DNA of 64,000 bases from the NCBI GenBank assembly GCA_030753015.1, contig JASMDC010000002.1, positions 1-64,000 of the forward strand, written 5' to 3'. The DNA is from Candidatus Undinarchaeales archaeon. Lineage in GTDB: Archaea; SpSt-1190; JASMDC01. Under the pieces are notes generated by a model that searched no databases, was not told the origin of the DNA, and saw only the letters and a list, made by a program, of their open reading frames with translations. Made by a program: the position numbers and the translations under genes. This document shows, one piece after another, positions 1 through 64,000 of the stretch (positions are counted from its first letter, which is position 1; every line of letters begins with the position of its first letter).

Positions 1-31
1 TTCCTGTGCTCCTTCTACCTTTCGGCTCCAT
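1..31 (-). CDS. N-terminus of an unidentified protein, cut by the window edge
   Basis: An ATG at 31-29 on the minus strand opens a frame that reads MEPKGRRSTG before leaving the window. It is preceded by GGGAGGTG directly abutting the ATG, an excellent match to the archaeal ribosome site. AT-rich TATA-like sequence (TTTTTAAC, TTTTTTTA) lies about 35-55 nt upstream at 64-84. Only ten residues are visible, rich in basic amino acids, so no product can be assigned. The start is well supported by the ribosome site; the identity is unknown. Confidence 0.5.
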   Translation of the reverse strand, partial: MEPKGRRSTG

Positions 32-185
32 CACCTCCCTTTCGGAAGGGGACTTCCCGCCGAAGTAAAAAAAGTTAAAAAGAGTAGACTGTGAGCGCAC
101 AGCCGAACTGTGTCTCCTCCGGGCGACTCTACGATAGAACTCAATTTCACGCGATAGGAACAATAAATGAGATTAAGACCAATTA

Positions 186-422
186 CTAGTCGTGTTTTAT
201 GAATTCCAATTCTGCCTTCTGCGTCTTTTTCGCGTTAATTTCTAATGCAATCTCCTTTCCACCTTCAGATAGTCCGAAGGTTACTATCCGACAAGATACG
301 GGAGAATTTCGGGTGCCGATATCGCAGAGGACTACATGAACAAACTCAGGGATGCAATACGGCTCAAACCCCTCGACGAGACGGAATGAAGCAAAGAACG
401 AACTAGGTCCCACCAAGGACAT
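186..422 (-). CDS. possible small protein, unknown, 78 aa
   Basis: A minus-strand frame starting MSLVGPSSFFASFRL and ending ELEFIKHD. It lies in a more AT-rich stretch than the rest of the window and its composition is protein-like in the C-terminal half (charged, Lys/Glu rich). Purine-rich GAGAGAGAGGGG stands just before the ATG. No domain is recognised, there is no clear TATA box, and the overlapping plus-strand frame at 352-615 is about as long. Both could be chance frames; this one is slightly preferred on composition. Confidence 0.25.
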   Translation of the reverse strand: MSLVGPSSFFASFRLVEGFEPYCIPEFVHVVLCDIGTRNSPVSCRIVTFGLSEGGKEIALEINAKKTQKAELEFIKHD

Positions 423-441
423 CCCCTCTCTCTCCCGCCCT

Positions 442-457
442 GTAGTAATGTTACTAC
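442..457. promoter_or_regulatory. perfect 7-bp inverted repeat (possible operator)
   Basis: GTAGTAA-TG-TTACTAC is a perfect inverted repeat with a 2-nt centre. It sits about 20 nt upstream of the candidate minus-strand start at 422. It could be a dimeric regulator site or chance; no other copy was seen in the window. Confidence 0.25.
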
Positions 458-615
458 CACACCAGACCGGCACAACTTGTTCAAGAATCGGGAGATTCGA
501 ACCGGCGAAGCGGGTTCCGTCCGGGGCTTTATCTAAGTCTCAAGGACGCCACACACTGCGGGACTCGGTAGCAGCTATGACGTTGGCGGGAAATGGGATG
601 AATAGAACGAGTTGA

Positions 616-643
616 GGGGGCCGGTGAACGGCCCCCCCTTTTT
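616..643 (+). terminator. GC hairpin followed by a T-run
   Basis: GGGGGCCG, a 5-nt loop and CGGCCCCCC are followed directly by TTTTT. The T-run is on the plus strand, so it would terminate a rightward transcript from 350-615, where no convincing gene is seen, or simply separate the region from the leftward MC1 gene. Confidence 0.4.
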
Positions 644-667
644 AGTTTCGCCAGTTCAGTATCGAAC

Positions 668-934
668 TTACAGGCGCTTGATGCCCTTCTTCTTCACGTT
701 GGCCTTCTTGACCTTCGCGGGCATCCAGGAGGGTGCGTTCGGGGGCGCGTCAACGACCTTGACGTTACCGTCGAAGATGTGGATGCGCTTGGCGCCGCGC
801 TCGCGGAGCTCGATCTTCTTGAAACCGCGGGCGGCTGCCTTCAGGGCAGCAGCACGGGGCTGCTTGCCAGAGAAGACGTGGTTCGAGTCCTTACCTTTCT
901 CCTGCAGAACAAAGTACTTAACAATTCCAGCCAT
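668..934 (-). CDS. MC1-type archaeal chromatin protein
   Basis: An 88-residue basic protein matching the monomeric MC1 family (non-histone chromosomal protein that bends and wraps DNA). Seen directly: the family core FSGKQPRAAALKAAARG near residues 21-37, ELRERGAKRIHIF near 42-54, and the Trp-containing APSWMPAKVKKANVKKKGIK tail near 67-86. Length agrees with the usual 90 or so residues. The ATG at 934 is chosen because a TATA box (AATATAAAGG, 966-975) lies 32-41 nt upstream. The same frame stays open upstream to 1336, but those residues do not resemble MC1. Known family role: chromosome compaction and protection; expected in the nucleoid. Confidence 0.93.
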   Translation of the reverse strand: MAGIVKYFVLQEKGKDSNHVFSGKQPRAAALKAAARGFKKIELRERGAKRIHIFDGNVKVVDAPPNAPSWMPAKVKKANVKKKGIKRL

Positions 935-1439
935 AATATCACACTGCCTTCCCCGATAGCGTTTTCCTTTATATTGATTTGTGAAATTGGAGCCGCGTAC
1001 GCGTGTTCTGTCCCCGATTGGGCCTTTTTTCCTCTCGCTCTCCTCGATAGATGGATCGCCGACAGCAGCTTTCCATTGATTATGGACGCTGCCTTGTCCA
1101 TGTTTGGACGGGTGTAACTGCCTGTTCTCGACATCTTGGAAGAAGGATCCCGACGATGCATCGCCTCCATCGAGGGGGGTATCCGTGTCCCGGATATCAG
1201 TTATGTCCACTCCAACATCGCTGTGCTCCCTGCCCGGGATCCCTCTGTAGACCGGTATTGGAACGAACGCCGCCATGAGGGCCAATGCAAAGAACGTGTA
1301 CATCTTACCAAACCCCTCCCGGGCTTTTGTCACCATCGGACCGACCGAACTCGTTCTGCTCCTTGTACTTTATCCGGAGACCGTGGCCGCGTACCCCCGT
1401 GGCGTTCCATTTAAAAAACGAGAGAACGTCACGGGGGCC
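935..1439. other. 505-bp intergenic region with an in-frame exported-looking ORF
   Basis: It holds the minus-strand MC1 promoter (TATA at 966-975) and the plus-strand promoter of the next lipoprotein gene (TTTAAAAAA at 1410-1418, 22-30 nt before the ATG at 1440). A minus-strand frame from ATG 1303 begins MYTFFALALMAAFVPIPVY, looks like a signal peptide, has GGGAGGGG eight or so bases upstream, and runs without a stop into MC1. That is either a chance frame or an alternative exported form; nothing in 1303-935 resembles a known domain. Confidence 0.4.
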
Positions 1440-3551
1440 ATGGGAACAACGACCCACCTTGGTATCATCGTTCTACTGATAGCACTGGCCGTCGCCCTCA
1501 TGGGATGCACCGGAGGAGATGACGCCCCTCCCGCGCCCACCGAGGCCCCCGGGCCTGCCCCTACTGAAGGGACAAAGCCAGCACCGACCGAGGTGGCGCC
1601 AGCGCCCACGAAGGAGGCACCCGCACCGACGAAGGTACCGGAGCCCGAGCCCACCGAGGTGCCCTCACCCGAGCCCACTGAAGCACCGGCCCCCTCCCCG
1701 ACCGCCAAGCCGGAAGATGGCCCCGTCCCCTACTTCCTCTTCTTCTGGGAGGCCTGGCCCGAGGAGTACAGCATCGACACCTTCGAGGAGCTCAACGAGA
1801 ACGTGGGCCCCATCTTCGACTACATCCAGGACCAGGGGTACAACATGATCCTGCTCGAGGTTCCGACCCTCGACCAGAAGTACATGTCGACCTCCTCGAT
1901 CCTCAAGGAACGGAAGTGGACGCCCATGGACGGCGACCATCTCAAGGTCATAACCGAGGAGGCCGAGCAGCGGGGTATCCCCGTCATCATCAACCTCGAG
2001 ACCATCGCGCACCGGAACCTCAATGCCCCCGGTAAGGTCGAGGTCACCACCGATCCCACAACGGGCGAGGAGATCCCCAACATGATGAGCGTGGAGGACA
2101 TGGTGACGCTCGTAGAAGAGCTGATCACCGGCTACACCATCATGGCGGTCTACTCCGAGGCGTTCGCTGACGAGTACGTCGACGCCATCCAGGCCAAGGC
2201 GAACGAGCTGGGTTCCATGTACATGCATGCCGGTGGCGTGCAGCCCAAGGGGCACGGCGCCGTCCACAACAGCTACGCCTATTCTTTCTACACACCGGAC
2301 GCCACCGAGTTCGCAGAAAGGTTCGGCGACCTCGGAGCTCATGACGTCATCCACGGCGTGGCCCGACGCCACGGCAAGCCCTCCATGATCACCGGGGCCG
2401 TTGGTTGGGGCTATCCGTTCGACATGGCCGGGTTCGAGAAGAACATATTCCTGTACAAGACCGTCCAGTACCCCGACCTTTGGGGCTACTTCCTCTTCGT
2501 CTGGACGGAAGAGCTGTACCCGCGGCTCGTGAACCCTCCCTTCAACTTCATGGAAGATATGGGCAAGGACATCCTGGAGTTCAGAAGAACGCCCGAGGAC
2601 AAGCCCGTGGCCAACCTGGTAATCGACATGCCAGGGCCCATTTCGGAGGGCCAGGTCTACCAGGCGACGGCGCGAGGCATCAGCGTTGCGGTCAACGCAC
2701 TGACCGCGAGCGGCTATGACTTTGCAGTGAGCTGGGAACCTTTGGCAGAGGCCGACCTCTACTACGTGTTCTCCACGAGCACGAAGGCCTGCTACCGGAA
2801 CTGGCGGGCCGACACCGAGTGCGGCGAGGGGACCGGTGACGAGGAGTACTGCAGGGCCTACTACCAGGCCAGCTGCGACGATCCCACAGGAGAGCCCTCG
2901 GACGAGGCGGTGGAGGCCCTGGAGGGCAAGCCGCTCCCGGTCCACGACCTCTCCCCTGCGATCACGGCACTGCTCCAGGGCGATGTGCCCGTGATCTTCC
3001 ACCAGGCCTACGCCATCCCCGACGCACCGGGCTGGAACGCGGTGATGGAGTACTTCCAGATCACCACCGATTACACGTCACTTCCCGACCTTCCTGCAAC
3101 TGTGGAGTTCGACGGGGACAAGGTCAGGTTCAAGGGGCTGCCCCCCTTCGATCTGTGCAGCATCCCGACCGCGAACGTGGGCTCGGAGGTCGTCCTCTCG
3201 GGCACTGTGGGCGGGGCCGAGCACGCGCTGCTCGTGACCAAGGACGACAAATACCTGGTCAACGGGAACAATCTCCACCTGGACATGACCTACGTCCTGG
3301 CCAACCAGCTCGAGGACACTCTCCAGGGCCCGACCTTCTCCCACATCGTCGTTGGTAAGGAGGGCTCCGCGTTCCTCGCGGCCGAGGACACGACCGTCTC
3401 CGTCAGACTCCCCGGCGCCCCCAAGAAGGCGAGGGTCGTCATCTTCGACGGGCAGGGGAAGCGTGTCCAGGACGCGACAGAGGACGTCGGCGAGGTCTTC
3501 GAGAAGGAGCTCACGCAGTACCAGCTCATGATAGTTGAGCCGGTGGCCTAG
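1440..3551 (+). CDS. secreted lipoprotein with glycoside-hydrolase-like barrel
   Basis: 703 residues. Residues 1-24 are a lipoprotein signal (hydrophobic IIVLLIALAVALMG, then Cys). Residues 25-95 are a Pro/Thr/Glu linker of PTE and APTK repeats, a likely spacer and O-glycosylation site. From about residue 96 a globular domain starts YFLFFWEAWPEEY, with alternating strands and helices and aromatic/acidic loops (LLEVPTLDQ, VIINLETIA, WGYFLFVWTEE) like a TIM-barrel glycosidase or sugar-binding relative. The C-terminal 200 residues look like beta-sandwich. Catalytic residues were not identified, so enzymatic activity is inferred. The start is the lipobox-proximal ATG, 22-30 nt after a TATA box, so the mRNA is probably leaderless. 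It acts outside the membrane. The 445-codon frame on the other strand is a shadow. Confidence 0.8.
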   Translation: MGTTTHLGIIVLLIALAVALMGCTGGDDAPPAPTEAPGPAPTEGTKPAPTEVAPAPTKEAPAPTKVPEPEPTEVPSPEPTEAPAPSPTAKPEDGPVPYFLFFWEAWPEEYSIDTFEELNENVGPIFDYIQDQGYNMILLEVPTLDQKYMSTSSILKERKWTPMDGDHLKVITEEAEQRGIPVIINLETIAHRNLNAPGKVEVTTDPTTGEEIPNMMSVEDMVTLVEELITGYTIMAVYSEAFADEYVDAIQAKANELGSMYMHAGGVQPKGHGAVHNSYAYSFYTPDATEFAERFGDLGAHDVIHGVARRHGKPSMITGAVGWGYPFDMAGFEKNIFLYKTVQYPDLWGYFLFVWTEELYPRLVNPPFNFMEDMGKDILEFRRTPEDKPVANLVIDMPGPISEGQVYQATARGISVAVNALTASGYDFAVSWEPLAEADLYYVFSTSTKACYRNWRADTECGEGTGDEEYCRAYYQASCDDPTGEPSDEAVEALEGKPLPVHDLSPAITALLQGDVPVIFHQAYAIPDAPGWNAVMEYFQITTDYTSLPDLPATVEFDGDKVRFKGLPPFDLCSIPTANVGSEVVLSGTVGGAEHALLVTKDDKYLVNGNNLHLDMTYVLANQLEDTLQGPTFSHIVVGKEGSAFLAAEDTTVSVRLPGAPKKARVVIFDGQGKRVQDATEDVGEVFEKELTQYQLMIVEPVA

Positions 3552-3577
3552 GCCCGGGGGATCTGGGACATCCCGGC

Positions 3578-3916
3578 CTAGTCCCTCTCCTGTGCGCTTG
3601 CCGCGTAGAACGTGAACAGGGACAGGCCGCACAGGACGTAGAGAGCGTTCATCATCTCCTCTTTTACGAGCCACATCGCACCGATGCCGGTGAGCAGCCC
3701 CAGCATGTACAGCGTCAGGTGGACCAGATACCGCTCCTGCCCCTGGTCCGTCTCCTCCGCACGTTCCTTCTCCACAAGTGCCTTGTCACCAGGGGCTCTG
3801 AGCTGTCGCATGGACCCTTCCCGTCCTACAGGATAGTGGCCATTCTTTATCAAGCCACCGATGGTGCGCCCAAGGCTCTCTACCGTGAGCACATCCTTCA
3901 CGGGATCAGAGGACAT
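3578..3916 (-). CDS. small membrane protein with two C-terminal helices, unknown
   Basis: 112 residues: a polar N-terminal half (1-60, helical, charged) and two hydrophobic segments, about 66-84 (LVHLTLYMLGLLTGIGAMWLV) and 88-106 (ALYVLCGLSLFTFYAASA), joined by a short acidic turn. The ATG is supported by GGGAGGT five bases upstream. It is divergent from the radical SAM gene and tail-to-tail with the lipoprotein gene (26 nt apart). The family is not recognised. Prediction: inner-membrane hairpin with a cytoplasmic N-terminal domain. Confidence 0.65.
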   Translation of the reverse strand: MSSDPVKDVLTVESLGRTIGGLIKNGHYPVGREGSMRQLRAPGDKALVEKERAEETDQGQERYLVHLTLYMLGLLTGIGAMWLVKEEMMNALYVLCGLSLFTFYAASAQERD

Positions 3917-4018
3917 TGTCTACCTCCCTCCCCGGGGCCCCGATCCTCACATCACGGAGGCCGGGATCGCACCCAATCCTTTTTTATACATCAATGTCTA
4001 ATCCAGCATCGGTTGCCC
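3917..4018. promoter_or_regulatory. divergent promoter region
   Basis: TTTTTTATA at 3980-3988 is a TATA box 31-39 nt before the GTG of the radical SAM gene. Its complement TATAAAAAA could serve the leftward membrane-protein gene with a leader of about 40 nt that contains its GGGAGGT ribosome site. Confidence 0.55.
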
Positions 4019-5554
4019 GTGAGCGATGTAGTCCTGGTCCAGCCCCGCGCCTCACTCTTCGATGAGGTCCTTGAAGGCCACTCCCTTCCCCTCTCGATCA
4101 TGATCGCCGGCTCGGTGGTGGCCCAGGAGCGCAAGATAACCCTGATCGACCAGCGGACGTCGGACGACTGGGAGGGCGAACTACGTTCCGCCGTACGCTC
4201 GGGTCCGGTGTGCGTTGGCACGACCACCATGACGGGGATCCAGATATGGCAGGCCCTGGAGATATCCAGGACCGTCAAGGACGAGGATCCCGAGATCCCC
4301 GTGGTCTGGGGTGGCCCCCATGCGACCCTCGATCCCGCGGGGACCGTGCGACACCCCCTGGTGGACGCGGCGGTGGTGGGCGACGGTGAGCACACCCTGT
4401 GGGAGCTGGTCCGCGCGCTGGAGGACGGCCGACCGCTGTCCGCTATCAAGGGGCTCGTGTACTCGAAGGACGGTAAGGTCCATGTGAACCCCCCGCGCCC
4501 GCCATCCGCACTGGACGAGCTACCCGATCCCCCGTTCCACCTCCTGCGCGACCCGGAGAATTACATCTTTGGAAGAAGGGGGAGGCGCTGCATGAGCGTC
4601 CCCACCTCTCGTGGGTGCCCGAGGATGTGCACATTCTGCGTGTCGACCGTAGTGGGCCGCGGAATGTGGAGGGCCATGTCGGTGGTGCGTGTGCTCGACC
4701 TCGTGACCTCGATGGTGGAGCGCTTCGACCTCGGATTCGTGTGGTTCGAGGAGCAGGATTCGTTCATCGATAGAAAGCGCATCCTTGCCATCGCCCAGGG
4801 GTTCGTGGATCGTGGCCTCGACATCCAGTGGGAGGCGAACGCTCACGTCACCGAGCTGTCGCGAATGAGCGACGAGGACCTCTCTATCCTGGAGAGGGGG
4901 GGGATGAAGGACCTCATAATCGGTGTGGAATCCGGCTCCCAGCGGATTCTGGACTCTATCAACAAGGGCCTCAGTATCGAGACAGTCCATGCGCTCAACC
5001 GTCGGCTTGCATCGTATCCCTTCCATCCCCGCTACTGCGTCATGAGCGGATTCCCCGGAGAGACCGAGGAGGACCTTGCTGCGACCGTGAGCCTCATGGC
5101 CCGGGTCATCGAGGAGAACCCCCGTGCCTCGACCAACTGCCTCTATCCGGTCATCCCCTACCCGGGCACGGAGTACCTGGCCAAGGCGATGGCGCAGGGG
5201 CTCGAGCCTCCGGACTCGCTGGAGGGCTGGACCGCTTTCGACACCTACGTGGCCCTGCGCGATGGCCTCGACAGGATCCTGCCGTGGGTGACGGAGGAAC
5301 GCGCGAAGCTCCTGAGGCGACTCTACGTGATCTCCAACTTCATCGATGAGAAATCGGACATCGTGTCCAACCCCGTTCTCCGCACGCTCTCCCGCCTGTA
5401 CAGGCCAGTGGCCAGGGCCCGGTTCTTCTCCATGAACACATCCTTCATGGAGCTCGAGGACGCCCTTTACATAAAGGGACGGGAGGGCGTGTTCACGTCA
5501 CCCGCACGCGAGCCTGTCGTCGGCCCGACCATGGCCCCGGAGGATCCTCGGTAG
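4019..5554 (+). CDS. B12-binding-type radical SAM protein
   Basis: 511 residues. The N-terminal 150 residues form a cobalamin-binding-like Rossmann domain (VLVQPRASLF, then LPLSIMIAGSVV, CVGTTTMTGIQ, VVWGGPHATLDP, VVGDGEHTL). The radical SAM core follows with the cluster motif CPRMCTFC near residues 199-206 and later strands GVESGSQRIL and MSGFPGETEEDL, typical of the MiaB/BchE-like superfamily. The C-terminus is helical. The DxHxxG histidine of base-off B12 proteins was not seen, so cobalamin may be absent or bound base-on. The GTG start is chosen from the TATA spacing and because the B12-like domain begins at once. Substrate unknown; members modify lipids, tetrapyrroles, RNA or peptides. 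Confidence 0.85.
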   Translation: MSDVVLVQPRASLFDEVLEGHSLPLSIMIAGSVVAQERKITLIDQRTSDDWEGELRSAVRSGPVCVGTTTMTGIQIWQALEISRTVKDEDPEIPVVWGGPHATLDPAGTVRHPLVDAAVVGDGEHTLWELVRALEDGRPLSAIKGLVYSKDGKVHVNPPRPPSALDELPDPPFHLLRDPENYIFGRRGRRCMSVPTSRGCPRMCTFCVSTVVGRGMWRAMSVVRVLDLVTSMVERFDLGFVWFEEQDSFIDRKRILAIAQGFVDRGLDIQWEANAHVTELSRMSDEDLSILERGGMKDLIIGVESGSQRILDSINKGLSIETVHALNRRLASYPFHPRYCVMSGFPGETEEDLAATVSLMARVIEENPRASTNCLYPVIPYPGTEYLAKAMAQGLEPPDSLEGWTAFDTYVALRDGLDRILPWVTEERAKLLRRLYVISNFIDEKSDIVSNPVLRTLSRLYRPVARARFFSMNTSFMELEDALYIKGREGVFTSPAREPVVGPTMAPEDPR

Positions 5555-5643
5555 CGTTCCCCGGAACTTGTTGAATTATCGACCAGAACTGGAGTCCACG
5601 CCGGCACCGTCGCGTCGGGATACCCGCCCCCTCCTGTCCTCTG

Positions 5644-5945
5644 CTATCGGGGAGAGCTGGGCCCCGCACGTTCCGCGGCCTGCATGACCAGGGTCACAAC
5701 GTCGTCCCGCGTGACGCCCGGCAGCTCCACGCCCTGCTCCAGCCACCCGTCCACCGCTTTCCCCAGAGAGTCCACGTCAAGCTCGCTGCCCTTCAGGGTC
5801 TCCTCCAGCCTGGTGAGAGCACGATGAGCGTGGGAGCGTCGCCATCCCTTGCCGCCTGGGCCACGGCGTGGTAGAGGGACTGGGAGCGTAGGGCCGACAC
5901 GGATCCCGGGCGCAGGATGCGAAGGTGCGTGGTTATGTCATACAC
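5644..5945 (-). pseudogene. remnant of a lipoate/biotin-protein-ligase-like gene, frameshifted
   Basis: From GTG 5945 the minus strand reads 50 codons: ILRPGSVSALRSQSLYHAVA, then RDGDAPTLIVLSPG, then a stop at 5795-5793. This resembles the N-terminus of archaeal lipoate-protein-ligase-like proteins (PLRSQxxYHA, DxPxTLxxxSP). A second minus frame then continues with protein-like sequence (LEETLKGSELDVDSLGK, LPGVTRDDVVTLVMQAAERA) to TAG at 5646-5644. Together they look like a gene that has lost its middle and shifted frame. The catalytic core is absent. Part or all of the shift could be an assembly error, but the missing length argues for decay. The family match is from memory of motifs. Confidence 0.45.
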
Positions 5946-5989
5946 GCCATCTGGCAACAGATTTAAACCATCGTCGATCCGTGCGGCCC
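5946..5989. promoter_or_regulatory. promoter of the aconitase gene
   Basis: ATTTAAACC at 5961-5969 is a TATA element about 22-29 nt before ATG 5990, giving a leaderless mRNA. The near-palindromic TTTAAA may also have driven the decayed leftward gene. Confidence 0.55.
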
Positions 5990-7873
5990 ATGGGATCCAC
6001 CGTAATCGAGAAGATCATCGCCACCCATGCCGGCCACTCCGTCAACGCGGGGGACGTCGTGTGGATGGACATCGACGTGCGCAGCGCCCGGGACTTCGGG
6101 GGCGCCAATGTCGTCAAGAACCTCCAGGCCAACTGTGCCGATAAACCGGTCGACGACAGGGAGCGCACCTTCTTCACCTTCGACTGCAACGCTCCGGCCA
6201 CTTCTGCCGGGTACGCGGACAACCAGCAGACCTGTCGCCTGTTCTCCCGGGAGAACGACATCAAGGTGTACGACGTCAACACCGGTGTCGGCAGCCACGT
6301 GATGCTCGAGGAGGGACTTGTGGTCCCCGGCGCCATCGTGGTGGGCACCGATTCGCACCTCAACATCATGGGCTCCGTGGGCGCCCTCGGCCAGGGGATG
6401 GGAGACGTCGATGTGGCGTTCGTGTGGTGCGCGGGCCGCACCTGGTTCACCGTCCCCGAGACCATGCGCGTCGTCCTGAAGGGCACGCCCGGTCCCGCAG
6501 CGTCCGCCAAGGACATCACCCTTGCCGTTATCAAGCGTCTTGGCTCCAAGGGGGCTCTTGGCCGCGCGGTGGAGTTCTCCGGTCCCGCCATCGACAAGCT
6601 CTCGCTCGCCGGTCGCATCACACTTGCCAGCATGGCCACCGAGATGGGGGCCATCTCTGCCTTCCTCATCCCCAACGACGAGGTCGTCAACTTCAGTCGC
6701 CGTCGCTCGGCGGCCGAGCCTGTCGTGGTCGTGCCTGACACTGACGCCGCCTACGTTGAGACCATCGAGATCGAAGTGGACGGGCTCGCACCCCAGATCG
6801 CCAGACCTGGCTCGCCCGCCGACGTGGTGGACGTGGCCGCGGTCGCCGGCGCCCACGTGGACTCGGGGCTCATCGGTTCATGCACCAACGGGCGGTTCGA
6901 GGACATGGCCACCGCGGCAGAGATCCTGCACGGGAAGCAGCTGGCCGACGGGTTCGTGCTCAAGATCGTCCCCGCCACCTCCGAGGTGTACGACAGGATG
7001 CTCGATGAGGGGCTCATCAAGGTGTTCCGCGACGCGGGCGCCCTGGTCCACAATCCCGGGTGCGGCGGATGCGCCGCTGGCCAGGCGGGCATCATCGGCG
7101 TCGGTGAGGTGCAGGTGTCAACGTCGAACCGCAATTTCCCCGGCAAGCAGGGGAAGGGTGACACGTACCTCACCAGCCCGGCCACCGTGGCGGCCACGGC
7201 GCTGGCGGGCAAGCTCACCGTCCCACAGGCGGTCAGCCTTGACGGCATCATCCCGGACGGGAAGTACGGCTGGGCCACACGGAAGGCGCCCGCACCTACG
7301 GTTCCCCGTCCCGCCGAGGCGAAGGATGGTGTGGCCGGTGCCAAGGGCGACAAGCCCACCTCCCTCAAGGGCCGCGGGTTCCCTCTGGTGTCCGGTGACG
7401 CGTTCATCGACGACATCGATACGGACATGATCTTCCACAACCGGTACCTTCACATCACCGACGTGGCGCAGATGGGCCAGTACGCCCTGGACAACCTCGA
7501 CGGGTACAAGGATTACTCCGAGCGGGCCAAGAAGGATGATATCCTCGTGGTGGGCAAGAACTTCGGCTCGGGCTCGTCCCGTGCTCAGGCGCTCGACTGC
7601 TTCGTCTCGCTGGGCGTCCAGTGCATCGTGGGCCAGTCCTTCGGCGCGATCTGGCTGCGCAACGCCATCAACAACGGCATCCCGGTGGTCATCGCACCCG
7701 AGCTTGGTACTGAATTCCTCAAGGAGGGCGACGGGCTGGAGGTGGACCTCACGACCGGTACCATCACCAACACAGCCTCTGGGAAGTCCGTCAAGGGCCA
7801 GCCGATGTTCTCGGTGCAGATGGACATCTATCAGGCAGAAGGCGTCTTCAATTACGCCGTGAAGAAGGGCTGA
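5990..7873 (+). CDS. aconitase-family hydro-lyase, large and small subunits fused
   Basis: 627 residues containing a LeuC-like catalytic part (1-420) and a LeuD-like swivel domain (about 460-627) in one chain, as in the single-chain aconitases called Aquifex-type. Seen: VGTDSHLNIMGS, the cluster ligand cysteines in GSCTNG and in NPGCGGCAAG, and in the swivel domain GKNFGSGSSRAQAL. The 4Fe-4S cluster and these residues support reversible citrate/isocitrate isomerisation in the TCA cycle; isopropylmalate or homoaconitate dehydratase activity cannot be excluded. A 40-residue Ala/Pro/Lys linker (near 420-460) joins the domains. The ATG is 22-29 nt after a TATA box. Its end overlaps the convergent gene by 26 nt. 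Confidence 0.88.
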   Translation: MGSTVIEKIIATHAGHSVNAGDVVWMDIDVRSARDFGGANVVKNLQANCADKPVDDRERTFFTFDCNAPATSAGYADNQQTCRLFSRENDIKVYDVNTGVGSHVMLEEGLVVPGAIVVGTDSHLNIMGSVGALGQGMGDVDVAFVWCAGRTWFTVPETMRVVLKGTPGPAASAKDITLAVIKRLGSKGALGRAVEFSGPAIDKLSLAGRITLASMATEMGAISAFLIPNDEVVNFSRRRSAAEPVVVVPDTDAAYVETIEIEVDGLAPQIARPGSPADVVDVAAVAGAHVDSGLIGSCTNGRFEDMATAAEILHGKQLADGFVLKIVPATSEVYDRMLDEGLIKVFRDAGALVHNPGCGGCAAGQAGIIGVGEVQVSTSNRNFPGKQGKGDTYLTSPATVAATALAGKLTVPQAVSLDGIIPDGKYGWATRKAPAPTVPRPAEAKDGVAGAKGDKPTSLKGRGFPLVSGDAFIDDIDTDMIFHNRYLHITDVAQMGQYALDNLDGYKDYSERAKKDDILVVGKNFGSGSSRAQALDCFVSLGVQCIVGQSFGAIWLRNAINNGIPVVIAPELGTEFLKEGDGLEVDLTTGTITNTASGKSVKGQPMFSVQMDIYQAEGVFNYAVKKG

Positions 7874-8588
7874 TGGCGCACGAGCTCCCCTCCTTGCCCT
7901 GCACGAACCGGTCCGCGAAGTAGGCCTTCCCGGCGGATGGGCCGCATGCGATGACGCGATCGCCGAGCCAGGTGAATGGATAGACCAGGAACAGCAGGGT
8001 GAAGAACTCGTTCAGCTCCCGCTCGAGATCGCCATCGGGCTGGGTGAGCACCAGGAAAGCAGTGTCGGAGAGGCGCTGGGCGTAGGTGGCGTACCATGTA
8101 TCGTCGTGCTCGATGACGGTGGCGTGACTTACGAAGAGGCCCTTGAGCGCCAGGTCGAACGCCTCCAGGAATGCTCTCGGTGGCAATCCCGGGTCCGCTG
8201 CAGCCACGAGCTCGGGCAGGTGCGGATCAGTGGGCAGGTCGGGCCAGTCTATCCCGTCCAGCGCGGGCAGCTCGCCGCCCTCCTGTCGTCCAGCGAAGTC
8301 CACCAACCGCTCGAGCAGCGCGTCCCCGGAGGCCAGCGTCTCGGCAGTTGTCACGTCATCATATTGCAGGCGCTCCTTCGGGAACGTCCGGGCCCGCAGG
8401 AGCCGATGCTCGGACAGAGGGTGCAGGCTGCGCACAAGGCCGGTGTACATCGATGCCGGATCGAACCGAGCGTGCCGGTCGAAACCGCGCACGAGGGCGT
8501 ACAGCTCACCGGTGGCCAGACCACGGAAGGCCCGACGACATCTGGACCTGGCGTGCATGTGCCGCTGGGTGCGTCCGGCATGGCCCAT
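7848..8588 (-). CDS. unknown cytoplasmic protein, 246 aa
   Basis: The start at ATG 8588 is chosen because GATATAAAC (8612-8620) lies 24-32 nt upstream, the leaderless spacing used elsewhere in this window; the frame is open further upstream but would begin inside the neighbouring gene. Basic N-terminus, then a mixed acidic, Leu-rich protein with segments such as LDGIDWPDLPTDPHLPELV and, near the C-terminus, two aromatic strands (FFTLLFLVYPFTWLGDRVIA). No signal peptide or recognised motif. It is convergent with and overlaps the aconitase gene, and lies downstream of the NAD kinase/DUF192 pair with its own promoter. Function not assigned. Confidence 0.6.
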   Translation of the reverse strand: MGHAGRTQRHMHARSRCRRAFRGLATGELYALVRGFDRHARFDPASMYTGLVRSLHPLSEHRLLRARTFPKERLQYDDVTTAETLASGDALLERLVDFAGRQEGGELPALDGIDWPDLPTDPHLPELVAAADPGLPPRAFLEAFDLALKGLFVSHATVIEHDDTWYATYAQRLSDTAFLVLTQPDGDLERELNEFFTLLFLVYPFTWLGDRVIACGPSAGKAYFADRFVQGKEGSSCAISPSSRRN

Positions 8589-8635
8589 TCCTGGCCCCCT
8601 TACGCTAAACCGATATAAACCTGTGCTCGGCGGGC

Positions 8636-9013
8636 TCAATCCTCGAACACCAGCGTGTCCCCCAGCTCGATCCCCGTGCGCTCGATGGTCCCCACGGGGA
8701 CCTCCACGGCGTACCGCGCGGGCTTCTGCGGGTAGTACACGCGCCATGTGCGGGGGTTCAGGCCCATGGGGGGGATGTCGCGGGCCAGACCAGTGACCGT
8801 GAACCGCTCGTCGGCGTACACCACGTCCAACGCGTATCGCATAAGCGGCATCCAGATGCCCAGCCGGGTCTCGCCGCCCATGTCGATGATGAGGCCTTCC
8901 CCCTCGCCCAGTGGCGGTGTGAGCATGAGGCCGCGGACGTTCTGCCAGAGGCTCGTGGCATGGCGGATGCGGTCGCCCAGGGACGTCTCCCTGGTGAGGT
9001 TACGGACCTCCAT
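8636..9013 (-). CDS. DUF192 family protein
   Basis: 125 residues matching the DUF192 fold along the whole length: ATSLWQNVRGLML near 19-31, GEGEGLIIDMGG near 36-47, GIWMPLMRYALDVVYAD near 52-68, and the terminal ELGDTLVFED. The family is widespread, mostly exported, and its biochemical role is unclear. This member has no signal peptide, so a cytoplasmic role is suggested. It follows the NAD kinase gene by 3 nt and is likely co-translated with it. Confidence 0.82.
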   Translation of the reverse strand: MEVRNLTRETSLGDRIRHATSLWQNVRGLMLTPPLGEGEGLIIDMGGETRLGIWMPLMRYALDVVYADERFTVTGLARDIPPMGLNPRTWRVYYPQKPARYAVEVPVGTIERTGIELGDTLVFED

Positions 9014-9016
9014 TGC

Positions 9017-9805
9017 CTATCCCACTTCGAACCGGGCCCGCTCGAAGTAGTTGATGTCCACCAGCCGGATGAGTCGGGCCCGTTGCTCGGAGGCGGCGAG
9101 CACCAGCTCGCCGTGGGCCGGGAGAGTGGCCTCGCACTGGCCGTCAACCACGACCGTGGCCGGTTGGTCGCCCAGCACGATGCGCAGACGGTCCCTAGTG
9201 GACACCACCGATGGTCGAGCGCTAAGCTTGAAAGGGCTGACGGGGACCACCACAAAGGCCTCTACCCGCCAGTCGACCACTGGACCACCGCAGGCCAGGG
9301 AGTAGGCCGTGGAGCCTGTGGGCGTCGCCACGATAAGGCCGTCGGCACGGACCTTTTCCACCAGCTTGTCGCCGGTGTACACCTCGTACTCGATGATGAA
9401 GCCCGGCCGGGTGCCCATGATCGCCACCTCGTTGAGCGCGTCGGGCAGGTCCAGCCCCGAGATCGAGAGCTTGAGCCGGTCCTCGGTGTCGTAGTCGCCA
9501 TCGAGGATGGTGTCCAGGGACGGTAGCATGTCCTCGACCTCGATGTCGGAGAGGAAGTTGAGGCTGCCCACCCGGATGCACACTAGCGGGACGCCGGGGT
9601 GATGTGTCTCGGCGTGGAGCAGGGAACCGTCACCGCCGACGGCGATCATCATGTCGGGTACGCCCGGGTAGGGCTCCATCCCAAGCACCTTGGCGTTCTC
9701 CTCATTGAGAATGATCTCAAGTCCCTTCTTGCGCAAATGATCGTGGATGGTGCGGGCGATAGAGAGCGCCTGATCGCTGCGCTTCACGAAAAGGCCGATC
9801 CTCAT
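9017..9805 (-). CDS. nadK: NAD kinase
   Basis: 262 residues. ATP-dependent phosphorylation of NAD to NADP. Seen: the signature GGDGSLLHA near residues 56-64, LNEVAIMG near 132-139, and the Gly-rich ATPTGSTAYSLACGG near 168-182 that closes the nucleotide site. Length is typical for the archaeal enzyme. The ATG at 9805 opens with MRIGLFVKRSDQAL, the usual first strand. TTTATTATATTG at 9824-9835 lies about 20-30 nt upstream, so the mRNA is probably leaderless. First gene of a two-gene operon with DUF192. Confidence 0.94.
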   Translation of the reverse strand: MRIGLFVKRSDQALSIARTIHDHLRKKGLEIILNEENAKVLGMEPYPGVPDMMIAVGGDGSLLHAETHHPGVPLVCIRVGSLNFLSDIEVEDMLPSLDTILDGDYDTEDRLKLSISGLDLPDALNEVAIMGTRPGFIIEYEVYTGDKLVEKVRADGLIVATPTGSTAYSLACGGPVVDWRVEAFVVVPVSPFKLSARPSVVSTRDRLRIVLGDQPATVVVDGQCEATLPAHGELVLAASEQRARLIRLVDINYFERARFEVG

Positions 9806-9863
9806 CGCCCCTCGCACCCCGGTGCAATATAATAAAGGTTTCCCATCCCGGACCGGCGTTCGC

Positions 9864-11114
9864 TCACAACCCAGTGCCTTCGGGCCAGTCGAGCATCTGG
9901 ACGGTGAGCTCGGTCCCGGCCTCGATCCGCTTGGTCCCCTCGGGAACGACGGCCAGACCGTTGGCACGGGACATGGACGTCAGCATACCGGAGCCCTGCT
10001 CGCCGGTAGTGTGAGCGTGGAACCGGTCGTCGCGTCGCTCGACCATCACCCTGATGAATCCTCGCCGACCGCTGTTGGAGACCGCCTCGTCCAGCACTGC
10101 CCGCACCGTGGGTTTGGCCAGATCGCTCCGTCCGAGCATGCGCAGGATGGCAGGCCTAACGAACTGTTCGAAGCTCACCATGGTGGACACCGGATTGCCC
10201 GGTAGGCCCACGAGGGGCACGTCGCCGGCCAGCAGACCGAACGCCAGTGGTTTTCCCGGCTTCATGTTCACCTGCCAGAACCGCATCCGACCCTCAGCGT
10301 CCAGCACGTCCTTGACCACGTCGTAGTCGCCCACCGACACGCCGCCCGAAGTGAGCACCAAGTCGGCACCATTGTCCAGTGCTGCACGGAGCTTGGCAGT
10401 GAGGTCGTCGGTAGTATCACGGGCGATACCTAGGGCGAGCGGCACACCGCCCGTCCGGGTCACGAGGGCTACCATTGAGTGCTCGTTGGAGTTGCGGATC
10501 TTGCCCGGTCCGAGCGGTTCGTCCACATCCACCAGCTCGTCACCAGTGGCAAGGATGGCCACACGCGGTCGTCGGTGGACCGTGACCGTGGCACAGCCCA
10601 GGGACGCGAGAACGCCCACCTCGGCGGGACGGACCAGCCGGCCACGCTCCAGCACGACCTCGCCGCTGTGTACGTCCTCGCCGCTGGGGCGCACGTTCTT
10701 TTTGGGTGGGACGGAGGCCCTGATCTCGATGACGTCCGCTGGCGACGCCAGCCGGTCCTGTTTGGACCGATCGAAGTCGGACGTGTCCTCGTACTTGACC
10801 ACGGCGTCGGCACCGGGAGGGAGAGGAGCACCGGTCATGATCCGCACTGCTGTGCCCGGTGCCACGGTTTCTGCGTGGACGTACCCGGCGGCCACGGACC
10901 CGGCGACCCTCAGGGTCACAGGCACACTAAGAGTGTCGGAGGCGCGGACGGCGTATCCGTCCATAGCGGAGTTGTCGAACGGAGGGATGTCGGTGTTGGC
11001 CACAACGTCAGCGGCGACGACCTGTCCCAGCGCCTCGATGATGGGCACCTCTACGGGCTCCAGTGCCTTCACGTGCGCCAGGATCTCTGCGAGCGCGTCC
11101 TCCACGGATATCAT
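9864..11114 (-). CDS. moeA: molybdopterin molybdenumtransferase MoeA
   Basis: 416 residues. Inserts molybdate or tungstate into adenylylated molybdopterin, the last step of pterin cofactor synthesis. Seen in order: DIPPFDNSAMDGYAV near 41-55, TGAPLPPGADAVVKYED near 95-111, ATGDELVDVDEP, SGGVSVGDYDVVKDVL, MKPGKPLAFGLL and LVGLPGNPVSTMVSFE. All MoeA domains are present, ending in a small beta-barrel domain IV. The start MISVEDALAEI fits the family. TATA-like ATTAAATGG lies about 36-44 nt upstream. It is divergent from a tungstate/molybdate transporter, a sensible partnership. Confidence 0.95.
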   Translation of the reverse strand: MISVEDALAEILAHVKALEPVEVPIIEALGQVVAADVVANTDIPPFDNSAMDGYAVRASDTLSVPVTLRVAGSVAAGYVHAETVAPGTAVRIMTGAPLPPGADAVVKYEDTSDFDRSKQDRLASPADVIEIRASVPPKKNVRPSGEDVHSGEVVLERGRLVRPAEVGVLASLGCATVTVHRRPRVAILATGDELVDVDEPLGPGKIRNSNEHSMVALVTRTGGVPLALGIARDTTDDLTAKLRAALDNGADLVLTSGGVSVGDYDVVKDVLDAEGRMRFWQVNMKPGKPLAFGLLAGDVPLVGLPGNPVSTMVSFEQFVRPAILRMLGRSDLAKPTVRAVLDEAVSNSGRRGFIRVMVERRDDRFHAHTTGEQGSGMLTSMSRANGLAVVPEGTKRIEAGTELTVQMLDWPEGTGL

Positions 11115-11233
11115 GGTATCGTACCTTGAGCGCGACCAGCCGGCACAACCATTTAATCCTTTCCCGGCAGCGCACACCCGTCAGGTGAAAACGTTTAAAG
11201 CGTTGCACTAGGCCACCTTGCCCGGTAAGCGAG
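11115..11233. promoter_or_regulatory. divergent moeA/wtpA promoter region
   Basis: ATTAAATGG (complement of 11150-11158) serves moeA; GTTTAAAG at 11193-11200 serves the transporter, 34-41 nt before its ATG. The latter lies inside the imperfect palindrome AACGTTTAAAGCGTT, a possible site for a metal-responsive repressor. No ModE-like gene is seen nearby. Confidence 0.5.
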
Positions 11234-12310
11234 ATGGACGTGGGACAACGAGAGAACATCGCCCTCGCGGTCTTGCTGTCCATGACGCTTCTTGCTGGGT
11301 GCACCAGCGGCGGGACGGGGAACGTGTCTGGATCGGGAAAGACCGATGCACCCCCCACGACTAAGGGGACGACCGTGCTGAGCATCTATCATGCTGGAAG
11401 CCTGGCAGTGCCGTTCGAGGCACTGGAGAAGACATTCGAAGCTTTGCACCCGGACATCGACATCCAGCGCGAGGCCGCGGGCTCAGTGAAGAGTGTGCGC
11501 AAGATGACCGAGCTGGGAAAGACACCTGATGTACTGGCCACGGCCGACTACAGCCTCATCCCGAGTATGACGATCCCGGACCACGCTAGCTGGTACGCGG
11601 CCTTCGCCACCAACGAGCTGGTGATCGCCTACAACGAGAAGAGCGCCTACCGCGACGAGATCACCACGGACAACTGGTTCGAGGTCCTGCGCCGGCCTGA
11701 CGTGAAGTTCGGATTCTCCAATCCCAACGACGATCCTTGCGGCTACAGGGCGACCATGATCAACCTATTGGCCGAGACACATTACAGGGACGACAAGATA
11801 TTCAAGGACCTCATCGCCTCCAACGTCGCCTTCACCGTGGAGAACGACACCAGGGTCGTCGTACCGAAGAGCGAAGCGTTCGATCCGAACACCAAGAAGG
11901 TGCTCATCCGCAGCATGGAGACCGAGCTCCTGGCCGCGCTCGAGAGCGGTGAGATCGACTACTTCTTCATCTACCGGTCGGTCGCAATCCAGCACCACCT
12001 CGACTTCATCGAACTGCCCCGTGAGATCAACCTCGGGGCCACAGAGCACGGTGATTTCTACATGAAGTACTCACTGCAGCAGGCGACGGGGAAGGTCGTC
12101 CAGGCCAAGCCCATCGTGTACGGGGTGACCATCCCCGACAAGGCCGTTCATCCAGAGCTGGCGACGCAGTTCCTGGCCCTTCTCCTGGGAGAGGAGGGGC
12201 AGAAGATCTTCGCTGACCTGGGGCAGCCCCCCATCGTACCACCGATGTCCAGCGATCCTGGTAAGCTCCCGCAGGAGCTCCGGCCGCTGGTCCTGGCAGA
12301 GAATAAATAG
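11234..12310 (+). CDS. wtpA: tungstate/molybdate-binding lipoprotein, WtpA/ModA-like
   Basis: 358 residues. Signal peptide with lipobox LLAGC near 19-23, a Ser/Gly/Thr linker, then an extracytoplasmic binding protein. Family marks: IYHAGSLAVPFEALEKTFE near 50-68, EAAGSVKSVRKMTELGKTPDVL near 79-100, TADYSLIPSM, and FGFSNPNDDPCGYRA near 157-171. These match the WtpA/ModA group that binds oxyanions by backbone amides. It delivers substrate to the permease encoded next. Tungstate versus molybdate preference cannot be decided by eye. Confidence 0.9.
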   Translation: MDVGQRENIALAVLLSMTLLAGCTSGGTGNVSGSGKTDAPPTTKGTTVLSIYHAGSLAVPFEALEKTFEALHPDIDIQREAAGSVKSVRKMTELGKTPDVLATADYSLIPSMTIPDHASWYAAFATNELVIAYNEKSAYRDEITTDNWFEVLRRPDVKFGFSNPNDDPCGYRATMINLLAETHYRDDKIFKDLIASNVAFTVENDTRVVVPKSEAFDPNTKKVLIRSMETELLAALESGEIDYFFIYRSVAIQHHLDFIELPREINLGATEHGDFYMKYSLQQATGKVVQAKPIVYGVTIPDKAVHPELATQFLALLLGEEGQKIFADLGQPPIVPPMSSDPGKLPQELRPLVLAENK

Positions 12311-12320
12311 GGTGACGAAC

Positions 12321-13148
12321 ATGGCCGGGACCGATGAGAGCATGCGAGGGCGCCTTGACCGGGCGTTCGGCGGTGTGCTCTGGCTCGGTATGGCCGCTGC
12401 CCTGCTCCTCGTGGTCCTCCCGCTGGCCGCCATGGTGTGGACCCAGGTGACCGGGGACTGGCCCCGGCTGATGGCTACCGCCGTCGACGACGCTGTTGTG
12501 TCGTCCATACTGCTCACCATGTACTGCGCGGTCCTCGCTACAGCTATCGCCATGGCCTTCGGGCTCCCGGCCGCCTACCTGCTCGCCCGTCACGAATTCA
12601 CGGGCAAGGAGCTTGTGGAGAGCGTGCTCGACGTGCCGGTGGTCATCCCGCACACCGTGGCAGGGATAGCTCTGCTGACGGTCCTGGGGCGCCACGGGCT
12701 CATCGGTGCACCGCTGGCGGACGTCATCACCTTCGTCGACGCGCTCCCCGGCGCCGTCGCCGCCATGCTCTTCGTCTCGTTCCCGTTCTTCGTCAACGCA
12801 GCTCGCGAGGGCATCGCTGCAGTCGATCCACGACTCGAGAACGTGGCGCGCACCCTGGGCGCCACCCGCTTGGAGGCCGTGACGCTGGTCACCTTGCCTC
12901 TGGCAGCACGGAGCGTGCTCTCGGGCGCGGTGATGACCTGGGCGCGAGGTGTGTCGGAGTTCGGCGCGGTTGTAATCATAGCCTACTACCCCATGATCGC
13001 ACCCACGCTCATCTACGAGCGTTACATAGGCCACGGGCTGGCGGCCTCCCGCCCGGTGGCCGTGATGCTCATCATGACCTGTCTGGGCGTGTTCCTGGCC
13101 ATGCGTGTTCTCTCAAGGAGGTTGTTTGCCTATGATCGAGCTCCGTGA
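12321..13148 (+). CDS. wtpB: tungstate/molybdate ABC transporter permease
   Basis: 275 residues from ATG 12321, preferred over GTG 12312 because AGGGTGA lies five bases upstream. About six hydrophobic segments alternate with loops. The permease coupling loop is visible as the EAA-like stretch REGIAAVDPRLENVARTLGA near 155-174. The substrate follows from its position between the binding protein (10 nt upstream) and the ATPase (17-nt overlap). Part of a three-gene operon; forms the membrane channel. Confidence 0.9.
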   Translation: MAGTDESMRGRLDRAFGGVLWLGMAAALLLVVLPLAAMVWTQVTGDWPRLMATAVDDAVVSSILLTMYCAVLATAIAMAFGLPAAYLLARHEFTGKELVESVLDVPVVIPHTVAGIALLTVLGRHGLIGAPLADVITFVDALPGAVAAMLFVSFPFFVNAAREGIAAVDPRLENVARTLGATRLEAVTLVTLPLAARSVLSGAVMTWARGVSEFGAVVIIAYYPMIAPTLIYERYIGHGLAASRPVAVMLIMTCLGVFLAMRVLSRRLFAYDRAP

Positions 13149-14199
13149 GGTCACCAAGAGTTGGCAGGGGTTCGCCCTTGAGGATATCGACCTGGAAGTA
13201 TCCGAGGGAGAGTATCTTGTGGTGCTCGGACCAAGTGCTGCGGGGAAGACGCTTTTACTCGAGATGGTGGCCGGGCTCCACTCCCCCGACGCAGGCAGGA
13301 TCGTCATCGACGGTGTGGACGGCAGCGAGCTTCCGCCGGAACGGCGTCAGTTGGGCTTCGTCTATCAGGACTACGCCCTCTTCCCCCACCTCACCGTCCT
13401 GGAGAACGTGGCCTTCGGTGCGCGGTTCGGGCAGGGACTTGCGCGAGAGGACGCTGGTCGGACGGCACAAGAGCTCTTGGCGCGCGTGGGCGTGACCGAC
13501 TTGGCCGACCGTTCGCCAATGACCCTTTCAGGTGGGGAGCGTCAGCGTGTGGCACTAGCGCGGGCGCTGGCAGCACAACCCCGTGTGCTCCTGCTGGACG
13601 AGCCGTTGTCGGCACTGGACCAGACCACTCGTGACGAACTGCGCGCGCTGTTGCGTTCCATCCACCGTAAGACCGGTGTGACTGTTGTGCACGTCACCCA
13701 CGACCGGTCCGAAGCGGCATCGCTGGCCGACCGTGTAGCGGTGATGATGGAAGGTCGACTGGTACAGACCGGGACGGTGGAGGATGTGTTCTCCCGCCCC
13801 AAGACCGAGGCCGTCGCGCGGTTCGTAGGGGTAGAGAACCGGCTCACTGGTACCGTCACGGAGGTAGGCGAGCATACGCTCTCCGTCCGCGTTGGCGAGA
13901 ACGAGCTAGCCTCATCGCGTATCGACAGGTTCGCCGTTGACGACAAGGTGCGTGTGTACCTGCGGCCCGAGAACGTTACACTCCTCAAGCGCAAGCCCAA
14001 GTCGTCGGCCCGGAACCAGCTGCCTGCCACTGTCACGTCCGTGGAGCCGCTGGGCCATGTCCAGAAGGTCGAGCTCGACTGTGGATTCACTCTGGTGGCA
14101 CTGGTCACACCGCGCTCGGTGGAGGAGCTGGGGCTCGCAAAGGGTGCATCGGTAGTGGCCTCCTTCAAGGCTACGGCGGTCCACCTCCTGCCGTACTGA
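13132..14199 (+). CDS. wtpC: tungstate/molybdate ABC transporter ATP-binding protein
   Basis: 355 residues. Walker A GPSAAGKTLL near 32-41, Q-loop VYQDYALFPHL, signature LSGGERQRVALARAL near 133-147, Walker B LLLDEPLSALD near 154-164 and switch His in VHVTHDRSEA. The last 110 residues form a MOP/TOBE-like regulatory domain (VENRLTGTVTEVG and a later ATVTSVEPLGHV repeat) typical of ModC/WtpC and able to sense the oxyanion. Start ATG 13132 with AAGGAGGT about nine bases upstream, inside the end of the permease gene. Confidence 0.93.
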   Translation: MIELREVTKSWQGFALEDIDLEVSEGEYLVVLGPSAAGKTLLLEMVAGLHSPDAGRIVIDGVDGSELPPERRQLGFVYQDYALFPHLTVLENVAFGARFGQGLAREDAGRTAQELLARVGVTDLADRSPMTLSGGERQRVALARALAAQPRVLLLDEPLSALDQTTRDELRALLRSIHRKTGVTVVHVTHDRSEAASLADRVAVMMEGRLVQTGTVEDVFSRPKTEAVARFVGVENRLTGTVTEVGEHTLSVRVGENELASSRIDRFAVDDKVRVYLRPENVTLLKRKPKSSARNQLPATVTSVEPLGHVQKVELDCGFTLVALVTPRSVEELGLAKGASVVASFKATAVHLLPY

Positions 14200-14204
14200 C
14201 GTTC

Positions 14205-15179
14205 CTATTTGGTGGTCTCCACGCACGACGTGCGTGCGGTCGGATCGCTGATGCGTTCGCATAGCGTTGGGTCCTTGCTGTTCTGAGCGAGGTTGGTTAT
14301 GCACACGTTGCGGTTCAGCGGGCTCTCCACCTGCTCGCATACAGCGGGGTCCAACGTGACGAGGGCGATACAGAAGGCGCGGTTGTCGGCACCGACCACG
14401 TTATCACAGATGGACGGATCACCACCCGGAGCAAAGAATGTGGAGTAGCACCAGTCACGCAGGCCTTCGATGGTGAGATCACCGCATAGGGAGACGTTCC
14501 TCGCCTCCACGGCCGCGTCACCGATGCAGTTCTCCCGGTCGAACCGGTCGTCCTTCTCCTCGCAAGCGGCAAGGAGCGCGGCGGTCTTGGCCCTTCGCGC
14601 GGAAAGGGACGGGATGAGCGCCTCAAGTGGCAGTTCGAAGCTCGTGGGGGCCGTCGATGGCTCGGGTGTCGTCTCAGTGCAGGAACGGACCGTGAGCACG
14701 CCAGTGTCGGACAGCTCCAAGGCGACATCCCGGGTACCCTCGCGGGCCGAGCCCATCACCGTGAAGGGGACCTCGCCGATGGCCTCGCGTGGGAGCTCGA
14801 CCTCCATTGCGACCGTCAGCTCCTCGCCACTGGTGAGCGGGATGGACTGTGGAAGGGCGTAGAGCGGGCGCCCCTCTAGAGTGAGCTTCAGTTCCAGCGT
14901 CTCGCGTCGGTGGTTGACCACCCTCATCAGGATGGTGACGTTCGTGCCAGGACACCCGTTCGGCGCTGTCGATACAAGCTCGAGCTCAAGCCCACCATCT
15001 GCAGGCACGACTGTCGGCGGTGTACCTCCTTGGAGTGCGAGGAACACGAGCACGATGGCCACGGCAGCGATGGCGAACGTGGCACTGCGGTCGCGGGGCG
15101 GGCAGCCCTCGCATGGGGCGATATCCTCGTCGCGCGCATCCTCGTGCTCCCGGGCCACGGCGATATCTGTGGAAGTCAC
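14205..15179 (-). CDS. membrane-anchored exoprotein with paired-cysteine repeats, unknown
   Basis: 324 residues. A short acidic cytoplasmic segment (with CEGC), one membrane helix about 33-51 (FAIAAVAIVLVFLAL), and an extracellular part. Residues 60-165 look like a beta-sandwich (VTILMRVVNHRRETLELKLT). The C-terminal 130 residues contain about four units of the form R-x-x-C, 12-16 residues, then C-(E/D/G) (RENCIGDAAV...SLCGDL; RDWCYS...SICDNV; RAFCIA...AVCEQV; RNVCIT...TLCERI). Such paired-cysteine units recur in archaeal surface proteins and probably make stacked helical hairpins with disulphides. GTG 15179 is used; a GTG at 15158 is a possible leaderless alternative given CTTAAGAAA just upstream. 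Confidence 0.7.
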   Translation of the reverse strand: MTSTDIAVAREHEDARDEDIAPCEGCPPRDRSATFAIAAVAIVLVFLALQGGTPPTVVPADGGLELELVSTAPNGCPGTNVTILMRVVNHRRETLELKLTLEGRPLYALPQSIPLTSGEELTVAMEVELPREAIGEVPFTVMGSAREGTRDVALELSDTGVLTVRSCTETTPEPSTAPTSFELPLEALIPSLSARRAKTAALLAACEEKDDRFDRENCIGDAAVEARNVSLCGDLTIEGLRDWCYSTFFAPGGDPSICDNVVGADNRAFCIALVTLDPAVCEQVESPLNRNVCITNLAQNSKDPTLCERISDPTARTSCVETTK

Positions 15180-15234
15180 TTTCTTAAGCCTGCTGTTGAG
15201 CGCATGCGTCCCGTAGATGCGGGAAGAAATAGGT

Positions 15235-15299
15235 TCAGGGATCGTCCGGGGGCGATGATCGCCCCCGGTCCGTTCCCTTGAATGCTACTTTTTTTACCG
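15235..15299. terminator. long GC-rich hairpin downstream of TFB
   Basis: CCGGGGGCGAT-G-ATCGCCCCCGG (15246-15268) is a perfect 11-bp inverted repeat, extended imperfectly by TTCAGGGA and TCCCTTGAA on its flanks. A run of seven Ts lies on the plus strand at its right side (15289-15295). It lies after the leftward TFB gene and before the next leftward gene. A transcription or processing boundary is likely. Confidence 0.5.
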
Positions 15300-16268
15300 T
15301 CACTCGGCGCGGTTCTTGCGCCGCTCGCGGCGGGACATGGAGTCGTTCGTGAGCTCGAGCTCCCTCACGAGCTCCTTGTACCGGTTCCGGAGGGTTATCT
15401 CCGTGATGCCGGCGACCTTGGCGGCCTCCTTCTGCGCCATCTTCTTGCCCTCCATGCGGGCGGCGAGGTAGAGTGCCGCAATGGCCACGCCCCGGGGATC
15501 CTTGCCCGAAGTGATCTCCTTTTCCTTGGCGTCCTTGATGATCTCGAAGGCCTTGGCCTGGATCTCGCCGCTCAGCTCGAGCATGGTAGCAAAGCGCGGC
15601 ACGAAGTCCGTGGACGACGTGGGCAGCACCTTTATACCGAACTCCCGGGCGATGAACCGGTAAGCCTTCCCGATGTCACGCTTGGTGATGGAAGAGACCT
15701 CGGATATCTCCTTGAGTGTGCGAGGGCAGCCATGCTGCCGGCAGGCGGCATAGAGCGCGCCGGCCACGAGGCTCTCCATGGAGCGCCCGCGCACCATGCC
15801 CTTCTCCACCGCGCGGCGGTAGATGAGAGCAGTGGCCTCTTCGACGTTCTTCGGGATGTCCAGATACGATATGTATCGCTTCAGTTCCGAGAGCGCATAC
15901 TTCAGGCTCCGCTCCTTGGCGGTGGCGAAGCGGCCCTGCCACTTCTTGAGCCGGAAGTACTGCGAGCGCTTGCTCGGTGGGAGCTTGTAAATCTCCGCTA
16001 CTGAGGCGCCCACGTTCGTGGACAATCCTTGGTCATGTCTCGACAGCGAGAGCGGTGCGCCGACACGCTTGCGTCGGTCAGAGCCCTCGTCATCGAATTC
16101 GCGCCATTCCTTGCTGCAGTCCACGATCGATTCCTCGATCACGAGGCCACAGCTATTACAGATGATTTCAGCGCGGTTCCCGTCCTGGAAGAGCTTGTTA
16201 CTACCGCATTCTGGGCATTCGCTCACACCGTACTCTGAGATCACCTGTACTTCAGCATTCAAGTCCAT
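15300..16268 (-). CDS. tfb: transcription initiation factor B (TFB)
   Basis: 322 residues. N-terminal zinc ribbon with CPECGSNKLF near 19-28 and ICNSCGLVIEE near 37-47, a B-finger/linker segment (RKRVGAPLSLSRHDQGLST), then two cyclin-like repeats (about 110-200 and 210-300) including SLVAGALYAACRQHG and VAIAALYLAARMEGKKM. It recruits RNA polymerase to TBP-bound TATA promoters. ATG 16268 is preferred over an upstream TTG because TTGGAGGGACAG lies just before it. A TATA-like ATTATACC at 16322-16329 gives a leader of about 30 nt. Confidence 0.96.
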   Translation of the reverse strand: MDLNAEVQVISEYGVSECPECGSNKLFQDGNRAEIICNSCGLVIEESIVDCSKEWREFDDEGSDRRKRVGAPLSLSRHDQGLSTNVGASVAEIYKLPPSKRSQYFRLKKWQGRFATAKERSLKYALSELKRYISYLDIPKNVEEATALIYRRAVEKGMVRGRSMESLVAGALYAACRQHGCPRTLKEISEVSSITKRDIGKAYRFIAREFGIKVLPTSSTDFVPRFATMLELSGEIQAKAFEIIKDAKEKEITSGKDPRGVAIAALYLAARMEGKKMAQKEAAKVAGITEITLRNRYKELVRELELTNDSMSRRERRKNRAE

Positions 16269-16584
16269 CTCGTCCTGTCCCTCCAAAAACCGATTAACGG
16301 TATTTCCCCTGAATTGAAGTCGGTATAATCAGTAGAGACCTTAGAAGCCTGTTTGGGGCGCATTGGTGCGCTCCAGCCCTTCGCTTGTCCCCGCTTGGCC
16401 ACTCCCCCTACTAAAGGGGCAATAGTCAAGGTTTCTGACCTCCCCGCCTTCAACTTCAGTCACAATGGGAAAGGTTGTTTATAAAGTTTTCGGGACTGAA
16501 TGACCTACATCGGGCCCAGGCCACCCTTTTTCGGCTGAATTCCCTCTTTTAAATCTATACTTGAGGTGGGTCAACGGGGAACGG
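16269..16584. other. 316-bp intergenic region between TFB and the giant gene
   Basis: It holds the leftward TFB promoter (about 16,320) and AT-rich stretches near 16,470-16,490 (TTGTTTATAAAGTTTT) and 16,545-16,562 (CTCTTTTAAATCTATA). These could be further promoter elements or the 3' region of the giant transcript. Inverted CCCCTACTAAAGGGG at 16,404-16,420 is a weak hairpin. No gene seen. Confidence 0.4.
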
Positions 16585-19500
16585 CTATGGCTTCCCGTTG
16601 TCCTTTTCCGCTTCAGTCTTGCCTTTTTCGTTCTTCCCTTCGATCTCTTCGATACGGTCGAGAACCTCGAGGATCGCAGCCAGTTTATCCTCCTCGAGCC
16701 GCTCCAGGATGGGGAGCGAGGTCCTCGGAACGGGGACGGGCGTAGGTTCTACTCCCACGACCTCGGCGATGAGCGCGGCCTCCTTCTCCTTCAGGTGACC
16801 GAGCTCCTTGATCTCTTCCCTGAATGTAAGGGCGCTCGCCGCTGCTCTTTCCGCCAGCTCGTTGAAGGTGGGCGGCCTTTCCTCGACAGGCTCTACCGGC
16901 TTGGTGACCAGCTCGGGCCTGGCCACAGCGACGGTCACGCCTTCCTCGATGACAGCGCGCCGTCCGCGCATGGACAGAGCGGACATGCCGATGGTCACGA
17001 CCATGAGGATCATCAGCGCGCCCACTAGGAGGGGGCTTCCGAGGCCCGAGGCCGTCTCGACGGTGCGACAGGCACCATCGCTGCACAGGGAGTCGAACGG
17101 GCAGCCGCAATCGGTGCAGCAGGACGACTGGTCCTCACCTTCACCGCAGATACCGTCGCCGCATACGCCCTCGGCGACGCATACGTCCGCCGTGCACAAG
17201 AGACCATCGCCGCACGAGCAATCGGAGCAGCACGTGGATGAATCCTCCCCAGCATCGCACTGGTTGTTGCCGCAGGTGCAGTCGGCCGGGCAGGTCAAGA
17301 GGTCCTCGCCGGAACCGCACACGCCGTCCCCGCAGTCCGTCTCCTCGACCAGGATGACCGGCTGGGAGAACACCGACGCGTTGACCTTGCTCAGGTCCTT
17401 GGCCACCTTGTACTCGATGACCACTTCCTCGCCGGGTTCGAGGTCGACGTACCATCCCAGGATGGGATCGTCCTTGAGGATGAAGTCCGGCGGTGGATCG
17501 AACACAAGCTGGGAGACGTCGCCAGCGATCGACTTGTCGATGGTCTCGACGATCCGCACGCCCTTCTTCGTCTCGTTCCCGTCGTTGCGGAGCTTGATGC
17601 CCACCGTTGAGCGGAAGCCCTCGTTCGTCTTCTTTACATTGAGGTCGCGCTTGACCTTCACCTCACGGCTGGCCTCGATCGATCGATCGACCATGGACTG
17701 GACCTGCTTGGCCGCCACGATCGAGCTGATGGTTTTGCCACCCGATGTACCCGACGTGGCCATCTTCGACCTGGTGACCAGAGTGGCGATGCCCGCAACC
17801 GTGCGCTTGCGCTCCTCCTTGCGGCGGGTGGCTGTGGGTGATTCCGTGCCGGTCCCCGTACCCGTTCCGGACACATCGCCCGTCCCCGTACCTGTTCCGG
17901 ACACATCGCCCGTACCGGTCCCGGTGCCGACGTCCTCCTCATACTCCTCGTCATAATCAAATGAGCGGCTGATCTCCTCTTCCACGATAATGCACTGCTG
18001 GGTGATCGTGTCGCACTCCTCATCGCCGAAGCAGCCGCAGTCGGTGCAGCAGGTCTCGCCCGGACTGCAGGTACCGTCGCCGCAGGTGGTGCAGTCCGTC
18101 GGGCATGTGAGGATCTCTCCGGCCTCGCACGTCCCGTCGCCGCAGGTCGTGGTCTGGCATATCGCGAGCACGGGATTGCACACTCCTTCACCGGGGCAGC
18201 CGCAGTCAGCACAGCAGGATGCCTGGTCCTCGTCCCCGGAGCACTCACCGTCGCCACACACTGCACAGTCGGCAGCGCAGGAGGCAGTCGTCTCGTCTAT
18301 GTCGCATGTACCGTCACCGCATATGGAAACGGGCAGGCAGATGAGGTCGCAGGCGAAGCCGTCGGGGCAGCCGCAGTCGGTACAGCAGGTGGCCGTCGTC
18401 TCGTCACCGGTGCACTGGGCGTCACCGCACACCGAGCAATCCGCGGCGCATCCTGCAAGGTCCTCGCCATCCTCGCACGTCCCGTCACCGCACACTGTGT
18501 CCGAAAGGCACAGGAGCTGGCTCGGGTCGCAGGAGGTACCGGCCGGGCAGGCGCAGTCGGTGCAGCAGGTAGCGCTGGTCTCGGCGCCGGTGCACTGGCC
18601 GTCACCGCACACCGTACAATCGCTGGGGCAGTTAATGAAGTTCTCATCACCCGTGCAGGTACCGTCGCCGCAGCTACTGAGGTCGAGCGGGCAGTCGCCG
18701 GGGCATGTGGTACTGTCCTCACCGCCCTCGCACAGGTCGTCACCGCAGATGGGGCAGGTGTCTTCATCGCGCAGGAGGCGGACGGTGACGGTAGTGTCGT
18801 TCACGAAGCTCTTTTCGTCCTCGCGCTCGAACACACCTCGTACCTGGATCTGGACGTCCGTGGTGGCGCACACGGAGTCGGTGGCAAGGGTGATGTCCTT
18901 GAGCCGGGAGTACTCGACGTGGTCCTTGAGCGTCTGCGCCTCGTCCTTGTAGATCCAGTGGGACAGGGCCGGGAGCGAGAAGCTCAGCGGGTCGGGGCGA
19001 ACACCGGTCCCCGAGACGCTCACGTCGACGTCCAGTGCCTCAACGGAGCCTTCAAGCTCGGTGAAGTTACAGGTGAGAGTCGCCGAGGTCCCCGAGGGCA
19101 GCGACAGGACAGAGCCTCCGTTGCAGGTGATATCGAAGGTAGCGTCCATGGTATAACCGCCCACAGTTCCGCCACCGCTGCTGGTGGTCGTGCTGCCGCT
19201 GGGCGTCGCACCGCCCGTGGACGTACTGCCGCTGCTGCTGCCGCCCATACCGACTGAACCGGGATAGGGCGCGTCTCCCTTGACGTGATAGCGCATGGAC
19301 GGGTACTCCCTGATGGTCGGAGCCTTCCATTCAATGTAGGCGTACTCGTCCTTGTACTCGTGCGGCACCATCCGCAGCGCGTAGACCGTGTTCTCCTTGA
19401 TCGAGGTCTCGCCCGACGTGGCCGTTGTGTTGCGCTCCCACACGTCGGTGACGTAGCTCGTTCGGTGGTCGTTCCACACCTGCATGATGATGCCCGTCAG

Positions 19501-22500
19501 GTACTTGGTTGTGAACTCCTGGGAGTTGAGGAACACCAGGTCGTGGTACTGCTCCCAGATCTCGCCGGACCTGTCAGCCTTTATTTTAACTGTCCGCGTC
19601 GTAGAGTCGATCCGTGGAGTGGGCGTGGTGTAGTTGTAGTGGAGTGTCGTTGTCGTTCGGGATCCCTGCGAGACGGCTGCAGCATCCTTGGAGGTCTGGT
19701 CCGGGGCGTAGGTGAGGTTCATGGAAACATTCGCGCTTCCGTGGTTGAACAGGTGGAACCGTTTGGTCCAGTTGAGGGTTGGTTCGTCGGTGGCAAGGCG
19801 CGTGCTCGTGAACGAGGTCGTGTTCTCCACGACCTCGATATTCTGAGCTGCCCCGCTCCTGAGCAGGATGCGCGGACGGCCGTCGGCGCGTAGCACCTTC
19901 ACCCGGTGCTCGGTGTCGTTGCCGTCCAGGAAGGTACGGAAGGTGGTCCCGATGAGATTGACCTTAGTCTCCCACGATGATGCGTCAGCGGTGTCCTTGT
20001 CCCATGAGTCTGCGAGGTCGAGGCCTGCGAGCACGGTTCCATTGACTATCTCGTCCAGCACTGTGCCGTTCACGAACACATCGAAGTTCTGCCACATGAT
20101 CTCACCCTCGGTGATGTTCGCCCGGCGGATGATGGAGAGGGTTCCGCCGGTGACCGGGGCGTTGATGCATACATATACCGGGGTCGTCTCGAACTCGTAG
20201 AACAGCTCCACGTCCGACCGGGTCGTGCGGTCCGAGATGGTCGTCTCTTTCGATGTGCTGAGGCGCTCTGAACAGTCCGCCTTGAGCGAGAGGAAGGCCT
20301 TTGTGTTCCCGGTCTCGAGGAGCGGGTGCGCCTCCCCGTGGATGAGGGCGAGGCTCACTGACTGGTCGCGGTCGAGCACCTTCGTGGTGTTGTGGATGAT
20401 GGCGAGCGCCTTGCCCTCCTTCAGCTTGGAGCTGTTGATGAAGAAGATAGTCGAATTGTCCTGGGAAGCAGGGATGTAGGCGTGGTAGGAGCGGGACACG
20501 TTCGCCACGTAGGGATCACCTGACGAGGAGGAAGTGTTCGTCTCGATGAGGGTGACGTCGTCGGGCACTGTACCCTTGATCCGGACGGTGATGTCGAAGT
20601 CCTCCTTCTCTATGCCGTCGACCACGCCGTCGGGGACCACGCGCAGGCCCTTCGTCGCGTCCTTTGTGGTCCCTTCGTACACCTGTAGATAGTAGTAGCC
20701 GCTTGCCAGCACGTCCTCGAGGTAAGTGGAGTAGGTGGGGGTCGTCCCGTTCACGGGTACGTACGAGGTCGTGCCGTTGGTGTACTCTACCGTGTAGTTG
20801 GCGTCGCCCCAGGCCGTGATCGTGTCATTGGCGTGGATGAGGTCGGCGTGCATCTTCCCGGTGACGCGCGTGACGTTGAGCTCGACGTTACTGTTGGCCG
20901 GTAGCGCGCGGGTGCGGTTCAGCACGGGTGCGGAGGTATGGCCGCCGGTGTGGGCGTGCACCACGCTCCAGGCGGTCCCGGGCAGGTAGACCGCGTAGGT
21001 CATGGGGGCCGTGGTGTCGGTGATGTTCACATATGCATCACCGGGGCCTGTTCCGTCACCCGCTAGGTCCACCGACACGGTCTTGACGTCGGGCGGTACG
21101 ACACCGAACAGTCGCGCGGTGATGGCGAGCCCGCTCTTCTCGAGCCCGTCCAGCGCCCCGTCGGGAACGAACCGACTTCCCCGGGTGACGTTGCCCTTGC
21201 TGTCGTTCACCTGGAGATAATAATAGTTGCCTGTGGTGTGGACGTCGTCGAAGTATACCGTATAAGCGCTGCCTGCCATCTGCACCGTGTCCTTACCGGC
21301 CGACAACCGGTTCATGTAATCGTCGCCTCCGTACACGGCCAGGGTCTCGTCGGATGCGGACGACACCAGATCGGTATGGAGGGTTCCGGTGAGGGTCGTG
21401 ACGTTGAACGTCGTGTCCTTGGTGATGGAGCGAGCGAGCTGCGGCGGCGTCCCTCCGGGCGGTGTTGCGGTCGTGTAGAGCAGGACGTACGCATCGGTGT
21501 CCCCGCCGAAGAAGATCACGTACGAGCTCTTGGCGTCAGGTGTCCATGGATCACCGGACGTCTGAGTGAACCCGTCCTTGGCGAGGTCCAGGGCCACTGA
21601 AGGGAATGCCGCGGGGACGACACCGGCCAGGCGCACGTCCAGGTCGACACCCGTGGCCTCTGCGCCGTCGTTGGTGCCGTCGACCGCCACACGGATGCCG
21701 CGGGTGCGGTTATTGCTGTTGGCGTCCAGGACATCGAGGTAGTAGTGGCCGCTCGCGTGGACGTCCTCGAGGTACACCGTATAGGCGCTGCTGGACACAT
21801 GGTAGGAACCGGTACCGTTGGTGAGCTCGCTGTCGTACGCTGACGAGGCATGCACCTTGACCACATCGGTGGAATTAGTCAGCTCACCGTGGACAGCGCC
21901 CGTGATGGTAGTGACGTTCAGGATGGCGTCAGCAGATAGGTTCCGGGCGCGCTGGAGAAGCGGTGCGGTGGACTGCGGGCTCGACTCGGCCCACATCCTT
22001 ACCTGGGACGTGGTGTCGGCGGGGCCGTAGAGGCGATAGGCACCCTTGACAAGCACGGCCCACGGATCGCCACCGGACGCGGTGACGCCATCGTTGGCGA
22101 GGTCGACAGCCACGGTGCGGACAGCATCGGGCACGACACCAGAGAGCCTGACGTTGAGGTCCACGTTCGAGGCGGGGATCGAGGAGGCAGCGACCCGCAG
22201 ACCGCGTGTGACGTTCCCGGTGTCGGCGTCCCGGGCGTCCAGGTAGTAATATCCGGAGGTGGTTGTGTGCTCGAAGAAGGTCCGGTATGTACCGCTCGAG
22301 TAGTGGTAGGAGGAGGTGTCTGAGGACAGCTCTTGGGTACAGTCGCCGTCAGCGTAGACGCGGACCTTGTCCTGTGAACCGCCAAGGTCGGTGTGGACGG
22401 CACCGGTGATACGGGATATATCGAGGACGACATCGCCGGCGTTCAGGGCCTTGGTGCGCTTGAGCACCTCGGTCGAGCCGCTAGTGTCCTCGTAGGCGTG

Positions 22501-25500
22501 GGTGAGGACGGAGACGTCGATCTTGTCGCCGTAGAGGCGGTACAGTGAGGAGGGGAGAGTGGTCGTCCAAGTATCGTCACCGTCGCTGTCGTAGTCGAGC
22601 CCCATGCGCTTGACATCGGCGTGGACCGTGCCCGCGACCCGCGTCTCCAGGTCCTGGACCTTGGCCTGGGCCGTAGTGGTGAAGGCGTGGCCGCACTGGA
22701 CGTACGTGGCGCTGTCCACCGAGGTCTTTACATAGAGGGTGCTGCCGGAGTCCTCGAACCAGATGATGTAGTCCGGCCCGGTCGACAGGGATGGATTGAC
22801 GGTCTCTGTGCTCGCGGCGCTGGCGCAGGCGGTGGCAGTGTGGACCTCGATGAGGTCGTTCCCGCCGTTACGCAGGTCGGCGTGTACCTCGCCCTGGAGC
22901 CTGCCCACGTCGATGTCGGCGGAACCGAGGCTGCTGGTGGACCTCTCGAGGACCCTGTCGGTCCCGTTGCAGAACACGAGGTAGTAGGTCACCCCGTTCT
23001 GGCCGTACACGTCGTAGTCGGCGTCGGACTGGGAGGGATCGGTATCGGTGTCGGACGAGAGGTATGCCTGGCCGGAACCACAGGCACCCGTACCGGGATC
23101 GTCGAGGAACACCCTGACGGTTGGCTCGTCGGCGGGGAGGTCCCCCGATCCCTTGACCGCGGGCGAGAAGGTGAGCCCCTGCCCACCTGCCAGGCTCGTG
23201 AGCTTGATGCCAGCGCGCAGGTCGGCGGACGTGCAGGATGTCGTACTCGAGGATACCAGCGCGAAGGCGGTGGCCTGCGTGACCTCGAAGTACTGGTGAG
23301 CGCTCCCAGCGTCGTACTGGGATCCCGCGACATCGCGTGTGGAGAGCACGCTCCCGTCGGGTGCCGTGCACACGATCACCTTGGCGGAGTCGAGGTCATC
23401 GTGCACGCTCCCCGAGCCACCGGAGGCAATCCGGGCTATGTTCATGACCGCATCTGAGGTGATGCTCTTCTCGCGCTCGAGCACCTCGACGTTACCGGTG
23501 ATGTAGGCGTGGACGTAGAGAGGGCTGTAGTTGGCGTCACCGTACACAGCGTATGATCCGCTCAGTGTGGACGTCGTCCACAGGTTATCGGTCCCGTCCT
23601 TAGCATAGTCGAGGCCGACGCGGGTTATATCCGAATGCACGGTACCGCTGGCCTTGCCGTCGAGCTCCACGGTGGCCGCTTGGGAGGAGAGGGTGAAACC
23701 GGGGCCACACTGGGTTACTACCGCGTCCTTGGTGCTCTTGAGATCGAACGCGCTTGGTCCGGGGGACTCGAACCACACAGTGTAGTCGGTCCCCGCGGAC
23801 GCTGTAGGCTGGACATCGTGGCGGGATACCTCGGTAGTGCACGAATTCTCGGTGAACACTTCGACGTTGTCGGCGGTCCCGGTGTCCTCGAGGTCACTGT
23901 GAGTTTCACCGGAGACCTTTCCAAGGTGGACGGCCAGGTCGCCCGTAATCCCGCTCTTGGCCGTGCTCTCAAAGAGTCGCGCGTCAGAACCATCACAGAA
24001 CACTACATAGACATCCTGTCCCTCGGTCCTGTTTACATAGAGGTCGTAATCGTTCGCGGATGGGGAAGCGTCCGGTAGTCCGTCATATCCACGGAGCGTT
24101 GTGCCTGCCGCGGTGCATGCCTGGCCTGCTGTAGCGAAGAGCTTGACGTACGAGACACCGGCCGGGATATCGCCGGTGACCTTGTGGAGGGGAGTGTACT
24201 GGTAGCTGTTTCCTGCCTGGAGGCCAGTGAGGAGGGTTGTGGTGTTGAGCTTGGTGGCGGTGCAGTCGAGGGCCGCCGTGGACACGCCAAGGTAGAGCTG
24301 GGAAATGCCAGACATGTCGATGTAGAGGCGGTCGCCGATGGTGACGCCCTCGAATGCCTGGCCTGTGATATCCTCGCTCACAAGTGCCGACCCACCCGGT
24401 ACCGAGCATGCGACGATATGATGGGCCGTGTCGTCGAGGTCGGCATGGATAGCGTCCTCCAGCGCCCGGACCAGGGAGATGTCGAAAACCACGTCGACTC
24501 CTGCAAGGCTCTTTGACCGCTCGAGCACCTCTGTCGCACCACCCGTGTCCTCGTAAGCGTGTGCGAGGACGGACGTGTCGGTGGCGTCGCCGAAGAGCTT
24601 GTAGGCGCTCGAGGAGAAGGTCGTGGTCCAGACATCATCGCCGTCGGTAGCATAGTCGAGACCGATGCGCTTGATGTCCGACGGGACCGTCCCAGAGATC
24701 TCGGCCGTGAGTGGCTGGAGCCCGGCGCGGCTTGTCGTTGTGAAGGCGTGACCGCACTGCACGTAAGTGCCGTCCATCGATGTCTTGACGTAGAGCGTTC
24801 CTCCCGCATCCTCGAAGAAGATGGTATAGTCGGGGCTCGCTGCATCGGAGGGGTTGACGGTCGCGGAGCTGACGGTTGACACGCAGGTAGAGGTGTCGTG
24901 GACCTCAACGACGTCGTTCCCTCCGGTCTCGAGGTCCGAGTGCGCGTCACCGGTGAGTCGGCCAACGTTGAAGGTGACGTCTGAGGCGAGCGATTTCCCG
25001 CGCTCGAGCACCTCGGTGGAACCGCTTGTATCCGAGTAGGCGTGGACCAGGACCGATGTGTCTGCTACGTCGCCGAAGAGGCGGTAAGCGCCGGAAGAGA
25101 ATGTGGTAGTCCAGCTGTCGTCACCATCGGTGCTATAGTCGAGGCCTATCCGGAGCACATCAGCATGGACAGTACCGGCTACCTTGGCGGTGAGTGGTTG
25201 GGCCTTGGTACGGCTGGTCGTTGTGAAGGCGTGACCGCACTGCGTGTACGTCCCGTCGACGGATGTCTTGATGTAGAGAGTGCCATCCGCGTCCTCGAAG
25301 AATATAGTGTAGTCCGGGCTCGCTCCATCGGAGGGATTGACGGTCGCCGAGCTGACAGCGGAGGTGCAGGTCGATGCATCGTGGACCTCTATGACGTCGT
25401 TCGCACCGGTCTCGAGGTCGCCATGTGTGTCGCCAGTGAGGCGTCCGACGTTGAAGGTGACATCGGAGGCGAGCGATTTCCCCCGCTCGAGCACCTCGGT

Positions 25501-28500
25501 GGAACCGCTCGTATCCGTGAAGGCGTGGATCTGGACGGATGTGTCAGTTGCGTCCCCGAAGAGCTTATAGGCGCCTGAAGAGAAGGAGGTGGTCCATGTG
25601 TCGTCAGCATCCGCCGCGTAGTCGAGGCCCATGCGCAGGACATCGGAGTGGACGCTGCCCTCAACGCGAGCAGTGAGCGCCTGGACCTTTGCACGGCTGG
25701 TCGTTGTGAAGGCGTGACCGCATTGGGTGTACGTCCCGTCGACGGACGTCTTGATGTAGAGAGTGCCATCCGCGTCCTCGAAGAAGATGGTGTAGTCCGG
25801 GCTCGCTGCATCGGAGGGATTGACGGTTGCCGAGCTGACGCCGGAAGCGCAGGTCGATGCATCATGGACCTCTATGATGTCGTTCCCACCGGTCTCTAGG
25901 TCGCCGTGCGTGTCACCGGTGAGTCGGCCGACGTTGAGCGTGACATCGGTCGTGAGGGCCTTCCCACGCTCGAGAACTTCGGTGGAACCGCTTGTATCCG
26001 TGAAGGCGTGGACCTGGACGGATGCGTCAGCAGCGTCGCCGAAGAGCTTGTAGGCGCCTGAAGAGAAGGTCGTGGTCCATGTGTCGTCTCCGTCCGTAGT
26101 GTAGTCTAGGCCCATGCGGAGCACATCAGCGTGGACCGTACCGGCGATCCGTGTCTCCAGGTCCTGTACCTTGGCCTGGGCTGAGAGAGTGAACTGATGG
26201 CCGCACTGGACATAGGTGCTGTCCACGGACGACCTTATGTAGAAGGGGCCTCCGGTGTCCTTGAACCAGACAAGATAGTCCGGAGTGCCGGCAGCGGGAT
26301 TGACGGTCTCGGTGCTCACAGCGGAGCCACAGGAGGAGGCGTCATGTACCTCGATGACGTCATTACTACCGGTCCGCAGGTCTGCGTGCACCTCTCCCTG
26401 GAGCCGGCCTACGTCGATATCAGCCGCTGCCAAGCTGCTAGTGGACACCTCGAGCACCCGGTCGGTACCGTTGCAGAACACCATGTAGTACGTCTCCCCG
26501 TCCTGACCGTAGACCTTGTAGTCGAGGCCGCTCTGTCCGCTGTCAGTGGACGTGTCGGAGGCCACGTACGCCTGGCTTCCACCGCACGCGCCGGAGCCGG
26601 GGTCATCGATGAATAGGCGAACTGTGGGATTATCGTTGGGGATGTCCCCGCTCTGGAACACGCTGGGTGAGAACGTATAGCTCCCGCCGCCAGTGATGGA
26701 CGTGAGCTTTGTGCCGGCTTGTAGGTCGGACGACGCACAGGATGTAGTGGTCCCTGACAGGACGGCGTAGACCGTACCATCGGAGGTCTCGAAGTACTGG
26801 TAGGTCGAGCCGCCGTCGAAGGACGAACCGGTGACGGCCTCGCTGGATATTCGTGTGCCGCCTGGTGCGGTACAGACCAGCACGTTGGCTGAGTTGAGGT
26901 CGTTAGAGACCTTGTCGGATCCTCCCGAGGATATCCGGGCCACGGAGATGGCGACATTACCTGAGATGGAGGAGCGAGACGTGCTCTCCAGGATCCGGGT
27001 GGACCCAGTGCAGTACACCACGTAGAAGGTGGCGCTGTTGGTGGCGTTAACGTAGAGGTCGTAGTCGTTTGCGGACTGGCCAGAGTCGATAACGCTGTCG
27101 TACCCAGCGAAGGTGCCGTCCACATCTGAGCACGCCTTGCCGTTAGCGGTGAACAGGCGGGTGCCGTCGATCGAAGAGGGGATATCACCTGTAACCTTGT
27201 ACAATGGTCGGTACCCGTAGGTACCTCCCGCGGTCACGGAGGATTGCTTTGTAACGGTCACAAGGTCGCTGGAAGCGCAGCTGTATGATGAGCCTGTCAC
27301 TGTGAGGTATATGTCCGTCACATCTGTTGTGTCCACATAGAGCGTATCGCCGCCCTCGTAAGCGGTTCCGGTGATGTCCTCGCTCGTCAGCGCCGCGCCG
27401 CCGGGCAGGGAGCATGCTACCACGTGGTCACTGGCGTCGTCCAGATCGTCATGGAGCGCACCGCCAGCGGCGATCGAAACGATGTCGAACGCTACGTCTA
27501 GGGCCGTGAGGGCGCGGGTGCGCTCGAGCACCTCGGTGGCACCCGACGTGTCCTCGTACGCGTGCACGTCCACCGAGGCGTCCGCAGCGTCACCGAAGAG
27601 CTTGTACCCACCACTCGAGAACGTGGTGGTCCAAGCCTCATCGTTGCCGTTCCTGCTCTGGTCGAGGCCGATGCGATTGATGGCACCGGGCACCGTGCCC
27701 GCTACACGCGCTGTGAGGTCGACGACCTTTGCTTGTGAGGTGAGCGTGAAAAGGTGACCGCACTGTACGTAGGTGCTGTCCACGGACGTCTTGATGTAGA
27801 AGTTGCTACCCGTGTCCTCAAAGTAGATTGTGTAGTCCGGTGTAGCTGCCGTCGGATTGACCGTTGCGGAGCTGACCTTGGATGCACAGGTGCTATCGTC
27901 GTACACTTCGACGACATCGTTCCCGCCGGTGCGCAGGTCAGTATGCACGTCTCCCGTGAGCCGGCCAGCGTCCACGTCCAGGTTCTTACCTGCAGCTCCG
28001 GAAAGGTTCTTGCCCGTGCGGGAGAGTACCGTCCCGCCCGTTGTGTTGAAGGATACAGTGAGGCTGGTGTCGCTACCGTTGGTGTAGAGCGCATACCCGC
28101 CGCTCACGACGGAGGTGGATCCTTCTGCACCGCCACCCTCGTCGAGGTCCACAGATACCACGGTTATGTCGGTGTGCACGGTACCTGTGATGGCACCGGT
28201 CAGGTCAGCGGTGGCCTCTCGGTTCCCGTCAGGGGAGATTGCGTTGCCGCATGTGCTGTTCGTGGATGTGGCGGCCTTGAGATAGAAGGTGGACGCACCG
28301 GTGGAGTCGAAGTACACGGTGACATCGGCGCCGCCGGAATCGCTCGCGTCCGTGGACGCGGACCGGGCCTCGGTACAGGTGGACGTAGCATATACCAGGA
28401 TGCTACCGTCATCATCGAGGTGCGTGTGTGTCTCAGCGGTGAGCCGGGCGATGTTAAAGGTGACAGCGCTCGTGAGGTCATTGAGGCGCTCCAGTGCCTC

Positions 28501-31500
28501 CACATCGCCGGTAAGGTAGGCGTGGACATCCACCTGGCTGTCGGATCCGTCACCGTAGATCGCGTAGGCGCCACTGAGCGTCGAGGATGTCCGGACCTCG
28601 TCGGTGCCATCTCTGTCATGGTCAAGACCCATCTTCAGGACGTCGGTCTGGACAGAACCGGCGACCTTTCCGTGGAGCGGGACCGTGGCCGCCTGGGAGG
28701 TAAGGCTGACCGAGTGACCGCACTGGACGTTCGCCCCGGTGTCCTTGGTGACCTTGACGTAGAACGGGGACGCTCCGGTGGACTCGAACCACACGGTGTA
28801 GTCCACACCGGAACCGTTCTCGGTGGGCTGTGTATCGTGGCGCGACACCTCGGAGGTGCACGTGGCACCGGTGAACACCTCGACGTTGTCAGCCGTCCCT
28901 GCGTTCTCGAGGTCGGAGTGGGCCTCGCCTGAGATCTTCCCGATATGGAGGGCCAGGTTACCGGACACCGTCCGGCTCGACGCTTCGAAGAGCCGGACGT
29001 TGCTAGCATCGCAGAACACCGCATAGAGGGTAGTGCCCTCGGTCTTGTTCACGTACAGGTCGTAGTCGTTTGCGGACTGACCCGTGAGCAGGGCGCCGTC
29101 GTACCCGCGCAGGGTGGTGCTCGCGGCGGTGCACGCCTGGCTGACTGAGGAGAACAGCTTGACGTACGAGATCCCGGCCGGGATGTCGCCGGTGACCTTG
29201 TACAGTGGTGTGAACTGGTAGCCGCTGCCGCCCGTGGGCGACGCGAGCCGTGTGGCGGTGGCGAGGTTCGTGGCCGAGCAGTCAAGAGCACCTGATGATA
29301 TTGTCAGGTAGGCCTCGGAGAGGCTTGTGGCATCGAAGTAGAGGATATCCCCGCTCACACCCTCGAAGGCTGTGCCTGTAATGTCCTCGCTCACGAGCGT
29401 CGAGCCACCGGGCGCAGTACAGACAACCACGTGATCGCCCGAATCGTCAAGGTCGTCGTGGATGGCCGCTTCTAACGCCCTGACCTTGGCAACGTCGAAC
29501 CCGACCGTCCCGCCGGCCAGGCTCTTGATGCGCTCGAGGACCTCCGTGGTGCCATTGATATCCTCGTATGCGTGGACACGTACTTGGGTGTCGGCAGCGT
29601 CACCGAACAGCATGTACACCTGGTCCTGGAGAGTGGTCGTGTAGGTTTCGTCGCCATTGTCATCGTAGTCGAGACCGATGTGGGGGACATCGATGGGCAC
29701 GGTACCCGACACGCGAGCGGTGAGGTGATGGTCCGTCTTGGTCTGCGAAGTGAGGGTGAAGGGAGTACCACAAGCGTCGTAGGTCTTACCGGACGCCACG
29801 ACGGTCGTCTTGATGTAATAGGTGCCGCCAGTGGTGTCCATGAAGAGAACGGAGTAATCCGGATTATTGCCGTCGTTCGGCTGGACCGTCTCGGAGCTGA
29901 CCTTGGTGGTACAAGTGCTGTCCGAGTACACGTCCACGCGGTCGTTACCGTCCCCCGGGGTTTCCAGGGACGAGTGGGCGTTACCGGACACCTTCCCCAC
30001 ATCCAGGTCGGTACCAGCCTGCGCGAGGGTTGACACGGAGGTCTGGACACCCTTGGAGGTCCCGTCACAGTACACGATGTAGTAGGTATCGCCGTCCTGG
30101 CCATAGACCGCGTAATCGGCATCGCTCTGGGTGTAGTCGGTGGAGGTGTCCGCGGCGATGTAGTCCTGGCCCGAGGCAAGGCAGGCCGAGCTCCCGGGAT
30201 CCTCGGTGAACACGCGGACGGAAGGATCATCGGATGGGATATCGCCCTTGAGCTTGCCTGTCGGATCGAAGGTCACCGTGGCGCCCGGAGTGACGCTACG
30301 CTTGATCCCGGCCCTTAGGTTCGACGAGGCACATGATGTCCCTGACGTGGAGAGGGCGAAGTACACGTCGCCCGATCCGGGAACCTCGAAGTACATGTAG
30401 CTGGTGCCGCCGTTGTCGTAAGATGATGCTGCAAGCTCTGTCGTGGAGATGCTCGCGCCCGAATCGCCCACGGCGGAGCAAATGACCACGGAAGTGCTGC
30501 CCTTGATGTCAGCATGGACCTTATTGACGCCGGATGTGTGAACCCTTGCTATATCGATGTCTGCTGTGGCCACGTCGGTGATGAGGGCCGACTCGTACAG
30601 GACCGTACTGCCCTCGCAGAACACCATGTAGTAGGACTGGCCGTCGTGACCGTACACGGCATAGTCGGCGTTGGACTGGGAGCTGTCGGTGCTGGTGTCC
30701 GATGACACGTAGGATTGACCTGACGACTGGCATGCGCTCGTGTCGGGATTACCGATGAACATCCGTACCGTCGGATTGTTGGCGGTGATGTCACCCGTGG
30801 CCTTGTCAGTGGCCGTGAACGTGTCGGTGTCGCCGGCCGCCACCGTCGTGCTCACGGCGGCCGAGAGGTCGGACGAGGCGCACGAGGATGATGATGACGA
30901 TACCGCGAAGTACACGCTGGATCCCGAGGGCTCATAGTACTGGTAGGTGCCGCCGTTGAACTGGGTACCCGAGACCGATGCCGATGAGATGCGAGTGCCC
31001 GAGTCGCCGATGGCCGAGCACGCCACGATGTTCTTGCTCGTGAGGTCGCTGTGCACTGTCCCGCCCACCCGGGCGAGGCTCAGGGCGAGGTCGTCGGGCA
31101 CGCTCTTACCGGCGGACTCGAGGAGGAGGGTGTTGGACCAGTCGCAGAACAGCACATAGAAGGTCTCCGAGGTGGTCTCATTGGTGTAGAGGGTGTAATC
31201 GCTGGAGGTGCCGTGGGATACTCCGCCGTCGTAACCGCGGAAGTTCAGGCCACCCGTGGTGCATGACTGGCCCGAGGTACTGAAGAGCCGTACATGGGTG
31301 GGGCCCAACGGTATCTTACCGGAGAACCGACGACTGGGGGTATAATAGTAAGTGGTGCCGCCCGTCACGCTACTCTGCGGGGTCGTGCTGTTGATGGCTG
31401 TCACCTGACAGCCGTCAGATGCCGTGGAGATGGTGAAGAACACCTGGCTGCCGTCCTTCTCGAAGTAGAGGTCCGTATCACCGTCGTTGAAATTGAGGCC

Positions 31501-34500
31501 GGACACGACCTTCGAGTTGAGCTTGGTGCTGCCAGGGCTCTTGCATGCGAGCGCATAGTGGTTCCCGTCGGCCAGGTCGCCGTGGATGGGGCCGCTGCTC
31601 TTGACCTTGGCGACATCGAGGACGAAGTCTATGGCCAGGCTCTTGGGACTCTCCAGCACCTCACCTCCGGAGTCGTAGACGTGGACGTCGAGGGAGGTCT
31701 GGACACTGTCTCCGTAGAGGGCGTACGAACCACTGAGCGAGCCCTTCGACACCAGGTCGTCGCTCCCGGTCTTACCGTAGTCAATGCCCACGCTCGTCAC
31801 GGTCGAGGGAACGGTGCCGCTGGCCTTCGTGTTGAGCTGGACCGCGGCGGCCTGGGATGTGAGCGTGAAGCCAAGACCGCACTGAGCGTTCGCTCCCGCA
31901 TCCTTGGTAGCCTTGAGATAGAATGTGCTCACAGTGGTTTCGAAGTATACGGTGTAATCGTCACCGCCCGATGCAGCGGGCTGGATATCGTGGCGGGACA
32001 CTTCTGAGGTGCAGGAGCTATCACTGAACACCTCGACGTTGTCGGCTGTCCCGGAATCCTCCAGGTCAGTGTGGGTCTCCCCGGCCACTTTGCCCAGGTG
32101 GATCGTGGTGGCCCCGGACACGGTCCGTCCCGACGCCTCGAACAGCCTGTTGTTGGAGCCATCGCAGAACACCGCGTAGAATGTCGACGAGTCGGTCTTG
32201 TTCACGTAGAGGTCGTAGTCGTTGGCGGTCTGGGCCGTGGTCATGCTTCCGTCATAGCCGCGGAGGTCGGCATCCACATCGGTGCATCCCTTGCTCGCGG
32301 CGGCGAATAGCTTGGCATAGGTCGGCCCGGAGGGGACATCACCGGTGACCTTGTACAGGGGTGTGTAAGCGTACCCACTGCCGCCGGACAGGCTCGACTG
32401 CTTGGTGGCGGTGATGATGTTGGTACCGGTACATGAAAGGGACGAGGACGTGATGGCGAGGTACATGTCGGAGATGCCCGTGACATCGACGTACAGCACG
32501 TCACCGTTCCCGGAGCCTCCTTCGAAGGTAGCCCCGTTGATGCTCTCGCTGACGAGCGCGGACCCGCCCGGAGCAGAGCAGGCGACAACATAGTCGCTGG
32601 TGTCGTCCAGATCATCATGGATGTTCTGCGGGGTCGTTATCCGGGCCACGTCGAACGTCCGGTCGCCGGCGGTGAGGTCGCGGGTGCGCTCGAGGACCTC
32701 GGTAGAGCCACCGGTGTCCTCATAGGCGTGGACGAGGACGGCGCTGTCCGCGTTATCGCCGAAGAGCTTGAACGCGCTGGACTGGAATGTGGTGGTCCAG
32801 GTATCGTCGCCGTTAGAGTCATAGTCCAGCCCCACCCGCAGAACTCCCGAGGGCATTGTCCCTGCAGCGAGTGTCTCCAGGTCCTGGGTGGAGGCTTGGG
32901 CAGTGAGCGTGAAGGCGTGACCGCACTGGACGTACTGACCCGAGTCCACGGACGTGCGGACGTAGAATGGGCTCCCCGTGTCCTCGAACCATATGTAGTA
33001 GTCCGGAGCGGCTGACGTCGGGTTCACAGTCTCGGAGCTAACCGCTGACGCGCAGCCGATAGTGTTGTGGACCTCGATGACGTCGTTGCTACCGGTGCGA
33101 AGGTCGGCGTGCACCTCACCGTGCAGCCGGCCCACATCGATATCGGCAGTACCGATACTGGTAGTGCTCGTCTCTAGAGCCTTGGTCGTGCCGTTGCAGA
33201 ACACCACGTAGTAGGTGGCCCCGTTCTGCCCGTAGACAGCGTAGTCGGCGTTTATCTGGGAGGAGTCGGTCGTCGAGTCCGAGGAAACGTAGATCTGACT
33301 GCCACCACAGGCACCGGTCCCGGGATCGTCCACGAACATGCGGACCGACGGATTACCTTCAGGGATGTCACCTGCGCCCTTGGCTTCGGGTGCGAACGTA
33401 TAATCGCTACCACCAGCGACGCTGAGCTTGATACCTGCCGAAAGACCAGTGGCGGAGCAGGACGAGGCGGAACCGGATACCACGAAGTACGCAGTTGACT
33501 GAGTGACCTCAAAGTACTGGTAGGTGCTCCCGCCCTCATAGCTCGTACCGGTGACAGACTCGCTCGTAAGAACTACCCCGTCAGGTGCCGTGCACGCCAC
33601 GATGAATTGGGAGTTCAGGTCGTCGTGGACCTTGGAAGCACCACCCGAGGCGACACGGGCAACGTCGACGTCCACGGCCGCGCTGATGGAGCTCTGGGCC
33701 ACGCTCTGGAGGCGACGTGTACCACCGTTGCAGAACACAAGCCTGAAGGTGGAGCCGTCGGTCTTGTTCACGTAAAGGTCGTAGTCGTTGTCGCTCTGCC
33801 CTTCGACGAGGGTTCCGTCGTAGCCGGCCATGTCGCCGTCAACGTCGCTGCAACCCTTCCCTATCGCTGAAAAGAGGAGGGCGCGGTCGACTCCGGTCGG
33901 AACGTCACCGGTAAGTTTGTACTTTGGGATGTACCGGTAATGACCGCCAGCGGAAACGCTGGTCTGCTTGGTGGCAGTGAGGAGGGTGGACCCGGTGCAG
34001 TCAAGTGACGCGGAGGAGCTGCCGAAGTAGACCGTCGTCTGGCTCGTAGCATCGAAGTATAGGGTGTTACCGCCCTCATAGGACGTACCGGTGATGTCCT
34101 CGCTCGCGAGCACGGATCCGCCAGGGAGAGTGCATACAACAAGATGGTCGTCGGCGTCGTCCAGGTCGTCATGAAGTGCCTCGCCCGCGGTGACCTTGGC
34201 CACGTCGAACGTCTTGTCACCGCTGTTGATGTTGCGGGTGCGCTCCAGGACCTCGGTTGAACCGCCAGTATCCTCGTAAGCGTGGACGAGGACCGACGTA
34301 TCGGCACTATCACCGTAGAGCCTGTAGGCGCTCGAGGAGAATGATGTCGTCCAGGCGTCGTCACCGTTACTGTCGTAGTCGAGACCGGCTCGTAGGACGC
34401 CTGATGGCACGGTCCCGGACACCTTGCCCTCCGTGTTCTGGACCTTGGCCTGGGATGTAAGTGTGAACGCGTGGCCGCACTGGGTGTATGTGCTGTCCAC

Positions 34501-37500
34501 GACGGTACGGACATAGTAGGTACCTCCGGTTGTGTCCTCGAACCAGATCCGGTAGTCCGGGGTACCGGCGGTCGGATTGATAGTCTCGGAGCTGACCATG
34601 CTCGCGCAGTCATTTGCGGAGTGGACCGAGATCGCGTCGTCGCCAGAGCGCAGGTCCGCGTGGACCTCGCCTTGGAGCCGGCCTACATCGATATCGGCGG
34701 TGCCTATGCTGGACGTGGACGTCTCCAGTGCGCGGGACGTGCCGTCGCAGAACACGACATAGTAAGTAATCCCGTTCTGCCCGTATATGGAATAGTCGGC
34801 ATTGGTCTGGCTCGAGTCAGTGGACGTGTCGGATGAGGCGTAGAGCTGGCCGGACGCGTCGCATGCACCTGTCCCGGGATCGGTGAGGAACACGCGGACC
34901 GTCGGATTATCGTTCGGGATATCGCCCGAGCCCTTGGCCTCGGGATCGAAGGTGACCTCCTCGCCGCGGTCCATGTCGCTCTCGGTCCTGGCGGCGGAGA
35001 GGCCGGTGGTAGCGCAGGAGGAGGCGGACGAGGAGACGGCGAGCACGACGGAGGAATCGTCCGCCGAGACCTCGTAGTACTGGTAGCCGCTATCGAAGGC
35101 TGCGCCGGTGACCGACTCGCTGGAGAGCAGGTTCCCGCTGATGGCATCGCAGGCGACGATGTAGTGGGAGCTGTCCTCGAGGTCGGTGTGGACCTTGCCG
35201 GTCGCGCTGGTGTTGACACCGCCCACGCTGAAGGTCACGTCCGTCGACGATACCGCCTTGGTGCGGACCAGGCGCTTTGTGGACCCGTCGCAGAGCGTCA
35301 TATAGTAAGTGGGGCCCTGTACGACGTATACTGCCAGGTCGTCACTGCCCGTGACGGACGAGGGGAGGGTCTGGCGGGCCTTGGTGGCATCGGACAAGCA
35401 GCCTGCGTCGGAGGTGAACACGCGCACGGTCTTCTCGGCGAGGGATGCGGGCACTTCACCATGCATCTTTGCAGTCGGTGAGAAAGTGACCGCATAGTCC
35501 GAGGATGAGGGCGTGGTGTCGAGGCTGGCCGCCACGAGGACGGAGGCCGTGCAGTCCGTACTGCTGGTGATGACCACGTCGGGAGTCCCCGAGGTCGATT
35601 CGAAGTAGAGGGCGCCGCCGCCGTTGAACGTGCTCGTGGATACCGACTCGGAGCTGAGGAGCGAACCGCCCACGTCCGAGCACGCAACTACCTTGTACGC
35701 GGCACCGGCCAGGTCGGCGTGGAGGCTGCCGGTGACCTTCGCCACGTGGAGTGCGCTATAGCCCGCAGAGCCCTCCGAGCGTGTGCGTCTGAGGAGGTTG
35801 GTGCTACCGTCGCAGAATGCGACATGGTAGGTCGTGCCCCCCTGTTCCACATAGAGCACGGTGTCGTTGGTGATCCCGAGGGGCGAAGCGTGGAGCGTGT
35901 GCTGGGCTACAAGGGCCGTCCCGCTACACCCGAGGTCCGAGGTGAACACCTTGATGGTCTTGCTGGCCAGGCTACCCGGCACCTCACCATAGAGCTTCAT
36001 ACCTGGAGAGAAGGACGCGGAGAGCGTGGCCGGCACAGTGACATCGAGCTTGGCGGCCTTTAGGTTCGTAGCAGCGCACGAGAGAGCGGACGTCGAAATG
36101 ATGACCTCTGGTGTCGCGATGCTCTCGAAGTAAACCCGGGTGCCTGCATTATACTGCGTGCCGGTCACGTCCCTGGTGGAGAGAGCGGAGCCGCCGATGC
36201 CGTTGCATGCCACCACGTGGTAACTGGCATTGGCCAGCTCCGCATGGGCCGTTCCAGTGAACTCGGCGATGCTGAAGGTGGAGTTACCGCTCGGATCGTC
36301 CGCCGCACGATTGTAGAGCTTTGTGGTGCTATCGCAGAAAGCAACGTGGTAGTTATTGCCTGTACCGTTCTGCAGGTAGACCATCATGTCGTTGGAGATC
36401 CCGGTCGGATTGGAATGGAGAGTGTTGTAGGTCACCAGATCGTTGGTGGCACCGCAGTTCTGAGTAGAGTTGAACACCTGGATCGTCTTGCCGCCCATCG
36501 AGGCAGGTACCTCGCCGGAGAACTTGGCCTGGATGGTCACGGAGTTGGCATAGTCGCTGGTGTCGATGTTGTTGTCGATCGCCGCAGCCACGACGTTGGT
36601 CGCCGCGCAGCTCGCTGCGGAACGGCCTACGACAAGGTCCGGGGTTCCAGCGATGGTGGGAGTGGCGTCGTAGTACACCGGGGATGTGTTTATTGCGCCG
36701 CCGTCAACGTCCTTCGAGCTGAGGGCCGAGCCGGCCACGTTATCACACATGGTGATGTGATACGTTGAGTTGGCGATGTCCGAGTGGAGGGTCGCCGAGA
36801 AGATACCCACGTCGAAGTCCACGTCGGCCACCGAGGAGAGGTCCTTCTGCCGCCGCAGGGAGTAGGAGTTGCTGCTGGTGCACACAGTGAAGTAGTAGGA
36901 GCGGCCGCTCTCCAGGAACAGGTCATAGTCGCCCGAGCCCGCAACGCTGGCGGCGATGGCGCCCTTCCCCCAGTACCCGCTGCTGCCGCAGGCGTATGGT
37001 TCGCCGGTGAAGGCCTTGATGTAACCGCTCCCGAGCGTCGATGGCACGTCCCCACTGACCTTGATGTCAGGGTGGAACCCGTTCAGGTAATCACTGGTGT
37101 CGATGGTGACGTCATGGACCGATGTGACCATGTTCGCCTCGGTGCAGTCAGTGGCACTACCCGAAGAGATGAAGAAGTCCGGGGTCCCCGTGGCCTCGTA
37201 GTACTGTGCTCCCGAGATGTCATACGTGCCCACGGTCACGGACTCGCTGTTCAGGGCGCTGCCATCGATGTCGCTGCAGACCACGATGTAGTCACCGCTG
37301 GTTAGCGAGTCATGGAGATTACCTGTGATACGGCCTACGTGGAGGGTGTAGGCGCCCGAGCTCCCGTGCTGCTCCGTGCGCTCCAGGAGCGTGGTGGTCC
37401 CGTCGCAGTAGTTGACGTAGTAGGTGGTGCCGCCTGACTGCATGTACACGGCGGCATCGTTGCTACCGCCCACGGGATCGGCAGGCAGTGTCCCCCGGGC

Positions 37501-40500
37501 GACCGTGGCAGCCGAGGAGCAGTCGAGATTGGATGCGTACACCTTGACGGTCTTGCTCGCAAGGGCAGCGGGCACCTCGCCATAGACCTTAGTATCGGGA
37601 TTAAAGGTCGAGACGAAGCTCGCGGGAGCGGAGACGTCCAAGCTGGCGGCCACGAGGTTTGCGGCGGCGCACGAACCAGCGGACGTGGAGATGATCAGGT
37701 CCGGAGTGCCGCCGGTGTCGGCATAGTACACCTTGGTCGATGAGTCGTACTGGGTGCCCGTGACGTCCTCGCTACTGAGGGCAGTGCCTCCGATGTCCGT
37801 GCATGCGACACCGTGATAGCTCCCCGTGGCGAGGTCCGCGTGCGCGTCACCGCCGAAGGAGGCAGCGTCCACCGATGTATCGCTGGAGGGCGTGATCTGG
37901 TACTCGAGGACCTTGGCGTCCCCGCTGGTGCACCATACAAGATAGTAGGTACTGCTGGCGGTGAGATGGACGCTCACGTCATTGTCCACAGTTACAGAGG
38001 ACACTGTCGTGTTCCTCGCTGCGAGATCGGTCGTGTCCGTGCACCCCTTGCCGGTGGACGTGAAGGCCAGGAGCTTCCCGCTGGCCAGAGCGCTGGGGAC
38101 ATCGCCGTACACCTTCGTGGCCACCGTGAAGGTATGGGTCAGGTCTCCCTCCACAGCCGCGTTGCGCTTCACTGACCTGATGTTGGTGGCAGCGCATGAG
38201 CTGCTCGAGGTCGAGATGAGGAAGTCCGGTGTTGATGTGGCGGTGGTCTCGAAGTACTGGGCCAGAGTATCGTCGTAATCGGCAGCGGTGCGCGTGAACG
38301 AGGAGATGAGGTTGCCGCCCACATCATCGCACACGAGCATGTACAGCGAGGCGGAGTCCAGGTCGGCGTGGAGGTCACCGGACACCTCACCGACCTCGAG
38401 GTTCACGTCACCTCCGGCCGAGGGCGACTTGGTGGTCATTAAGAGCTTGGCGTTGGGACCCGAGGACTTGCAGAACGAGATGTACACCGAGGTCCCGGAC
38501 TGGACGTATACACGGTAGTCGTCGGTGTCCTCGTTCACATTGGTGTCGACGGTGCCCTTAGCGATCCAGGGCGTCATGCTGCACCCCGTGCCTGAGTTAG
38601 TGGTTGCGGTCACCAGCACCGTGCCGGCCCCGAATGTCCCGGTAAGGTCGCCCGTGTACTTGACGTTCGGCTGGAGCTCGTTGACATAGTCGGATGTGTC
38701 CAGCGTCACGTCCAGGATGGCGGCGACCACGTTCGCCTGGGCGCAGCTGCCGGATGACGAGGTGATGACGAGGTCGGGCGTGCCAGTGGACTGGAAGTAC
38801 ACGTAGGTGCTGCCGCCGTCGTATGTCTGAGCGTTGGTGTTAACGGTGTTGAGGGCAGAGCCGCCCAGGTCACTGCACGCGGCGATGTAGTTTGACGTCG
38901 TGGCAAGATCGTTGTGGATGTCCCCGTGGATCCCCTGGATGCTGAAACTGACGCTCTCTCCCGCATCGTCGATGGTCGCGCTCCCGTAGTAGACCTTGGT
39001 GCTGCTCTCACAAGCGTAGAGGTACCGGGCCGATGCATCCGGTAGCAGGTAGACGGAGTACGTACCATAGCTCCCACCGCTGACGACCGTGGCCGAGTTC
39101 ACCACGGATGCCCCGCAGGCGTCTCCGGTCCCGGTGTGGACCTCGATGGTGTCGCCCACGAGGGAGGTGGGGACATTGCCTGTCAGAACGGCCACGTTCC
39201 ATTCCGTGTCCGAGCTCACCGTCTTCTGTTCTTCGAGCACCGGTGATGTGTGGGTGGCGTCCGTGTCGGCCTTGAGGTACATGGGCGTCGTACCATCGTG
39301 ATAGAAGCGGTACTTATACCCGCTGCCGGTGTTCGTGATGGCGCCACGGTAGAGCGTGTCGTCCGTCTCGTCGGCCTCGTCGTCCATCCACACCGAACCG
39401 GACGTTGTAATGGCTGTAGGGACCTGGCCGTACGTCAGGATGTCGAGGTCCACGGTCGTGGTAGTCCCATTGCCCGACGAGAAGAACACGTACCCGACAT
39501 AGACCTTCGTCGACACGGTGGACGTCGTGCGCAGGTAGTACTTACCGTCGGTGGCGTTGGAACGGAAGTAGGCCGTGTAATCATCACCCCCGCTGCTCGT
39601 GATGCTCTGGGTCGCTGTGTCGACTTGTGCTGTCGCCGCCAGGTCGTCGAACACGTCCACGACACCCGCTGTCTCCAGCTCGCTGTGCGCCTCGCCCTTC
39701 ACGGCCGCCACGTTGACGGTCACCGTGTTCGCCTCCTTGCTGGTGTGGGTCTCGATGATGTGGAGCGCCTCGGTGCCACCGTCGCAATAGTAGATATGGT
39801 ATATCCCGTTGGAGCTCTCGTCGATGGTGACCGAATAGTCGTTGCCTGAGCCGTTTTCGGCCGGTTCGGTGACGTAACCTATAGCGTCGCTGTGGCACTT
39901 GCTGGTAGCCGTCGAGTTGCAGGGCGTATCCGCAGCAGAGCTGAATATGCACACGGCGTCGTTGGAGCTGGTGCTACCTTCGAGTGTCGTGGGGAGCTCG
40001 CCCTGGATGGTATCGTCCTGGGGTACTAGGAGGAACTGGCGATAGATCCGGAAGGTCATGTCCTTTGCAGAATCGGCGGTCCAGGCGGACCCACCGTCGG
40101 TGCTGCCTACATATGTCCCGTCAGAGTATGCGTTCGAGTCCGCCTTGGAGATGAGGTAGCTGTTGTCGGCGTCGGCAGAGACGGGCGAGTAGGCCATCAG
40201 CGCGTAATCCACGCCCGTTGAGAGCTGGGTGAGGTTGTTACCGATGTATACAATGAAGTGGGGATTCTGCTTGTCCGTGAACGAATCTTGGCCCCATCCT
40301 GAACCGGTGTCCCTGGACTTGTCACCCCGGGTGTAACAAGTGGTATCACTGAATCCGCATGCAGAGTGCCATCGGTACTCGTGACTAGAATCACAGCTAT
40401 CAGCTTCTAGGACGATAGCATACAGATGGCCTGCGCGTACCACCGTCGGTGTATCGAACTCGAAATCTACCTCAGTGAAAGCGCTTGCACTGTAATCCCC

Positions 40501-41628
40501 GATGTTCGCGTCGTCCAATGATTTTGAGGTAAGAGCGGTCCCAGTGGGCATACCATTCGAATCGGCATTCCAGATCGAAACGTTCAAGGGAGACTCGCAA
40601 TGCGTGTCATAATGGGTGACCGTGAGACGCACTTTCGTGAGGTTGCCCGTGCGGCCCGGTTTGAAAGCTTGGGCGTACTTGCTGTTCGTGTAGATGTCAA
40701 TACCACCAGCCCCTGCGGGGGGTGTCGTGGACGTGGCGAGGGGATCCTTCTCGGTCACGTCCAGACGAGAGACCTCCCAAGCGCTCGAGGTATCGACGTC
40801 CCCCGGGAGGACCGGGAGACCGGCAGCGATGAATGTACCGCTGGGTTTGCCAGCGGTCACGCTCTGGATCTCGAAAGCGAGGTTGCCGACAGGTGTACCT
40901 GTCTTCTTCACATGGAAGCTCATGCGGGACAGGTCGGCCGTCTCGTCCATGCGGAATATCTGTGAGAACCAGTTGTCCCCGTGCACTGCGACGGTAGTAT
41001 CGGCTGTGGTCTGGCTTGCAGCAACGATGTTCTCACGCGTCTTCTCAAGGTATACCTTGATCGCCATGTCATCGTCGGCTGCAGCACCCCAGTTCCATGA
41101 GGTCCCCAAACCCCTGGTGACCATGTTACCACCACTGTAGGGATCCGTCTCGTCCTGGTAACAGATCATATACTCGGTGCTGATATCGCCCCGGGAGCTG
41201 CGGTAGATGACGATGGCGTACTTAACGTCCTCGCTGACCTCGGCCAGGTCGGAGGAGAAATCGACCTCGACCCATGCCTCAGATCCGGAACATGTATAGT
41301 CGAGGGTGATGGCCGGGAAGTCCGAGTATGTCACGGTCGCCGTGGAAAGGATAGTCTCCGTTGGATAATTGGTCTCCGCGTCCACGCTCCGTATCTGTAC
41401 CGTGAGGTCCTGCCATGAGCCAAGTCCGCTGTTCCTTGCCCCCTTCAAGTAGATCTTGGTGACGTTACCCGTGATGGTCGGTGTGAATAGCATAGATCGA
41501 TCGTTCCTCTTGTCCACACCAATGGCGGCATCGGCCGATGTCTGCTGGACGTCGAGCTGTTCGGCGCTAACAAGGCAGAACACGAGCCCAAGGACGAGGA
41601 GAGCGCTGAGGACTAGTCGGTCCGTCAT
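16585..41628 (-). CDS. giant repeat-containing surface protein, 8,347 aa
   Basis: One open frame of 25,044 nt with no interruption. Order: signal peptide (1-22); two or three jelly-roll-like domains (about 23-520); roughly 6,700 residues of tandem 75-95-residue beta-type domains (about 530-7,250); a Ser/Gly/Thr linker and a CARDB-like domain (about 7,450-7,620); CGDGxC repeats (about 7,620-7,890); a Gly/Thr linker and a further beta domain; more CGDGxC repeats; one membrane helix (about 8,200-8,219); and a cytoplasmic tail of about 128 charged helical residues. The repeats are rich in Thr, Ser, Asp and Gly and usually carry one cysteine pair per domain. The signal peptide plus a C-terminal anchor predict a cell-surface filament or adhesin. 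The ATG has GGAAGGGAGGGAT just upstream, inside the end of the PIN gene. No enzymatic motif seen. Confidence 0.93.
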   Translation of the reverse strand: MTDRLVLSALLVLGLVFCLVSAEQLDVQQTSADAAIGVDKRNDRSMLFTPTITGNVTKIYLKGARNSGLGSWQDLTVQIRSVDAETNYPTETILSTATVTYSDFPAITLDYTCSGSEAWVEVDFSSDLAEVSEDVKYAIVIYRSSRGDISTEYMICYQDETDPYSGGNMVTRGLGTSWNWGAAADDDMAIKVYLEKTRENIVAASQTTADTTVAVHGDNWFSQIFRMDETADLSRMSFHVKKTGTPVGNLAFEIQSVTAGKPSGTFIAAGLPVLPGDVDTSSAWEVSRLDVTEKDPLATSTTPPAGAGGIDIYTNSKYAQAFKPGRTGNLTKVRLTVTHYDTHCESPLNVSIWNADSNGMPTGTALTSKSLDDANIGDYSASAFTEVDFEFDTPTVVRAGHLYAIVLEADSCDSSHEYRWHSACGFSDTTCYTRGDKSRDTGSGWGQDSFTDKQNPHFIVYIGNNLTQLSTGVDYALMAYSPVSADADNSYLISKADSNAYSDGTYVGSTDGGSAWTADSAKDMTFRIYRQFLLVPQDDTIQGELPTTLEGSTSSNDAVCIFSSAADTPCNSTATSKCHSDAIGYVTEPAENGSGNDYSVTIDESSNGIYHIYYCDGGTEALHIIETHTSKEANTVTVNVAAVKGEAHSELETAGVVDVFDDLAATAQVDTATQSITSSGGDDYTAYFRSNATDGKYYLRTTSTVSTKVYVGYVFFSSGNGTTTTVDLDILTYGQVPTAITTSGSVWMDDEADETDDTLYRGAITNTGSGYKYRFYHDGTTPMYLKADTDATHTSPVLEEQKTVSSDTEWNVAVLTGNVPTSLVGDTIEVHTGTGDACGASVVNSATVVSGGSYGTYSVYLLPDASARYLYACESSTKVYYGSATIDDAGESVSFSIQGIHGDIHNDLATTSNYIAACSDLGGSALNTVNTNAQTYDGGSTYVYFQSTGTPDLVITSSSGSCAQANVVAAILDVTLDTSDYVNELQPNVKYTGDLTGTFGAGTVLVTATTNSGTGCSMTPWIAKGTVDTNVNEDTDDYRVYVQSGTSVYISFCKSSGPNAKLLMTTKSPSAGGDVNLEVGEVSGDLHADLDSASLYMLVCDDVGGNLISSFTRTAADYDDTLAQYFETTATSTPDFLISTSSSSCAATNIRSVKRNAAVEGDLTHTFTVATKVYGDVPSALASGKLLAFTSTGKGCTDTTDLAARNTTVSSVTVDNDVSVHLTASSTYYLVWCTSGDAKVLEYQITPSSDTSVDAASFGGDAHADLATGSYHGVACTDIGGTALSSEDVTGTQYDSSTKVYYADTGGTPDLIISTSAGSCAAANLVAASLDVSAPASFVSTFNPDTKVYGEVPAALASKTVKVYASNLDCSSAATVARGTLPADPVGGSNDAAVYMQSGGTTYYVNYCDGTTTLLERTEQHGSSGAYTLHVGRITGNLHDSLTSGDYIVVCSDIDGSALNSESVTVGTYDISGAQYYEATGTPDFFISSGSATDCTEANMVTSVHDVTIDTSDYLNGFHPDIKVSGDVPSTLGSGYIKAFTGEPYACGSSGYWGKGAIAASVAGSGDYDLFLESGRSYYFTVCTSSNSYSLRRQKDLSSVADVDFDVGIFSATLHSDIANSTYHITMCDNVAGSALSSKDVDGGAINTSPVYYDATPTIAGTPDLVVGRSAASCAATNVVAAAIDNNIDTSDYANSVTIQAKFSGEVPASMGGKTIQVFNSTQNCGATNDLVTYNTLHSNPTGISNDMMVYLQNGTGNNYHVAFCDSTTKLYNRAADDPSGNSTFSIAEFTGTAHAELANASYHVVACNGIGGSALSTRDVTGTQYNAGTRVYFESIATPEVIISTSALSCAATNLKAAKLDVTVPATLSASFSPGMKLYGEVPGSLASKTIKVFTSDLGCSGTALVAQHTLHASPLGITNDTVLYVEQGGTTYHVAFCDGSTNLLRRTRSEGSAGYSALHVAKVTGSLHADLAGAAYKVVACSDVGGSLLSSESVSTSTFNGGGALYFESTSGTPDVVITSSTDCTASVLVAASLDTTPSSSDYAVTFSPTAKMHGEVPASLAEKTVRVFTSDAGCLSDATKARQTLPSSVTGSDDLAVYVVQGPTYYMTLCDGSTKRLVRTKAVSSTDVTFSVGGVNTSATGKVHTDLEDSSHYIVACDAISGNLLSSESVTGAAFDSGYQYYEVSADDSSVVLAVSSSASSCATTGLSAARTESDMDRGEEVTFDPEAKGSGDIPNDNPTVRVFLTDPGTGACDASGQLYASSDTSTDSSQTNADYSIYGQNGITYYVVFCDGTSRALETSTSSIGTADIDVGRLQGEVHADLRSGDDAISVHSANDCASMVSSETINPTAGTPDYRIWFEDTTGGTYYVRTVVDSTYTQCGHAFTLTSQAKVQNTEGKVSGTVPSGVLRAGLDYDSNGDDAWTTSFSSSAYRLYGDSADTSVLVHAYEDTGGSTEVLERTRNINSGDKTFDVAKVTAGEALHDDLDDADDHLVVCTLPGGSVLASEDITGTSYEGGNTLYFDATSQTTVYFGSSSASLDCTGSTLLTATKQTSVSAGGHYRYIPKYKLTGDVPTGVDRALLFSAIGKGCSDVDGDMAGYDGTLVEGQSDNDYDLYVNKTDGSTFRLVFCNGGTRRLQSVAQSSISAAVDVDVARVASGGASKVHDDLNSQFIVACTAPDGVVLTSESVTGTSYEGGSTYQYFEVTQSTAYFVVSGSASSCSATGLSAGIKLSVAGGSDYTFAPEAKGAGDIPEGNPSVRMFVDDPGTGACGGSQIYVSSDSTTDSSQINADYAVYGQNGATYYVVFCNGTTKALETSTTSIGTADIDVGRLHGEVHADLRTGSNDVIEVHNTIGCASAVSSETVNPTSAAPDYYIWFEDTGSPFYVRTSVDSGQYVQCGHAFTLTAQASTQDLETLAAGTMPSGVLRVGLDYDSNGDDTWTTTFQSSAFKLFGDNADSAVLVHAYEDTGGSTEVLERTRDLTAGDRTFDVARITTPQNIHDDLDDTSDYVVACSAPGGSALVSESINGATFEGGSGNGDVLYVDVTGISDMYLAITSSSLSCTGTNIITATKQSSLSGGSGYAYTPLYKVTGDVPSGPTYAKLFAAASKGCTDVDADLRGYDGSMTTAQTANDYDLYVNKTDSSTFYAVFCDGSNNRLFEASGRTVSGATTIHLGKVAGETHTDLEDSGTADNVEVFSDSSCTSEVSRHDIQPAASGGDDYTVYFETTVSTFYLKATKDAGANAQCGLGFTLTSQAAAVQLNTKASGTVPSTVTSVGIDYGKTGSDDLVSKGSLSGSYALYGDSVQTSLDVHVYDSGGEVLESPKSLAIDFVLDVAKVKSSGPIHGDLADGNHYALACKSPGSTKLNSKVVSGLNFNDGDTDLYFEKDGSQVFFTISTASDGCQVTAINSTTPQSSVTGGTTYYYTPSRRFSGKIPLGPTHVRLFSTSGQSCTTGGLNFRGYDGGVSHGTSSDYTLYTNETTSETFYVLFCDWSNTLLLESAGKSVPDDLALSLARVGGTVHSDLTSKNIVACSAIGDSGTRISSASVSGTQFNGGTYQYYEPSGSSVYFAVSSSSSSCASSDLSAAVSTTVAAGDTDTFTATDKATGDITANNPTVRMFIGNPDTSACQSSGQSYVSSDTSTDSSQSNADYAVYGHDGQSYYMVFCEGSTVLYESALITDVATADIDIARVHTSGVNKVHADIKGSTSVVICSAVGDSGASISTTELAASSYDNGGTSYMYFEVPGSGDVYFALSTSGTSCASSNLRAGIKRSVTPGATVTFDPTGKLKGDIPSDDPSVRVFTEDPGSSACLASGQDYIAADTSTDYTQSDADYAVYGQDGDTYYIVYCDGTSKGVQTSVSTLAQAGTDLDVGKVSGNAHSSLETPGDGNDRVDVYSDSTCTTKVSSETVQPNDGNNPDYSVLFMDTTGGTYYIKTTVVASGKTYDACGTPFTLTSQTKTDHHLTARVSGTVPIDVPHIGLDYDDNGDETYTTTLQDQVYMLFGDAADTQVRVHAYEDINGTTEVLERIKSLAGGTVGFDVAKVRALEAAIHDDLDDSGDHVVVCTAPGGSTLVSEDITGTAFEGVSGDILYFDATSLSEAYLTISSGALDCSATNLATATRLASPTGGSGYQFTPLYKVTGDIPAGISYVKLFSSVSQACTAASTTLRGYDGALLTGQSANDYDLYVNKTEGTTLYAVFCDASNVRLFEASSRTVSGNLALHIGKISGEAHSDLENAGTADNVEVFTGATCTSEVSRHDTQPTENGSGVDYTVWFESTGASPFYVKVTKDTGANVQCGHSVSLTSQAATVPLHGKVAGSVQTDVLKMGLDHDRDGTDEVRTSSTLSGAYAIYGDGSDSQVDVHAYLTGDVEALERLNDLTSAVTFNIARLTAETHTHLDDDGSILVYATSTCTEARSASTDASDSGGADVTVYFDSTGASTFYLKAATSTNSTCGNAISPDGNREATADLTGAITGTVHTDITVVSVDLDEGGGAEGSTSVVSGGYALYTNGSDTSLTVSFNTTGGTVLSRTGKNLSGAAGKNLDVDAGRLTGDVHTDLRTGGNDVVEVYDDSTCASKVSSATVNPTAATPDYTIYFEDTGSNFYIKTSVDSTYVQCGHLFTLTSQAKVVDLTARVAGTVPGAINRIGLDQSRNGNDEAWTTTFSSGGYKLFGDAADASVDVHAYEDTSGATEVLERTRALTALDVAFDIVSIAAGGALHDDLDDASDHVVACSLPGGAALTSEDITGTAYEGGDTLYVDTTDVTDIYLTVTGSSYSCASSDLVTVTKQSSVTAGGTYGYRPLYKVTGDIPSSIDGTRLFTANGKACSDVDGTFAGYDSVIDSGQSANDYDLYVNATNSATFYVVYCTGSTRILESTSRSSISGNVAISVARISSGGSDKVSNDLNSANVLVCTAPGGTRISSEAVTGSSFDGGSTYQYFETSDGTVYAVLSGTTTSCASSDLQAGTKLTSITGGGSYTFSPSVFQSGDIPNDNPTVRLFIDDPGSGACGGSQAYVASDTSTDSGQSGLDYKVYGQDGETYYMVFCNGTDRVLEVSTSSLAAADIDVGRLQGEVHADLRTGSNDVIEVHDASSCGSAVSTETVNPAAGTPDYLVWFKDTGGPFYIRSSVDSTYVQCGHQFTLSAQAKVQDLETRIAGTVHADVLRMGLDYTTDGDDTWTTTFSSGAYKLFGDAADASVQVHAFTDTSGSTEVLERGKALTTDVTLNVGRLTGDTHGDLETGGNDIIEVHDASTCASGVSSATVNPSDAASPDYTIFFEDADGTLYIKTSVDGTYTQCGHAFTTTSRAKVQALTARVEGSVHSDVLRMGLDYAADADDTWTTSFSSGAYKLFGDATDTSVQIHAFTDTSGSTEVLERGKSLASDVTFNVGRLTGDTHGDLETGANDVIEVHDASTCTSAVSSATVNPSDGASPDYTIFFEDADGTLYIKTSVDGTYTQCGHAFTTTSRTKAQPLTAKVAGTVHADVLRIGLDYSTDGDDSWTTTFSSGAYRLFGDVADTSVLVHAYSDTSGSTEVLERGKSLASDVTFNVGRLTGDAHSDLETGGNDVVEVHDTSTCVSTVSSATVNPSDAASPDYTIFFEDAGGTLYVKTSMDGTYVQCGHAFTTTSRAGLQPLTAEISGTVPSDIKRIGLDYATDGDDVWTTTFSSSAYKLFGDATDTSVLAHAYEDTGGATEVLERSKSLAGVDVVFDISLVRALEDAIHADLDDTAHHIVACSVPGGSALVSEDITGQAFEGVTIGDRLYIDMSGISQLYLGVSTAALDCTATKLNTTTLLTGLQAGNSYQYTPLHKVTGDIPAGVSYVKLFATAGQACTAAGTTLRGYDGLPDASPSANDYDLYVNRTEGQDVYVVFCDGSDARLFESTAKSGITGDLAVHLGKVSGETHSDLEDTGTADNVEVFTENSCTTEVSRHDVQPTASAGTDYTVWFESPGPSAFDLKSTKDAVVTQCGPGFTLSSQAATVELDGKASGTVHSDITRVGLDYAKDGTDNLWTTSTLSGSYAVYGDANYSPLYVHAYITGNVEVLEREKSITSDAVMNIARIASGGSGSVHDDLDSAKVIVCTAPDGSVLSTRDVAGSQYDAGSAHQYFEVTQATAFALVSSSTTSCTSADLRAGIKLTSLAGGQGLTFSPAVKGSGDLPADEPTVRVFLDDPGTGACGSGQAYLSSDTDTDPSQSDADYDVYGQNGVTYYLVFCNGTDRVLERSTSSLGSADIDVGRLQGEVHADLRNGGNDLIEVHTATACASAASTETVNPSLSTGPDYIIWFEDSGSTLYVKTSVDSATYVQCGHAFTTTAQAKVQDLETRVAGTVHADVKRMGLDYDSDGDDTWTTTLPSSLYRLYGDKIDVSVLTHAYEDTSGSTEVLKRTKALNAGDVVLDISRITGAVHTDLGGSQDKVRVYADGDCTQELSSDTSSYHYSSGTYRTFFEHTTTSGYYYLDARDADTGNVTRGLRVAASSIPASNVDLNVRLSGVVPDAVRTVAVDLANDGVTASGGDPWAVLVKGAYRLYGPADTTSQVRMWAESSPQSTAPLLQRARNLSADAILNVTTITGAVHGELTNSTDVVKVHASSAYDSELTNGTGSYHVSSSAYTVYLEDVHASGHYYLDVLDANSNNRTRGIRVAVDGTNDGAEATGVDLDVRLAGVVPAAFPSVALDLAKDGFTQTSGDPWTPDAKSSYVIFFGGDTDAYVLLYTTATPPGGTPPQLARSITKDTTFNVTTLTGTLHTDLVSSASDETLAVYGGDDYMNRLSAGKDTVQMAGSAYTVYFDDVHTTGNYYYLQVNDSKGNVTRGSRFVPDGALDGLEKSGLAITARLFGVVPPDVKTVSVDLAGDGTGPGDAYVNITDTTAPMTYAVYLPGTAWSVVHAHTGGHTSAPVLNRTRALPANSNVELNVTRVTGKMHADLIHANDTITAWGDANYTVEYTNGTTSYVPVNGTTPTYSTYLEDVLASGYYYLQVYEGTTKDATKGLRVVPDGVVDGIEKEDFDITVRIKGTVPDDVTLIETNTSSSSGDPYVANVSRSYHAYIPASQDNSTIFFINSSKLKEGKALAIIHNTTKVLDRDQSVSLALIHGEAHPLLETGNTKAFLSLKADCSERLSTSKETTISDRTTRSDVELFYEFETTPVYVCINAPVTGGTLSIIRRANITEGEIMWQNFDVFVNGTVLDEIVNGTVLAGLDLADSWDKDTADASSWETKVNLIGTTFRTFLDGNDTEHRVKVLRADGRPRILLRSGAAQNIEVVENTTSFTSTRLATDEPTLNWTKRFHLFNHGSANVSMNLTYAPDQTSKDAAAVSQGSRTTTTLHYNYTTPTPRIDSTTRTVKIKADRSGEIWEQYHDLVFLNSQEFTTKYLTGIIMQVWNDHRTSYVTDVWERNTTATSGETSIKENTVYALRMVPHEYKDEYAYIEWKAPTIREYPSMRYHVKGDAPYPGSVGMGGSSSGSTSTGGATPSGSTTTSSGGGTVGGYTMDATFDITCNGGSVLSLPSGTSATLTCNFTELEGSVEALDVDVSVSGTGVRPDPLSFSLPALSHWIYKDEAQTLKDHVEYSRLKDITLATDSVCATTDVQIQVRGVFEREDEKSFVNDTTVTVRLLRDEDTCPICGDDLCEGGEDSTTCPGDCPLDLSSCGDGTCTGDENFINCPSDCTVCGDGQCTGAETSATCCTDCACPAGTSCDPSQLLCLSDTVCGDGTCEDGEDLAGCAADCSVCGDAQCTGDETTATCCTDCGCPDGFACDLICLPVSICGDGTCDIDETTASCAADCAVCGDGECSGDEDQASCCADCGCPGEGVCNPVLAICQTTTCGDGTCEAGEILTCPTDCTTCGDGTCSPGETCCTDCGCFGDEECDTITQQCIIVEEEISRSFDYDEEYEEDVGTGTGTGDVSGTGTGTGDVSGTGTGTGTESPTATRRKEERKRTVAGIATLVTRSKMATSGTSGGKTISSIVAAKQVQSMVDRSIEASREVKVKRDLNVKKTNEGFRSTVGIKLRNDGNETKKGVRIVETIDKSIAGDVSQLVFDPPPDFILKDDPILGWYVDLEPGEEVVIEYKVAKDLSKVNASVFSQPVILVEETDCGDGVCGSGEDLLTCPADCTCGNNQCDAGEDSSTCCSDCSCGDGLLCTADVCVAEGVCGDGICGEGEDQSSCCTDCGCPFDSLCSDGACRTVETASGLGSPLLVGALMILMVVTIGMSALSMRGRRAVIEEGVTVAVARPELVTKPVEPVEERPPTFNELAERAAASALTFREEIKELGHLKEKEAALIAEVVGVEPTPVPVPRTSLPILERLEEDKLAAILEVLDRIEEIEGKNEKGKTEAEKDNGKP
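16970..17035 (-). other. C-terminal membrane helix of the giant protein
   Basis: PLLVGALMILMVVTIGMSAL, followed by basic RGRR, a stop-transfer signal. The remaining 128 or so residues to the C-terminus are charged and helical (EEIKELGHLKEKEAALIAEV), so a cytoplasmic coiled-coil tail is likely. Confidence 0.85.
17080..18770 (-). repeat. CGDGxC cysteine-rich repeats of the giant protein
   Basis: Some ten or more short units of the form C-G-D-G-x-C-x-x-x-E, a spacer, then C-x-x-(D)-C, in two clusters (about 17,980-18,770 and 17,080-17,350). A Gly/Thr/Asp linker (about 17,840-17,940) and a globular domain separate the clusters. The Asp/Gly/Glu/Cys pattern suggests small calcium- or disulphide-stabilised modules close to the membrane. 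The same pattern is common in archaeal and bacterial surface proteins. Confidence 0.8.
19140..19265 (-). other. Ser/Gly/Thr linker of the giant protein
   Basis: Codes for a low-complexity run of Gly, Ser and Thr (GMGGSSSGSTSTGG type), probably flexible and glycosylated, between the tandem array and the membrane-proximal domains. Confidence 0.75.
24500..26430 (-). repeat. near-identical 483-nt tandem units (161 codons each)
   Basis: The anchor TGAAGGCGTGACCGCA occurs at 24,741, 25,224 and 25,707, exactly 483 nt apart, and a diverged form is at 26,190, again 483 nt on. Each unit codes for two domains (SxxTVNPSDxASPDYTI..., then GLDYxxDxDDxWTT...STEVLERGKSL). High similarity over several units points to recent in-frame duplication or gene conversion. 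Confidence 0.88.
31574..34676 (-). repeat. 1,551-nt higher-order repeat pair
   Basis: The anchor AGCCGGCC(C/T)ACATCGATATCGG lies at 34,676 and 33,125, 1,551 nt (517 codons) apart. Between them the same ordered set of domain types is passed once (GRLxGEVHADLR, DDLDD, HDDLNS), showing block duplication of several domains at a time. Confidence 0.7.
40040..41560 (-). other. N-terminal jelly-roll-like domains of the giant protein
   Basis: Successive domains with the pattern of choice-of-anchor/lectin-like sandwiches: ITGNVTKIYLKGARNSG with AIVIYRSSRGDIS; FRMDETADLSRMSFHVKKTG; and FKPGRTGNLTKVRLTVTHYD with YAIVLEADSCDSSHEYRW. They precede the tandem array and would sit farthest from the membrane, a logical place for ligand binding. 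Confidence 0.55.
41563..41628 (-). other. signal peptide of the giant protein
   Basis: MTDR, then a 15-residue hydrophobic core (LVLSALLVLGLVFCL) and VSA before the mature N-terminus EQLDVQQ. A typical Sec signal with probable cleavage after SA; the Cys is not in a lipobox. Confidence 0.85.
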
Positions 41629-41630
41629 GG

Positions 41631-42224
41631 TTATCCCTCCCTTCCGACGCGGGCCAGAAGCTCGGACTTACGGTCGAAGAACTCGGCGATGAACATATCC
41701 CTTGGGAAGGTCCAGTCCCAGTCCAGTGGATTCTGCGCGGGGATGATCCCCAGCACATTGAACCGCTCGGGCTCGGTAGTCCAGATCACGTCGATATTGT
41801 TCTCGCGGGCTGTCACGGCAAGGATGCAGTCCTGGATGGCCGATCCGATCAGTCCCTTCTCCTTGGCGATGTAGAGCGCCTTCATAATCGTCATCTGCGA
41901 GGGGGCGACGAGGGTGAGGGTCTGGCTCTTCCATAGGGCCTCGATCCGCTCGTACACCGCGTCCGTGGGGGCAGCGACCTCCATGAGTCGGGGATCGGTG
42001 AGCGCGGCGTAGAACTCGGCGAGGCTCTGGGTGGACACGTAGCCATTGATAAGACCTTGGAGCACGGAGATGGTGATGGCCAGGCTCTTGTTGTAGTGGG
42101 GCGTGTCGGCCATCTCTGAGTACACCCAGATGCCCGTATCGATGAGCACCTTCTTGTCGGCGAACTCGCACTTGTTCACGGACACGCCGTTCACGCGGAT
42201 GCTACTCGGGTCCGTACAGATCAC
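41631..42224 (-). CDS. PIN-domain protein, VapC-like
   Basis: 197 residues (GTG 42224, overlapping the AbrB gene by 23 nt; a later in-frame GTG is possible). PIN core: VLIDTGIWVYSEMAD with the first catalytic Asp near residue 28, SLAEFYAALTDP with an acidic residue in mid-protein, and GSAIQDCILAVTARENN with the Asp near 130, followed by IWTTEPERFNVL. These fit the acidic metal site of PIN RNases. The C-terminal 40 residues (NPLDWDWTFPRDMFIAEFF) are longer than in most VapC proteins. Downstream, after only 2 nt, starts the giant surface-protein gene, so the three genes appear co-transcribed. Toxin role is by family; regulation of the giant mRNA is an alternative. Confidence 0.75.
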   Translation of the reverse strand: MICTDPSSIRVNGVSVNKCEFADKKVLIDTGIWVYSEMADTPHYNKSLAITISVLQGLINGYVSTQSLAEFYAALTDPRLMEVAAPTDAVYERIEALWKSQTLTLVAPSQMTIMKALYIAKEKGLIGSAIQDCILAVTARENNIDVIWTTEPERFNVLGIIPAQNPLDWDWTFPRDMFIAEFFDRKSELLARVGREG

Positions 42225-42441
42225 CTCGCTTGAACCCCTCTTTCGGTCTTGACGAGAGGGGTGCCTTCAGCACACCCTCGATGTAGGACCGTTCAGGGGT
42301 TGTGTCCCGTACGACGACCGCAGTGAAGGAGGCCTCGCCGGTCACGGTCACCTCTATCTTCATCCCGTCGCGCAATCCGAGCTTTTCCCTGATGTTGCGT
42401 GGGATGTAGAGTTTGCTGTGATGGAAAGTTGCAATAGCCAT
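42202..42441 (-). CDS. AbrB/SpoVT-type DNA-binding protein, VapB-like antitoxin
   Basis: 79 residues. Swapped-hairpin AbrB fold seen as SKLYIPRNIREKLGLRDGMKIEVTV near 8-32, the usual DNA-binding half, followed by a tail (SYIEGVLKAPLSSRPKEGF) that would bind the PIN partner. ATG 42441 begins right at the domain. First gene of the pair; the palindromes just upstream are plausible autoregulatory sites. Confidence 0.8.
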   Translation of the reverse strand: MAIATFHHSKLYIPRNIREKLGLRDGMKIEVTVTGEASFTAVVVRDTTPERSYIEGVLKAPLSSRPKEGFKRGDLYGPE

Positions 42442-42470
42442 CAATCTGCCCCAATAACTATAGTACGTTT

Positions 42471-42520
42471 TGGGTATTAATACTTTACCCAATCGAAAAT
42501 TGGGTAATTTTTAAAGGAAA
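42471..42520. promoter_or_regulatory. vapBC-like operator/promoter with inverted repeats
   Basis: TTACCCAAT-CGAAA-ATTGGGTAA (42,485-42,507) is a perfect 9-bp inverted repeat, and GTATTAATAC (42,474-42,483) is a perfect palindrome that overlaps the best leftward TATA element, about 32-42 nt before ATG 42441. A further leftward TATA (TTTAAAAATT) overlaps the first repeat. Placement on the promoter is what AbrB-type autorepression needs. Confidence 0.6.
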
Positions 42521-42527
42521 AACAAAA

Positions 42528-42638
42528 ATGTCACTTGAAAACAACAGACATCGGTCGAATCTCCATCAAATACCACGGATTACCGCAGTACCCACAAATC
42601 AGGATTCATACACACCCGGCCGCTGGCGTAGGTTTTAA
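42528..42638 (+). CDS. possible 36-aa basic peptide
   Basis: ATG TCA CTT GAA... to TAA codes for MSLENNRHRSNLHQ and a basic C-terminus ending WRRF. It follows a plus-strand TTTTTAAAGG by only 11-20 nt and has no clear ribosome site. It may be a chance frame in the 222-bp spacer between the PIN/AbrB pair and the next gene. Confidence 0.12.
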   Translation: MSLENNRHRSNLHQIPRITAVPTNQDSYTPGRWRRF

Positions 42639-42663
42639 ATGCGTTCACGGCCCCCTATCCAAC

Positions 42664-43089
42664 GTGGTGAAGAGTAGGCTCCGGGCCAGGAACCTCGTCA
42701 AACGTATCAACGTTGGCCACAAGGTGGAGGCGGAGAAGCGCTCGTACCTACCAACCCTCCGCGAGGTCCTCCGGACCCTCCTCGAGGTGAAACGCAAGAT
42801 CCGCGCCACGACCGTGAGGACCATGAACGAGAAGCGCTTGGTGGACCTCATCACCCTTCTTCAGAACCAGGCCGAGAGGCTTGTCCACTTCAAGCACGAT
42901 CCCGATTGTGGCGACGACGTGAACAAAGCGCTCGACCATATCCATACCTGTGTGCGGGACATAACCCTCAAGGACACCTTCCGCGCCGCACGAGAGGTGG
43001 ACCTTGCGATCAAGACTATCGCGGACGCCATCGCCATGCTGGAAATAGCGGAATGGAAGCTCGAATCAACCGCCAACGAGGAACTGTAG
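42664..43089 (+). CDS. all-helical protein, unknown, 141 aa
   Basis: The GTG at 42664 (or the next codon) is chosen because TTTTAAAT at 42633-42640 lies 24-31 nt upstream, the leaderless spacing seen across the window; a longer frame from 42535 lacks that support. The protein is basic at its N-terminus and then almost entirely amphipathic helix (LREVLRTLLEVKRKIRATTV, KALDHIHTCVRDI, AIKTIADAIAMLEIAEWKLE). No domain recognised. Its last 37 nt overlap the start of the radical SAM gene, so the two are translationally linked and may act together. Confidence 0.6.
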   Translation: MVKSRLRARNLVKRINVGHKVEAEKRSYLPTLREVLRTLLEVKRKIRATTVRTMNEKRLVDLITLLQNQAERLVHFKHDPDCGDDVNKALDHIHTCVRDITLKDTFRAAREVDLAIKTIADAIAMLEIAEWKLESTANEEL

Positions 43090-44822
43090 CGGTCATTGAC
43101 TGCTACACTGACGAGCCCGCCGGGCTCGGAGTGCCGCCCTACCTTGGAATCCACCCGCGGTACGTGGCGGGCGCTGCCAGCGTCAATGGGCACCAGCCCG
43201 TGTATCTCACTATCGATGACCTGCGTGTTACATCCCGTGGTCGAGGTCGCGGGTACGAGCATCAGAAGCGGACACTTAACACGACACCTAACCTCGCTCG
43301 CGTGTCCCGCGTCCTTGAGCAGGCGCGATTGGTGGTAGTCATCACTGGGAAAGGCACACCTGGTAAGTACGTCTCAGCGGAGCCGGGCAGTCCCGAGGAA
43401 GCAGCGAAACTGGTGGAACGATGCGCGCCACGGCATGGGCCTCTTGTAGCGGCCGGACCGTGCGCATATACCACCCCTGGGCCCTGGGCGGAGAGGTACG
43501 ACCTCGTGGCCACCGGTGACGCCGAGTGCTTTGTTGCCGATCTGCTCGCCGGTGAGGATTCCTCCGACCGGCGACGCGACCACAAAGAGCTCGATGTCTA
43601 CGCTCGAGCGGGCGCTTGCATCCTCCCTCAACACCCCTGGGGCGCTGACGCGACCGTAGAGCTGGAGACCTCACGTGGTTGCCCCCGGGCCCTCTCCGGA
43701 GGGTGTTCGTTCTGCATCGAGCCGGAGACATGGGGTCTGCCCTCCTTCCGGTCGGCAAAGGACGTCCAGGCAGAGGTGACCGCCCTGGCGGCCGAGGGCG
43801 CACGCCACTTCCGTCTCGGGCGACAGTCCTGCATCTACTCTCACGGCGCCCGTGGGATTGGGGAAACTGAGCGTCCCCGGCCCGATCCTATGGCAGTGGA
43901 GCGGCTACTGCGCGCCGTGCGGACAGCAGCTCCCGGTCTATCGACACTTCATGTGGACAACGCCAATCCCGCAATCATCGCCGCCCATCCGGAGGAGGCC
44001 GCATCGATCACCAAGATGCTCGTGCGTCACTGCACATCTGGGAACATAGCCGCTCTGGGCATGGAGAGCGCGGATCCGGCCGTTGTCAAGGCCAACAACC
44101 TCAATGCCGAACCCGAAGAGGTGCTCGCGGCCTGCCGTCTCATCAACCGGTACGGTGCCGGCCGGGGGGAGAACGGCCTGCCCCTGTTCCTTCCGGGCAT
44201 CAACGTCGTGTTCGGGCTCCTGGGCGAGACGTCCGAGACTTACGAGCTCGACCTCGCGTTCCTGCGCGGGCTGCTCGATGAGGGGCTGCTGGTACGGCGG
44301 ATCAACGTCAGGGTGGTGGTGCCCTACTCGGGCACACGGCTCGCACGGGAGGGGGCGCGCATGGCCCGGCGTCATCACTCGCTCATCATGACCTATAGGA
44401 AGCGTATCAGGGAGGAGGTGGACATACCCATGCTCCAGCGAGTGCTCCCTTTGGGGACCAGGCTCACGGGGCTGCGGGTCGAGATCGCCAAGGGGAAGAC
44501 GACCTTCCTTCGTCAGCCGGGGACCTACCCTATCACCGCCGCCATCCAGACCCCGCTCGAGCGCGGTGAGGTTATGGACGCCACGGTCGTTGCGCATCGG
44601 CAGCGGTCGGTGACGGTCGTGCCCAGGCCACTGGATGTGAACGCCGTCTCCATGTCCCTTCTAACGAGTGTTCCCGGGGTCGGGAAGCGCTGGGCAGCTC
44701 GTATCGTACTGGGTCGGCCGTACCGGGACGTCGCGGAGCTGTCCCCTCTCTTGCAGGAGATGAGCGAGCCCGAAGCGTTGGCCGCTGCCCTGGGGATACC
44801 CGCTCGGCGGGAAAAGGCTTAA
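43053..44822 (+). CDS. archaeal radical SAM protein with C-terminal helix-hairpin-helix
   Basis: 589 residues. The N-terminal 190 residues are a B12-domain-like alpha/beta fold (VAVIDCYTDEP, VVVITGKGTPG, LVAAGPCAYTTPG). The cluster motif is expanded, C-x7-C-x2-C (GCPRALSGGCSFC near 212-224), a form known from an archaeal family related to MJ1487. Later core strands include ALGMESADPAVV, LLGETSETYELDLAFL and VVVPYSGTRLA. A helix-hairpin-helix (LLTSVPGVGKRWAARIVLG near 537-555) closes the protein and suggests nucleic-acid contact. Substrate unknown; RNA modification is a reasonable guess. ATG 43053 begins inside the preceding gene. Confidence 0.85.
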   Translation: MEARINRQRGTVAVIDCYTDEPAGLGVPPYLGIHPRYVAGAASVNGHQPVYLTIDDLRVTSRGRGRGYEHQKRTLNTTPNLARVSRVLEQARLVVVITGKGTPGKYVSAEPGSPEEAAKLVERCAPRHGPLVAAGPCAYTTPGPWAERYDLVATGDAECFVADLLAGEDSSDRRRDHKELDVYARAGACILPQHPWGADATVELETSRGCPRALSGGCSFCIEPETWGLPSFRSAKDVQAEVTALAAEGARHFRLGRQSCIYSHGARGIGETERPRPDPMAVERLLRAVRTAAPGLSTLHVDNANPAIIAAHPEEAASITKMLVRHCTSGNIAALGMESADPAVVKANNLNAEPEEVLAACRLINRYGAGRGENGLPLFLPGINVVFGLLGETSETYELDLAFLRGLLDEGLLVRRINVRVVVPYSGTRLAREGARMARRHHSLIMTYRKRIREEVDIPMLQRVLPLGTRLTGLRVEIAKGKTTFLRQPGTYPITAAIQTPLERGEVMDATVVAHRQRSVTVVPRPLDVNAVSMSLLTSVPGVGKRWAARIVLGRPYRDVAELSPLLQEMSEPEALAAALGIPARREKA

Positions 44823-44847
44823 AAACCATAGGGCGGCAGGGTGCCTC

Positions 44848-45903
44848 ATGAAGGCCGTACGCTCCATCACGCTCCCTCGCCGAGTGCTCATCGGTCACGA
44901 CGTGCTAGACGAGGTGGGTACCGTATGTGGTGAGCTCGACCTGGGCGGATCCCTTGTAGTAGCATACGACAAGGGGACGCTGAAAGCGGCTGGAGCAAAG
45001 GTGTTGGACGTGCTACGCAATGACGGTTTCACCGTGACGGCCTTTGAGGTGACCGAGGGAGGGCCTCCAGATGTGGACGCTCTCCAGAACACGGCGCGCG
45101 ATCACGGCGCCATCGTGGCCGTCGGTGGAGGACGGGTCATCGACGTGTCCAAGGCGGCCGGCTTCATGGCGGCCATCCCCTTTGTCAGCATCCCCACCGC
45201 CGCCTCGCACGACGGTATCGCTTCGGCGCAGGCGTCCCTCATAGAGGAGGGCCAGCGCCACAGCATCGCCGCCGTTCCTCCGGTCGCCATAGTCGCGGAC
45301 ACGGCCGTTATCGCCAAGGCGCCACCCCGGCTGTACCGTGCAGGGTGCGGTGACATCATCTCGAACTTCACCGCAGTGCTCGATTGGCAGCTGGCGCGCC
45401 GGCTACACAACGAGTACTACGGTGAGTACGCCGCCAACCTCGCGCTCATGTCGGCCACCATGCTCATGGAGAACGCTGACATCGTGGCGACCACGAACGA
45501 GGAGGGGCTCAGTATCGTGCTGGAAGCCCTCATCTCCAACTCGGTGGCCATGAGCATCTCGGGCTCGTCCCGCCCTTGTTCTGGGGGCGAGCACCTCTTC
45601 AGCCACGCTCTCGACAGCTTCGCCAAGCGGCCCGCGCTACACGGGGAGCAGGTGGCCCTGGGGACCATCATCTGCACCTACCTCCACGGTGAGGACTGGG
45701 AGACCGTGCGCGACGCTCTTGCATGCATCGGCGCTCCTGTCACCGCGAAGGAGGCCGGGCTGACCGACAAGGAGATCGTCAAGGCCCTTCTGATGGCGCC
45801 CAAACTGCGAAAGAGGTTCACTATCCTCCATACGGGCATCACCGAGAAAGCTGCCCGCCGAGCAGCAGAGGCCACGGGTGTCATCGCAGGAGGCGGTAGA
45901 TGA
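44848..45903 (+). CDS. egsA: glycerol-1-phosphate dehydrogenase [NAD(P)+]
   Basis: 351 residues. Reduces dihydroxyacetone phosphate to sn-glycerol-1-phosphate, the backbone of archaeal lipids. Seen: nucleotide-binding IVAVGGGRVIDVSKAAG near 91-107, FVSIPTAASHDGIASAQASL near 114-133, the zinc-ligand region AGCGDIISN near 170-178, SGSSRPCSGGEHLFSHAL near 233-250 and LHGEQVALGT near 260-269. Length typical. CTTAAAAAC at 44,818-44,827 lies 21-30 nt before the ATG, so the mRNA is leaderless. First gene of a lipid/tRNA-synthetase operon. Confidence 0.96.
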   Translation: MKAVRSITLPRRVLIGHDVLDEVGTVCGELDLGGSLVVAYDKGTLKAAGAKVLDVLRNDGFTVTAFEVTEGGPPDVDALQNTARDHGAIVAVGGGRVIDVSKAAGFMAAIPFVSIPTAASHDGIASAQASLIEEGQRHSIAAVPPVAIVADTAVIAKAPPRLYRAGCGDIISNFTAVLDWQLARRLHNEYYGEYAANLALMSATMLMENADIVATTNEEGLSIVLEALISNSVAMSISGSSRPCSGGEHLFSHALDSFAKRPALHGEQVALGTIICTYLHGEDWETVRDALACIGAPVTAKEAGLTDKEIVKALLMAPKLRKRFTILHTGITEKAARRAAEATGVIAGGGR

Positions 45904-46994
45904 TGCCTGAGCTCGATCCGTGGGGTAGTTCGGACATCGAGGACTACGCCAAGCTCTTCGACGAGTTCGGTATCCAGCCATTCGAGGAGATACTCGGTAG
46001 TATCGAGAATCCGCACATGCTCATGCGTCGGAAGATCGTGTTCGGCCACCGGGACCTTGAGCGCGTCCTCGACGCAAAGAGGAAGGGCGAGCGGTTCGCT
46101 CTTGTGAGCGGTATGATGCCCTCGGGCAAGATGCACTTTGGCCACAAGATGGTGGTCGACCAGCTCATGTGGTGGCAGGACCTCGGCACGCCCCTCTACA
46201 TCCCCATCGCAAGCGTTGAGGCGTACGGCGTGCGGGAGAAGTCCCTCGACGAAGTGGAACGGTTGGGGATCGAGGAGTACTTGGTAAACTACATCGCCCT
46301 TGGGCTGCGGCCTGACAATTGCACGGTTTACTTCCAGGAGAAGCGACGGGCCGTTGACACCTTAGCACTTCTCTTCTCGCGACGGGTCACCTTCAACGAG
46401 CTGCGCGCCATCTACGGCGAGCTCTCACCCGCCAAGATAGTCTCGGCACTGGTCCAGGTGGGTGACATCCTCCACCCGCAACTGCAGGAGTACGAAGGAC
46501 CTTGCCCTGTCGTTGTCCCCGTGGGTGCTGACCAGGACCCCCATATCCGGCTTACCCGTGACATAGCCTCCCGTGCATCCTCCGAGTTCGGCTTCCAACC
46601 CTGCGCAGCTACGTACCACAGGTTCAATTCGGGGCTGGACGGCGGGAAGATGTCCTCCAGCAAACCCTCATCCTACATCGCGCTCACCGAGACGCTCAAG
46701 GACGCGCGGTACAAGCTCATGAACGCCTTCACCGGTGGGCGTGACACCCTCAAGGAGCAGAAGGAGCTCGGCGGCAGACCGGATATCTGCACCGTCTACG
46801 AGCTCATGAAGCTCCACCTCGAGCCCGACGACGCCAAGCTCGAGAATACTTTCCGTACCTGTGCTGCAGGAGAACTCATGTGCGGCGACTGCAAGAAGTG
46901 CGCCTGGGACCTCCTTGAGCGCTTCCTGGTCGAGCACCAGGAAAAACGGGAGAAGGCGCGCGACCGCATCGAGGAGTACTTAGTAAAGGAGTGA
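45900..46994 (+). CDS. trpS: tryptophanyl-tRNA synthetase, archaeal type
   Basis: 364 residues. Class I synthetase: HIGH equivalent SGMMPSGKMHFGH near 70-82, the VGADQDPHIRLTRDIA tryptophan-pocket segment near 202-217, and KMSSSKPSSYI near 243-253. The N-terminal extension (DPWGSSDIEDYAKLFDEFGI) is typical of archaeal/eukaryotic TrpRS. Two adjacent ATGs overlap the egsA stop, and AGGAGG lies nine bases upstream, so translation is coupled to egsA. Confidence 0.95.
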   Translation: MMPELDPWGSSDIEDYAKLFDEFGIQPFEEILGSIENPHMLMRRKIVFGHRDLERVLDAKRKGERFALVSGMMPSGKMHFGHKMVVDQLMWWQDLGTPLYIPIASVEAYGVREKSLDEVERLGIEEYLVNYIALGLRPDNCTVYFQEKRRAVDTLALLFSRRVTFNELRAIYGELSPAKIVSALVQVGDILHPQLQEYEGPCPVVVPVGADQDPHIRLTRDIASRASSEFGFQPCAATYHRFNSGLDGGKMSSSKPSSYIALTETLKDARYKLMNAFTGGRDTLKEQKELGGRPDICTVYELMKLHLEPDDAKLENTFRTCAAGELMCGDCKKCAWDLLERFLVEHQEKREKARDRIEEYLVKE

Positions 46995-46999
46995 TTAAC

Positions 47000-48484
47000 G
47001 TGGAGCTACACCCGAAGGAGCGCGACATCCTAGCCGCCCTGGCGGCCACCGACGGCCCGGCCCGTCCGGAGGAGCTTGAGAGTGTGGACCCCACCACCGC
47101 CCGCAGAATGGGTTACTGGCTCTCCCAGAAGGGGCTTGTGACACTCGAGGAGCGTACCCTCGAGGAGGCCCGCATCACCGAGGAGGGGCGGTTGGCCGCT
47201 TCAAACGGCCTCATCGAACGACGGCTGCTTACTATCCTCACCAAGAAGACACCGCTCGAGGACCTCTTCCGTACCGAGGGCCTGTCCCGGGAGCAGGTGA
47301 AGATCGGGCTCGGTTGGCTGCGCAAACGCAAGTGGGCGACGATCGGGCGTGACGAGGACGTCACGGTGCTCACCCGCAGCGATGAGGGGACGAAGGCCGT
47401 CGACGGGACCTTACTTGAGGAGGAGATTCTCGTCAAGCTGGCCATCGGTCCCATCGCGGTCACCGACAAGGAGCGCAAACTTCTCGAGACGCTCGTCCAT
47501 CGTAGCATGGCCACCGTCTCCGAGCGCAAGGAGCTCGTGCTCACCATCACCGACGAGGGCCGGGAAACCCTCGAATCGAGCGATGACGAAGGCTCCGTCA
47601 GCCTCCTCACTCCTGTTATGCTCGAGACCGGTTCATGGCGGAACGTCTCCTTCCGCAAATACGACGTCACACTTCCCGTCCCGCCGACACGGCCCGGGCG
47701 GAAGCACCCACTCCCAGTGCTCATCGACCGGGTACGCCGTATCTTCCTCGATATGGGATTCCAGGAAGCTCGAGGACCTTTCGTGGAGTCGTCCTTCTGG
47801 TGTTTCGACGCCCTCTTCCAGCCTCAGGACCATCCGGCACGCGAACTTGCTGACACGTTCTACATGAAGAACCCGGCCAAGACCGTGCTCCCGAAGAAGA
47901 TCGTGCCCAAGGTGCGCTCGGCCCACGAGAACGGCACGGCCGGCTCGTCCGGGTGGGGTTACAAATGGAGCGAAGACGTGTCCCGACGGCCGGTTCTGCG
48001 TACGCACACGACAGCGGTCTCGGCCCGCCGTCTCTCCGAGCTCACGCCTCCCGCCAAGGTGTTCTGTGTTGACCGTGCCTTCCGCAACGAGACGCTGGAC
48101 TACAAGCACCTGATGGAGTTCCACCAGGTGGAGGGCATCGTGGTGTCCGAGGACGTCACCTTCAACCACCTGTTGGGCTATCTCAAGGAGTTCTACCAGC
48201 GCCTGGGTTTCGACAAGGTGCGGTTCCGACCCGCCTACTTTCCTTACACCGAGATGAGCGTCGAGCCCGAGGTGTGGATGCCCTCACGAAAGAGCTGGAT
48301 CGAGCTGGGTGGCGCAGGGATGTTCCGCCCCGAGGTCACCGAACCGCTGGGCATCGAGTGTCCGGTGCTCGCTTGGGGCCTCGGTCTGGAGCGTCCGGCC
48401 ATGCTGGCCCTGGAGATGGATGACATGCGCACCTTCTATCGCAACGACGCGGACTGGCTGGCCGACGCGCCGGGGGTGTTCTGA
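47000..48484 (+). CDS. pheS: phenylalanyl-tRNA synthetase alpha subunit
   Basis: 494 residues. An N-terminal winged-helix extension of about 200 residues (ERDILAALAATDGPARPEEL) as in archaeal PheS, then the class II core: motif 1 region RRIFLDMGFQEARGPFVESSF, FDALFQPQDHPARE, motif 2 KVFCVDRAFRNETLDYKHLMEFHQVEG and motif 3 CPVLAWGLGLERPAML. GTG 47000 is preferred over GTG 46991 because GGAGTGAT sits at the right distance before it. Forms an alpha2-beta2 enzyme with PheT. Confidence 0.94.
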   Translation: MELHPKERDILAALAATDGPARPEELESVDPTTARRMGYWLSQKGLVTLEERTLEEARITEEGRLAASNGLIERRLLTILTKKTPLEDLFRTEGLSREQVKIGLGWLRKRKWATIGRDEDVTVLTRSDEGTKAVDGTLLEEEILVKLAIGPIAVTDKERKLLETLVHRSMATVSERKELVLTITDEGRETLESSDDEGSVSLLTPVMLETGSWRNVSFRKYDVTLPVPPTRPGRKHPLPVLIDRVRRIFLDMGFQEARGPFVESSFWCFDALFQPQDHPARELADTFYMKNPAKTVLPKKIVPKVRSAHENGTAGSSGWGYKWSEDVSRRPVLRTHTTAVSARRLSELTPPAKVFCVDRAFRNETLDYKHLMEFHQVEGIVVSEDVTFNHLLGYLKEFYQRLGFDKVRFRPAYFPYTEMSVEPEVWMPSRKSWIELGGAGMFRPEVTEPLGIECPVLAWGLGLERPAMLALEMDDMRTFYRNDADWLADAPGVF

Positions 48485-50167
48485 ATGGCAACGCTGACGT
48501 TCGACCTGCCCGATCTGTTCAAGCTCATCGGCAAGAAGCTTCCCGTCGACGAGCTCTCGGCCATCCTCGCGGCCATGGGCGTGCCCGTGGAGGGCGTGGA
48601 GGGCGACGAGATCGAGGTCGAGGTGTTCCCCAACCGGCCCGACATGCTCTCGGTGGAGGGCGTCGCCCGGAACCTCAGGGGCATCCTTGGCATCGAGACG
48701 GGATTGCCTGCCACACCGCTCAAGGCATCGGACCTGGTCGTGGAGGTGGACCCGTCCACCAAGGACATCCGTCCCTTCATCGTATGCGGCATCGCCCGCA
48801 ACGTCACGTTCGACGATTCCTTCATCCGCTCGGTGATGCAGATCCAGGAGAAGCTGCACGCCACGCACTGCAGGAAGCGGCGCAAGGCGTCCATCGGAAT
48901 CTACGACCTGGATACCATCACAGGCCCAATACGATACGTCGCTCTGGAGCCGGGGATGATCGAGTTCGTACCCCTCTCCCTCGAGGGCGAGGAGGAGTAC
49001 GGCACTATGAGCGGTCGTGAGATCCTCATCAAGCACTCCAAGGGCCGTGACTACGCGTTCACCCTCGAGGACCTGCCACGCTTCCCCATCCTGGAGGACG
49101 CCAATGGTCAGGTGCTCTCCATGCCCCCCATCATCAACAGCGAGGAGACCCGCGTTTCCGAGGGGACGACGAACCTGTTCTTCGATGTCACCGGCACCGA
49201 TCTCAAGACCATTTGCCAAGTACTCAATATATTCTGCGCCCTGCTCACCGACCGGGGCGCTGATGTGGGAAGTGTCGAGGTGCGTTACCCGGACGCCATC
49301 ATGGTCACACCGGAGCTGGCGCCGTCCACCATGGAGGTCGATGTGGCGTATATCACGGGTCTGTTGGGCATCACCCTTTCCGACAAGGAAGTGGCCGAAC
49401 GCCTGGAGCGCATGCGCCTGGGCGTCAAGAAGAAGGGGAAGGGCCGTCTTGAGGTATCAGTCCCCGCCTTCCGTACAGATGTGATGCATCCCATGGACCT
49501 GGCGGAGGACGTGGCAATCGGCCACGGGTACGATAACTTCGAACCATCCCTCCCTGCCGTAGCGACCGTGGGGGCGCCCTTGCCGATTCGTGATGCTGGC
49601 GACGTGGTCCGAGATGCTCTGATAGGCCATGGATTCAGCGAGGTCATCACATTCGTGCTCACCAATCCCGATCGGCTCTTTACGAGGATGGGCGAGGAGC
49701 AACGGCCGGTAGCGACCATCGCCAATCCCAACTCCAGCGAGTTCACCGTGGTCCGCGATCGCCTTCTGCCCTCCCTTATCGAGACGCTGGAGCGGAACAA
49801 GCGCCACGGGTACCCCCAGCGCCTCTTCGAGGTGGGGGATATCGTGGTGCTCGATGATAAAGCGGACACCGGGACGCGGAACGTCCGGCGCCTTGACGGT
49901 GCCATGGCCGGAACGGACGCCACATTCGCTGCACTGAAGGCGGTAGTGGAGTCCCTGGGGCGGACCCTGGGACGGTCGATGACTTTCGAAGCGGTCGATG
50001 AGAAGGCCTTCATCCCCGGTCGAGCGGCGCGGGTGCTCGTGGAAGGTGCTCCCGCAGGAGTGTTCGGTGAAATCCATCCGGCGGTGCTGGAGTCCTTCGC
50101 TCTGGAGGTCCCTGTCGCTGCCCTTGAGTTCGACCTGGAGGTGCTCTACAATGGTACGCAAGCGTAA
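48485..50167 (+). CDS. pheT: phenylalanyl-tRNA synthetase beta subunit
   Basis: 560 residues. N-terminal B1-like domain (FKLIGKKLPVDELSAILAAM, then VEVFPNRPDMLSVEGVAR near 49-66), B3/B4 tRNA-editing domain in the middle (GIYDLDTITGPIRYV, PPIINSEETRVSEGTTNLF), B5 (AFRTDVMHPMDLAEDVAIGHGY) and the pseudo-catalytic core (FEVGDIVV). Short archaeal form without the bacterial C-terminal domain. Directly abuts pheS (ATG one base after its TGA). Confidence 0.95.
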   Translation: MATLTFDLPDLFKLIGKKLPVDELSAILAAMGVPVEGVEGDEIEVEVFPNRPDMLSVEGVARNLRGILGIETGLPATPLKASDLVVEVDPSTKDIRPFIVCGIARNVTFDDSFIRSVMQIQEKLHATHCRKRRKASIGIYDLDTITGPIRYVALEPGMIEFVPLSLEGEEEYGTMSGREILIKHSKGRDYAFTLEDLPRFPILEDANGQVLSMPPIINSEETRVSEGTTNLFFDVTGTDLKTICQVLNIFCALLTDRGADVGSVEVRYPDAIMVTPELAPSTMEVDVAYITGLLGITLSDKEVAERLERMRLGVKKKGKGRLEVSVPAFRTDVMHPMDLAEDVAIGHGYDNFEPSLPAVATVGAPLPIRDAGDVVRDALIGHGFSEVITFVLTNPDRLFTRMGEEQRPVATIANPNSSEFTVVRDRLLPSLIETLERNKRHGYPQRLFEVGDIVVLDDKADTGTRNVRRLDGAMAGTDATFAALKAVVESLGRTLGRSMTFEAVDEKAFIPGRAARVLVEGAPAGVFGEIHPAVLESFALEVPVAALEFDLEVLYNGTQA

Positions 50168-51257
50168 GATCAAGCGGTCCGCAGAGATCGCCCTGGAGAT
50201 GGTAGAGGAGCACGATGATCACAAGCGGAGCCATGGAACATCGGACAAGATGTTCGCGTTCTTCGTAGGAGGGATCATGATCCTCTCTGCTGTGGCCCTG
50301 GGATTCAATTACTTCAGCACGTTCGATAGCGGCGGTGGTAGTGGAGGCCGGGAAGGAGCGCCCGAAGGAGGCCGTTTCCTCTTCGACTGGGATCTGGTGC
50401 CCGGCGAACACTCACCCCAGCTCCGCACGGTCCTCGTGGATGTCTTCGGGGTCACCTTCGCTTCGGAGCCTTCAGTTTTGAAGAGCAAGGATGGTCTGAC
50501 GATCACCTATAGTGATGGGAGCACGACAAGCACCCTCACCCTGGAAGCGGACCAAGAGCTCGTCTCCCTGAACCTCCAGGACGGTACGGAGTACTTGTTC
50601 AAGCTCGTTGAGGACGGGGAGGGTCGTGCTGTGTATGCCACAAGCGAGCGGATCACGCGCTCTCAGGACTATGAGATCGACCTGACCAAGTTCCTTGATA
50701 CTGAAGGCGATTCGCCACCTGAGGAGGCCGAGGCCTATTTCGTGCCTGCGACGATCAAGGGTCGTCTCCCGAGCCTCGTGTTCTTCGGCACCATGGGTGA
50801 GAATACGACCCTCACGCGCCAGGAGGTCATCGTGCGGGTACGTGGTGTGAGGGGTGTTGCCAACGCTACTGAGGCACCTGCCGAGAAGGAGGAGGTCCTT
50901 CATCTCCAGCTCTTCCTCGACCTCGAACATATCCTGGACCAGAACCTCACTGCGAAGCTCGCGGGACAGTTGGAAGTTCTCGGAAAAGAGCTTGCTCTCG
51001 AGACACCAGCAGTATACCAGCCATCGTTCGCTGAGCTGGAAACCGACAAGGTGAACATGACCGTGGGCGGAGAGGGCAAGGTGATCACCTTACGAAACAA
51101 GCTCATCTACAGCATGCTCACACCACCGGTCGAGGAGAACGCTACCGTGCAGCTCATGCTCCGGGGTAAGGTCGTGGGGAGTCGCCCGCACATCCTCACC
51201 GACGGCCGAGAGGACATCATGGGTTTCCAGCAGGCATTCACCCTCTCGCTCGGTTGA
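50151..51257 (+). CDS. membrane-anchored exoprotein, unknown
   Basis: 368 residues. A basic N-terminus (VRKRKIKRS), one helix about 39-56 (FVGGIMILSAVALGFNYF), a Gly/Ser linker, then an all-beta extracellular part (RTVLVDVFGVTFASEP, LTITYSDGSTTSTLTLE, LFLDLEHILDQNLTAKLAG). The start lies in the last 17 nt of pheT, so it is coupled to the synthetase genes despite an unrelated predicted location. No domain recognised; no cysteine pairs. Confidence 0.7.
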   Translation: MVRKRKIKRSAEIALEMVEEHDDHKRSHGTSDKMFAFFVGGIMILSAVALGFNYFSTFDSGGGSGGREGAPEGGRFLFDWDLVPGEHSPQLRTVLVDVFGVTFASEPSVLKSKDGLTITYSDGSTTSTLTLEADQELVSLNLQDGTEYLFKLVEDGEGRAVYATSERITRSQDYEIDLTKFLDTEGDSPPEEAEAYFVPATIKGRLPSLVFFGTMGENTTLTRQEVIVRVRGVRGVANATEAPAEKEEVLHLQLFLDLEHILDQNLTAKLAGQLEVLGKELALETPAVYQPSFAELETDKVNMTVGGEGKVITLRNKLIYSMLTPPVEENATVQLMLRGKVVGSRPHILTDGREDIMGFQQAFTLSLG

Positions 51258-51329
51258 CGGCCCCTCCATCTGGGAAAGGTATAAATAGCGCCGAGTGAGC
51301 GAAACCCCGGCAGTAGGGGACTGTCATCT
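51258..51329 (+). promoter_or_regulatory. promoter of GCS2 paralog 1
   Basis: AAAGGTATAAATAGCG: TATA at 51,280-51,288, leaving a leader of about 20 nt before GTG 51330. The leader holds CAGT-AGGGG-ACTG (51,311-51,323), a short hairpin. No CCGCAA element here. Confidence 0.55.
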
Positions 51330-52397
51330 GTGATCCTTAACGAGGGGCATTCCGTTGGGCTCGAGAAGGAGTTCTACGTCGTCGGCGCCGACAACAACAC
51401 TTACGAACAGGCCATCGTGAAGGACAGCGTAATCCCCCGCATGAAGGCGGAGCTGGGAGCCTACGACGAGTCCTGGGGTCCAAAGTGCTACATCGACGTC
51501 ACGGGTCCCCTTGAGGTCGTCACACGGCCTTGCTCGGACCTGCGCCAGCTCTCCGATGATATTACCACGGCCTACCGCATCGCGCAGGAGGAATCCGACG
51601 ACCGAGGCCTCTACACACTGGGTATGGGCTCACGTCCAGGCAAGCCCAGCGACCAGGCAGGGCTCCACGTGCACGTGGGCTTCAAGGACGAGGCCGAGGC
51701 CGAGTACGTGTTCAACGAGCTACAGAAGCACGTACCGGACATCATGGCCCTTTCGGCCAACTCACCGTCGCGGTTCGGAGGGGTTAAGGACACGCGAGCG
51801 AGTGGCGGGTACTACGGTCACAAGTTCTCTCCGTACTCTGACACGGGCCGCACCTCGGTCATCTACAAGCGTAGCAACACCCTGGAGGTGCGGTGCATGG
51901 ACTCCCAGGGGACGCCGGAGGAGGACGTGGCCATCGCCGCGTACATATTCGGTATCGCCGAGAAGGCCAAGGAGGACCACGCTAACGGTGTCGAACAGGA
52001 TACTGTCGGGAATGAGGGGCCCAAGAACTTCAAGCACGCTGTCAAGAAGGGCATGGAGGCCACCTTCAAGATCGATGACGAGAAGGTCCCGGCGTACCGC
52101 GTGGTCGAGGACACCTTCGTCGACATCCGCCACTACCTGGAGCGGTACGACTGCCCCGATGAGGTCATGGACGTCCTTGAGGGGAAGGTCAAGGAACGTC
52201 GCTCGGGGGCTGACGACATCCTGGACATCTACCACGAGACCGGCTATAGCAGCATATGGACCGGGATTAAGGACTTCTTCACGCTTCACCGGGGCCACGA
52301 CGAACTCTACGATCGGCTCGCACATAGAGGGCGTAGCGATGACGAGACCACCGTCGATGTCCCAGATGCAGACCTGCTACTCGCAAGAGCCGCATAA
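51330..52397 (+). CDS. GCS2-family carboxylate-amine ligase, paralog 1
   Basis: 355 residues of the glutamate-cysteine ligase family 2 (YbdK-like) fold, which makes an amide between a carboxylate (glutamate in known members) and an amine using ATP. Seen: GHSVGLEKEFYVV near 6-18 with the metal-binding acidic pair, GPLEVVTRPCSDL near 59-71, QAGLHVHVGF near 108-117, ALSANSPSRFG near 140-150, EVRCMDSQGTPEED near 185-198. A C-terminal signature RRSGADDILDIYHE near 293-306 is shared by all tandem copies but is not a general GCS2 motif that I know. GTG start. Soluble. Substrate unknown. Confidence 0.85.
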   Translation: MILNEGHSVGLEKEFYVVGADNNTYEQAIVKDSVIPRMKAELGAYDESWGPKCYIDVTGPLEVVTRPCSDLRQLSDDITTAYRIAQEESDDRGLYTLGMGSRPGKPSDQAGLHVHVGFKDEAEAEYVFNELQKHVPDIMALSANSPSRFGGVKDTRASGGYYGHKFSPYSDTGRTSVIYKRSNTLEVRCMDSQGTPEEDVAIAAYIFGIAEKAKEDHANGVEQDTVGNEGPKNFKHAVKKGMEATFKIDDEKVPAYRVVEDTFVDIRHYLERYDCPDEVMDVLEGKVKERRSGADDILDIYHETGYSSIWTGIKDFFTLHRGHDELYDRLAHRGRSDDETTVDVPDADLLLARAA

Positions 52398-52503
52398 TAC
52401 GGCCCATTGTTGCGTTCTATTGTAGTATGGAATGGACTATTTCGCGACCGTTATAAGAAATGTATAAATACCACATCGTGCGCCGCCCCCGCACAGTAAC
52501 GAC

Positions 52504-53625
52504 ATGACAATCGTCAACGAAGGTCATTCGGTTGGGCTCGAGAAAGAGTTCTATGTTGTGGACGGGAGCAACCAGACCTACCAACAGTACACTATCGATA
52601 CAATCGTCAAGGAACGGATGCAAAATGAGATGAAAGCATACGATTCCGATGTAGGACCCAAGTGCTATGTCGATGCATCCGGTCCGTTTGAGATCACGAC
52701 CCGTCCGTGTACAGACCTTCAGCAACTTTCCGATGATATCACAACGACCTACAGGTTCGCCAAAGAAGAGTCGGAGAAACAAGGTCTCTATGCTCTCGGA
52801 ATGGGCGGACGGCCCGGAGCTCCAGACGATGCGGCAGGGCTGCACGTGCATGTCGGTTATGCGAATGAGGGCGAAGCCGACTACGTGTTCCACGAGCTCC
52901 AGAAGCACGTACCGGACATCATCGCGCTCTCGGCCAACTCACCGTCACGGGACGGGATGGTCAAATGCCTGCGGCAGTACGGCAATCCGATAAAGCACCT
53001 CTTCGACTTCCTGGGTGCAGGAGATACGCTCTTCTACGGTCATACGTTCTCACCGTTCGAGAAGACGGGCCGTTCCTCTGTCATCTACAAACGGGACGAC
53101 TCGAACACCGTCGAGGTCCGCTGCATGGACACCCAGGGAACCCCCGAGGAGGACACGGCCGTCGCAGCCTACATTTTCGGCATCGCCGAGAAGGCGAAAG
53201 AGGACTTCAATAACGGTGTTGAACAGGTGGGTATCGGTAAAGAGGAGAAACGCAACTTCAAGCGTGCGGTCCGTAAGGGGATGGAGGCGACCTTCAGAGT
53301 GGATGGGAAGAAGGTGCCAGTATCCCAGGTCGTCGCAGCGACACTCAAGGAGATCCAACCTTACCTGGAGCAGTACGATTGTCCTGATGAGGTCATCGAT
53401 GTGCTCAATGAGCGCGTCGCAACCAAACGCTGCGGTGCTGATGACATAATGGACATCTATCGCGAGGAGGGGGTCGGCGGCTTCTGGGGCAGTCTCACAA
53501 GACCGTTCCTTCTCTCGTCCAAGCGGGAAAGGCTCATCAAGCATCTCGGCTACCGCGACCGGTTCGAGGAAGAGCAGGAAAGACAAGATGATGATCCCTC
53601 TTCCATGGTAGCTTCTCCGACGTAA
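52504..53625 (+). CDS. GCS2-family carboxylate-amine ligase, paralog 2
   Basis: 373 residues, same motif order as paralog 1 (GHSVGLEKEFYVVDG, GPFEITTRPCTDLQQL, AGLHVHVGYANEGEA, EVRCMDTQGTPEED, RCGADDIMDIYREE). It carries an extra 15-20 residue insertion between the HVHVG and EVRCMD motifs (NPIKHLFDFLGAGDTLFYGH), a region that varies in every copy and is a candidate specificity loop. In the C-terminal signature Ser is replaced by Cys (RCGADD). TATAAATA at 52,463-52,470 is 34-41 nt before the ATG: independent promoter, short leader. Confidence 0.85.
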   Translation: MTIVNEGHSVGLEKEFYVVDGSNQTYQQYTIDTIVKERMQNEMKAYDSDVGPKCYVDASGPFEITTRPCTDLQQLSDDITTTYRFAKEESEKQGLYALGMGGRPGAPDDAAGLHVHVGYANEGEADYVFHELQKHVPDIIALSANSPSRDGMVKCLRQYGNPIKHLFDFLGAGDTLFYGHTFSPFEKTGRSSVIYKRDDSNTVEVRCMDTQGTPEEDTAVAAYIFGIAEKAKEDFNNGVEQVGIGKEEKRNFKRAVRKGMEATFRVDGKKVPVSQVVAATLKEIQPYLEQYDCPDEVIDVLNERVATKRCGADDIMDIYREEGVGGFWGSLTRPFLLSSKRERLIKHLGYRDRFEEEQERQDDDPSSMVASPT

Positions 53626-53635
53626 AGGACGTCCG

Positions 53636-53711
53636 CTGCCCTTTTTTCGTAATGTTTATATAGGACCGGGCCCGCAACCACTTGCGGGTAACAACAGGGG
53701 AAACGGGTACT
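53636..53711 (+). promoter_or_regulatory. promoter and inverted repeat before GCS2 paralog 3
   Basis: A T-run (53,642-53,647) probably ends the paralog 2 transcript. TTTATATAG at 53,655-53,663 is the TATA box. CCCGCAA-CCAC-TTGCGGG (53,671-53,688) is a perfect 7-bp inverted repeat at the expected transcription start, where a bound protein or an RNA hairpin would act. Confidence 0.6.
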
Positions 53712-54833
53712 ATGGAGGATTTCCTAGAAACAGGCCATAGTGTAGGTCTTGAAAAGGAGTTCTACGTCGTCGACGGGAACAACGGGATGACCAACGACAC
53801 CTACAATCTGGTGCACGACATCGGCGATCGTATGGAAAAAGAACTGGGGGCCTATGACAGCAACTGGGGCCCGAAGTGCTATGAGGACCTCTCCGGCCCT
53901 CTGGAGGTCACCACCCGCCCCTGCAAGGATTTGCGCCAGCTGACCAAGGACATCACGACGTCATATAAGATCGCCCAGGAGGAAGCAGAGAATAACGGCC
54001 TCTACGCTCTGGGGATGGGAAATCGACCAGGCAAGAACGACGACCATGCGGGACTTCACGTTCATGTGGGATTCAAGGACGAGGGGGAGGCGGAGTACGT
54101 GTTCCACGCTCTTCAGAAGCATGTCCCCGACATCATGGCGCTGTCCGCGAACTCGCCCACCAACTATGGCGCTTTCAAGGACATACGCCAGGTCGGTGGC
54201 CTCTTCACACAGCTGGTAGAGAACGTGCTCGCGGTGCCCACCCTCTGGGGGCACAATTTCAGCAAGTACGGCCATACGAGCCGCCGCTCTGTCATCTACA
54301 TGCGGGAAAACACCGTAGAAGTGCGGTGCATGGACTCGCAGGGATCGGGGGAAGAGGACGCGGCCATCGGCGCTTACATATTCGGTATCGCCGAGAAAGC
54401 CAAGGATGACTACGCCAACGGTGTCCCTATGGCGGAGGTCGGACGCTGGGAAGAGAAGAACTTCACACGCTCTCTTGTCAAGGGCATGGAAGCGACCTTC
54501 AAGGTAGACGGCGAGAAGGTCAAGGCCTATCAGGTCGTGGACGACACTTTCGAGGAGATCATGCCGTTTCTCAAGCAGTACAAGTGCCCCAAGAAGGTCC
54601 TCGACGTGCTCGAATCCAAGATAGAAGGCCGGCGCTCTGGCGCGGACGACATCCTCGATATCTACAGGGAGGAGCTCCCTCAGGGCTTCCTGGCGCGGCT
54701 CATCGCTCCATTCAGGCGAAAGGAAGGCCAGAAGGAACAGCTCATCAAACACCTTGCATACCGCGACGAGTTTAAGGAAGAGGTTGAGCTCGAGGATGCT
54801 TTGCCGTGGCAGCCTATGCTCGCAGCAGCATGA
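53712..54833 (+). CDS. GCS2-family carboxylate-amine ligase, paralog 3
   Basis: 373 residues. TGHSVGLEKEFYVVDG near 8-23, GPLEVTTRPCKDLRQL, AGLHVHVGFKDEGEA, ALSANSPTNYG, then a long hydrophobic insertion (GLFTQLVENVLAVPTLWGH) before VEVRCMDSQGSGEED, and RRSGADDILDIYREE near the C-terminus. The insertion is like that of paralog 2 in position but not in sequence. ATG 53712 is supported by the TATA box and by alignment to the other copies; the longer upstream frame is not used. Confidence 0.85.
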   Translation: MEDFLETGHSVGLEKEFYVVDGNNGMTNDTYNLVHDIGDRMEKELGAYDSNWGPKCYEDLSGPLEVTTRPCKDLRQLTKDITTSYKIAQEEAENNGLYALGMGNRPGKNDDHAGLHVHVGFKDEGEAEYVFHALQKHVPDIMALSANSPTNYGAFKDIRQVGGLFTQLVENVLAVPTLWGHNFSKYGHTSRRSVIYMRENTVEVRCMDSQGSGEEDAAIGAYIFGIAEKAKDDYANGVPMAEVGRWEEKNFTRSLVKGMEATFKVDGEKVKAYQVVDDTFEEIMPFLKQYKCPKKVLDVLESKIEGRRSGADDILDIYREELPQGFLARLIAPFRRKEGQKEQLIKHLAYRDEFKEEVELEDALPWQPMLAAA

Positions 54834-54892
54834 TCGGACCTCTCGAACGGTCGTTCCGAATCCTTCCGTCAACTGTTGGCTGAAACCGCACA

Positions 54893-54915
54893 CCGCAAAC
54901 GCAACGTTTATATAG
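54893..54915 (+). promoter_or_regulatory. CCGCAA-GTTTATA promoter element before GCS2 paralog 4
   Basis: CCGCAAACGCAACGTTTATATAG; TATA core TTTATATAG with a purine-rich BRE-like stretch upstream, 33 nt before ATG 54948. It matches the elements upstream of both nitrilase genes. Confidence 0.65.
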
Positions 54916-54947
54916 AGGCCAGAGCAGCACCACTCACCAGTAGCAAC

Positions 54948-56012
54948 ATGGAGATCGTGAACGAGGGTCACTCGGTAGGGCTCGAGAAGGAGTTCTACAT
55001 TGTGAACCACGGAAGCAACGGTAATCTTCACCTTGGGGCAGAGATGGGTATCGCATCCGGTATCGGGAACAGAATGCGTGAGGAGTTGGGTGCCTACGAT
55101 GACGAGGTAGGTCCCAAAGCTTACCTCGATGCATCCGGTCCCATGGAGGTCGTTACCCGTCCCTGCTCGGACCTTCACCAGCTCACAAATGATATCACGA
55201 CCGCCTACGACATCGCCCAGGAAGTAGTGGAAGCGCATGGTAAGTACGCCCTGGGGATGGGGACGCGACCTGGGGCGCCGGACGATAAGGCCGGGCTCCA
55301 CGTTCATGTGGGCTACGGCGACGAGGCAGAGGCGGAATACGTCTTCACCGTGCTCAAGCATCACGTGCCCGAGATCATGGCACTATCAGCGAACTCGCCC
55401 AACAAGGACGGCACTATCAAGGATATGCGTGCCGCCAACCGTTCGTACGGCCAACGCTATTCCCCCTTCAGTACGACCAGCAACGAATCCGTCATCAAGA
55501 AGCGTGACAATACCCTGGAGGTGCGGTGCATGGACACCCAGGGGACAGCAGAAGAGGACGCAGCGATCGCTGCATACATCCTAGGCATCGCCGAGAAGGC
55601 CAAGATCGATTACGCCAACGGAGAGGGCGTCTCGGACCGGTTCGGCGACGAAATCAAGAACCATGAGCAGGCGATAAAGGACGGTATGGCCGCGACGTTT
55701 ACGTACGGTGACGAGACGCGGTCGGTACAGGAAGTGGCCCAGGACACATTCGTCGCTATCCTTCCCTACCTTCGTCAATACGATTGTCCTGACGAAGTGG
55801 TGGGCATATTGGCTGACAAGATCGTCCGCGGACGCTCGGGTGCCGATGATATCCTAGACATCTACGCCGAGCACCGATCCCACGGCTTCATGCAAACACT
55901 TGCATCTCCTTTCACGTTCTGGAGCAGGAGGAAAGCGCTCTACAACGACCTTGCTCATCAGCGTGAGTGGAAGGCGCAGGAACGCGAGCGGGCGGACAGC
56001 GGAGGTGCCTGA
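54948..56012 (+). CDS. GCS2-family carboxylate-amine ligase, paralog 4
   Basis: 354 residues. GHSVGLEKEFYIVNHG, GPMEVVTRPCSDLHQL, AGLHVHVGYGDEAEA, HVPEIMALSANSPNKDG, EVRCMDTQGTAEEDAA and RGRSGADDILDIYAEH. It has Ala where paralogs 1-3 have Cys in GPK(C/A)Y. It ends in a basic/aromatic amphipathic tail (GFMQTLASPFTFWSRR), like the other copies. First gene of a three-gene operon with paralogs 5 and 6. Confidence 0.85.
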   Translation: MEIVNEGHSVGLEKEFYIVNHGSNGNLHLGAEMGIASGIGNRMREELGAYDDEVGPKAYLDASGPMEVVTRPCSDLHQLTNDITTAYDIAQEVVEAHGKYALGMGTRPGAPDDKAGLHVHVGYGDEAEAEYVFTVLKHHVPEIMALSANSPNKDGTIKDMRAANRSYGQRYSPFSTTSNESVIKKRDNTLEVRCMDTQGTAEEDAAIAAYILGIAEKAKIDYANGEGVSDRFGDEIKNHEQAIKDGMAATFTYGDETRSVQEVAQDTFVAILPYLRQYDCPDEVVGILADKIVRGRSGADDILDIYAEHRSHGFMQTLASPFTFWSRRKALYNDLAHQREWKAQERERADSGGA

Positions 56013-56015
56013 GAG

Positions 56016-57065
56016 ATGATCTCCGAAATCCTCAACGACGGCCATTCGGTGGGGCTGGAGAAGGAGTTCTACGTGGTGAACGGCCATGGTAGCAATCGCA
56101 GAGGCTACGAGATCGTCCCGGCCGTCGAGGAGCGCATGCGCGAGGAAATGGGCGTCTACGACTCGGTCGTCGGCCCGAAAGCATATAACGATCCCACCGG
56201 TCCTGTTGAAGTTACCACTCGTCCCTGCACGGACCTGCAACAGCTCACCGACGATGTCACGACCGCCTACCGCATCGCGCAGGAGGAGGCTGACGCACGT
56301 GGCTGGTACGCCCTCGGGATGGGCACCCGTCCTGGAAAGCCCTACGACATGGCAGGACTGCACGTCCACATCGGTTTCGCCGACAAGGAGGAGGCCCGCT
56401 ACGTGTTCCACGCACTCCAGGCGCACGTTCCGGACATCATGGCACTGTCGACCAATTCTCCATCGAATGATGGCAAGGTCAAGGACATACGCATGGACGC
56501 ACGCGGCCTAGATGGCCTCTTCATGATCAGGTTCGGTCACCAGTTCGATCCGTTCGAAGACACATCACGCGACTCGGTCATCTACGTACGCGAGAACACC
56601 CTGGAGCTGAGATGCATGGATAGCCAGGGGAGCGCCGTGGAGGACGCAGCCATCGCCGCCTACATCCTCGGTATCGCCGAGAAGGCCAAGGAGGACTATA
56701 CCAACAATGCCTCCATACCGGACGTGCCAGCAGAAGGGCCCGAGAACTTCCAGAAGGCCATCGAGGACGGGATGACCGCGACGTTCACCCACGGGGGCAC
56801 GGAGATCCCTGCGCACCAGGTCGTGGCCGATACGCTCGCTGAGGTCAGACCATACCTGGAGCAATATAATTGCCCTGAGAGCGTCATAGCCTCTCTGGAG
56901 GACAAGGTCGAGAACAAGCGGTCCGGAGCCGACGATATCCTCGACATCTACCAGGAGACGGCACCCAAAGGATTCAAGGAGCGTGTTGGCGCGTTCTTCC
57001 ACCCGTGGCGCACGAAGGAGCGGCTCATCGACCGGCTCTCCCATCGGGACGGCGGGGGGTGCTGA
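56016..57065 (+). CDS. GCS2-family carboxylate-amine ligase, paralog 5
   Basis: 349 residues, starting 3 nt after paralog 4 with GGAGGTG about nine bases before the ATG, so operon translation. Motifs: DGHSVGLEKEFYVVNG, GPVEVTTRPCTDLQQL, AGLHVHIGFADKEEA, ALSTNSPSNDG (Thr for Ala in the ALSANSP motif), ELRCMDSQGSAVEDAA and KRSGADDILDIYQE. The specificity-loop region (MDARGLDGLFMIRFGHQF) is of intermediate length. Confidence 0.85.
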   Translation: MISEILNDGHSVGLEKEFYVVNGHGSNRRGYEIVPAVEERMREEMGVYDSVVGPKAYNDPTGPVEVTTRPCTDLQQLTDDVTTAYRIAQEEADARGWYALGMGTRPGKPYDMAGLHVHIGFADKEEARYVFHALQAHVPDIMALSTNSPSNDGKVKDIRMDARGLDGLFMIRFGHQFDPFEDTSRDSVIYVRENTLELRCMDSQGSAVEDAAIAAYILGIAEKAKEDYTNNASIPDVPAEGPENFQKAIEDGMTATFTHGGTEIPAHQVVADTLAEVRPYLEQYNCPESVIASLEDKVENKRSGADDILDIYQETAPKGFKERVGAFFHPWRTKERLIDRLSHRDGGGC

Positions 57066-57069
57066 GAGA

Positions 57070-58140
57070 ATGGCCGAGATCCTTAACGAAGGCCACTCGG
57101 TGGGGCTGGAAAAGGAGTTCTACGTCGTTGATGGTACGGGGAGCACGTACCGTCAGTCGATCCTCGAGGGCCACATCGTGGACAGGATGCAGGCGGAGAT
57201 GGACGCCTACGACGTCAGTGTCGGCCCCAAGTGCTACGAGGACGGTTCGGGTCCACTGGAGGTCGTTACACGGCCCTGCACGAATCTACAACAGCTCACC
57301 GACGACGTCACCACGGCCTACCGCATCGCCCAAGAGGAGGCCGATACTCTCAACTGCTACGCCCTGGGAATGGGTATCCGTCCCGGCCAGTCTAAAGATA
57401 AAGCAGGCCTTCATGTCCACGTCGGATATGCCGATGAGGGGGAGGCGCGTCATGTCTTCTACACGCTCCAGCGCCATGTACCGGACATCCTGGCGCTCTC
57501 GGCCAACTCCCCGATCCGGAGCGGGAAGGTCAAGGACGTCCGTCTGGTCAAGGGCTCTTACGGCCACGAGATCTCGCCCTACTCTAGCACATCCAACAGT
57601 TCTGTGATCCAGAAGCGATCCGGGACCATCGAGGTGCGGTGCATGGACAGCCAGGGATCGGGCGAGGAGGACGCGGCCATCGCCGCGTACATATTCGGGA
57701 TCGCCGAGAAGGCCAAGGATGAGTACCATGGACTCGACGAGGTACCTCCCGAGGCGGATGTCATGTACGATGTCAGCAGCTCGTACGAGGTATTGCAGAA
57801 AGAGCTGGTGAAGAACAGGGACAGGGCCATCAAGCAGGGCATGACAGCCGTTTTCAAGACTGACGGTGAAGAGGTGCCAGCGTATCAGGTAGCAGCCGAC
57901 ACCCTTGAGGCGATCAAACCTTTCCTTGAACGCTACGACTGTCCCGCGGACGTCCTTGCCATCCTTGAGGACAAGGTGGAGCGCCGTCGATCGGGAGCGG
58001 ACGACGTGCTGGACATCTACCGCGAAGTAGAGCAAGAGAAGGGACTGGACACGTGGTGGCAGGGAGTGAAGCGGTTCTTCCGCAAAGACGACGGCCTGTT
58101 CGGGCCCGACCTGTACGACCGCATCGCTCACCGCGATTAG
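57070..58140 (+). CDS. GCS2-family carboxylate-amine ligase, paralog 6
   Basis: 356 residues, ATG 4 nt after the stop of paralog 5. Motifs: EGHSVGLEKEFYVVDG, GPLEVVTRPCTNLQQL, AGLHVHVGYADEGEA, ALSANSPIRSG, EVRCMDSQGSGEEDAA and RRSGADDVLDIYRE. A distinctive insertion of about 20 residues (EVPPEADVMYDVSSSYEVL) follows the GIAEKAKD helix. Last gene of the three-gene operon. Confidence 0.85.
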   Translation: MAEILNEGHSVGLEKEFYVVDGTGSTYRQSILEGHIVDRMQAEMDAYDVSVGPKCYEDGSGPLEVVTRPCTNLQQLTDDVTTAYRIAQEEADTLNCYALGMGIRPGQSKDKAGLHVHVGYADEGEARHVFYTLQRHVPDILALSANSPIRSGKVKDVRLVKGSYGHEISPYSSTSNSSVIQKRSGTIEVRCMDSQGSGEEDAAIAAYIFGIAEKAKDEYHGLDEVPPEADVMYDVSSSYEVLQKELVKNRDRAIKQGMTAVFKTDGEEVPAYQVAADTLEAIKPFLERYDCPADVLAILEDKVERRRSGADDVLDIYREVEQEKGLDTWWQGVKRFFRKDDGLFGPDLYDRIAHRD

Positions 58141-58158
58141 GTACCTTTCACACCCTCG

Positions 58159-58186
58159 CTTGCCCGCAAGGGAACGTTTATTAAGC
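58159..58186 (+). promoter_or_regulatory. CCGCAAGGGAA-GTTTATT element before nitrilase 1
   Basis: CTTGC-CC-GCAAG is an inverted repeat that merges into CCGCAAGGGAACGTTTATTAAGC (58,164-58,186), with the TATA core TTTATTAAG. The start codon lies 38 nt downstream. Nearly identical to the element at 59,020-59,042. Confidence 0.65.
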
Positions 58187-58223
58187 ATCCCTAAGATGTC
58201 GTGGATTAGGAGCGTAGTGATCG

Positions 58224-58982
58224 ATGTACGAGCTCGAGCCTGGTGATGAACGGCCAGACCACATCACGGTAGGCCTCATCGATGCCGATGTCCCGTTCAC
58301 CAGCAGCGATACCCGGGATGAGACCGTCATGGACCACTATCAGGATGCCATCGGAGCGGCCTTGGAGGCCGAGCCCGACATCCTTGTTGGTGCTGAGTAC
58401 GTATTCTTCCCCTATCAGCCACTCACCCGCGAGGAGCGGGACGAACGGTTCAACGTGATGCGTCAGCTATCGACGGAGCATCCGGACACCCTTCTCATGC
58501 CCGGTACCTACATCTGGCAGGAGCAGGGACATCTGCACAATACACTACCTGTGTTCCACAGGGGTGAGCTGGTGTTCACCTATGAGAAGCAGAATCCGGC
58601 TAATGCCGAGCGCTGGATGGAGAGCGACCATAACTTGGCATACACTGCCGAGAAGAGCGAGGGAGTTCTCGAGTACCAGGGCCTTTCCGTGGGGATGGAG
58701 ATCTGCTACGACCATACGGCACACACACTGCGGGACAAGGGTGTCAGGGACCTCGATCTTCAGGTGTTGGTAGCCAACGGCAAGGATTTCATCGACACGG
58801 CCACCATGGTAAGAGAAGGAGGGTACCATCTTCGCGTCGATGGCAGCGACAGCTCTTCGTACGATAGCGTCGAAGTGCACAAGTGTGTCGGTCCTTACAA
58901 GTACACGACCGTCGGACCTGAACGTATGAGCGAGCTCCCTCATGACATGAAGCTCAACCTCTACGAGCTGGACATGGCGTGA
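58224..58982 (+). CDS. nitrilase-superfamily amidohydrolase 1
   Basis: 252 residues of the carbon-nitrogen hydrolase fold. Catalytic triad candidates are all present: Glu in GAEYVFFPY near 54-62, Lys in YEKQNPANAE near 114-123, Cys in GMEICYDHT near 152-160. Family members hydrolyse nitriles, amides or N-carbamoyl groups; an amidase is most likely. It may trim or repair amide products of the adjoining ligases, as Nit1 does for deaminated glutathione in eukaryotes (analogy only). Own promoter with the CCGCAA element. Confidence 0.85.
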   Translation: MYELEPGDERPDHITVGLIDADVPFTSSDTRDETVMDHYQDAIGAALEAEPDILVGAEYVFFPYQPLTREERDERFNVMRQLSTEHPDTLLMPGTYIWQEQGHLHNTLPVFHRGELVFTYEKQNPANAERWMESDHNLAYTAEKSEGVLEYQGLSVGMEICYDHTAHTLRDKGVRDLDLQVLVANGKDFIDTATMVREGGYHLRVDGSDSSSYDSVEVHKCVGPYKYTTVGPERMSELPHDMKLNLYELDMA

Positions 58983-59019
58983 TATGCGCCAGGTCCCCCC
59001 GATAGCACGGGCTAACGGT

Positions 59020-59042
59020 CCGCAAGGGAAGGTTTATCAAGC
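59020..59042 (+). promoter_or_regulatory. CCGCAAGGGAA-GTTTATC element before nitrilase 2
   Basis: CCGCAAGGGAAGGTTTATCAAGC differs from the nitrilase 1 element at two positions and stands 38 nt before GTG 59081, the same spacing. This points to shared regulation or duplication of promoter and gene together. Confidence 0.65.
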
Positions 59043-59080
59043 GGACGTTGCGGCCCGTTCGTTGGAGGACGTGACGGACA

Positions 59081-59902
59081 GTGTACTCACTTGAAGATAC
59101 GACGAGCAATGATCGACCTGACCACATCACCGTCGGGCTCATCCAGGGCGACGTACCGTTCGACCGCTACAGTCCACGCGACGAGTCCTTCATGGACGCG
59201 TACCAGGACACGATCTCCACGGCCCTGGAGGCCAATCCGGACGTCCTCGTAGGCTCCGAGTACTCCTTCTTCCCCCACGTACCCCTCACTCGCGAGGAGA
59301 AGGACGAGCGACTTGAGCAGATGCGCGAGATCTCAGAGGAACACCCTGACACCCTCCTCCTACCGGGCACCTACCTCTGGCAGGAGGGCGGCAAGCTCCA
59401 CAATACCCTCCCCGTGTTCCACAAGGGCGAGATTGTCTACTCCTACGACAAGCAGAACTCGGCGAACGGGGAGAACTGGGTCGCCGAGCAGCATGGTCTT
59501 GAATATGAGGCGGAGAAGAGCCGCGGTGTGTTCGAGCACCGGGGGCTCTCCATGGGGCTGGAGATCTGCTACGATCACTCGTGCTACGAACTGTCGGGCA
59601 AGGATGTCGAGGACCTGGACCTGCAGTTCCTGGTAGCGAACGGGAAGAACTTCATCGAGAGCGCTGCAGTGGTCAGGTCCGGTGGCTACCACGTCCGCTG
59701 TGATGGCGACGAGGACGGGTACGGTGGCGTTGAGGTGAACCGGCGGGTCGGCAGCGATGAGTTCGACGAGGTGTCCACCGGGCAGGAACGTGACCTTCCC
59801 AACGACATGAAGCTGGACCTGTACGACCTGGACATGCGGCGGCCCGGATCCGGCGAGGATGGCTTCTCCGTGGCTGGTTTTATCTCCCGCATTCTCCACT
59901 GA
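59081..59902 (+). CDS. nitrilase-superfamily amidohydrolase 2
   Basis: 273 residues, paralog of the upstream gene along its whole length (RPDHITVGLI near 12-21 in both). Glu in GSEYSFFPH, Lys in YDKQNSANGE, Cys in GLEICYDHS. It has a C-terminal extension of about 15 residues (GSGEDGFSVAGFISRIL) not found in copy 1. GTG start fixed by alignment to copy 1 and by the TATA spacing. Substrate unknown. Confidence 0.84.
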   Translation: MYSLEDTTSNDRPDHITVGLIQGDVPFDRYSPRDESFMDAYQDTISTALEANPDVLVGSEYSFFPHVPLTREEKDERLEQMREISEEHPDTLLLPGTYLWQEGGKLHNTLPVFHKGEIVYSYDKQNSANGENWVAEQHGLEYEAEKSRGVFEHRGLSMGLEICYDHSCYELSGKDVEDLDLQFLVANGKNFIESAAVVRSGGYHVRCDGDEDGYGGVEVNRRVGSDEFDEVSTGQERDLPNDMKLDLYDLDMRRPGSGEDGFSVAGFISRILH

Positions 59903-59949
59903 GCTGCCCGGCCCCAAGCCTTTTATTGTTGCTTTGTCCTACTATTTCG

Positions 59950-60234
59950 ATGGTCACACTGCACCGTATCATAGGCCTGATGCTTCTCCTCGCCCTTGTA
60001 GCGGGGTGCCTCTCATCCGGACCTTCCGGAGGGGCCTCCACAACGAACCTCCCATCATACTACCAGCAGCTTGCGGACCAATGCAAGGGCTCCAGCTGTT
60101 GCCTGTCCTCCGTTGATTCGATGTACAGGATGAACGCGACCCTATCTCCGCCCAACGGGTGTCCCCCGGGCACACAGGGGAACATGCTCAGATGTGAGGA
60201 CTCATATAAATGGTGCGAACCTGCGGCCCCGTAA
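59950..60234 (+). CDS. small cysteine-rich lipoprotein, unknown
   Basis: 94 residues. Signal peptide with lipobox LVAGC near 16-20, a short Ser/Gly/Thr linker, then a compact domain with six cysteines (QCKGSSCCLSSV, NGCPPGT, RCEDSYKWC). ATG 59950 is about 22 nt after CTTTTATT, so probably leaderless. Exposed on the outer face of the membrane. It sits between the nitrilases and the convergent ligase operon; whether it belongs to the pathway is not known. Confidence 0.6.
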   Translation: MVTLHRIIGLMLLLALVAGCLSSGPSGGASTTNLPSYYQQLADQCKGSSCCLSSVDSMYRMNATLSPPNGCPPGTQGNMLRCEDSYKWCEPAAP

Positions 60235-60240
60235 GGGGAG

Positions 60241-61503
60241 TTATGTCTTGACCGGCACCGGCTGCCCGCCCGGCAGGTCCTCGGCCTTCCCCGTGTCCTG
60301 TACGTAGCTGTAGAGCGCCCCCTCAAGCTCCTCGACCGTGGCGACCTGTTCGAGCTCTTGGGACAGCTGCTTGGCCCGACGGTTCCAGAACGGCTCGTGC
60401 TGTTCGATGTACTCGCGCACGATACCGGCGATCTCCTGTACCGGGACCTCCTCCATCGGAGCGAAAAGCGACTCCATGGTGCCCGCCTTGATCGCACCGT
60501 CCTCGTCACCGGCGATGCCGTACCTGCCGGCCACGCGCTCGTAGGTGCGTAGGGACGAGTCCATCTTGCCGAAGGGCAGGTCGGAGCCGAAGAGGATGCG
60601 GCCCTCGTACTCCTGGTGCCGCGAAAGGATGATGTCAGTGAGGCCGAGGGTGTACTTGCCGACGTCCTCTGGCTTCTCCACCTCGTTGTCCTCCAGGGAG
60701 AAGGGCATGGTGATGGAGAGGTCGAGGTACACGTTCTCGTGGGATGCCGCGACATCGGCCGCCTGGGTCACTGCAGCGGTGCGTGCCTTCGCCGATACTA
60801 CCCGTGAGCTCCCGCCGCAGCCGGAGTGGCCGATGATGATGGTGGTGTCCGGGGCCTTCTCGGCGAGCTTGCCCATACGGTAGGGCTCGCACATGATCAC
60901 GTCCTCCGGATTGTCCTGGTCGATGAGGTCGGGACGGGCCTGGGAGTGGAGGAGCACGGGCATGCCCAGGGCACCTGCCACACGCGCCACGGTAGCGGAC
61001 TCGTCCGAGTCGGCGGCGAACTTCTGCGCCCGGGGATGGAGCTTGAGCCCCTCGGCGCCCTCCAGACGGCACCGCACGACCTCGTACACAGCAGCGTACG
61101 GTCCTTCCGATCCTGTGGTGCCGTTGGGGTCCACCCGACAGAACGGGTTGAACCGGCCTTCGTACTCGTTGGCTGCCCACAGCACACGGTCGTTTGCATA
61201 GTGGAATGGGATGAGGACACCGTTGGGATCCGGCACGTTCCGGTCGCCCTCGTTGAAGGGGAACACGTTACACTGGCTCTGCGGTCCGTAGCCCGCGTCC
61301 ATAGCCTCAATGATCTCCTCGGGTGTCAGGCTCCGCTGTGCCTTTTTCTCCCCGACATGGTCGTACCCTAGGCTGGCCTGGACCTCGGCCATGTTCTCCC
61401 ATGTGTACGGTGCGGTCAGTGTCTCGATGCCGTCCGGGGCGTCCCACCCCATGTGGACGTGACAGTCGAGGATCTCCCTGTCCGTGTCGCCGTACTCGAT
61501 CAT
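60241..61503 (-). CDS. metal-dependent amidohydrolase (amidohydrolase_2 type)
   Basis: 420 residues. TIM-barrel hydrolase marks: DCHVHMG with the HxH near 13-19, GLKLHPRAQKF with Lys/His near 151-161, VLLHSQARPD near 187-196, IIIGHSGCGG near 221-230 and FGSDLPFG with the late Asp near 303-310. These fit zinc-dependent hydrolases and decarboxylases of the amidohydrolase_2 group. A helical C-terminal extension of about 70 residues follows. Third gene of the leftward operon; starts 2 nt after the GCS2-7 stop. Confidence 0.84.
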   Translation of the reverse strand: MIEYGDTDREILDCHVHMGWDAPDGIETLTAPYTWENMAEVQASLGYDHVGEKKAQRSLTPEEIIEAMDAGYGPQSQCNVFPFNEGDRNVPDPNGVLIPFHYANDRVLWAANEYEGRFNPFCRVDPNGTTGSEGPYAAVYEVVRCRLEGAEGLKLHPRAQKFAADSDESATVARVAGALGMPVLLHSQARPDLIDQDNPEDVIMCEPYRMGKLAEKAPDTTIIIGHSGCGGSSRVVSAKARTAAVTQAADVAASHENVYLDLSITMPFSLEDNEVEKPEDVGKYTLGLTDIILSRHQEYEGRILFGSDLPFGKMDSSLRTYERVAGRYGIAGDEDGAIKAGTMESLFAPMEEVPVQEIAGIVREYIEQHEPFWNRRAKQLSQELEQVATVEELEGALYSYVQDTGKAEDLPGGQPVPVKT

Positions 61504-61505
61504 GA

Positions 61506-62792
61506 TTACACCAGATACTCCATATTGGTAGATTTCTCGATGACATAGGATGCCAGGTCCTCGCCGTCGTTCACGGCATCGATCTGGACGTCGGCGCCGG
61601 AGCGGCCACTGTACACGCGCGCTTCCAGACGCTCGCGTACATCGTCCGGAATCTTGAGGTCATCGAGGACCGGCTTGATCTTCTCGTATGTCTCCTTGAT
61701 AGCGTCCTTAGCTGCGACCTCTACATCCTGGCCGTCCTTGGAATAGGTGATCGTGCCGTCCATGCCACCGTAGCCCACCTCGTCGATGTTCTTCTTGAGG
61801 ACATCGTTGTCCATCGCGATATCGTACGCGGGGCGGTGATCGGCCAGCCATGTGTCCGATGCGTCCAGCTGTGAGCTGAGCTGGGCGTACTGCTGGTCGC
61901 CGTCGGTCTCCTTACCGAAGAACTTGCGGATGCCCCGGCCCATGGCCGAGAAGATACCGGCATGGTAGACCTGTTCCAGCTGATCCTGCAGGTCGTTGCG
62001 CTCATGCTCTTTGTTGGCGAGTTCGGTCCAGTCGTAGTTACCGCTGGCCATTTCCTTCTTGGCGAACTCAGCGATGCCCCATATGAACGCGGCCACCGCG
62101 ACGTCCTCCTCGGCAGTGAGCTGGGCGTCGGGGCAGCGCACCTCCACGGTCCCCTTGAGCCGGTCGGAGTCCTTCTCTCCGGCGATGACGACCCCGCGGC
62201 CGTCCCAGCGCTCGCGCTTGAAGCTCAGGACCTCGGAGTGGGCCCGGTCCTCGTCGCCGTACACCACCGGATCGTTCGGGATGGTGCGGCCGTACTGCGT
62301 ACCGCCCATATTGGTGGAGTATATGCGGGCGTCCTTGCACCACTTACCCAGTGTGCCCTTCTTTGGCGAGTTGGAGGCGAGGGCGATGATCTCGGGGAGG
62401 TGGGCCCGCAGGGCCTTGGTGACGAACAGCGCCTCACGGTCGTCGGCAGCGCCGACGTGGGTGTGCATGGCCATGTAGCCGCCCTTGTCCGGATGGCGTG
62501 CTGCGGTCATGATCTTGTAGCCGCGGCCGGTGGCCTCGTCACGTACCTTCGTGACCATCTCTTTCATTTCGGTGTTCAGGTCAGTTAGGTTTTCGTAGGG
62601 GTGCGAGTTGATCTCGATACCCCAAACGCTGAATCCGAGCGCTGACGGGTAGTCGTGGTTGATACGGTCGTCGCTGCACGCGTTCTCGATCGAAGTGCAG
62701 TCAACGGGATTGCCATTGGGATCGACGATGATGAACTCCTTCTCCATGCCGATGGTGTGGCCGTCGTTCAGCTTGCCCCACGACATGATCAT
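61506..62792 (-). CDS. GCS2-family carboxylate-amine ligase, divergent paralog 7
   Basis: 428 residues, the most divergent copy. Family motifs persist: DGHTIGMEKEFIIVDPNG, GIEINSHPYENLTDL, AMHTHVGAADDREA, LPEIIALASNSPKKG, VEVRCPDAQLTAEED and, late, YSGRSGADVQIDAV as a variant of the shared C-terminal signature. An insertion of about 90 residues with charged helices precedes the last part. The first ATG overlaps the stop of the ATP-grasp gene (ATGA), so it is translationally coupled; ATG 62786, with GGAGG nine bases upstream, is an alternative start. Lacks the RPC motif of copies 1-6, so a different substrate is likely. Confidence 0.84.
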   Translation of the reverse strand: MIMSWGKLNDGHTIGMEKEFIIVDPNGNPVDCTSIENACSDDRINHDYPSALGFSVWGIEINSHPYENLTDLNTEMKEMVTKVRDEATGRGYKIMTAARHPDKGGYMAMHTHVGAADDREALFVTKALRAHLPEIIALASNSPKKGTLGKWCKDARIYSTNMGGTQYGRTIPNDPVVYGDEDRAHSEVLSFKRERWDGRGVVIAGEKDSDRLKGTVEVRCPDAQLTAEEDVAVAAFIWGIAEFAKKEMASGNYDWTELANKEHERNDLQDQLEQVYHAGIFSAMGRGIRKFFGKETDGDQQYAQLSSQLDASDTWLADHRPAYDIAMDNDVLKKNIDEVGYGGMDGTITYSKDGQDVEVAAKDAIKETYEKIKPVLDDLKIPDDVRERLEARVYSGRSGADVQIDAVNDGEDLASYVIEKSTNMEYLV

Positions 62793-63781
62793 TCCCCTCC
62801 GTGGAACTCTTTCTCCAGCTCCACCGAATACTCGACGATCTGGCGCACTGCGTCCCTGCCATGGCCGGTGCTGCGCTCGAGATTGTAGAATCCACCAGGG
62901 GCGGAGTTAAGTTCCAGCACGATGTAGTCGACGTTACCGTCCTTATCGTATCGCTCCAGGATGTCCACACCGGAGAAGTGCAGGCCGTCACCCATGGCCT
63001 TCACGGCCTCGACCGCCAGCTCTGCGACCTTCTGGTATTCATTATCAGGGACCTTCTCTCCATGGCCACCGTTGTGGATGTTAGTGATCCAGTCGTTGTT
63101 GACACGATACATGGCGCCGATGCACTCGTCGCCCACCACGTATGCCCGGATGTCCCGAAAGCTCTGGTGCGGCCAGTACTTGAACACGTCCTCCTGGACG
63201 ATGTCCGTGCCCAGATTCACCTGCTTGAGCGCCTCTTCGGCGGTGTCCACCTTGCGGATGCCCTTGCCGCCGAAACCATTGGAGGGCTTGAGCACGTAGG
63301 GGCCCTCGACACGTTCGCAGAACTCACGGATATCATCGTAAGAATGAGGGATGACCGTCTCGGCCACGGGCACATCGGCCTGCTCCAGCAGCTGCTGGGT
63401 GCGCACCTTGCTCCCAGTGACCGGGTACATGTCCGGATCGTTGAGAACAAGAGTGCCGTTGGCCTCGAACTCGCGCAGGATGCCCGAGGGGGGCCCGGCC
63501 ATGAAGTTGATAATGACGTCGGGATCGCCGCCCAGCTCCTTGCGGATCTTCTGCTTGACGTGGCCGCCGCCGCTGTAGTGCTTGGGGAACTTCGCGTGCG
63601 CGCCGCGTACGCCGTCCATGGAGTTGACCGCTTCATCGAAGTACCGTCCCAAGGAGGAGTTCATGGAGTTGTCGATATTGTCATGATAGAGCACCTTGAT
63701 GGACTCGTCATCGAGTTCGAACCCGGTGAGCTTGTCCAACAGGTCGCGCCAACCGCTTATCGTGGCCACTTCCTGTGACAT
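62789..63781 (-). CDS. ATP-grasp ligase, RimK/GshB-like
   Basis: 330 residues from ATG 63781; the frame is open to GTG 63850 and a GTG at 63799 is another option, but TATA elements near 63,858-63,870 and 63,893-63,905 do not favour 63850. ATP-grasp marks: GPYVLKPSNGFGGKGIRKV in mid-protein (ATP lysine and glycine loop), DIRAYVVGDECIGAMYRV, NIHNGG, and the metal site VLELNSAPGGFYNLERSTG near the C-terminus, as in RimK, LysX, CofF and glutathione synthetase. These join an amine to a carboxylate through an acyl phosphate. First gene of the operon with GCS2-7 and the amidohydrolase, an arrangement like a GshA/GshB pair. Confidence 0.88.
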   Translation of the reverse strand: MSQEVATISGWRDLLDKLTGFELDDESIKVLYHDNIDNSMNSSLGRYFDEAVNSMDGVRGAHAKFPKHYSGGGHVKQKIRKELGGDPDVIINFMAGPPSGILREFEANGTLVLNDPDMYPVTGSKVRTQQLLEQADVPVAETVIPHSYDDIREFCERVEGPYVLKPSNGFGGKGIRKVDTAEEALKQVNLGTDIVQEDVFKYWPHQSFRDIRAYVVGDECIGAMYRVNNDWITNIHNGGHGEKVPDNEYQKVAELAVEAVKAMGDGLHFSGVDILERYDKDGNVDYIVLELNSAPGGFYNLERSTGHGRDAVRQIVEYSVELEKEFHGGE

Positions 63782-63849
63782 CGATGAGCTGATGGGCACG
63801 TTAGTTTGCGCATAGGTATTCCCTATTCCTTTGGATGTAAAGAGCTGCA

Positions 63850-63975
63850 CGTCCCGGTGTTTTTAAAGATTTCGAAACCGTGCGGTAGTAACACTTAATA
63901 TATCTCCCCCCGAAACACTGACGGCGGCCAATCCCGGCCATAGTCTTTTATATCTCGGCTTGGTCTTGAAAGGCC
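63850..63975. promoter_or_regulatory. divergent promoters at the right end
   Basis: Leftward TATA-like elements TTTAAAAAC (63,858-63,870) and ATATATTAAG (63,893-63,905) serve the ATP-grasp operon. TTTTATATC at 63,946-63,954 lies 22-30 nt before the rightward GTG 63976. Confidence 0.55.
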
Positions 63976-64000
63976 GTGCGCATCTCCATCGTCATACCGG
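63976..64000 (+). CDS. start of a probable family 2 glycosyltransferase, cut by the edge
   Basis: GTG followed by codons for RISIVIP, the opening typical of GT2 glycosyltransferases. A TATA box stands at the leaderless distance. Only eight codons are visible, so the assignment is tentative. Confidence 0.4.

Follow-up and report, generated by a model that had tools for sequence, protein, structure and literature searches.

What does an archaeon gain from six copies, side by side, of a carboxylate-amine ligase gene? The question arises from a window of 64,000 nucleotides (the whole stretch of DNA analysed) from an uncultured Candidatus Undinarchaeales archaeon. Its plus strand carries, at 51330–58140, six intact GCS2-type open reading frames arranged head to tail, each 349–373 aa long. 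We compared the copies with one another, with characterized relatives and with other genomes. The array is real, and both its copy number and its arrangement are unusual; its enzyme family and chemistry are already known.

Six tandem ligase genes and their setting

Reading of the open frames gave the following layout for the array:

51330..52397, + strand: GCS2 copy 1 (355 aa, GTG start, own TATA box at 51280)
52504..53625, + strand: GCS2 copy 2 (373 aa, own TATA box at 52463)
53712..54833, + strand: GCS2 copy 3 (373 aa counted from ATG, own TATA box at 53655)
54948..56012, + strand: GCS2 copy 4 (354 aa counted from ATG, heads the 4-5-6 operon, TATA box at 54907)
56016..57065, + strand: GCS2 copy 5 (349 aa, 3 bp past copy 4, without TATA box)
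57070..58140, + strand: GCS2 copy 6 (356 aa, 4 bp past copy 5, without TATA box)

A preliminary description of this DNA had reported six complete head-to-tail paralogs and a seventh 3.4 kb away. All six frames are intact, share the plus strand and exceed the Pfam GCS2 cut-off, and the seventh does lie 3.4 kb from copy 6, on the opposite strand rather than head to tail. Any two of the six are 54–61% identical in pairwise comparison. The window makes up the first 64 kb of its contig, which is 184 kb long. Archaeal housekeeping genes flank the array on both sides: upstream are a G1P dehydrogenase-like gene, TrpRS and the two PheRS subunits, and downstream are truA, SRP54, FtsY and ribosomal proteins (from ORF reading). 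Because identity between copies is no more than 54–61%, the longest exact tract common to any two is 29 bp and the 184-kb contig carries these flanks, the array is not an assembly or repeat artefact. Genome-wide, we counted nine GCS2 proteins, two of them on other contigs (C29 and C23). The genome measures 3.85 Mb in 117 contigs; sizes of other genomes in its class range over 0.6–1.1 Mb.

Copies 1, 2, 3 and 4, two downstream nitrilase genes and an ATP-grasp gene each have a TATA-like box 41–57 nt upstream. No such box was found upstream of copies 5, 6 and 7 or of an amidohydrolase gene, each of which begins a few bases after the preceding gene or overlaps it. The chance frequency of the pattern is about 1.4% in 50-nt windows and 6.5% in those richer in AT; as it was fitted once the sites had been seen, the boxes carry no P value. 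The predicted transcription units are copy 1; copy 2; copy 3; copies 4-5-6; nitrilase 1; nitrilase 2; and ATP-grasp gene, copy 7 and amidohydrolase gene in that order. Together, the boxes and the 3–4-bp gaps support the separate promoters previously proposed for copies 1–3 and the operon proposed for copies 4–6.

Family, fold and divergence of the copies

We placed the copies by profile scores and by a structure model. All seven passed the Pfam GCS2 (PF04107) cut-off of 21 bits, copies 1–6 at 42–47 bits and copy 7 at 36. Against NCBIfam TIGR02050 (YbdK family), the array copies scored 66–72 bits and missed the cut-off of 176.4 bits; they are therefore relatives of that family and not members by its rule. 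The NCBIfam glutamate-cysteine ligase cut-offs were missed as well (best 72 bits, with 332–437 needed). The model of copy 1 (pLDDT 83, pTM 0.86) matched Escherichia coli YbdK best (PDB 1r8g; Foldseek E 1.3e-13), and along its length it aligned with YbdK and a Salmonella homologue at Z 31.9–32.5 over about 299 residues (rmsd 2.4–2.5). A plant glutamate-cysteine ligase holding a transition-state analogue came next (Z 26.8), followed by Dop and PafA (Z about 20–22), GshA and glutamine synthetases. Profile scores and structural match thus agree with the earlier assignment to the GCS2 family.

For the GCS2 superfamily, a 2008 study by Iyer, Aravind and colleagues (PMC2588565) gives as catalytic residues GhExE, the acids of strands 2 and 3, HxH, ExRxxD and a loop Arg. 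Our alignment shows no variation in any of these among copies 1–6, where the first motif reads GLEKE. HVHVG and EVRCMD fall on the corresponding YbdK segments, and YbdK GIELE is, by eye, the counterpart of GLEKE. With the catalytic residues invariant and the YbdK segments aligned, the loss of ATP or metal ligands in most copies, which the preliminary description had named as a refutation, has not occurred. That description assigned the motifs GHSVGLEKEF, HVH(V/I)G and E(V/L)RCMD to all seven copies; they are present in copies 1–6, but copy 7 reads GHTIGMEKEF, HTHVG and EVRCPD. Copy 7, which is 32% identical to copy 1 and longer than the array copies, keeps most catalytic motifs, its strand-2 acidic residue not being identifiable. 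We infer that all six array copies encode active carboxylate-amine ligases with the GS fold, from the GCS2/YbdK branch. That some hydrolases (Dop) share this fold counts against certainty of ligase activity.

Pairwise dN/dS among copies 1–6 was 0.17–0.35, and dS was about 1.1–2.5 or saturated. Purifying selection has maintained every one of the six. Recent gene conversion found no support among them, no exact common tract exceeding 29 bp. Given these dN/dS values, the near-saturated dS and the lack of recent conversion, the copies are neither decaying nor freshly amplified. They form one clade, to which neither copy 7 nor the other archaeal GCS2 proteins belong; deeper placements are unsure (long branches). 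Inside this clade, the tree is star-like with no supported fork and no clear subfamilies, and the order of duplication does not emerge from it. Copies 1–6 are old tandem duplicates within this lineage, all retained.

Length varies most clearly in a loop ahead of core strand 5, between the Arg of "KDxR" and the "YGH" segment. This strand 4–strand 5 loop is longest in copies 2 and 3 and intermediate in copy 5. By homology, it is the long loop with an active-site arginine and lies near the active site; it may contact the amine acceptor and set which one is used.

Neighbouring amide-bond genes and occurrence elsewhere

Downstream of the array lie five further genes of amide-bond chemistry:

58224..58982, + strand: nitrilase-superfamily C-N hydrolase 1 (252 aa, Glu58-Lys122-Cys161 triad, TATA box at 58177)
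59081..59902, + strand: nitrilase-superfamily C-N hydrolase 2 (273 aa, Glu-Lys-Cys triad, TATA box at 59033)
60241..61503, − strand: Amidohydro_2 metal-dependent amidohydrolase (420 aa, last gene of the ATP-grasp operon)
61506..62792, − strand: GCS2 copy 7 (428 aa, middle gene of the ATP-grasp operon)
62789..63850, − strand: RimK-family-like ATP-grasp ligase (353 aa, first gene of the operon, TATA-like box at 63902)

The tandem nitrilases are 61% identical, and both pass the Pfam CN_hydrolase cut-off of 23.2 bits (29.3 and 23.9). The amidohydrolase scored 58 bits for Amidohydro_2 and keeps the metal-site motifs (HxH, Lys, His, His, Asp). The ATP-grasp protein fell just below the TIGR00768 (RimK) cut-off (129.9 bits, with 143.4 required). 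MptN/RimK/LysX-type ligases are its nearest matches, at scores short of the curated cut-offs, and its closest solved relatives are alpha-glutamate/RimK/LysX-type ligases; at the thresholds used, a search by sequence returned no solved relative for the amidohydrolase or the nitrilases. The true start of the ATP-grasp gene is possibly further in. The array belongs to a larger amide-bond locus, which adds an ATP-grasp ligase class and three amide/C-N hydrolases.

How unusual is such a locus? In a Pfam GCS2 survey of 394 archaeal genomes, this one included, 34 had a match, and each of the 33 others held at most two, which makes the number of copies out of the ordinary among the genomes surveyed. 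We found no close relatives of the array copies in the 393 other archaeal genomes or in viral contigs or phages; plasmids gave remote matches only, as did 227 genomes of another archaeal phylum. A strict two-motif pattern scan of genome contigs, which diverged members could escape, returned one remote YbdK-like gene. The six-copy array turned up in none of the other genomes searched (archaeal, viral, phage and plasmid sets and the contig pattern scan), and we found no description of such an array in the open-licence literature.

The arrangement around copy 7, by contrast with the array, is not confined to this genome. In other archaea, the neighbour of a GCS2 gene is Amidohydro_2 at loci L037 and L039 and amidohydrolase-like at L036, and at L033 and L034 GCS2 adjoins both an ATP-grasp and an FGase-like gene. 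Searched against 297 genomes, the window's amidohydrolase had its best archaeal relatives in five genomes of one genus; in two of the five, loci L037 and L039 when read place the relative directly beside GCS2, and in G040 and G060 of that genus the coordinates put amidohydrolase and GCS2 matches less than 1 kb apart. On a Solirubrobacterales contig, too, a YbdK-like GCS2 gene lies near an amidohydrolase gene. Because these pairings recur in other archaea, the copy 7 operon is one case of a wider GCS2-amidohydrolase and GCS2-ATP-grasp pattern. Recurrence in one methanogen-like genus raised a link to pseudomurein; the pseudomurein gene paper makes no mention of GCS2. A 2009 amidoligase survey by Iyer and colleagues might describe similar neighbourhoods.

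A second locus, on contig C95, has two more nitrilase paralogs with peptidase-like and ureohydrolase-like genes alongside. It also holds three tandem paralogs that resemble AstE-like metalloenzymes by eye; the one tested had no NCBIfam match. With the array, this locus makes tandem expansion of amide-bond enzymes seem a habit of the lineage.

Possible products of the locus

We tentatively favour, at a little under even confidence, a set of lineage-specific gamma-glutamyl-type amide ligases that have diverged in acceptor and expression and are coupled to the ATP-grasp ligase and the hydrolases. Each copy would phosphorylate a carboxylate at the expense of ATP, with glutamate's gamma-carboxylate the most likely one, and then transfer the acyl group to an amine. 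The six probably differ in amine acceptor and in expression. The ATP-grasp ligase most likely would perform a second amide-forming step, as GshB does after GshA, and the amidohydrolase and nitrilases may trim or recycle the products; array, ligase and hydrolases together would make and turn over a set of small gamma-glutamyl-type amides. The computed basis consists of fold, motif retention, selection, gene order, transcription-unit signals and recurring pairings; from it we infer activity, glutamate as donor, divergence of acceptor and one shared pathway. For different substrates, or for the combinatorial or stepwise use that the preliminary description had suggested, there are two hints only, the long divergence under selection and the variation in loop length near the active site. 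Since the array and the ATP-grasp operon are not transcribed together, only their position suggests a shared pathway.

We compared this arrangement with known systems. YbdK and the GCS2 carboxylate-amine ligases, the best match in sequence and structure, share fold, length and catalytic motifs with the array copies. However, the latter are remote (about 20% identity, under the NCBIfam YbdK-family cut-off), and YbdK is one gene where six diverged tandem copies stand here. Haloarchaeal GshA, which in Haloferax volcanii (HVO_1668) synthesizes gamma-glutamylcysteine (PMC7278568), is likewise an archaeal GCS2-family ligase with the same expected chemistry. The present genome differs in having nine GCS2 proteins, six of them in tandem, and the array copies score short of the glutamate-cysteine ligase cut-offs. 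The two-step GshA-GshB synthesis of glutathione resembles the copy 7 operon in setting a GCS2-type ligase beside an ATP-grasp ligase, but the ATP-grasp protein here is RimK/MptN-like, not GshB, and an amidohydrolase shares the operon. Amidoligase neighbourhoods predicted to yield peptide metabolites, with GS-fold ligases and peptidase-type genes, appear in the 2008 study, whose available text describes no six-copy GCS2 array (PMC2588565).

Two alternatives are serious rivals to this best explanation. The six copies could be isoenzymes that carry out the same ligation, for example to a bulk gamma-glutamyl amide serving as thiol, solute or nitrogen store, and that differ only in regulation or dosage. 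The invariant motifs and highly conserved core, the separate transcription units and the star-like tree without clear subfamilies all fit such a role. However, about 40–45% amino-acid divergence together with the loop-length differences is much for pure dosage, and copies 4-5-6 share one promoter, so regulation alone is no explanation. On balance we consider isoenzymes unlikely.

Less probable still is that the ligases glutamylate different amines for catabolism or detoxification, with the nitrilases and amidohydrolase releasing the products; GlnA2 and GlnA3 attach glutamate to polyamines in this way. Paralogous GS-superfamily ligases specific for different amines are documented in Streptomyces coelicolor (PMC5403932, PMC8998196) and in the archaeon Haloferax mediterranei (PMC8394153). 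The contig C95 locus, with its tandem nitrilases, ureohydrolase-like and peptidase-like genes and metalloenzyme-like triplet, would also suit amine breakdown. Yet these GlnA-type gamma-glutamylpolyamine synthetases belong to the glutamine synthetase branch of the superfamily, not to GCS2, and the abstracts of the three papers mention no tandem array. Moreover, we recognized no oxidase, dehydrogenase or aminotransferase in the locus, and a second, biosynthetic-type ATP-grasp ligase is present.

The preliminary description had also entertained amide-linked tags. PafA-like attachment of glutamate or a small tag to proteins or peptides draws on the structural relationship of copy 1 to PafA and Dop, distant as it is, and on the proposal that GCS2 was the source of PafA (PMC2588565). 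YbdK and the plant ligase nevertheless fit clearly better (Z 27–32 against about 20–22), and both PafA and Dop are bigger proteins that carry an additional C-terminal domain (PMC3511204). A scan of 44–64 kb for Pup-like small ORFs with a GGE or GGQ terminus yielded none; the sole candidate was a 48-codon ORF ending in GE, antisense to copy 4. No proteasome genes were recognized beside the array. Protein tagging by the array is very unlikely, and the claim found no evidence here. Reversal as in Dop, with some or all copies acting as amide hydrolases or deamidases, shares Dop's fold and has several hydrolases as neighbours, but motifs and structure are closest to ligases and we know of no precedent for an expansion of ATP-binding hydrolases, which makes it more improbable again.

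Within the favoured reading of diverged gamma-glutamyl-type ligases, a stronger form is possible though doubtful: six different acceptors and the ATP-grasp ligase would constitute a branching combinatorial system yielding undescribed gamma-glutamyl-type amides, trimmed by the nitrilases and amidohydrolase. If true, the archaeon would have a small combinatorial system of amide ligases. Little is known of small-molecule amide chemistry in archaea, and a review covers, among gamma-glutamyl compounds, mainly gamma-glutamylcysteine (PMC7278568); the array could lead to archaeal metabolites that are new. With six diverged ligases kept by selection, the locus also offers a compact set for testing amine choice in GCS2 enzymes. 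Finally, the recurring GCS2-amidohydrolase and GCS2-ATP-grasp pairings suggest an uncharacterised type of pathway that is wider than the array.

The host genome and a giant reading frame

The genome that carries the window measures 3.85 Mb, as against 0.6-1.1 Mb for all other compared genomes of the same class, and its contamination is estimated at 5%. The lineage may be an unusual one, or else the genome has been misplaced or its bin is at fault. ORF reading in the window gave one very long frame, the giant product of which is apparently of a secreted or surface type:

16585-41628, - strand: single ORF of 8347 codons

A second amide-bond locus on contig C95

A second amide-bond locus of the same genome lies on contig C95:

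L045:8550-10235 and 10755-12715; L047:5591-7513 and 9821-10936

Two tandem nitrilase genes here are paralogs of the window nitrilase pair. Also present are three tandem paralogs, the sequences of which read as AstE/AspA-like metalloenzymes, and peptidase-like and agmatinase-like genes.

GCS2 neighborhoods in other archaeal genomes

Two genomes, both of one genus, share the gene order FGase-like–GCS2–ATP-grasp, possibly an archaeal two-ligase module of a glutathione-like kind:

L033:8019-11380 and L034:3427-6857

The order PHP-like–GCS2–Amidohydro_2 is conserved between loci L037 and L039 of genus g18, which reads like Methanopyrus. In L039, an FGase-like gene follows next; its protein has a weak N-terminal helix-turn-helix match.

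GCS2 also occurs at the N-terminus of a much longer protein:

L035:8752-12189, 1145 aa

Its long C-terminal part looks Ig-like by eye, and ORFs of about 1100-1400 aa carry GCS2 matches in many genomes of the phylum to which L035 belongs.
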